In this document: piece by piece, positions 1 through 33,164 of the stretch
Position numbering within the stretch: position 1 is the first letter of the stretch
How the letters are laid out: every line of letters starts with the position of its first letter
Assembly: GCA_018608045.1 (NCBI GenBank)
Contig: JABBAI010000066.1
Location: forward strand, 1 to 33,164
Source of the DNA: Octadecabacter sp.
GTDB taxonomy: Bacteria; Pseudomonadota; Alphaproteobacteria; Rhodobacterales; Rhodobacteraceae
DNA length: 33,164 nt
Direction of reading: 5' to 3'
The notes under the pieces: generated by a model
Told to the model about the DNA's origin: nothing
The model's database searches: none
What the model saw: the letters and a program-made list of their open reading frames with translations, nothing else
Made by a program: the position numbers and the translations under genes

Positions 1-93
1 TTCCAAGCCCAGCCGTCAAGACATCAAATTCGGCTTACGAAGGACTCGGAGTATAGCGTTAATTTATTAAAATTTCAAAAGGGGAATACTGAC

Positions 94-333
94 ATGAAAA
101 CTATTTTGACAAGTATTTTGGCGACGGTCGCCGCTGGTGCGGCTTTTGCGGGCGATGTAATCGCCTACGACACAGTGTCACCGTCAAGCGGAAGCAGCGA
201 CATGAACGCAGCACTTATTCTTTTGCTGATGGTCGGGCTCGTTGTTGCGACGGGTGGATTTCGCGGAACTGATCGCGCAAAGACGCAAGACACGGATGCG
301 TCCGATGATGATGACGTCATCATGAAGTTCTGA
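94..333 (+). CDS. small secreted/membrane hypothetical protein (signal peptide, one TM segment, acidic tail)
   Basis: 79-aa ORF with N-terminal signal-like MKTILTSILATVAAGAAFA, hydrophobic ALILLLMVGLVVATGG and acidic DTDASDDDD tail; aaggggaat RBS-like sequence upstream. Confidence 0.6.
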   Translation: MKTILTSILATVAAGAAFAGDVIAYDTVSPSSGSSDMNAALILLLMVGLVVATGGFRGTDRAKTQDTDASDDDDVIMKF

Positions 334-358
334 TCCAAGTCTGCGTAGCGGTTGGGGA

Positions 359-1267
359 CTAACGTGAGGGTCCCAAAATCCGGCGCACAGGATCAATCAA
401 CAACGGGCCAAGCCGGTGCGTCATCAAAGGCGCGTCGGCTTCGTCGTCTAAGCCGAATGTCACGACCTCCTTTTCGCGGATGACATAAAGTGTGCCGAAC
501 ATCCAATCCCAGATCGCCAAAGCCTGACCGTAATTGCGGTTGAAATGACGTGGTTCGATGGAATGGTGCACTTGGTGCATCGCGGGCGAAATCAGCACAT
601 GTTCAAGCTTTGGGCCAAAGCTGATCCAGATGTGGGAATGCAAGAAATTGGTCACGGTCATATTCGTCAACACGACGAACGCATTTGCGCCCACAATTTC
701 GGCGATGCTTAGGTCCGGGGTGAACGTACCCACCATGAGCCCGAAAATCACGCCAAAGATGACCGTCGTCAGGGCGATCGATACCATACCCGACAGGGGA
801 TGCTGGCGATACGCGGTGAGCGGAGTGAGAACGGATGCGCTGTGATGAACCGCATGAAGCGGCCAGAGTGCCTTTGTGTCATGATGCAAGCGGTGGGTCC
901 AATAGTTGGTAAAGTCGGTTAGGACAAAGACGATCAGGGCAAGGGCAAGCGGGGATAGCGCCGCACTGTCTAAGGCCGTGCGCGGCACAAGCGACGCCAC
1001 CCAAGCCGCCACAGCAGGGACGGCGGCAAAACGTGCAAAGACCCCCAACACACCCAAAACGCGGTTGAACAGATATAATCCAAGATCAGCGCGCACTGAT
1101 TTGTGGGTCCAAATCGCGCGCGGAAGCAAAAACGCGATCAAGCCACCGGTTTCGCGCCGTATCAGATAGACCAACGCGCCAATCATGCCAAAACACGCCA
1201 AATAAATTGGCGAAAGCGCTTGTTCGATACTGAATGTCGCGAGAATGAAGTCTTTGATCTGATCCAT
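359..1267 (-). CDS. sterol desaturase / fatty acid hydroxylase superfamily protein
   Basis: Histidine motifs HRLHHD, HHSASVL and [14 protein letters not shown] with TM segments; start placed at MDQIKDFIL rather than the longer ORF start, which runs antisense into purM. Confidence 0.85.
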
Positions 1268-1391
1268 GGGGGGACGATGGCTGTATGGGCGCGCAGGGTC
1301 AAGATTTCGTGGACCAGATAAGGGACAGCAGTTGCCCGCCGGAGGTCTTTGCGCTATCGCAAAGCCCAACACCACAAAGGGGATGCGACAG

Positions 1392-2444
1392 ATGACAAAC
1401 GCTGGCAAAACAGGGCTTACATACGCGGATGCGGGCGTTGATATTGATGCGGGTAATGCGTTGATTGATCGTATTAAACCCGCAGCAAAACGCACGAACC
1501 GCCCCGGTGTGATGGCGGGTTTGGGTGGCTTTGGCGCGATGTTTGACCTCAAGGGCGCGGGGTATAGCGACCCGATCCTTGTTGGCGCGACGGACGGTGT
1601 TGGCACCAAGCTGCGCATCGCGATTGATACCGGAAATGTGGACGGCGTTGGCATTGACCTTGTGGCGATGTGCGTCAATGATCTGGTGTGCCAAGGCGCT
1701 GAACCTTTGTTTTTCCTCGACTACTTTGCGACCGGTAAGCTTGAGCTTGATCAGGCCACGCGCATCATCAACGGCATTGCCAAGGGCTGTGAGCAGTCTG
1801 GATGTGCGTTGATTGGTGGCGAAACCGCTGAAATGCCGGGCATGTATCCCGAAGGTGATTTTGACCTTGCGGGTTTCAGCGTCGGTGCGATGGAGCGTGG
1901 CACAGACATCCCGCGTGGCGTGGTTGAAGGTGATATCCTGATCGGGTTGGGGTCAAACGGCGTTCATTCCAATGGGTATTCGCTGGTGCGCAAGGTTGTT
2001 GAACAGTCCGGCCTTGATTGGTCAGATCCATCCCCATTTGGCGATGGCACTTTGGGGGAGGCGCTACTTGCCCCCACGACCCTTTATGTCAAAGGCTGTG
2101 TGGACGCGTTGAAGCAAACGGACGCAGTGCACGCATTGGCCCATATCACAGGCGGTGGTTTGACGGAAAACCTGCCGCGTGTTTTGCCCGAAGGCCTTGG
2201 TGCGGATGTGGAGCTGAACGCATGGCCTTTGCCGCCCGTATTCAAGTGGTTGATGGGGCAGGCGGGACTTGCACAGTCTGAAATGCTCAAGACGTTTAAC
2301 TGCGGCATCGGCATGGTGGCTGTGGTTGCGCGTGATCAGGCACAGGCCGTTGGCGATATTTTTGATGCGGCGGGCCACGATGTCTGTGTGATTGGTCAGG
2401 TCACGAAAGGCGACGGCGTGCGCTATTCCAGAGAACTCGCATGA
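1392..2444 (+). CDS. purM: phosphoribosylformylglycinamidine cyclo-ligase
   Basis: [22 protein letters not shown]...[11 protein letters not shown]...[13 protein letters not shown]...[11 protein letters not shown]...[16 protein letters not shown] are typical PurM motifs. Confidence 0.97.
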
Positions 2445-3049
2445 AACGCGTCGCCATCCTGATTTCGGGGGGCGGCAGCAACATGGTGGCTCTGGCCAAT
2501 TCGATGACGGGGGACCACGCGGCGCGCCCGGTGTTGGTGGTGTCCAACGACGCGGCGGCGGTGGGGCTGGCTAAGGCACGTGACCTTTCAATTGCGACAG
2601 ATGTGGTGGATCATCGCGAATTTGGCAAAGATCGTGCCGCGTTTGAAGACGTTCTGGCCACCAAGCTTGAGGACGCACAGCCAGACATCATCTGTCTGGC
2701 CGGATTTATGCGCATTTTGACCGAAGGGTTCACGGCGCGCTACGAGGGGCGGATGCTGAACATTCATCCATCGCTTTTACCAAAATACAAAGGGCTGCAC
2801 ACTCATCAACGCGCACTGGATGCGGGCGATGATGTGCATGGTTGTTCGGTCCATGAAGTCACCTCCGCTCTCGATGATGGGCCCATATTGGGTCAGGCAC
2901 GGATTGCGGTGACGGCGCAGGACACGGCCGATATACTCGCCGCGCGGCTTTTGCCGTTTGAACATGCTCTCTATGTGGCGGTCTTGCGGCGGTATGCTGC
3001 GGGGGATCGCCGCATGGTGCATTTGCCCTTTGATCCTGTAGGGCTTTAA
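2441..3049 (+). CDS. purN: phosphoribosylglycinamide formyltransferase
   Basis: [12 protein letters not shown]...[57 protein letters not shown]; 4-nt overlap with purM. Confidence 0.97.
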
Positions 3050-3121
3050 CTCGCGCCAATGCTCGCCTAGTGTGCATCAACGCGCGGGTGTCCCCGCCTC
3101 AAGCCACATGAAAAGGCCCAG

Positions 3122-4279
3122 ATGAAGACCATCACAACAACTGCCGACCTCGCCGCGTTTTGTACTGAGGCCGCGAAATATCCATACGTCACCGTCGACA
3201 CAGAATTCCTGCGCGAGCGGACGTATTATTCCAAACTTTGTCTTATCCAGCTTGCCTTTATGGGCGACGGGGAAGATGACGCTGTGTTGGTGGACCCGTT
3301 GTCAGACGGGCTTGATCTTGCGCCCTTGTATGAGCTTTTCAAAAATCCAGACGTTGTGAAAGTGTTCCACGCAGCCCGTCAGGATTTGGAAATTTTCTTT
3401 GTGGACCAGGGTGTTATTCCAGTACCATTGTTTGACACGCAAGTGGCCGCGATGGTCTGCGGGTTTGGCGAACAGGCGGGATATGAAACGCTTGTGCGCA
3501 AAATTGCCAAGGACGAGGTGGATAAATCGTCCCGCTTTACCGATTGGTCGCGCCGCCCTTTGACGGATGCGCAAAAGACCTACGCGCTTGCTGATGTGAC
3601 CCATTTGCGGGTCATCTACGAATTTCTGTCGCAAGAGTTGGAAAAAACCGAACGCCAAAAATGGGTCGCCGAAGAGATGGGAATTCTGAACGATCCTGCG
3701 ACCTATCAGGCCGATCCCGACACGGCGTGGAAACGGGTGAAGACCCGCACGAATTCTACGAAATTCCTGTCCATCGTACGCGAATTGGCCCGCTTTCGCG
3801 AAACCTACGCGCAGGCGCGGAATATACCACGCAATCGCGTCTTCAAGGACGATGCATTAGTGGAACTGGCGTCAACCAAACCGGCATCCGAAAAGGACTT
3901 AGGGCGGTCACGGTTGTTGTTGCGCGAAGCGCGCCGCGGTGACATCGCGGACGGCATTTTGAATGCGGTGAAGGTGGGTCTTGCCGCCGATCCGGAAAAC
4001 GCACCAAAGATCGATACACGTCGTGAAAAGCTGCAAGTGAACCCAGCACTGGCTGACATGCTGCGTGTGTTGGTAAAAGCAAAAGCCGACCAAAGCGGTG
4101 TTGCGCAAAAATTGATCGCAACCAGTGCCGATTTGGACGCTATGGCAGGGGGGCTGCGCGATGTTGTGGCCCTGCGCGGCTGGCGCAAAGAAGTGTTTGG
4201 CGCGGATGCGTTGCGGCTGTGCGAAGGTCAGATCGGCCTTGCTGTGCAGGGCGAAAAGGTCGTCACTTTCGATATTTAG
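3122..4279 (+). CDS. rnd: ribonuclease D
   Basis: DEDD exonuclease motifs (TVDTEFLRE, VFHAARQDLEIF, YALADVTHL) followed by an HRDC-like region. Confidence 0.95.
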   Translation: MKTITTTADLAAFCTEAAKYPYVTVDTEFLRERTYYSKLCLIQLAFMGDGEDDAVLVDPLSDGLDLAPLYELFKNPDVVKVFHAARQDLEIFFVDQGVIPVPLFDTQVAAMVCGFGEQAGYETLVRKIAKDEVDKSSRFTDWSRRPLTDAQKTYALADVTHLRVIYEFLSQELEKTERQKWVAEEMGILNDPATYQADPDTAWKRVKTRTNSTKFLSIVRELARFRETYAQARNIPRNRVFKDDALVELASTKPASEKDLGRSRLLLREARRGDIADGILNAVKVGLAADPENAPKIDTRREKLQVNPALADMLRVLVKAKADQSGVAQKLIATSADLDAMAGGLRDVVALRGWRKEVFGADALRLCEGQIGLAVQGEKVVTFDI

Positions 4280-4285
4280 GCGCGG

Positions 4286-4771
4286 TTAACGGCCTGACGT
4301 ACGTGCGTTCGTTGCGGCCTGAACCCGCACGGACCTGATGCCCGCAAGCGTTGTTGTATCAATGATGTAGCCTGCGTTGATTTCACGGGATCGCGCGCTG
4401 CCTTGCGCCTGAAATCCTGTCGGGGCTTGGGCGCGGAATTCAAGCATCAAAACACCATTTGAAATCCCGACCTCGACCAATTCGGCGTTGAAATAGCCTT
4501 GCGTGGGGGCGACGCCCGTTGCGCGGACAATGGCACCGCTTGGCGCGCGATCAATAGACAATGCAGTGATGGTTTGCACCATGGGGCGGCTGTCGACGAT
4601 CGCGACGCGGCGGCCTTCTGGAACGAGGGGGCGGCGGTCAGCGGGGGCCACTGCAGTGGTTTCCGTGCTGTTGCCAAACCAGTTAAACGGGTTGAGGCGG
4701 CTGTCGGAAATCCGTGCGCAACCCGACAAGGTCAGCAATACGGCTGTGCTTAGAAGTGTGGTGCGCAACAT
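4286..4771 (-). CDS. putative lipoprotein, hypothetical
   Basis: Lipobox LTLSGC near the N-terminus; 161 aa; convergent with rnd. Confidence 0.75.
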   Translation of the reverse strand: MLRTTLLSTAVLLTLSGCARISDSRLNPFNWFGNSTETTAVAPADRRPLVPEGRRVAIVDSRPMVQTITALSIDRAPSGAIVRATGVAPTQGYFNAELVEVGISNGVLMLEFRAQAPTGFQAQGSARSREINAGYIIDTTTLAGIRSVRVQAATNARTSGR

Positions 4772-4891
4772 GGTGGGTCCTCGTGATCGTAATGTTACCC
4801 ACTTGCTAGCCCAAACTGTGGCCTATGAAAAGCAGGCACTGGACGAATGGTGATGGGCGTCCTAGATCGTTGGAGACATCAGGAGTGACCC

Positions 4892-5293
4892 ATGGCTAGC
4901 GACGCCTTCGAAGAGATTGCCGAAACCTTTGAATTTCTGGACGACTGGGAAGACCGGTACGCCCACGTCATCGACATGGGCCGCGAAATGGAACCGCTGG
5001 AGGACGCCTTTAAGGTGCCCGCGATGAAGGTTGATGGCTGTGCGTCCCAAGTGTGGTTGGTGCCGTCTGTTGAGGATGGTGTGTTCACGTTCAAAGGCGC
5101 GTCTGATGCCATGATCGTCAGTGGCCTGATCGCGATTTTGCGCGCGCTTTATAATGGGTTGCCTGCCAGCGACGTGCCTAGGGTGGATGCCCGCGCCGCG
5201 TTTGAACGCCTTGGTCTGAATGATCATTTATCAGCGCAGCGGTCTAACGGTCTGCGTGCAATGATTGAACGTATTCAATCCGTTACGTCCTGA
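4892..5293 (+). CDS. SufE family Fe-S cluster assembly protein
   Basis: DAFEEIAETFEFLDDWEDRYAHVIDMGREM...VDGCASQVWLV (SufE active-site Cys loop); RBS aggag upstream. Confidence 0.92.
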   Translation: MASDAFEEIAETFEFLDDWEDRYAHVIDMGREMEPLEDAFKVPAMKVDGCASQVWLVPSVEDGVFTFKGASDAMIVSGLIAILRALYNGLPASDVPRVDARAAFERLGLNDHLSAQRSNGLRAMIERIQSVTS

Positions 5294-5344
5294 GTGTCGG
5301 CACGGCACTGTTTGCTGACGCAAAGGCGCCCGCCCGCTGCACCC

Positions 5345-5968
5345 TTATTTCAATGCTTCTAGCGTGGTCGCAAGGTCGCCGTACCCTGTGAGGCGGCGTT
5401 CAAACGCGAGGCCCAGCCGTTTTGCGTGCTGTTGTGCCAGCGCGGTCAACGCGGGATCATCCGTTTGGGCTTGATAGACCAGCGATTTGTAGTTGCCGAA
5501 ATACATGTCGCGCAGTTCGGGGTGGCGATCTAGGCCGAGGGGTTTGACCACAAAGGCATCGAATTGGCGCACGAGGAAATCGGTCAGGAAGAAGCTGAAC
5601 ACTTCGTCCTTTTTGGCAAACTCCGCGTTGCCCTCAAAGAACGAATAACAGTGCGGGCCTTCAACCATGTCCACACCAAGATCAGCGCATTTCTTGGCCA
5701 GCAGCCCGCCGGTGCCACAATCGGCATAGACGACGAACACCTGCGCATAGGCGTCACGATGTTTCAGCACGGCCTGTTCGACCGCGTCGGGGATTTTTTC
5801 GGGATGCACATGTAAAATGGCGGGCAAGCAGTGCAGATCCATATGGGACCAGCTGTTAATCTTGATCAGATCAAGGATTTCACGCGCCAGTGCCCCACAG
5901 GCGAGCAGCAAAATCCGCCCATCGCCCTGCGGCGCAAGGCCCGTTGTAGTGAGGGTTTGATCATCCAT
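5345..5968 (-). CDS. DUF1638 domain-containing protein (putative corrinoid/methionine-synthase-associated)
   Basis: RILLLACGALAREI...HCLPAILHVHPEKIPDAV...VVYADCGTGGLL...GPHCYSFFEG; neighbourhood of corrinoid and methyltransferase genes. Confidence 0.85.
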   Translation of the reverse strand: MDDQTLTTTGLAPQGDGRILLLACGALAREILDLIKINSWSHMDLHCLPAILHVHPEKIPDAVEQAVLKHRDAYAQVFVVYADCGTGGLLAKKCADLGVDMVEGPHCYSFFEGNAEFAKKDEVFSFFLTDFLVRQFDAFVVKPLGLDRHPELRDMYFGNYKSLVYQAQTDDPALTALAQQHAKRLGLAFERRLTGYGDLATTLEALK

Positions 5969-6581
5969 CGGTCAGTTTGAGGGTACGCATAACGGCCGGA
6001 CGGGCCTGCATTGCGGCAAAGTGGGCTGCCAGTTTCGGGTAGTCCGCAATATCAACGCCATCTTTGGGCAGCCAGCAGCAGACGTTGAACAAATGGATGT
6101 CTGCCACGGAATAGTCACCCACGAACCATCCGTTATCTGGTAGGCTGCTTTCCACATGGGCGCAGCTGGCGTTCATGGTTTCGGGAACTTTGGCGGCCAT
6201 GGACGCGTGTGCGGCTGGATCATCGGACCAGCGTTCCCCGCGCACGCCGTGGGCGTGGTTCGGGTGCATTGTAGAGGCGAGGTAGCTCATCATTTCGCGC
6301 ACTTTGGCGCGGGCGAATGTGTCTGCGGGCATCAATTGCCCCGATAGGTCCGCAATATATTCTAGAATTGCGGGGGCTTCGGTCAAAACACCATGATCGC
6401 CCGTCAGCGCCGGAACGCGTCCTTTGGGGTTTACGGCCAAATAGTCGGCTTTGCGTTGATCGTTACTCGCAAAGCTGAGCCATTGGATGGTGTGAGAGAT
6501 CCCCGTTTCCTCAAGCGCGATATGGGGCGCCAGCGCGACGGTGTAGGGAGCAACAAATAGGGTCAGCATCGTTTGGTCCAA
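5961..6581 (-). CDS. glutathione S-transferase family protein
   Basis: Thioredoxin-like N-terminus with GRVPALTGDHGVLTEAPAILEYIA and a helical C-terminal domain. Confidence 0.88.
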   Translation of the reverse strand: MDQTMLTLFVAPYTVALAPHIALEETGISHTIQWLSFASNDQRKADYLAVNPKGRVPALTGDHGVLTEAPAILEYIADLSGQLMPADTFARAKVREMMSYLASTMHPNHAHGVRGERWSDDPAAHASMAAKVPETMNASCAHVESSLPDNGWFVGDYSVADIHLFNVCCWLPKDGVDIADYPKLAAHFAAMQARPAVMRTLKLTDG

Positions 6582-6587
6582 TCATGC

Positions 6588-6618
6588 AAAAGCGCGCAGC
6601 GGGGTGACCACTGCGCGC
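6588..6618 (-). terminator. putative intrinsic terminator downstream of the corrinoid protein gene
   Basis: On minus strand GCGCGCAG-T-GG...CC-G-CTGCGCGC followed by TTTT; stem 6592-6599/6611-6618. Confidence 0.6.
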
Positions 6619-6641
6619 GCTTTGTAAAAGTGTCAGCGGTT

Positions 6642-7346
6642 TTAAGCAGTAGCGCCTTGGTTGTGCTTACGGGCCATAAACGTCTTGGCCGTTTCAACAG
6701 CCACAGCCGCGTCACGACAATAGGCGTCAGCCCCGATGGCTTTGCCAAATTCTTCGTTCAAGGGCGCGCCACCAACCAACACCACATAATCATCGCGAAT
6801 ACCTTTTTCGATCATCGTGTCGATCACGACTTTCATGTAGGGCATTGTGGTCGTCAGCAGGGCGGACATGCCGAGGATATCGGGTTCTTCCGCTGCAATC
6901 GCCTCTAGGTAGGATTCGACCGCATTGTTGATGCCAAGATCAACGACTTCAAAACCGGCGCCTTCCATCATCATCGATACAAGGTTTTTGCCGATGTCGT
7001 GAATATCGCCTTTGACCGTTCCGATGACCATTTTACCAACGCGCGGTGCGCCTGTTTCGGCCAACAGCGGCTTAAGGATGAACATGCCGCCTTTCATGGC
7101 GTTCGCGGCCAAAAGAACCTCTGGCACAAACAAAATACCGTCGCGGAAGTCGTGGCCAACAATCGTCATGCCGCCGACAAGTGCTTTGGTCAGAATATCA
7201 TAGGGAATCCAGCCGCGATCCAGCAGGATGTGCACGGATTCTTCGATTTCTTCCTTCAGGCCATCATACAGGTCATCGAACATTTGCGCGACGAGGTCGT
7301 CGTCGTTCAGCTCGCTCAGGATGATGTCGTCTTGGTCGTCTGACAT
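6642..7346 (-). CDS. B12-binding corrinoid protein (MtbC/MetH cobalamin-domain type)
   Basis: GTVKGDIHDIGKNLVSMMMEGAGFEVVDLGIN (DxHxxG cobalamin motif) plus N-terminal helical cap domain. Confidence 0.94.
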   Translation of the reverse strand: MSDDQDDIILSELNDDDLVAQMFDDLYDGLKEEIEESVHILLDRGWIPYDILTKALVGGMTIVGHDFRDGILFVPEVLLAANAMKGGMFILKPLLAETGAPRVGKMVIGTVKGDIHDIGKNLVSMMMEGAGFEVVDLGINNAVESYLEAIAAEEPDILGMSALLTTTMPYMKVVIDTMIEKGIRDDYVVLVGGAPLNEEFGKAIGADAYCRDAAVAVETAKTFMARKHNQGATA

Positions 7347-7378
7347 GGGGGAACCCTTTGATCTTGTTTACCGGATTT

Positions 7379-7417
7379 GGTCGCAATTGTCGCAACCGGT
7401 CTGGGACATTTGCGACA
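7379..7417. promoter_or_regulatory. cluster of TTGCGACA/TGTCGCAA-like octamers upstream of the corrinoid gene
   Basis: GGTCGCAA (7379-7386), TGTCGCAA (7388-7395) and inverted TTGCGACA (7410-7417). Confidence 0.4.
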
Positions 7418-7480
7418 TTGATTGCCTATACAGCGACCGTTACGCAAATGAATACTTTGCGCCATAATAATGTGATTGCT

Positions 7481-8083
7481 TCATGGTGACCGGTAGCGCC
7501 GCGCTGCAAACACCGTTGCGGCCACAATTGTGCCGGCCAAAAGGGTCTTGGACATCACCTCCATAGCGCCTTCGATCTGAATCGCATGGAGGGCTGTGGC
7601 GATCACAACAATGCTGGCGATGCTTTGATGCAGACGTTTCCAAGAACGGGGACGCATGGGTAATTTCAGGCGCGTCATTGCAAGCAGTGCCGTCAGGACC
7701 GCCCCCCAAAGTGCCACAACGCCAAACAGCGAAAACCATGTTGGCGCGCGCAGCAACGAGGCGTCGATCGTGTCTGGGGGGCTGACAAAATAGAGGCCGA
7801 CAACATGGGCGAGGATCAAAATCAGGATACTTGCCCCGATGATGCGGTGCCAGCGCCGCGCGGTTGCGGGGGCGATTAGCGCGCGGACGGGGCACGCGAG
7901 GAGGGGTTGCAGCACGAACAGGGACATCGCGACGATGCCTGCAAAGCCCGCGGCGATATACAGTGGGCCGCGATACGCAAGGTATGGGCTGGTGGTTGCA
8001 AGTGCAATTGGCACTACCATCGCGGCGATCACAACACCCCACAGAAAAAAGGCGGTCAGGCGTGTTGTCACATCTGTTTCCAA
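7481..8083 (-). CDS. ferric reductase-like transmembrane (heme b) protein
   Basis: 200 aa, multi-TM, with HRIIGASILILILAHVVGLYF and KRLHQSIASIVVIATALHAI histidines. Confidence 0.75.
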   Translation of the reverse strand: METDVTTRLTAFFLWGVVIAAMVVPIALATTSPYLAYRGPLYIAAGFAGIVAMSLFVLQPLLACPVRALIAPATARRWHRIIGASILILILAHVVGLYFVSPPDTIDASLLRAPTWFSLFGVVALWGAVLTALLAMTRLKLPMRPRSWKRLHQSIASIVVIATALHAIQIEGAMEVMSKTLLAGTIVAATVFAARRYRSP

Positions 8084-8101
8084 CGCTTCGGTGCCTTTGT
8101 G

Positions 8102-8599
8102 TCAGGTTGCGGCCAACACAAAATCAACGTTTAGCGATGTGTGTTGCGCGCTTGGCATGACGGGACGCAGGAAAACGGACTGATAGGCCTCATCATCATA
8201 GGCGAGGTGGGCGTGGGGTTGCCCGAAGTTGGGGGTAATTTGCGGCATCTCAAGGCTGTAGGTGCCGTCTGCGCGTGTCAGCACACTGGCGTGGTTTACG
8301 GGGTCAGGATCGCCACCCAGAACCGTCGCGGCCCAGATTTGAATGCGAACATTGGCCAGCGGGTCGCCCGTGCCGGCATCGCGCACGAGGCCCGTCATCA
8401 AGAAACCGGATCCCAGTTTGTCCACAATCGGGGCGTTTGGACGGTAGTTGTTGGACCCGCCGCGCATGGTTTGGGAGGGCGTCAGCGCCTGTGCCAGGGC
8501 AGGTGTCGCCAATCCGACGCCCATCGACAGAGCGAGGGAGGCCGCCCCAAAGCTGGATCAGCGCAGGAAGGTTCGGCGGTTGTGAAACTGTGCTGTCAT
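8102..8599 (-). pseudogene. Tat-signal intradiol dioxygenase-like protein with in-frame TGA in its signal peptide
   Basis: Start 8599 with AGGAG SD encodes MTAQFHNRRTFLR*SSFGAASLALSMGVGLATPALAQ...; TGA at 8560-8558; remainder (ORF 8102..8524) open with QPHAHL motif. Confidence 0.7.
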
Positions 8600-8655
8600 G
8601 GTCTGGCTCTCCTGATGTGCGGACGGGTCGGGGTGGCGCATGTGCCACCAACGTT

Positions 8656-8671
8656 GTCTATTACCATAGAC
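8656..8671. promoter_or_regulatory. perfect 6-bp inverted repeat GTCTAT-TACC-ATAGAC, operator candidate
   Basis: Located 57 bp upstream of the start at 8599. Confidence 0.4.
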
Positions 8672-8739
8672 GTTCAGCACGACTTGCACAGATACTGCAC
8701 CGATTTGTGAACATCCGCTGCGCCGAAAGTTGCCGAAAA

Positions 8740-9753
8740 TCAGCTGCGGCGGCGGCCGCGACGTGGTGCGCGTGTTGGGCCTGCGCCGTCAGTTCCGTCT
8801 GACGCGGATGAAAAGCCGCCAAGCGCTTCAGCGATTGCTTCGAGGGTTGGCAATGCCCCTTTGGGGCGTGTTTCCAAAGCGTTACGCATCGCGCGCAAAT
8901 GGTCAGGCGTGGTGCCACAACAGCCGCCGATGATCGTGGCACCGCTGTCGCGGGCCAAACAGGCATAATCCGCCATCAGATCAGGCGTGCCGTCATAGTG
9001 AATGTGGCCGTCGACATATTTGGGGATGCCAGCATTGCCTTTGGCGATCATGGGAACATCTGGTCCCGCCGCCTGAAACCCCAGCACGGTGCGCAATAAA
9101 TCAGACGCGCCGACACCGCAGTTTGCGCCAAAGGCCAGTGGGGGATTGGGCAGTTTGCCGACCATTTTAACCATGTCCGCGCTGGTCAGGCCCATCATTG
9201 TGCGCCCGGCGGTGTCAAAGCTCATGGTGCCGCACCACGGCATATCTGCCAAAGCAAAGGCTTCGGCAGCGGCTTTGTATTCTTCGGGGGCAGAAATTGT
9301 TTCGCACCAAAGGACATCCGCGCCGCCCGCTTTAAGGCCTTCAGCCTGTTCGTGGAACATTTCTACAGCGCTTTCATGGGTCAATGATCCCATTGGAACC
9401 ATGATATCGCCGGTCGGCCCGACTGACCCTGCGACCACAACTGTGCGGCCTGATTTATCAACAACTTCGCGTGCGATTTCAGCAGCGACTTTGTTGATTT
9501 CATGCACCTTACCTTCACCGCCGTGAAGTTTCAGGCGCGATGCGTTGCCGCCGAAGGTATTCGTCAAAAACAGGTCGGATCCAGCATCGACTGCGCCTTG
9601 GTAGAGCGCCGTGATACGGTCACGATGTTCGAAATTCCAGAATTCGGGCGCATCACCGGATTGCAGCCCCATGTTGAACAGCGTTGTTCCCGTGGCACCG
9701 TCGGCCAAAAGCCAGTCACGCGACGCGAGAAGGTCTGAAAGAATATTCGTCAT
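8740..9753 (-). CDS. bmt: homocysteine S-methyltransferase / betaine-homocysteine methyltransferase family (MetH N-terminal-like)
   Basis: LLADGATGTTLFNMGL...FLTNTFGGN...GANCGVGASD...IIGGCCGTTPDHL (zinc-binding Cys motifs). Confidence 0.93.
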   Translation of the reverse strand: MTNILSDLLASRDWLLADGATGTTLFNMGLQSGDAPEFWNFEHRDRITALYQGAVDAGSDLFLTNTFGGNASRLKLHGGEGKVHEINKVAAEIAREVVDKSGRTVVVAGSVGPTGDIMVPMGSLTHESAVEMFHEQAEGLKAGGADVLWCETISAPEEYKAAAEAFALADMPWCGTMSFDTAGRTMMGLTSADMVKMVGKLPNPPLAFGANCGVGASDLLRTVLGFQAAGPDVPMIAKGNAGIPKYVDGHIHYDGTPDLMADYACLARDSGATIIGGCCGTTPDHLRAMRNALETRPKGALPTLEAIAEALGGFSSASDGTDGAGPTRAPRRGRRRS

Positions 9754-11542
9754 GATCCGCGTCTCCGATAGGGGATATCAGCGGTTCGCATGGGGCGCGG
9801 CGCTGTGCAAATGAAAAATCCTCATGATGTCGCTGAATGAAATTCGGATCGGGGAGTGGGCCAGGCCAGCGGATGCGGAAGGCGAGGGTAATCATCACCA
9901 TCAAAAGATGGATCGGGCCGCCCGCGCACAGATAGCGGGGGTGCCACTGGGGGGCAAAGCTGGATTTGAACCGCTTCAAACCTGCACATCGCGCTGTGAT
10001 CTTTGCACCAAACGGGAAGTTGCGCGGCGGCGTCGCCACACTGGCAAGCGAAAGGGTTTGCACGCCAGTATCCCGTGCGCTGTGGATCGCGGCCTGCACC
10101 AAGGCGTGCATCGTGCCCTTGGGGATGTTGGCCGTGTGCCGCATTGGATCAAGCGTCCAAACGGGGCCCGTATGAAAGCTGGCAAAGGCGACGGGTGTGT
10201 CTTGATCGAAGGCCGCGAATACGCGCTGTTGGCGCAGATAAGTCGGGCAAAACCGCCCCATGGAATGCCCTTTTTCACCGCCGTGGGATGCTGCCCATTG
10301 CGTAGCAACGGGGCGCAGGATTTCCGGATCGGTCACCTCGCGGAGGGTAATGTTTGAGCGTTCAAAGGCCGCCAAGGCGCGACGCAACTGGCGTGTGTCG
10401 GGGCGGTTGGTGGACCACTGTTGCGGGAAGATAAGGGCATCTTGGGCGCATCTGATCACCGACCATCCCGCTGTGCGCGCGGCGATGGCTTGTTTCGCGC
10501 TGCATTTATAAAGGGCCTTGAGGTCTGTTTGGCGGCGTAGATCTTCGAGCGTCATGGCGTCGGGCAAATCCCCTAGGATCGCGCCGTTGCGCCAACAGGG
10601 CAGGGTCAGCATGTTACCTTTTGAGTGGGCGAAAGGGATCGCTGATTGAAATACCAACGCGGCCTCGGGATGGTTGGGTGCCTGTGCGCGCAACAGGGGA
10701 CGGGTGTGCCAAAGCCCCAACAATGCCACAGCGGTGGGAATTGCGTAATATATCACGCGAAACGCCAACACGGCGGCCATGGCTTGTGCATCTGTTGTCG
10801 CCCCCAAAAGGGCAAGTAGCGTCAAATCGAACGCGCCAATTCCGCTTGGCGCATTGGATAAAAGGCCAGCACCCAAGGCAATAAGGTATGCCGTGAATAG
10901 CAGGTGAAACGACACAGCGTCAGGCCACAACAGCCACAGGGCAAGCGCGGCAAACAATGTGTCCGCGCCCGTCGCGATGAGTAGGGCCAGCAGCGTCCGC
11001 GCGCCAACTGCGCGAGGAATCCAGCCCCGACGATGGGCGATGCGCGCGATTGCCATAAGCCCGATCAGCGCGCCCGCCCCAATCCACAAGAGGGTATTGG
11101 ATTGCGATACCAGACCTAAAAATTGCACAACGAGCGCCGTGATCGCTGCGAGGGCTGCAAGGAATGACAGACTGACCAGAACCGACAGTCGTAAAATGGC
11201 GGAGGGCATCATGTCTGACAGGCAACGCCACCGCACCAATGCGCTCGTGAGGGTGCCAAACCCCAATGTCTGTGACACGGCGATCGCTTTCATGCCTGCC
11301 GCGCGTGCAATGGATGGGGATTGGCCGGTCCCGAGTGCTGAATGAACCAGCAAATCATAGGTACCGATCGCGCGAAAACTCAGGGCTGTGCAGATCAACG
11401 CGCCGCCCCATTGCCAGAAGGTTAACCGAGAGAGGGCGTCAAGAACTTCGACCCCGTTAAACGTGGCGATATGGCGCAAAAATAACGTGCCAAAAACAAG
11501 CAATGCAACGATGGGCACCCATTGCAGCAAGGATCCTGACAC
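9716..11542 (-). CDS. MprF-like protein: lysylphosphatidylglycerol synthase-type TM domain plus DUF2156 domain
   Basis: Multi-TM N-terminal half (SNAPSGIGAFDLTLLALLG) and cytosolic C-terminal GNAT-like half; 3' end overlaps bmt by 38 nt. Confidence 0.82.
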   Translation of the reverse strand: MSGSLLQWVPIVALLVFGTLFLRHIATFNGVEVLDALSRLTFWQWGGALICTALSFRAIGTYDLLVHSALGTGQSPSIARAAGMKAIAVSQTLGFGTLTSALVRWRCLSDMMPSAILRLSVLVSLSFLAALAAITALVVQFLGLVSQSNTLLWIGAGALIGLMAIARIAHRRGWIPRAVGARTLLALLIATGADTLFAALALWLLWPDAVSFHLLFTAYLIALGAGLLSNAPSGIGAFDLTLLALLGATTDAQAMAAVLAFRVIYYAIPTAVALLGLWHTRPLLRAQAPNHPEAALVFQSAIPFAHSKGNMLTLPCWRNGAILGDLPDAMTLEDLRRQTDLKALYKCSAKQAIAARTAGWSVIRCAQDALIFPQQWSTNRPDTRQLRRALAAFERSNITLREVTDPEILRPVATQWAASHGGEKGHSMGRFCPTYLRQQRVFAAFDQDTPVAFASFHTGPVWTLDPMRHTANIPKGTMHALVQAAIHSARDTGVQTLSLASVATPPRNFPFGAKITARCAGLKRFKSSFAPQWHPRYLCAGGPIHLLMVMITLAFRIRWPGPLPDPNFIQRHHEDFSFAQRRAPCEPLISPIGDADHDEYSFRPSRVA

Positions 11543-11640
11543 GCCAGCCCCCTTGGGGCACTGTCTGTGGTTTGATTTTGATCATTCACACGCCCCCATC
11601 ACCGCCGTCCCCAATGTCGAACTTAGGGCGAAAGAGATTG

Positions 11641-11681
11641 TGTAAAAGTAAAGGCCAAGACGTTTTTCACATCTTGGCCTT
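11641..11681 (-). terminator. intrinsic terminator downstream of the DUF1476 gene
   Basis: On minus strand AAGGCCAAGA-TGTGAAAAACG-TCTTGGCCTT then TACTTTTACA; perfect 10-bp stem. Confidence 0.65.
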
Positions 11682-11735
11682 CTATATGTCCATAAATCTG
11701 GTGCGGACTTAGATCAAATCCGTCCTAAAGGTGCT

Positions 11736-12044
11736 TTAGGCTTCGTCCATCAGCTGGGCTTTGGCCTGCACCATACATTCGGCCATTTTCGCGCGGATCG
11801 TGGCCTCGTCTGCGAGGTCGCCGAGGTCACCAGACAGTTTGCGGTAAACGTCCTCATGGCCGGCTTCTTCAAAATCAGCCTTGATGACTTCTTTTGCGTA
11901 GGCGGCGGGGTCGTCTTTGCCCATCAGTTCAGCGGCCCAGAGGCCCACAAGCTTGTTGCGGCGTGCTTCTGCCTTGAATTGCATTTCTGCGTCGTGGGCG
12001 AATTTGTTTTCGAATGCGTTTTCGCGATCATCAAAACCGGACAT
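11736..12044 (-). CDS. DUF1476 domain-containing protein (ATPase inhibitor zeta-type)
   Basis: MSGFDDRENAFENKFAHDAEMQFKAEARRNKLVGLWAAELMG; start trimmed from the longer ORF. Confidence 0.93.
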   Translation of the reverse strand: MSGFDDRENAFENKFAHDAEMQFKAEARRNKLVGLWAAELMGKDDPAAYAKEVIKADFEEAGHEDVYRKLSGDLGDLADEATIRAKMAECMVQAKAQLMDEA

Positions 12045-12183
12045 TGGTGGCTCCCTTTGTTGTTCGTACCAGATATGCCCACCAGAGCGCTTGCCCGCAA
12101 GGGGGGCTTGGCTTATGACGCGACATATAGGGCTGTTCTGCCCTCTTTGACGCCCAAAGAGACAGGCCCGAGCGAGGAACAAA

Positions 12184-12945
12184 ATGGCACGTCGTAAACT
12201 GGTCTATGAAGGCAAAGCGAAAATCCTGTACGAAGGTCCAGAGCCTGGGACGCTTGTGCAATATTTCAAGGACGACGCCACTGCGTTCAACGCCGAAAAG
12301 AAGGCGGTCATTGACGGCAAAGGCGTGTTGAACAACCGCCTGAGCGAGTTTTTTATGACCGGTCTGGCCCGTATTGGTGTGCCGACCCACTTTATCCGTC
12401 GCCTCAATATGCGCGAACAGCTGATCCGTCAGGTCGAAATCATTCCGCTAGAAGTGATCGTGCGCAACTTTGCCGCCGGGTCCATGGCCAAGCGTTTGGG
12501 CATGGAAGAGGGCACGCCGCTGCCACGCCCGATTGTTGAATTTTCCTACAAAGATGATTCCTTGGGCGACCCTTTGGTGCCCGAAGAATACATCATCGCC
12601 TTTGGTTGGGCGACGCAGCAAGACCTTGACGATATGATCGCGCTGGCCCTGCGGGTGAATGATTTTATGGCCGGTGTGATGCACGGTGTCGGGATCAAGC
12701 TGGTTGATTTCAAGATTGAGATTGGCCGCGTTTGGGACAACGATTTCATGCGCCTTGTTGTTGCGGATGAAATTTCGCCCGACAGCTGCCGTTTGTGGGA
12801 CATTGAAACGGGCCGCAAGCTCGACAAAGATGTGTTCCGTCAGGATTTGGGTGATTTGGCGGATGCTTACACCGAAGTTGCGACGCGTCTTGGCGTAATG
12901 CCCAAGAATGCCACGAACATCACCAAGCCCACATTGATTAACTGA
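12184..12945 (+). CDS. purC: phosphoribosylaminoimidazolesuccinocarboxamide synthase
   Basis: [29 protein letters not shown]...[19 protein letters not shown]...[10 protein letters not shown]. Confidence 0.97.
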
Positions 12946-12965
12946 GACAGATAAGGACCAAGCCG

Positions 12966-13196
12966 ATGAAAGCCCGCGTACATGTGATGTTGAAAGACGG
13001 TGTTTTGGACCCGCAAGGGGCGGCCGTAAAGCACGCGCTTGGCGCACTTGGTTTTGACGGTGTTGACGGTGTTCGCCAAGGCAAAGTGATCGAGCTTGAT
13101 CTCGCGGACGGCGCCACGGAGGCCCAAGTCGGTGAGATGTGTGAAAAACTTCTCGCGAATACAGTGATTGAAAGCTACCGGATCGAAGTCCTGTGA
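12966..13196 (+). CDS. purS: phosphoribosylformylglycinamidine synthase subunit PurS
   Basis: [30 protein letters not shown]...[18 protein letters not shown]. Confidence 0.96.
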
Positions 13197-13861
13197 AGGC
13201 CGTTGTCGTACAGTTTCCCGGATCGAACTGTGATCGGGATATGGCCGTTGCGCTGGAAAAATCCGGGGCGGATGTCACGATTGTTTGGCACAAAGATGCA
13301 GCCCTTCCATCGGGCGTAGACCTCGTGGCGATCCCGGGCGGATTTTCCTTTGGGGATTACCTGCGGTGCGGCGCAATTGCTGCCAATTCCCCGATTTGTA
13401 ACGCCGTAGTCGATCACGCGAATGCGGGTGGATACGTGCTAGGTGTTTGTAATGGCTTTCAAATTCTGACCGAAACAGGGCTTTTGCCCGGTGCATTGTT
13501 GCGCAATGCCGGTTTGAAATACATCTGCCGCACGGTCGGATTGAAGATTGAGACTTCTAATTCTGCGTACACCGAAGGGTATAACGCGGGCAGCGAAATC
13601 GGCGTTCCGATTGCGCACCATGACGGCAATTACTTCGCGGATGATGCGACCATTGCCGCGCTGCAGGGCGAAGGCCGCGTCGCTTTCACATACACCGACA
13701 ACCCGAACGGGTCGCGCGGTGATATCGCAGGTATTCTGTCAGAAAATCGCCGTGTGTTGGGGATGATGCCCCACCCCGAACGCGCCTTTGAAGACGCGCA
13801 TGGAAACACCGACGGTCAGCGGCTTTTTGCTGGTTTGATGGCCCAGCTTGCCTCTGCCTGA
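13193..13861 (+). CDS. purQ: phosphoribosylformylglycinamidine synthase subunit PurQ
   Basis: GTG start overlapping purS stop; [31 protein letters not shown] (class I glutamine amidotransferase). Confidence 0.96.
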
Positions 13862-13928
13862 CCCATTTGATGGACGGATGCGGGGGGCGTGGTTAAGGTT
13901 ATGCCATGCGCTGGGGAAGTTTGTGAAA

Positions 13929-15659
13929 ATGCGCCGGTTATCTCCGGTTTGGGTGACGCGCCTTCTGGTTGGGGCGCTTGTAGCTGTGGCGTGCGTCGTC
14001 ATTTACATCTCAAACTCATTGTTGACGGAACGCTTTACGGAACGCACACGCGGCGCGGCCGAAGTGCGTTTGGCGCTGTATTCTGCCAATCTTCTCAGTG
14101 AGTTACAGAGAAATTCCATTGTGCCGCAACTCCTGGCCCGTGACCCCGCCCTTATCGGTGCGTTGAATTCAGGGGATTACACCCAATCCACCGCGCGCCT
14201 TTTGTCGTTTGTGGATGAAATCGGCGCGGCATCGCTGGTGTTGATGGATACGGATGGGCGGATCGTTGCGGCAACGAACCGCGAAAGATTGGGCCAAAAC
14301 CAACGGACCCAACAGTCTTTTGTTGATGCGCTGCGATCAAACATCACGACCTTTACTGTGGATGAGCGCGAAGAAGGCGGTTTTAACTTCACCTATTCGC
14401 GCCGCGTCGAAGACAATGGCCAAACCATCGGTGTCGTGTCTGTCGGCGTTGATCTGGCAAAGCTTGAACGGTCTTGGGCTGGCATTTCGGATGCGGTTAT
14501 GGTGCTGGATTCATTAGGGAATGCAATTTTGGCGACGGAACCGCGCTGGCGGGGCCGCAGCGAAGAGGAGGCGTTGACGCTGCTTGATCCGCAAGTCGCA
14601 ATTGATCGTGCGCTGCGGGGAACGCCGGATTGGTCCGCATTGCCGATTGATGTCTACCTGCGCGGCGACGGCGTGATGCGCCAAGAGGTGCGCGTGCCGT
14701 TTCAGGGGTGGCGGGTTGTCAGTTTCACAACCTTCCAATCCGTGCGCGAACGGGTCAACGCGATCCTTGCACTTGAAATTATGGGATTCGCGATCCTGTT
14801 GGCGGGTCTGTTCTGGTTCTTGTCGCGGCGATCAAACCTTGCCGCGCGCATGTTTCAACTTGAAACGGCGGAGTTGCGCCAACTGAACCGCCGCCTACAG
14901 CAGGAAATCGCCGAGCGTAAGAAGGTCGAAAAGGACCTCGAAGTGGCCGAACAAACGGTGGCGCAGACGTCAAAACTCGCCGCTTTGGGGGAGATGTCGG
15001 CAGCCGTTTCCCACGAGCTGAACCAACCGCTTGCGGCGATGAAAACCTATCTTGCCGGCGCGCGTCTTTTGATCAGTCGTGAACGCCCCGATGAGGCGGT
15101 CGTTGCGGTGGGGCGGATCGACAGTTTGATTGACCGGATGGGGGCGATCACCAAGCAATTGAAATCCTATGCGCGCAAAGGGTCTGATCGTCTTGAACCC
15201 GTTGATGTTAAGGACGCGCTGCAATCGTCCCTGTCGATGATGGAACCCCAATTGCGCCAGCGACAAGTCGCGATCACAAGAACATTGCCCGATGAACCCG
15301 TGATGATTTACGCGGACCGGATGCGTCTGGAACAGGTCATCGTGAACCTGCTGCGCAACGCGCTGGACGCCACCAAAATGTCACCTGATCCAAACATTGA
15401 AATACTGCTGGCTCAAGGGGATGTCGTACGCCTGTCGGTGCGTGACAACGGCAGCGGTATTGAAGACCTCGATGAACTGTTTGAACCGTTCTACACCACC
15501 AAAGCGCCCGGTGACGGCACAGGGCTTGGCCTTGCTATCTCATCGGGGATCGTGAACGACTTCGGAGGACGCCTCACTGCGCGCAATGCGATTAAGGGTG
15601 GGGCTGTATTTGAGGTAGAACTGCCTATCTTAGGCACAGAAATAGAAGCAGCGGAGTAA
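13929..15659 (+). CDS. sensor histidine kinase, DctB-like
   Basis: Two TM segments with periplasmic domain; SHELNQPLAAMKTY H-box, NLLRNALDA N-box, DNGSGI and GTGLGLAIS G-boxes. Confidence 0.9.
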   Translation: MRRLSPVWVTRLLVGALVAVACVVIYISNSLLTERFTERTRGAAEVRLALYSANLLSELQRNSIVPQLLARDPALIGALNSGDYTQSTARLLSFVDEIGAASLVLMDTDGRIVAATNRERLGQNQRTQQSFVDALRSNITTFTVDEREEGGFNFTYSRRVEDNGQTIGVVSVGVDLAKLERSWAGISDAVMVLDSLGNAILATEPRWRGRSEEEALTLLDPQVAIDRALRGTPDWSALPIDVYLRGDGVMRQEVRVPFQGWRVVSFTTFQSVRERVNAILALEIMGFAILLAGLFWFLSRRSNLAARMFQLETAELRQLNRRLQQEIAERKKVEKDLEVAEQTVAQTSKLAALGEMSAAVSHELNQPLAAMKTYLAGARLLISRERPDEAVVAVGRIDSLIDRMGAITKQLKSYARKGSDRLEPVDVKDALQSSLSMMEPQLRQRQVAITRTLPDEPVMIYADRMRLEQVIVNLLRNALDATKMSPDPNIEILLAQGDVVRLSVRDNGSGIEDLDELFEPFYTTKAPGDGTGLGLAISSGIVNDFGGRLTARNAIKGGAVFEVELPILGTEIEAAE

Positions 15660-15665
15660 ATCCCT

Positions 15666-17000
15666 ATGGCCCAAGCCATGAAAATCGCGATCGTTGATGA
15701 TGAACAAGACATGCGCCAGTCCATTTCGCAGTGGCTTGCGTTGTCTGGATACGACACCGAAACCTATCCCAGTGCGGAAGACGCGCTAAAGGGCATTGGT
15801 ACCGATTACCCTGGTTTCGTGGTCAGCGACATCAAGATGCCGGGCATGGACGGGATGCAGTTTCTCAAGAAGCTCAAGGGCGTCGACAGCTCCCTTCCTG
15901 TTATAATGATCACGGGCCACGGTGATGTGCCAATGGCCGTTGAAGCGATGCGCATCGGCGCGTTCGATTTTCTTGAAAAGCCGTTCAACCCCGACCGCAT
16001 GACCGAATTGGCCAAAAAGGCCACGATTGCGCGGCGCCTGACGCTGGATAACCGTGAATTGCGCCGCGAGTTGAGCGATGGCGGGGCGCTGATGAAAAAG
16101 CTGATCGGCGCGTCCCCCGTGATGGAGCGTTTGAAGGAAGATATCCTCGACCTTGGTCAAGCCGATGGTCATGTGCTGATCGAAGGCGAAACAGGCACGG
16201 GTAAAACCCTTGTGGCGCACGCGCTGCATGCTGTTGGTGCGCGTGCCAGCAAGAAGTTCGTTTTGATTTCATGTGCGGCCTATGAAGACGAGGCCTTGGC
16301 CAGACGCCTGTTCGGTCCCGCAGGGCAGGATGACCCGATCCCCGCGATCGAAGAAGCGCGCGGCGGTACATTGGTGCTTGAGGATGTTGAGGCCTTGTCA
16401 GAGACCAACCAAGCGCGGCTGCTGACAGCGATCAACGAACAGGGTACGCCCGCAGAAACTCGCATTGTCGCGATCTGCAACTTGCAGGACGAAGGCAAAA
16501 CCTGCGAAAGCGTGCTGCGCAACGATCTGTTTTATCGCCTTGCGGCGTTGCGGATTACGGTGCCGCCCTTGCGTGCGCGCGGCGAAGATATTCTGACGTT
16601 GTTTACTCGTCTGGGCGAAGGATTTGCAGACGAATACGGCTGCGATGCCCCCGAAGTCAGCGCGCAAGAAGCCGCGCAATTGCTGCAAGCGCCTTGGCCC
16701 GGCAACGTGCGCCAGCTTTATAATGTGGCTGAACGGGCAGTGCTCCAAAACCGTCGCGGCACGGGGACCATCGCGTCGCTGTTGATGGCCGATGACGACG
16801 AAAGTCAGCCCGCGATCACAACTGAGGGCAAACCGCTTAAGGAATTCGTGGAAGCGTTTGAACGCATGTTGATCGACAACACCATGCGCCGCCATAAGGG
16901 CAGCATCGTGAATGTCATGGAAGAACTTTGCCTGCCGCGCCGCACCCTGAACGAGAAGATGGCGAAATACAGTCTGCATCGGTCCGACTATTTAGGTTAA
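15666..17000 (+). CDS. DctD-like response regulator with AAA+ and Fis-type HTH, lacking GAFTGA
   Basis: Receiver (IVDDEQDM, VSDIKMPGMDG), Walker A GETGTGKT, FISCAAYEDEALARRLFGPAGQDDPIPAIEEARGGTLVLEDVE without GAFTGA, C-terminal HTH. Confidence 0.9.
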   Translation: MAQAMKIAIVDDEQDMRQSISQWLALSGYDTETYPSAEDALKGIGTDYPGFVVSDIKMPGMDGMQFLKKLKGVDSSLPVIMITGHGDVPMAVEAMRIGAFDFLEKPFNPDRMTELAKKATIARRLTLDNRELRRELSDGGALMKKLIGASPVMERLKEDILDLGQADGHVLIEGETGTGKTLVAHALHAVGARASKKFVLISCAAYEDEALARRLFGPAGQDDPIPAIEEARGGTLVLEDVEALSETNQARLLTAINEQGTPAETRIVAICNLQDEGKTCESVLRNDLFYRLAALRITVPPLRARGEDILTLFTRLGEGFADEYGCDAPEVSAQEAAQLLQAPWPGNVRQLYNVAERAVLQNRRGTGTIASLLMADDDESQPAITTEGKPLKEFVEAFERMLIDNTMRRHKGSIVNVMEELCLPRRTLNEKMAKYSLHRSDYLG

Positions 17001-17121
17001 TACTGGCCGGCCGCGATAGCGCCTAAGCACACTAACGAGCGAGATGATCGGTCGTCCTAGGGTCAGGTTTTTAGGGCAGTAGACACGTTTGTCACTTTGG
17101 GCTCAGGTCAGATTTGTGTAA

Positions 17122-17145
17122 TTCACACCGCAACCACGGTGCGAA
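17122..17145. promoter_or_regulatory. 9-bp inverted repeat (one mismatch) TTCACACCG-CAACCA-CGGTGCGAA
   Basis: Between dctD-like gene and rne; operator or leader hairpin. Confidence 0.35.
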
Positions 17146-17315
17146 CGGGGCTGAAACAGAAAGATTTGCCGAATTTCTGGCGATGTCGGTGCATCTAGAT
17201 CAGTTTCAGATTGTAAAGTGACCCCATTCCACCCTATGTATGAACTACGGGCGGTTGCCATGACGCTATGCGCAAAATCCCGGTGAGTTTTTCTGTTTCA
17301 GGTTTGAGTGACGGT

Positions 17316-17391
17316 TCCGTCATCCCCTAAACAGACCGAAAGAATGTGGTTCCTTTATGGAACCAGATGAATAGCCCACGGTGATGACGGA
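17316..17391 (+). other. nested stem-loop element in the rne upstream region
   Basis: Outer 9-bp stem TCCGTCATC (17316-17324)/GATGACGGA (17383-17391) enclosing 7-bp hairpin TGGTTCC-TTTAT-GGAACCA (17347-17365). Confidence 0.5.
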
Positions 17392-17420
17392 CAATCAGAT
17401 CGCTGAGGGCCTTGAACGGG

Positions 17421-17435
17421 CTGCTTTTTAAGCAG
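17421..17435 (+). other. hairpin CTGCTT-TTT-AAGCAG in rne leader
   Basis: Perfect 6-bp stem. Confidence 0.4.
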
Positions 17436-17552
17436 TCGGAGACCAACGCGATGATCCGCGCGACATTAAATAGCGAGAGAGCAGGGGGCCTTTATGCCTT
17501 CGCATCCGCTGTCGGCGCAATCGCCTTAATTGGACATGAACAATCGGCTGTG

Positions 17553-17574
17553 GCCCCTTCGGGGGGTGCTAACC
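17553..17574 (+). promoter_or_regulatory. CCCC-TTCG-GGGG tetraloop hairpin with competing GGGT-GCTA-ACCC stem just upstream of rne start
   Basis: CCCC 17553-17556, GGGG 17561-17564; overlapping GGGT 17563-17566/ACCC 17571-17574. Confidence 0.4.
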
Positions 17575-17596
17575 CGTTGTCATGCAACAGGAATCA

Positions 17597-20290
17597 ATGG
17601 CTAAGAAAATGCTTATCGATGCCACCCACGCGGAAGAAACACGCGTTGTTGTGGTTGATGGAAACAAAGTTGAGGAATTCGACTTTGAAACCCAAACTCG
17701 CCGGCAGCTTGCTGGCAACATCTATCTCGCAAAAGTAACACGGGTCGAACCGTCGCTTCAGGCGGCGTTCATCGACTACGGTGGCAATCGCCACGGGTTT
17801 TTGGCGTTCAACGAAATCCACCCTGACTACTATCAGATTCCGGTCGCGGACCGCGAAGCGCTGATCGCTGAGGAAAAAGCCTACGCTGATCAGCAAAAGG
17901 CTGAAGCAGAAGCCGAGGCCGAAAAGCCCAAGCGCACGCGCCGCCGTCGCAAGCCCAAAGCGGCTGAGATTGAGGTCGAGGATGCCGTTGTAACGGCTGA
18001 ACCTGCTGAAATGTCCGAGGATGAAACATCTGGCGACATCGCTGGCATGGAAACGATCGACCTCGAAGAGGGATCATCCCCGATGGAGACCGTCGCAGAG
18101 ACACCGGTTGAAACACCAGCGTCCGACGATGAGGCCGATGCGGAATCCGGATCGGATGATGATGACAGCGACGATGATGCTGGCACGGACGCGACCGACA
18201 AAGATGAAAACATCGAAAGCGTCGCGGATGAAGACGACGCCGAAGACGTGCGCCCTGTGCGTAAGCCGCGCCCGAAGCGGTATAAGATTCAGGAAGTCAT
18301 CAAAGTTCGCCAGATCCTTTTGATCCAAGTGGTTAAAGAAGAACGCGGCAACAAGGGTGCTGCGTTGACGACATACCTATCTTTGGCGGGTCGCTACTGC
18401 GTCCTGATGCCAAACACCGCCCGTGGTGGTGGTATTTCGCGCAAGATCACGAACGCTGCGGATCGCAAAAAGCTCAAGGCGATTGCCAATGAAATGTCTG
18501 TGCCCGAGGGCGCAGGTCTGATCATTCGCACCGCGGGTTCCCAGCGCACCAAGACCGAAATCAAACGCGATTATGAATACCTGCAACGCCTGTGGGAACA
18601 AATCCGCGAATTGACGCTGAAATCTTCGGCGCCTGCGCAGATTTACGAAGAAGGCAATCTGATCAAACGGTCTATCCGCGATCTGTATTCAAAAGAGATC
18701 GACGAAGTGATCGTTGAGGGTGAGGGCGGCTACCGCACCGCCAAGGACTTCATGAAAATGATCATGCCGTCCCACGCCAAGAACGTGACAAATTACAAAG
18801 AGCAGATGCCGCTGTTTGCACGCCACCAGATCGAATCTTATCTGTCTGGCATGTTCAACCCGACCGTGCAGCTGCCCTCTGGCGGTTACATCGTGATCGA
18901 CATGACCGAAGCGCTTGTGGCGGTTGACGTGAACTCTGGTCGTGCGACCAAAGAAGGCAGCATTGAACAGACAGCAACCAAGACCAACCTTGAGGCTGCC
19001 GCCGAAGTGGCGCGCCAATTGCGTCTGCGTGACCTTGCGGGCCTGATTGTCATCGACTTCATCGACATGGACGAACGTCGCAACAACGCGGCTGTCGAAA
19101 AGATGATGAAAGACAAGCTGAAGACCGATCGCGCGCGCATTCAGGTGGGCCGCATTTCCGGTTTCGGCCTGATGGAAATGTCGCGCCAGCGGTTGCGTCC
19201 AGGTATGTTGGAATCCACGACCAAGCCATGTTCCCATTGTCACGGCACGGGCCTGTTGCGGTCCGACGATACCGTCGCTTTGGGCATCTTGCGCCAGCTT
19301 GAAGAAGAAGGCGTGCGCGGTCGCTCCAAAGAGGTTCTGGTCAAGGTTCCAACGATCATCGCGAACTATTTGATGAACCAGAAGCGCGAACACGTGGCCC
19401 AGATCGAAACACGTTACGGGTTGTCCGTCTGTGTCGAAGGGGACCCGCACATGGTGTCGCCTGATTTCACGGTCGAAAAGTTCAAGACCGCCAGCCGCAT
19501 CGTGGCCGAAGTCGTCGCACCTGCCGTGATCTCGTCTGACACAGCCGTGATGACCGATGTGGAAGAGACCGTTGAACAAGCCGAGGAGCAGACAACTGCA
19601 CCGACGCCTGAGGCCCAAGATGGCGATGCGCCCACCAAAAAGCGCCGTCGTCGACGTCGCCGTCGTCGCGGTGGCGGTGGTGGTGAAAACGCTGAAGCCA
19701 ACGGCGAGGGTACTACCTCTTCTGACGACGGTCAGGTGGCCGCGCAAAGCGATCCTCAAGGGGACACGCAGACAGATGCGCAAGCCACGGCCGCGGATGA
19801 AACGCCTGTCGAGGCGACTGAAGACGCGCCAAAACCAAAACGGACACGAAGCCGTCGCAAGAAATCAGATGACGTATCTGCAGAGGCGACCGTTGAAGAG
19901 GCTGCTGTTGTGACCGAGGATGCACCTGCCGAGAAGCCCAAGCGCACGCGCAGCCGTCGGAAAAAAGCGGATGAGCCAGTCGTTGAGGCGGTTGAGGATG
20001 CAGCACCTGTTGCTGAGGAAGCACCCGTCGAAAAGCCAAAGCGCGCACCGCGCAGTCGTAAGAAGCCGGTTGTCGCTGAGGCCGCAGTTGCTGAACCGAC
20101 TGTCGCGCCTGAAGCGGCCCCGGTAGAAGACGCCGCACCAGCCGAAAAGCCAAAGCGCGTTCGCAAAACGACATCTACGGCCAAGGCTGAACCCGAAGCT
20201 GCGCCGGAAACCAAAGCCGCTGAACCAGAAGCGGAAAAGGCGGATGACAAGCCAAGGAAACGCGGTTGGTGGTCTATGGGTGGACGTTAA
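17597..20290 (+). CDS. rne: ribonuclease E
   Basis: MAKKMLIDATHAEETRVVVVDGNKVEEFDFE...AAFIDYGGNRHGFL...VDVNSGRATKEGSIEQTATKTNLEAA...CSHCHGTG; acidic/basic insertion in S1 domain and basic C-terminal repeats. Confidence 0.97.
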   Translation: MAKKMLIDATHAEETRVVVVDGNKVEEFDFETQTRRQLAGNIYLAKVTRVEPSLQAAFIDYGGNRHGFLAFNEIHPDYYQIPVADREALIAEEKAYADQQKAEAEAEAEKPKRTRRRRKPKAAEIEVEDAVVTAEPAEMSEDETSGDIAGMETIDLEEGSSPMETVAETPVETPASDDEADAESGSDDDDSDDDAGTDATDKDENIESVADEDDAEDVRPVRKPRPKRYKIQEVIKVRQILLIQVVKEERGNKGAALTTYLSLAGRYCVLMPNTARGGGISRKITNAADRKKLKAIANEMSVPEGAGLIIRTAGSQRTKTEIKRDYEYLQRLWEQIRELTLKSSAPAQIYEEGNLIKRSIRDLYSKEIDEVIVEGEGGYRTAKDFMKMIMPSHAKNVTNYKEQMPLFARHQIESYLSGMFNPTVQLPSGGYIVIDMTEALVAVDVNSGRATKEGSIEQTATKTNLEAAAEVARQLRLRDLAGLIVIDFIDMDERRNNAAVEKMMKDKLKTDRARIQVGRISGFGLMEMSRQRLRPGMLESTTKPCSHCHGTGLLRSDDTVALGILRQLEEEGVRGRSKEVLVKVPTIIANYLMNQKREHVAQIETRYGLSVCVEGDPHMVSPDFTVEKFKTASRIVAEVVAPAVISSDTAVMTDVEETVEQAEEQTTAPTPEAQDGDAPTKKRRRRRRRRRGGGGGENAEANGEGTTSSDDGQVAAQSDPQGDTQTDAQATAADETPVEATEDAPKPKRTRSRRKKSDDVSAEATVEEAAVVTEDAPAEKPKRTRSRRKKADEPVVEAVEDAAPVAEEAPVEKPKRAPRSRKKPVVAEAAVAEPTVAPEAAPVEDAAPAEKPKRVRKTTSTAKAEPEAAPETKAAEPEAEKADDKPRKRGWWSMGGR

Positions 20291-20330
20291 GCCGTTACTT
20301 GAAAAACACCAGATAACGCATTGAAATTAC

Positions 20331-20362
20331 ACGCCGTTGTGGGAAACCATGGCGGCGTTTTT
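20331..20362 (+). terminator. intrinsic terminator of rne
   Basis: ACGCCGTTGTGG-GAAA-CCATGGCGGCGT (12-bp stem with G-U pairs, GNRA loop) followed by TTTT. Confidence 0.85.
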
Positions 20363-20579
20363 ATGTCCGCTTAATAACGTAAATCTGATATTCACCAGCA
20401 TCTGATTGCGACACGAGGCGATGGCCCGCCTCAGTGCAAAAATGCGGGATATCAATCACGGCGATGGGATCGTCCGCCCATATTGTGACAACCGTGCCGT
20501 GGGCGACACCGCGCAACGCTTTCGCGGTGCGTAAAACGGGCAAGGGGCACATCAGGCCACGTGTATCAATCACATCCAT
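20361..20579 (-). CDS. TusA family sulfurtransferase
   Basis: MDVIDTRGLMCPLPVLRTAKALRGVAHGTVVTIWADDPIAVIDIPHFCTEAGH. Confidence 0.92.
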   Translation of the reverse strand: MDVIDTRGLMCPLPVLRTAKALRGVAHGTVVTIWADDPIAVIDIPHFCTEAGHRLVSQSDAGEYQIYVIKRT

Positions 20580-20691
20580 GCACCCGATTTGGCGCGGGGC
20601 GGCGTAAAAGTCCACCGCGCTGAAATACAATTCAACGCTGATGCGATTATCTGTCGCGTGACGCCGCCCGTTGCACGCGATAAGAGGATGC

Positions 20692-21447
20692 ATGTTTGAG
20701 ACCGAAACCTTCCTCGCAGCGTCCTTGCTTCCCGCGTTCCTGATCGCGTTTTCGGCGGGTATTCTGTCATTCCTGAGCCCCTGCGTGCTGCCGATCGTGC
20801 CGCCCTACCTTGCCTATATGGGCGGGGTCAGTGTCACAGAGATGGAAGATGACAAAGACGCGCGCAAAAGGGCTGTTGTTGCGGCGTTGTTCTTTGTTCT
20901 GGGGCTGTCGACGGTGTTTTTGATCCTTGGGGCCGGGGCGTCGGCCTTGGGGCGCACTTTGCTGGGCTATCAAACTTATTTGCAAATGGGGGCGGGCGTT
21001 GTTGTCATCATCTTTGGCCTGCATTTTCTTGGCCTGTTTCGCCTGAAGTTTCTGGATCGTGAAATGCGGGTCGACGCTGGCGATCAGGGGGGGTCGGCCT
21101 TTGGTGCATACTTCCTTGGTCTTGCGTTTGCGTTTGGCTGGACACCTTGCCTCGGCCCAATCCTGTCCGCGATCCTGAGCCTTGCATCTGGCGCAGGCGA
21201 CGCTGGAAAAGGCGCCGCTTTGCTGGGCACCTACGCCGTGGGCCTTGGCGTTCCCTTCCTTTTGGTCGCGGCGTTCTTCCCGCAAATGAAGCGCCCCATG
21301 GCATGGATGAAACGCAACATGGGCGTGATTGAAAAGACGTCTGGCGTTTTGCTCATCGTTGTTGGATTGGCGATGGCAACGGGGTTCTTGACGGTCTTCG
21401 CGTATTGGATGCTCGAAGCGGTGCCGTTCCTTGCGGTGTTTGGTTAA
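20692..21447 (+). CDS. ccdA: cytochrome c biogenesis protein CcdA
   Basis: FSAGILSFLSPCVLPIVPPYLAYMGG...LAFAFGWTPCLGPILSAIL. Confidence 0.94.
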   Translation: MFETETFLAASLLPAFLIAFSAGILSFLSPCVLPIVPPYLAYMGGVSVTEMEDDKDARKRAVVAALFFVLGLSTVFLILGAGASALGRTLLGYQTYLQMGAGVVVIIFGLHFLGLFRLKFLDREMRVDAGDQGGSAFGAYFLGLAFAFGWTPCLGPILSAILSLASGAGDAGKGAALLGTYAVGLGVPFLLVAAFFPQMKRPMAWMKRNMGVIEKTSGVLLIVVGLAMATGFLTVFAYWMLEAVPFLAVFG

Positions 21448-21460
21448 CACGACCATATTC

Positions 21461-21483
21461 TTGTCGAAATTTGTCGCTATACT
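21461..21483 (+). promoter_or_regulatory. 10-bp-spaced TTGTCG direct repeat abutting TATACT (-10-like)
   Basis: TTGTCG at 21461 and 21471, TATACT at 21478-21483, upstream of the hydrolase gene. Confidence 0.3.
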
Positions 21484-21547
21484 AGGGCTAACCTAAGGGC
21501 GGCGGGCAAGGGATCAGGCACAACATATACAGGTCAAAAAGCGGCGG

Positions 21548-22801
21548 GTGTTCTACATCCCTGGCTATGATCCGATCCATCCGCGCCGCTACAGAGAACT
21601 GTATCGTACTGAATCCAAGTCACAATCTGAAATTTCGGGCTACGACATCGGTATCGCACCGAAAACGGGCGAACACTATGGCTGGCGGGTTGAGGCGCGT
21701 ATGGAAGGGCAATCCACAGACGCTGATATTGACGTCCTTGTGTGGTCGGACATCGTGCGCGGGTCCATGTCATCGAGTATTCCTGCAACCTACCTCCAAC
21801 TGGTACGGACCGCGTGGACCTATATCACGACAGGTGCGTTGCGCCGTTTAATGTGGTTGCGCAAGGGGCCGGTGATTGCAGCCTTGTATCCGGTTGGAAT
21901 GTTGATTTTGCAACTTGCCGTGGCTGCGCTGTTGGGGCTGTGGGCAGGGAAATTATTGGCTTGGGCGCTGACAAGTGGCGCGCAAATGATCATTGGATTG
22001 TTTGGGGGCGGTGATACGTTCGACCTCGATTTTTCAATTCTTCTTTTCGGGCGGACAGTGGCGCAATGGGCGCTTGGCGCGTGGGTGGCGTGGTCCGTGT
22101 TGCGTTGGTTCAAGAAGAAGGATGGTAAGTTTTTCGCCCATTATCTGATGCATGACTACGCGTATTCAGCGCACTATAATGGAGCTAATCCGCCTCAACT
22201 TGAGGATCGGATGGCTGATTTTCGGGCGACCATAAGTGCGGCGATGGACGATGATGTCGATGAAGTTTTGGTCGTTGGCCATTCGTCTGGCGCGCATTTG
22301 GCCGTGTCGATCCTGTCTGATTTGATCCGCGAGGGCGGTGTGGTAAAAGATGGCCCCGCATTAAGTTTCCTTAGCCTTGGACAAGTCGTTCCCATGGTCA
22401 GTTTCCTTCCCAAAGCAGACCGTCTGCGCGCCGACTTGCACTACTTGTCGACCAGGGATGAGCTAACTTGGGTCGATGTCACAGCCCCTGGTGACGGGTG
22501 TGCGTTCGCGCTGTGTGATCCTGTTGCCGTGTCTGGCGTCGCACCTGAGGGGCAAAAATGGCCGCTGGTGATTTCGGCAGCCTTCACGCAAACGCTGTCA
22601 CCGGAACGCTGGAAGGAACTCCGCTGGAAATTCTTCCGTCTGCACTTTCAATACCTGTGCGCCTTTGATCGCGTCGGGGATTATGATTATTTCCGCATCA
22701 CGGCTGGCGCGATGACGCTGGGTGATCGGTTCGCCAATCGCGCACCTTCAAAATCACGCATTGATGTGGCCGCGTCCAAATTCACGAGCATGAATACGTG
22801 A
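21548..22801 (+). CDS. membrane-embedded alpha/beta-hydrolase-like hypothetical protein
   Basis: GTG start; FYIPGYDP oxyanion-loop-like N-terminus, central TM pairs, VLVVGHSSGAHLAV nucleophile elbow. Confidence 0.75.
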   Translation: MFYIPGYDPIHPRRYRELYRTESKSQSEISGYDIGIAPKTGEHYGWRVEARMEGQSTDADIDVLVWSDIVRGSMSSSIPATYLQLVRTAWTYITTGALRRLMWLRKGPVIAALYPVGMLILQLAVAALLGLWAGKLLAWALTSGAQMIIGLFGGGDTFDLDFSILLFGRTVAQWALGAWVAWSVLRWFKKKDGKFFAHYLMHDYAYSAHYNGANPPQLEDRMADFRATISAAMDDDVDEVLVVGHSSGAHLAVSILSDLIREGGVVKDGPALSFLSLGQVVPMVSFLPKADRLRADLHYLSTRDELTWVDVTAPGDGCAFALCDPVAVSGVAPEGQKWPLVISAAFTQTLSPERWKELRWKFFRLHFQYLCAFDRVGDYDYFRITAGAMTLGDRFANRAPSKSRIDVAASKFTSMNT

Positions 22802-24138
22802 TCCCGCCCAAGCCCCCCGCACGACCCGAAAAGGTATCGCTGTGGCGCTATATGAAACTGTTTCGTGCGGACATTTTATCGGCCCAACCGGCAAAGCTGT
22901 ATCGCGCATGGATGGCCGAGTTCAAAACGCCTTTCTTTCGCAGCTACCTCGCCAATGATCTCGAGCTGGTAAAAAGGGTTTTGAAAGACCGGCCCGACGA
23001 TTTTCCAAAATCCGATCGTATCGGGGCAGGGCTGCGCCCGCTTCTTGGCAATTCGGTGTTTTTGACAAATGGTGAGGTTTGGAAACGCCAACGCCGCATT
23101 ATTGATCCCGCGTTTGAGGGCGGGCGGCTGCGCGATGCATATGGCGGCATGTATGCGGCGGGGCAGGCGGCTGTGGTGCGGATGCAATCCAACCTCGGCG
23201 TTCAGGACATTGAACTCGAAACATCCCATGCCGCCGCCGACGTCATCTTTCGCACGTTGTTTTCCATCCCGATTGAGGACGAAACCGCGACGGCGGTTTT
23301 TGAAAAGTTTCGCGATCATCAGCGGACCCAGCCGATCCTGAACCTCGCCGCGTTTATTCCCGGTCCTAAATGGATGCCCCGGTTCTTCAGCCGCTCGACC
23401 AAGGACACGGCCGCCGATATTCGTCGATTGATCACCGATTTAACGCAGCGCCGCATGGATGCTATCAAGGCGGGGACAGCGCCTGACGACCTCGCGACCA
23501 AAATCATGACCACGCAAGATCCTGAAACGGGCGCGACATTTAGCACGGATGAAATAGTCGATCAGGTCGCGATCTTTTTCCTCGCGGGGCATGAAACGTC
23601 AGCGTCGGCTTTGGCGTGGACGTTGTATTTGCTTGCGATGTATCCCGACTGGCAGGACAAATTGGCTGAGGAAGGTGCGGCGCTGACGTCCGATTTTTCT
23701 TCTGTCTCAAAATTGCGCCAGACCCGTGATGTCTTTCGCGAAGGGCTTCGATTGTATCCGCCTGTGCCGATGATGGTTCGTGAAACGGCCTGTCCCGAAA
23801 CGATGCGCAACCGCGCCGCCCCCAAAGGCAGTCAGATCGTGCTAAGCCCGTGGCATCTGCACCGCCACGAACGGCTGTGGGACAATCCTGACGGGTTTGA
23901 TCCGACGCGGTGGGGGACCGAGAACGGTAAAAAATGCCAGCGCGACGCCTATATCCCGTTTTCGAGCGGTCCGCGCGTCTGCACGGGGGCAGGGTTTGCG
24001 ATGGTCGAAGGGGTTTTATTGTTAGCGATGCTGACGCGCCAGTTCCGGTTTGAAGTGACAGACAAAGTGCCTGTGCCCGTGGCACATTTGACCGTGCGCG
24101 CCAAAGACGGCATCTGGTTGAACGTGACCAAACGCTAG
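22798..24138 (+). CDS. cytochrome P450
   Basis: GTG start overlapping upstream stop; I-helix FFLAGHETSASAL, heme loop FSSGPRVCTGAGFAMVE. Confidence 0.95.
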   Translation: MIPPKPPARPEKVSLWRYMKLFRADILSAQPAKLYRAWMAEFKTPFFRSYLANDLELVKRVLKDRPDDFPKSDRIGAGLRPLLGNSVFLTNGEVWKRQRRIIDPAFEGGRLRDAYGGMYAAGQAAVVRMQSNLGVQDIELETSHAAADVIFRTLFSIPIEDETATAVFEKFRDHQRTQPILNLAAFIPGPKWMPRFFSRSTKDTAADIRRLITDLTQRRMDAIKAGTAPDDLATKIMTTQDPETGATFSTDEIVDQVAIFFLAGHETSASALAWTLYLLAMYPDWQDKLAEEGAALTSDFSSVSKLRQTRDVFREGLRLYPPVPMMVRETACPETMRNRAAPKGSQIVLSPWHLHRHERLWDNPDGFDPTRWGTENGKKCQRDAYIPFSSGPRVCTGAGFAMVEGVLLLAMLTRQFRFEVTDKVPVPVAHLTVRAKDGIWLNVTKR

Positions 24139-24347
24139 GTTTGTAGGGTTTTCAAAACAAACACGCGGATCGCTGAGGCAAGGCCAACGTCGCCGCGCGC
24201 TTCGTCTATTTCAATGGCCAGTCCGTTCAGGGTCTTGTCGCTTTGATCTGCGATCTCGCGAAACGCATCCCAAAATTCCGGTTCCAGCGACACGGATGTT
24301 CGGTGCCCGCGCAAGGTGACCGAATGTTTTACGGGGCGGGTGGTCAT
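24135..24347 (-). CDS. ribbon-helix-helix domain-containing protein
   Basis: 70 aa, KHSVTLRGHRTSVSLEPEFWDAFREIADQ RHH pattern. Confidence 0.85.
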   Translation of the reverse strand: MTTRPVKHSVTLRGHRTSVSLEPEFWDAFREIADQSDKTLNGLAIEIDEARGDVGLASAIRVFVLKTLQT

Positions 24348-24520
24348 TCATCCTCAAACTTTAACTGATCAAGGCGTGCGCTGGCTTGGGCGTCGCGGGC
24401 CGCTTCGGCCAGTCGTTCGGCCTTGGTGCGCCCGTGTTTGGCGGCGTTCTGATCAGCCTCGGTCTTTTTGGTCGTCAGATCGCGCGCCTTTTTGAATTTG
24501 TTCAGGTTGACGACCGTCAT
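24344..24520 (-). CDS. DUF4169 family small protein (58 aa, not in supplied ORF track)
   Basis: MTVVNLNKFKKARDLTTKKTEADQNAAKHGRTKAERLAEAARDAQASARLDQLKFEDE; ATGA overlap with RHH gene, start abuts fumC stop. Confidence 0.88.
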   Translation of the reverse strand: MTVVNLNKFKKARDLTTKKTEADQNAAKHGRTKAERLAEAARDAQASARLDQLKFEDE

Positions 24521-25909
24521 TTATTTCGGGCCGATCATGTCTTCTGGGCGTACGACGCGGTCAAAGGTTTCTTCGTCCACAAAGCCCAGTGCCACAGCTT
24601 CTTCGCGTAGGGTAGTGCCGTTTTTGTGGGCGGTCTTGGCGACCTTCGTGGCGTTGTCGTAGCCGATTTCGGGGGCCAATGCGGTGACCAGCATCAAGGA
24701 TTCATTCATCAGCTTGTCGATGCGCGGCTCATTCGCCTCGGTGCCTTTCAGCATCCGGTCCGTAAAGCTGTCGGTGACGTCGCCCAAAAGCTGCATAGAT
24801 TGCAACAGGTTATAGGACATCATCGGGTTATAGACGTTAAGTTCAAAGTGCCCCTGTGATCCGGCAAAGCCAATCGCAGCATCGTTGCCCAAGATATGCG
24901 CGCAAACTTGGGTCATCGCCTCAGCCTGCGTAGGGTTCACTTTGCCGGGCATGATGGAGCTGCCGGGCTCATTTTCCGGCAGGATCAATTCACCGAGGCC
25001 GGAGCGCGGGCCAGACCCCAAAAATCGCATGTCGTTGGCGATCTTATAGCAGGCCATGGCAGTCGTTTTGATCGCGCCAGACATGAACACCATCGCGTCG
25101 TGCGCGGCGAGGGCTTCGAATTTATTGGGCGCAGTCACAAACGGCAGGCCTGTGATGTCGGCCATGTGGGCGGCAACAGTTGTGTCCCAGCCTTTGTCCG
25201 TGTTCAGGCCTGTTCCAACGGCGGTCCCACCTTGGGCGAGTTCATAGATACCGGGCAGGGCCATTTTGATACGTTCAATCCCGTTGCGGATTTGCATGGC
25301 ATAGCCTGAAAATTCCTGGCCCAATGTCAGCGGCGTCGCGTCTTGGGTATGGGTGCGGCCGATCTTGATGATGTCTTTGAATTTTTCGGCCTTGTTTTCC
25401 AGTTCGGTCGCGAATTTTTCAAGCCCGGGCAGCATCACATCACGGGCTGTCATTGCAGCGGCGATGTGCATCGCGGTGGGGAAGGTGTCGTTGGACGACT
25501 GGCCCATGTTGCAGTGATCGTTCGGGTGAACCGGCGTTTTGGACCCGATCACGCCACCAAGGATTTCAATCGCGCGGTTTGATATCACTTCGTTGGAATT
25601 CATGTTGGATTGCGTTCCAGATCCGGTTTGCCAAACTACCAGCGGGAAATGATCGTCCAGCTTGCCGTCGATCACTTCGCCCGCGGCTTCGATCATCGCA
25701 TCGGCCAGCGTCGCATTCAATTTGCCAGACGCTTTGTTTGCCATCGCGCAGGCCTGTTTGATAACCCCCAATGCGCGCACAATCGCGACGGGCTGCTTTT
25801 CCCAACCGATCGGGAAATTCATCAGGCTACGCTGTGTTTGCGCGCCCCAATAGCGGTCTGATTGCACTTCGAGTGGGCCAAAGCTGTCGGTTTCCGTGCG
25901 AGTGGTCAT
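24521..25909 (-). CDS. fumC: class II fumarate hydratase
   Basis: [25 protein letters not shown]...[20 protein letters not shown]. Confidence 0.97.
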
Positions 25910-25987
25910 ATCAATATCCTAGCGGTATACATTTGCATGCCGTTTAGCGCGGCGCGCCCCAAAGGGCAACGGCGCAGATCGGTCAAA

Positions 25988-26461
25988 TTATTTGCGAAAC
26001 TGGTCCAAAGAGACGACGTCGGCGTCTTTCTTGGGCGTGTCTTCTGGTTCTGCCATGACGTCCATCGGGGCTTCTGGCGCATCCATGTCATCATCATCGT
26101 CATCGGTTTCAAAGCGCAGACCAAATTCGACACTGGGATCAACGAAGGTTTTGATCGCGTTATACGGGACGTAAAGCGGTTCGGGGCTGTCACCGAATGA
26201 CAGCGTAATGCCGAACCCTTGGTCCGTGACCGTAAGGCTTTCGTATTGATGTTGGACCACAATCGTCATCTCACCGGGGTAGCGATCAGACAGCCAATCC
26301 GCGATTTCAACATCGGGGTGCATCGTGTCAAAGGTCACAAAGAAGTGGTGTGCGCCGGGCAATCCGTTGGCTGAGATATCGGTCAGGACTTCGTAGATCA
26401 GCCCGCGCATCGCCTTGTGCATCAGGCTACCGTAATCGATGGATTGGTTTGGATCGGACAT
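25988..26461 (-). CDS. sspB: SspB family protein (ClpXP adaptor-like)
   Basis: SIDYGSLMHKAMRGLIYEVLTDISANGLPGAHHFFVTFDTMHPDV...LYVPYNAIKTFVDPSVEFGLRF with acidic linker and C-terminal VVSLDQFRK. Confidence 0.88.
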   Translation of the reverse strand: MSDPNQSIDYGSLMHKAMRGLIYEVLTDISANGLPGAHHFFVTFDTMHPDVEIADWLSDRYPGEMTIVVQHQYESLTVTDQGFGITLSFGDSPEPLYVPYNAIKTFVDPSVEFGLRFETDDDDDDMDAPEAPMDVMAEPEDTPKKDADVVSLDQFRK

Positions 26462-26532
26462 GGGTGCAAGCTCCGTTCAGGCGGCTGTGGACAGCATACG
26501 AGATTCGGGGCCAGATAAAAGAGGCCGATTGA

Positions 26533-27771
26533 CTAAGTCAGTGCCCAAACCCCGATCCCCGCCAACGCCATGATCCCAAGGGTAATTGTCAGTGGGACTT
26601 TCTGCCAAATGAGCAGGGCGGCGGCAAGGACTGTCAGCACGGCGGCGAATGCGTTGAAGGTCGACCACGTCGGCGCGAGAATTTTGAACACTCCGTCGGT
26701 GGTTGTCACATCGTCAAACATCACGTGGGCGGCAAACCAAAGCGACAGGTTGGCAATCACCCCGACGACCGCCGCCGTAATCGCCGCGAGGCCTGCGCGG
26801 ATACGCGGATACCCATCCAGCCAGTCAATCATCGGCGCACCAGCGAAAATCCATATAAAGCAGGGCACAAAGGTGACCCAGATCGTCATGATCCCCGCAA
26901 GCAGCCCCAAGGCCCAGCCACCCTGCGCAATACCAGCAAGGATCCCTGTAAATTCCGTGACCAAGATCAGTGGGCCGGGCGTGGTTTCTGCCAACCCCAA
27001 CGCGTCGATCATTTGGGCCGTGGACAGCCAGCCATAATCTGTCACCACCGCTTGCGTCATGTAGGCCAGCACCGCATAGGCCCCGCCAAATGTCACCACC
27101 GCGAGCTTTGAGAAGAACAACCCAACAGCCAACAAGAACGCAGCACCAAACATCCACGCGGCGACAAGGGGCAGGGCCCATAAGACTGATCCGACAACAA
27201 CAGGTATGACGGATTGGCGCCATGGCAGCGCTGTCTTAAGCTGCATGTGATCTGTGCACGTCAGTGCCCCGTACATCGCGGCTGCGGCAATCACGATTGG
27301 AAACGGCAGGTTGAACGCGAACAGGGCCAGAAATGACATCAGCGCAATGATGCGATGATCCGTGCGCCCCAAGGCCTTACCGAGAAGACGCAAGATGGCC
27401 TGCACAACAATGATGATAACGGCTGCTTTGATCCCTAGAAATGCGGCCTGCACCAGCGGCAGCGCGCCAAAGGACGCATAGGCAAATGCAAGCATCGCAA
27501 TCAGCAGCGCACCGGGCAACACGAACAACCCACCTGCGATCAAACCACCCCTGATCCCGCGCAGTTTCCAGCCCGCATAGATGGCCAATTGCATCGCTTC
27601 GGGTCCGGGCAACATCATGCAGAACGACAGTGCCTTGAGGAAATCGGGTTGGCTAAGAAGGGGGCGGTCTTCCACCAATTCCTTTTGCATCAACGCGATT
27701 TGTGCAGCGGGTCCACCGAAGGACAAACAGCCGATGCGCCCAAACACGCGGATCATGTCTGACGTGTTCAT
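26533..27771 (-). CDS. chrA: chromate efflux transporter
   Basis: FGRIGCLSFGGPAAQIALMQKELVEDRPLLSQPDFLKALSFCMMLPGPEAMQLAIYAGW; duplicated CHR domains. Confidence 0.95.
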   Translation of the reverse strand: MNTSDMIRVFGRIGCLSFGGPAAQIALMQKELVEDRPLLSQPDFLKALSFCMMLPGPEAMQLAIYAGWKLRGIRGGLIAGGLFVLPGALLIAMLAFAYASFGALPLVQAAFLGIKAAVIIIVVQAILRLLGKALGRTDHRIIALMSFLALFAFNLPFPIVIAAAAMYGALTCTDHMQLKTALPWRQSVIPVVVGSVLWALPLVAAWMFGAAFLLAVGLFFSKLAVVTFGGAYAVLAYMTQAVVTDYGWLSTAQMIDALGLAETTPGPLILVTEFTGILAGIAQGGWALGLLAGIMTIWVTFVPCFIWIFAGAPMIDWLDGYPRIRAGLAAITAAVVGVIANLSLWFAAHVMFDDVTTTDGVFKILAPTWSTFNAFAAVLTVLAAALLIWQKVPLTITLGIMALAGIGVWALT

Positions 27772-28565
27772 GGTGCGTCCTTAAAGCTTGCATGAGTTTC
27801 ATCCACCCCGTCGCGCGCCCAGCGATACAGTGCGTCGTAAAGGGGCATGGCTGCGTCTAACTGAGTGTGATCGTCGCGGTGCATGCGGGACAAACCGACA
27901 GAAAGGGCCAGCAGACCCGCGGCTTGCGGGCTGTCATCGGTGCCTGTGTCTGCCGCGCGAATGACCTGTGCCATACGGTTCAGCGCGTTGGTGCGCAGAT
28001 CGAACGCATCCAGCATCGCATCAAACGTGCAGTGATCGCCGACATGGGAAAATGCGATGTCAGGGACATCAAAGGGCGTGGCGTTGTAGCGATCAGCGGC
28101 ACCAATTACCCATTCTGGTGCGACGAACATGAATTCGGCGTCCGCGTTCACAAAGCGGCGGATCAGCCACGGACAGGCGATGCGATCAATCTTTGGGCGG
28201 TGGCGTGTGACCCAAAGGTGTGTTGTGGGCAGGGCGGCAAACGGAATGGGCGGGGCGCCATTCGTATCGCGCCACCCAAACATTCCGCCAGACAGAAACT
28301 GTGCATCAATTCCACGTCCGCGCAGTTGTGACGTTAGACCCTGGCTCAACTTGATGCCGCGTTGGCAGGTTATAATGCAGGCGCGACCCGTCAGGCGTGC
28401 CAACAGGCCGTCGATATCTGTGTGGGGGTGTCGGAATGAACCGGGGATCAAATAGGGATCGACAGCAAAATCTGGATCGATTGAGATATCGACGATCACA
28501 GGACATTCGGGTGTGCCGATCAGGCGCAACAATTGTTTGGGGGTGATTTCGTTCGGGGCAGCCAT
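27768..28565 (-). CDS. rhodanese-like domain fused to ChrB C-terminal chromate resistance domain
   Basis: N-terminal rhodanese (ITPKQLLRLIG...IITCQRGIKLSQGL) and C-terminal HLWVTRHRPKIDRIACPWLIRRFVN; ATGA overlap with chrA. Confidence 0.88.
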   Translation of the reverse strand: MAAPNEITPKQLLRLIGTPECPVIVDISIDPDFAVDPYLIPGSFRHPHTDIDGLLARLTGRACIITCQRGIKLSQGLTSQLRGRGIDAQFLSGGMFGWRDTNGAPPIPFAALPTTHLWVTRHRPKIDRIACPWLIRRFVNADAEFMFVAPEWVIGAADRYNATPFDVPDIAFSHVGDHCTFDAMLDAFDLRTNALNRMAQVIRAADTGTDDSPQAAGLLALSVGLSRMHRDDHTQLDAAMPLYDALYRWARDGVDETHASFKDAP

Positions 28566-28670
28566 GTGCATGTCTCCTGCAGGGATAAACATGCGAACGT
28601 CTGGCCGAAGCCTCACGGGGTGTTCGCGGTGATCCCCATATTCTAATTGTGCGGGTTAGCGCGGCGCGCG

Positions 28671-29834
28671 TCAAGTGTGGACGCGCAGTGCCTCAAGCCC
28701 GTGGAAGTGATAGGTATCGCCGTATGTAGCGGGCGCAGTGAGGATTAGGGTCGGGCAGCGTTTGAACAACACCTCAAGTGCAACTCGTAATTCCAGACGG
28801 GCCAGCGGTGCCCCGACGCAAAAGTGTATACCGCCCCCGAAGGCCACATTAACATGGCCTTTGCGGGCGGGATCAAAGTGGTGCGGATCGGGGTAGGGCG
28901 CAGGGTCGCGGTTGGCCGCACCGAGAAGGCATTTCACCGTGTCGCCGCGTTTGAAGGCATGGCCGAACAGCTCACAATCCTCAATCACATAGCGGTCAAA
29001 CATATGCAGGGGCGGATCGAACCGCAGAGCCTCTTCGACGGTTTTGTCATTGGCGGTTCTGATGTCGCGTTCCAGCAGAGTTTTCACCGTATTGCCCAAC
29101 GTGTGCACAGTCGCCTCATGGCCCGCGTTCAACAGCAGGATGCAGGTCGTGATCATCTCATCCGTGCTGAGGCGTGCACCGTCTTCCGTCGCGGCGATCA
29201 GCTGCGTGATGAGGTCATCAGCGGGGGCTGTGCGGCGATCCTCAATATGCTGACGCATAAAGGCGACGAAGGCTTGCGTGGCAGCAATGGCGCGGTCTTC
29301 GGTCGTGCGTGTGCGCCCCGTGACATACATAGCTACCATTGCGTTGGACCAGTTCAACAAATCATCCGCGCGGCTTTCCGGAACACCCAAAAGTCGCGCA
29401 ATGATGACGACAGGCACCGTGCGCGCATAGGCGGTCAGCAGATCGAAGTCGCCGCTGGGAAATTGATCAATCAAGTCGTGACACAGCGCTTCAATTTCTG
29501 GCTCAAGCTCTGCGATGCGGCGGGACGTGAATGCGCGCAGCACCAAACCGCGCAAACGGGTGTGGCGCGGCGGATTAAGTTCCAGCATTGAGTGGGCTTC
29601 AACCGCGTAAAACGGGGCGAGGTGATCGGGGATCGGTTGCGCAAATTCGGACGGGACTTCGCGGCCCATCCGCTTGTCTTTCAGGCAGGTTGCAACAGCT
29701 GCATGGGACACGGCACACACCGCGCCGTAGTCATCCCAGTAAAACAAATCCCCAGTTTCGCGTGCTCGGTCATAAAACGGATACGGATCTTGCACGAAGG
29801 CGCGATCGGTGGGGGATTGGGACAGGTGTTGCAT
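28671..29834 (-). CDS. cytochrome P450
   Basis: LLNAGHEATVHTLGNTV I-helix, EEALRFDPP ExxR, FGGGIHFCVGAPLARLE heme loop; start at MQHLSQSPTDRAF. Confidence 0.95.
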   Translation of the reverse strand: MQHLSQSPTDRAFVQDPYPFYDRARETGDLFYWDDYGAVCAVSHAAVATCLKDKRMGREVPSEFAQPIPDHLAPFYAVEAHSMLELNPPRHTRLRGLVLRAFTSRRIAELEPEIEALCHDLIDQFPSGDFDLLTAYARTVPVVIIARLLGVPESRADDLLNWSNAMVAMYVTGRTRTTEDRAIAATQAFVAFMRQHIEDRRTAPADDLITQLIAATEDGARLSTDEMITTCILLLNAGHEATVHTLGNTVKTLLERDIRTANDKTVEEALRFDPPLHMFDRYVIEDCELFGHAFKRGDTVKCLLGAANRDPAPYPDPHHFDPARKGHVNVAFGGGIHFCVGAPLARLELRVALEVLFKRCPTLILTAPATYGDTYHFHGLEALRVHT

Positions 29835-29891
29835 TGGTGTTTGATGACAATGGTGTCTGGCCTTTGCAAGGGTGGGTTCGTAGATTGGCCT

Positions 29892-31625
29892 ATGTTGAAT
29901 GCGCTCAAACTCAGGATATTGGCGGTCGTGGCCTTTTTGGTGGCGGTGGCGGTTCTGTCTTTGGGGGTCGGCTGGTTTGGCTACATGTCCGCGCTGGACC
30001 AGTTGGAACAACGGGGGCGGTCTGATCTTGCGCTGGCGTCGGACCGTTTGACCGGGGAATTGGGCCGCTACCGTGAGTTGGCGGTTCTGTTGGCGGATCA
30101 CCCCGTGGTGGCTGCGACCCTTGCAGGGGATCGGGGCGATGCGGCTGACTTGCTTCGCGAAACAGCCGATAAGACGGGCAGTTTGGATATTTTGGTGGTA
30201 TCCCAAATGGGGCGCGAATTGGCGTCTGCGTCCGGCAGTAGTGCTGAAAATCACGCAAGCCAGCCCTATTTTACACGCGCGTCGGACGGGGCTATTGGCC
30301 TCTATCATTTGGTGCATGATCGCTACGGTCAGCGTACGTTTCTTTTCGCCGCGCCTGTGTTTTCAGACGCGGGGCCCGTCAGCGGCGCGGTTATTGTGGT
30401 CGTCAACATCGACGCGGTTGAAGCCGTTTGGCGCGGCGCGCGTCCGACCGTATTTTTCACAGACGAGCTTGGTGTTGCGTTTATTTCCAACCGATCTGAG
30501 TTGTTATTTATGGCGCGTGATCTGGTTGACCCGCCGCGCACGTCAACGGTGGATTACAACGCGGATATCTTGCGCCCATTCATGACCCACACTGTCCAAA
30601 ACCAACAGGGTCGGGCCGTGTGGTCCGTTGAAGGACAGCGTTACGTGCCGCGCACGGCGTTGCATCTGACGTTGCCCTTGCCTGTGATCCAGATGACGGG
30701 CGAAGCCCTGATGGACGTGGCACCTGCGCGCACCTTTGCGCGTCTTCAGGCAGGGGCGGCGGCGGCGATTTGTTTGGCCTTTGGCGCGATGTTGTTTTTA
30801 GCCACAGAACGTCGCCGCACGCTTGCAGACGCCAACATCCGGCTTGAGGCCGCCGTAGAAGCCCGCACCGCCGAACTGACAAAAGCCCAAAGTGATCTTG
30901 TGCAGGCGGGTAAGTTGTCGGCACTTGGACAAATGTCAGCAGGCATCAGTCATGAGCTGAACCAACCACTGATGGCGATCCGAAGCTACGCCGAAAACGG
31001 GGAAGCCTTTCTAGAGAGGGGCAAAACCGACATCGCGGGTCAAAACCTTAGCCGGATCGCCGAACTTGCCCGCCGCATGGGGCGGATCATTCGCAACTTA
31101 CGTGCGTTCGCCAAACAAGAAAGCGAAGGCATGACAGATGTCGATCTGGCCAGCGTGATTGCGGCGGTTCTTGAAATAACCCAAGCCCGTGCGAGGGCGG
31201 GCGGCGTTGATATTATCTGGGACACGCCCGAAACCCCGATCACAGTTCGCGGCGGCGAAGTGCGTCTGCAACAGGTCGTGTTGAACCTTGTGACCAATGC
31301 GATGGATGCGATGGAGGGGCAGACATTCACCCAGCGGATCGAAATCGACACAGACCGCAGTGGCGCGCGTGTGGATTTGTATGTGCGTGATACGGGGCCG
31401 GGATTGTCCGAACCCGACCGTATCTTTGATCCGTTCTATTCCACCAAACAAGTGACGTCGGATGGAACGGGGCAGGACGGCATGGGGCTTGGCCTGTCGA
31501 TTTCATACGGTTTGGTGCAAAGTTTTGGCGGCATCATTCGCGGGCGTAATCATCCTGCGGGCGGCGCGGTGTTCACGGTAACGCTGGACGCAGCTGACGT
31601 CGCCAGATCCGAGGCCGCGGCATGA
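29892..31625 (+). CDS. sensor histidine kinase, DctB-like (second)
   Basis: MLNALKLRILAVVAFLVAVAVLSLGVGWFGYM TM, SHELNQPLMAIRSY H-box, NLVTNAMDAM, DTGPGL, GMGLGLSIS. Confidence 0.9.
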   Translation: MLNALKLRILAVVAFLVAVAVLSLGVGWFGYMSALDQLEQRGRSDLALASDRLTGELGRYRELAVLLADHPVVAATLAGDRGDAADLLRETADKTGSLDILVVSQMGRELASASGSSAENHASQPYFTRASDGAIGLYHLVHDRYGQRTFLFAAPVFSDAGPVSGAVIVVVNIDAVEAVWRGARPTVFFTDELGVAFISNRSELLFMARDLVDPPRTSTVDYNADILRPFMTHTVQNQQGRAVWSVEGQRYVPRTALHLTLPLPVIQMTGEALMDVAPARTFARLQAGAAAAICLAFGAMLFLATERRRTLADANIRLEAAVEARTAELTKAQSDLVQAGKLSALGQMSAGISHELNQPLMAIRSYAENGEAFLERGKTDIAGQNLSRIAELARRMGRIIRNLRAFAKQESEGMTDVDLASVIAAVLEITQARARAGGVDIIWDTPETPITVRGGEVRLQQVVLNLVTNAMDAMEGQTFTQRIEIDTDRSGARVDLYVRDTGPGLSEPDRIFDPFYSTKQVTSDGTGQDGMGLGLSISYGLVQSFGGIIRGRNHPAGGAVFTVTLDAADVARSEAAA

Positions 31626-32860
31626 CGATGCGTGTCTTGATTGTGGACGATGAACGCGACGTCCGTGAGGCGTTGGGCCAAACGATCGAGCTTGCTGATC
31701 TAGACGTTGTGCGCGCGGGGTCCTTCGTTGAGGCGAAAGATTACATCGATCCAAGCTTTGACGGGGTCATTGTGACCGACCTGCGCATGCCGGGGCGGGA
31801 CGGTTTTTTCTTGCTCGATCATGTTCGAAAGATTGATCCTGATCTGCCCGTGATATTGCTGACAGGTGAGGGCGATGTTCCCTTGGCCGTCAAAGCGATT
31901 TCAGACGGGGCGTTCGCATTTTTGGAAAAACCGTGCGGCGCGAAAGATTTCCTCGCCACTGTTGAAAGAGCATTGCAAGCGCGCGCGTCTGTTATGGAAA
32001 ATCGGCGTTTGAAGCTGGAAACGGATCGCGGTGACGCGGCGGCGCGCATGTTGGTCGGGGTGTCTGCGGCGTCAGATGCCTTGCGCGCGCGTGTTCGGGC
32101 CGTGGCACGCGCATCAGCCGAAGTCTTGATCACAGGTGAGCCGGGAACGGGCACGCCGAAGATCGCCGAAGTCATTCATTTGTTGTCAGGGGCTGTCAGT
32201 CGACCCTTTGTAAAAAGATCTGCCGCGCAATTGTCGGCGCAGGATTTGGGGTCGGCTTTGACGGATGCAAAGACGGGTACCTTGTACCTTGATGATGTCA
32301 CAGCACTCACGCCCGCGGTTCAATTCGCGTTGCTGGATGCGCTTGAAACTGGCCGCGACGTACGTGTGCTGTCAGGCACATCCCGCGACATTGAGGATGA
32401 AGTCGCGCAAGGGCGGTTCAGCACTGATTTGTTCTACCGTCTTGATTTGATGCGCGTGCATGTGCCCGCATTGCGTGAACGTCCCGAAGATATCCCCGTT
32501 CTGTTTGCCCATTATGTGGCCCAAGCTTGCGAACAAGCGAATTTAGCCCAACCTGAAATCACATCGGATGTGATCGCGGGCCTTATGTCCCAGGATTGGC
32601 CGGGCAATGCGCGCGGGTTGATGAACATCGCGATGCGGTTTGCCATGGGGATGGGGGACGACAGATTAACACGCACGCCTGACGCGGGTCTGGGGTTGGT
32701 TGAACAGCTTGCGCAGGTGGAACGATCCTTACTGGTTGACGCGCTACAACGAACCCAAGGGCGATCTGGTGAGGCGGCACATATGCTCAAGCTGCCGCGC
32801 AAGACATTCTATGATAAATTGGCGCGACACGGGCTTAAGCCCGAAGATTATCGCAGATAG
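31622..32860 (+). CDS. DctD-like response regulator with degenerate AAA+ domain
   Basis: Receiver intact (IVDDERDV, VTDLRMPGRDG); Walker A GEPGTGTPK lacks lysine; no GAFTGA; C-terminal Fis-like HTH. Confidence 0.9.
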   Translation: MTMRVLIVDDERDVREALGQTIELADLDVVRAGSFVEAKDYIDPSFDGVIVTDLRMPGRDGFFLLDHVRKIDPDLPVILLTGEGDVPLAVKAISDGAFAFLEKPCGAKDFLATVERALQARASVMENRRLKLETDRGDAAARMLVGVSAASDALRARVRAVARASAEVLITGEPGTGTPKIAEVIHLLSGAVSRPFVKRSAAQLSAQDLGSALTDAKTGTLYLDDVTALTPAVQFALLDALETGRDVRVLSGTSRDIEDEVAQGRFSTDLFYRLDLMRVHVPALRERPEDIPVLFAHYVAQACEQANLAQPEITSDVIAGLMSQDWPGNARGLMNIAMRFAMGMGDDRLTRTPDAGLGLVEQLAQVERSLLVDALQRTQGRSGEAAHMLKLPRKTFYDKLARHGLKPEDYRR

Positions 32861-33028
32861 GTTGTGCGGAATTCCACACAGTTGGCGGTAACGGTCGTGT
32901 GATATCCCGCGCGAGGACGTCGTGGCCAAAATCCAACCTGATACAATTTATTTTAAAAACAAACGCTTACCTGATCTTGCAAAGCGCGCTTTTACGTTGG
33001 CGGAATATCGCCTTTGATGAAGGGGTAG

Positions 33029-33047
33029 TCCATCCGGGAGGGATGGA
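33029..33047 (+). promoter_or_regulatory. 7-bp perfect hairpin TCCATCC-GGGAG-GGATGGA in dctP leader
   Basis: About 28 nt upstream of the dctP-like start, just before RBS agggagg (33063-33069). Confidence 0.45.
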
Positions 33048-33075
33048 TCGATTCCAATTCCTAGGGAGGAAACCC

Positions 33076-33164
33076 ATGAAATTTCTCATGAATGCAGCAA
33101 GCATCGCTGCTTTGACATTGTCCGCAGGCGCCGCAATGGCAGATGGCCACGAGGGCTGTGATGA
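33076..33164 (+). CDS. dctP: TRAP transporter substrate-binding protein DctP-like, truncated by window edge
   Basis: RBS agggagg; MKFLMNAASIAALTLSAGAAMADGHEGCD signal peptide; position directly after DctB/DctD-like pair. Confidence 0.7.
   Translation, partial: MKFLMNAASIAALTLSAGAAMADGHEGCD

Follow-up and report, generated by a model that had tools for sequence, protein, structure and literature searches.

A small gene for a predicted Tat-exported, intradiol-dioxygenase-like protein in the draft genome of a marine Octadecabacter carries a single in-frame TGA within its twin-arginine signal. The stop is probably a recent single-base nonsense mutation that would abolish Tat export and mark the gene as an incipient pseudogene.

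Results

Interrupted twin-arginine signal

The window, the whole 33,164-nucleotide stretch analysed here, corresponds to contig C44 of a draft genome that totals 2.78 Mb, is split into 206 contigs and is 85% complete. Only one copy of the gene was found in this 2.78-Mb draft. Its frame lies on the minus strand at 8102..8599 and comprises 166 codons, both stops counted; by the register of 89 orthologous loci, this is the ancestral coding frame of the exported protein. A Shine–Dalgarno-like (SD) AGGAG is located 5′ of the ATG at 8599 (approximately 8606..8610, minus strand), and a purine-rich GGGAG/AGGAG occupies a similar spot in three orthologous loci (L016, L054 and L017). Translation of the minus strand from the ATG at 8599–8597 reads MTAQFHNRRTFLR*SSFGAASLALSMGVGLATPALAQALTPSQ... 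(also written MTAQFHNRRTFLR*SSFGAASLALSMGVGLATPALAQALTPSQTMRGG...), with the final stop ending at 8102. The TGA (8558..8560, minus strand) is codon 14, directly after RRTFLR, and interrupts the signal region MTAQFHNRRTFLR*SSFGAASLALSMGVGLATPALAQA (8485..8599, minus strand). It is a lone lesion: the frame is intact on both sides, the SD is preserved and the body is open to the stop ending at 8102. No second lesion was found in the body, which is complete. Sequence and translation agree with the original prediction, which described an ATG at 8599 with an AGGAG SD, a TGA at 8560–8558 and an open remainder.

Read through the stop, the frame presents the elements of a Tat signal, RRTFLR...ALAQA, with an RR-x-phi-phi motif, a hydrophobic stretch and an AxA-type cleavage site; with TGA at codon 14, the present allele does not encode this signal in one piece. 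The Pfam TAT_signal model, which has low sensitivity, did not match the site in a search of the genome itself. The mechanical ORF call runs from 8102 to 8524 and begins at the internal ATG (8522..8524, minus strand), the start that ORF callers had been expected to choose; this ATG is without an SD and is no start in the orthologues.

Codon 14 in orthologues

Orthologues were collected from genome contigs (50 loci), from 60 relatives and from 397 family genomes, the best 30 of which were taken as loci. At all 89 fetched orthologous loci, an in-register RR-x-[FLV...] signal, frequently of the YNRRSFL type, lies upstream of the internal-Met position and contains no stop. None of the 89 begins at the internal Met without an upstream Tat motif, the pattern that the original prediction had named as evidence against itself, and its view of a genuine Tat signal cut by one TGA ahead of an intact body is upheld. 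The nearest orthologues, L016 (MHAPFYNRRSFIRTATLATAATTLTGLSTTARAQ) and L054 (MHKPFYNRRSFIRSATLAGAAATAAGWPAIAPAQ), are 76–78% identical.

At codon 14, motif register places a small residue (A, T, G or S) at 86 of the 89 loci and a MAFFT alignment places one at 84, which answers the question of which residue orthologues carry there. A stop occurs in 0 of 89, Arg in one and Trp in none, so that the suggested source codons TGG and CGA fit the column poorly. A single substitution is enough to produce TGA, because Gly and Ser each have a codon one base away. Since the 89 orthologous loci are open in register and none has a stop, the frame from ATG 8599 is, by alignment, the true ancestral coding frame; the TGA is then derived and private to the present assembly, and the ancestral gene did not start at ATG 8524. 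A lesion private to one lineage with intact orthologues, as found across these 89 loci, is the pattern of a nonsense pseudogene.

Two matches among the relatives were flagged for stops. The 'stop inside' reported for L082 in the genome search is an ordinary terminal TGA, and the match in the family genome G414, flagged for a TAA, extends to near the query end. Within the body, the usually conserved GEREPRNH motif has the variant GxPDPVNH in the window, shared among the rows shown only with L027 and L037.

Predicted fold and gene neighbourhood

The conserved body, from MRGG on (8102..8467, minus strand), is a small beta-rich intradiol-dioxygenase-like domain with an invariant HxH. Its assignment to the intradiol dioxygenases, made in the original prediction, holds at the level of the predicted fold and only weakly by sequence. 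The Pfam Dioxygenase_C model (PF00775) matches the window protein at E = 0.037 and 13.9 bits, below the curated cut-off of 27.3, with similarly weak matches in 44 of 45 members; a PDB profile search gave catechol 1,2-dioxygenase (1dlm) at E = 0.028, and an NCBIfam search with the body returned no family. The AlphaFold2 model has a mean pLDDT of 90, and its top Foldseek matches are nearly all intradiol dioxygenases, the best being 3-chlorocatechol 1,2-dioxygenase (2boy, E = 2.6e-08). Two compact structures also aligned over most of their length: 9yh9, a catechol 1,2-dioxygenase from a phage (TM 0.75 by query), and 4ilv, the SACTE_2871 dioxygenase domain (TM 0.68). Enzymes of the intradiol class hold Fe(III) with two Tyr and two His. 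In the orthologue alignment Y27, H104 and H106 are invariant and Y109 is near-invariant, and the three invariant residues look like candidate iron ligands. The window protein thus shares its predicted fold with the intradiol ring-cleavage dioxygenases (catechol 1,2-dioxygenase fold, PF00775), but its core of ~120 residues is much smaller and its relatives are Tat-exported; its iron ligands and any cleavage of catechols are putative.

A ferric-reductase-like (PF01794) membrane protein, listed only from a TTG start, is the conserved partner directly downstream (7481..8083, minus strand). Across the 62 orthologous loci L003–L064, a homologue of this partner adjoins the gene at 60; of the two exceptions (L048 and L063), one is a locus ending shortly after the match and the other a partial match. 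The two genes (7481–8599) form a conserved unit at loci from Rhodobacterales, Rhizobiales and Granulosicoccaceae. At L016 and L054 the pair also sits in the methyl-transfer neighbourhood seen at 5961–11542 of the window, whose members include a betaine-homocysteine methyltransferase (8740–9753) and a corrinoid protein (6642–7346). Our search for literature linking intradiol dioxygenases, Tat export and ferric reductases found nothing relevant, and the pair of a Tat-exported dioxygenase-like and a ferric-reductase-like protein is apparently uncharacterised.

Gene presence and constraint

The gene is present in 98 of 397 family genomes and in 5 of 11 near-complete congeneric genomes. Because presence among these congeners is patchy, the gene looks dispensable at the genus level and its loss tolerable in relatives, which raises the prior for a tolerated loss here.

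The body of the window protein has private changes at 12 of 118 columns, compared with 0–2 in four relatives, and differs at two columns that are invariant in all 86 others. Its end branch, at 0.81 changes per column, is long beside the median of 0.19. These private changes and the long branch are compatible with relaxed constraint. As proof of it, however, the acceleration is weakened by a control: the stem of the neighbouring bmt is long as well (0.160 versus 0.057, a ratio of 2.8, where the dioxygenase-like gene has 2.1 with the same two relatives), so that the acceleration is not clearly specific to this gene. Pairwise dN/dS in the body is low, at about 0.10–0.13 with dS saturated. Evidence for decay of the allele is therefore mixed, and any decay would be young, because the body is complete and a second lesion is absent. 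Both a young nonsense allele and a single-base error in a somewhat divergent lineage fit these data.

Decoding of UGA

The recovered assembly contains no recognisable machinery for reading UGA. A tRNA-Sec model search of the source genome (85% complete) gave only matches below the cut-off, corresponding to ordinary tRNA-Leu and tRNA-Ser, and the matches to SelB were likewise below the cut-off, the best being EF-Tu. A UCA anticodon occurs in 0 of the 21 tRNA genes found, none of which reads UGA; this absence is strong but not absolute, because the assembly is incomplete. UGA-suppressing features of tRNA-Trp are a 4-bp anticodon stem, A9C or G24A (PMC13092985). By our reading of the sequence, the tRNA-Trp is canonical: its anticodon stem has 5 bp (ACGGT/ACCGT) and it carries A9 and G24, so it lacks the UGA-reading features discussed there (PMC13092985). 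RNA folds after the stop equal those of shuffled sequences (z = −0.08 and 0.18), with no stable hairpin directly after the UGA, and the TGA is followed by T, a context that favours termination in Escherichia coli reporters (PMC11126739).

We rejected selenocysteine decoding, as tRNA-Sec, SelB and a hairpin are all absent from the recovered genome or site, and likewise a suppressor or reassigned tRNA, given the 21 tRNA genes and the canonical tRNA-Trp. Genome-wide recoding of TGA was discarded after a survey of 78 ABC-transporter domain matches from this genome: a single one, a weak 57-aa fragment, has an internal stop. This fragment (G000:C29:816-1010), an open frame of 57 aa with one internal TGA, may be a broken gene or a remnant. 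A translation-factor-like match with a TAG, L073, proved to be a gene with a normal end that we read from its sequence as EngB-like.

Discussion

A recent nonsense mutation probably accounts for these observations. The gene would have been an ordinary, vertically related copy, encoding a small Tat-exported protein beside a ferric-reductase-like membrane protein, until a one-base substitution within the Tat signal turned codon 14, ancestrally a small residue (A/T/G/S), into TGA. From ATG 8599, ribosomes would then produce a 13-residue peptide and stop, and weak restart at ATG 8524 would yield at most a cytoplasmic protein that lacks the RR motif and retains little of the hydrophobic stretch. 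The allele is probably null for the exported product, in a gene that is frequently absent from relatives. We infer for this scenario that the TGA base is real, that translation stops there and that the loss is tolerated. Nonsense mutation and sequencing error had both been put forward in the original prediction, and the analysis supports both as explanations.

The main rival, at a considerably lower probability, is that the TGA is miscalled in the draft assembly, as a consensus error or minority strain variant, and that the gene is intact in the population. It is favoured by the fragmented state of the draft (206 contigs, 85% complete) and by a sole lesion that amounts to one substitution in front of an entirely open body. 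The assembly is not lesion-rich, though, with one weak 57-aa fragment containing an internal stop among the 78 ABC-transporter matches, and the raised number of private changes, while inconclusive, would be unexpected from an error alone. Much less likely still is that the protein restarts at ATG 8524 and functions in the cytoplasm without its signal. The ATG lies about 33 nt past the stop, within restart distance, and the retained body still has a low dN/dS. Against this, no SD precedes 8524, no orthologue begins at this position, the product would carry a useless half signal (MGVGLATPALAQA) and the partner encoded downstream remains a membrane protein.

Functional readthrough or recoding, by selenocysteine, a suppressor tRNA or a leaky near-cognate tRNA-Trp, would give a low-level full-length Tat substrate and is similarly improbable. 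TGA is the leakiest bacterial stop, with a leak of some per cent in bacteria (PMC11126739), and the frame past it is intact; in E. coli reporters, TGA is read through chiefly as Trp, at a rate strongly dependent on context and stress (PMC11126739). A trace of full-length product from such leakage is possible. The sub-cut-off tRNA-Sec and SelB matches, the tRNA complement, the unremarkable folds and the T after the TGA all argue against functional readthrough, and conserved or programmed readthrough appears unlikely because no examined orthologue has the stop. The proposal of functional readthrough in the original prediction thus found no Sec machinery, UGA-reading tRNA, structure or conserved stop in its favour. 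We consider it highly improbable that the TGA acts as a leaky, condition-dependent stop tuning an exported product (near-cognate Trp readthrough) against a cytoplasmic one (restart at ATG 8524).

The favoured nonsense mutation is an ordinary finding. The allele resembles bacterial pseudogenes made by a single nonsense mutation, in that one in-frame stop, found in none of the orthologues, breaks a gene that is otherwise intact. Here, by contrast, the stop falls within the export signal and the remainder shows no erosion, so the present case would represent an early stage at most. Programmed UGA recoding, as in selenoproteins and codes with UGA as Trp, shares the internal TGA and the open frame beyond it, but here the searches recovered no selC, SelB, UCA-anticodon tRNA, altered tRNA-Trp, conserved stop or RNA structure.

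For annotation, the consequence is that an ORF caller silently trims the gene to a 140-aa protein without an export signal, and this trimming conceals the probable loss of function as well as the Tat export of the family. The conserved gene pair, found in Alphaproteobacteria and some Granulosicoccaceae, deserves more attention than the stop codon itself.
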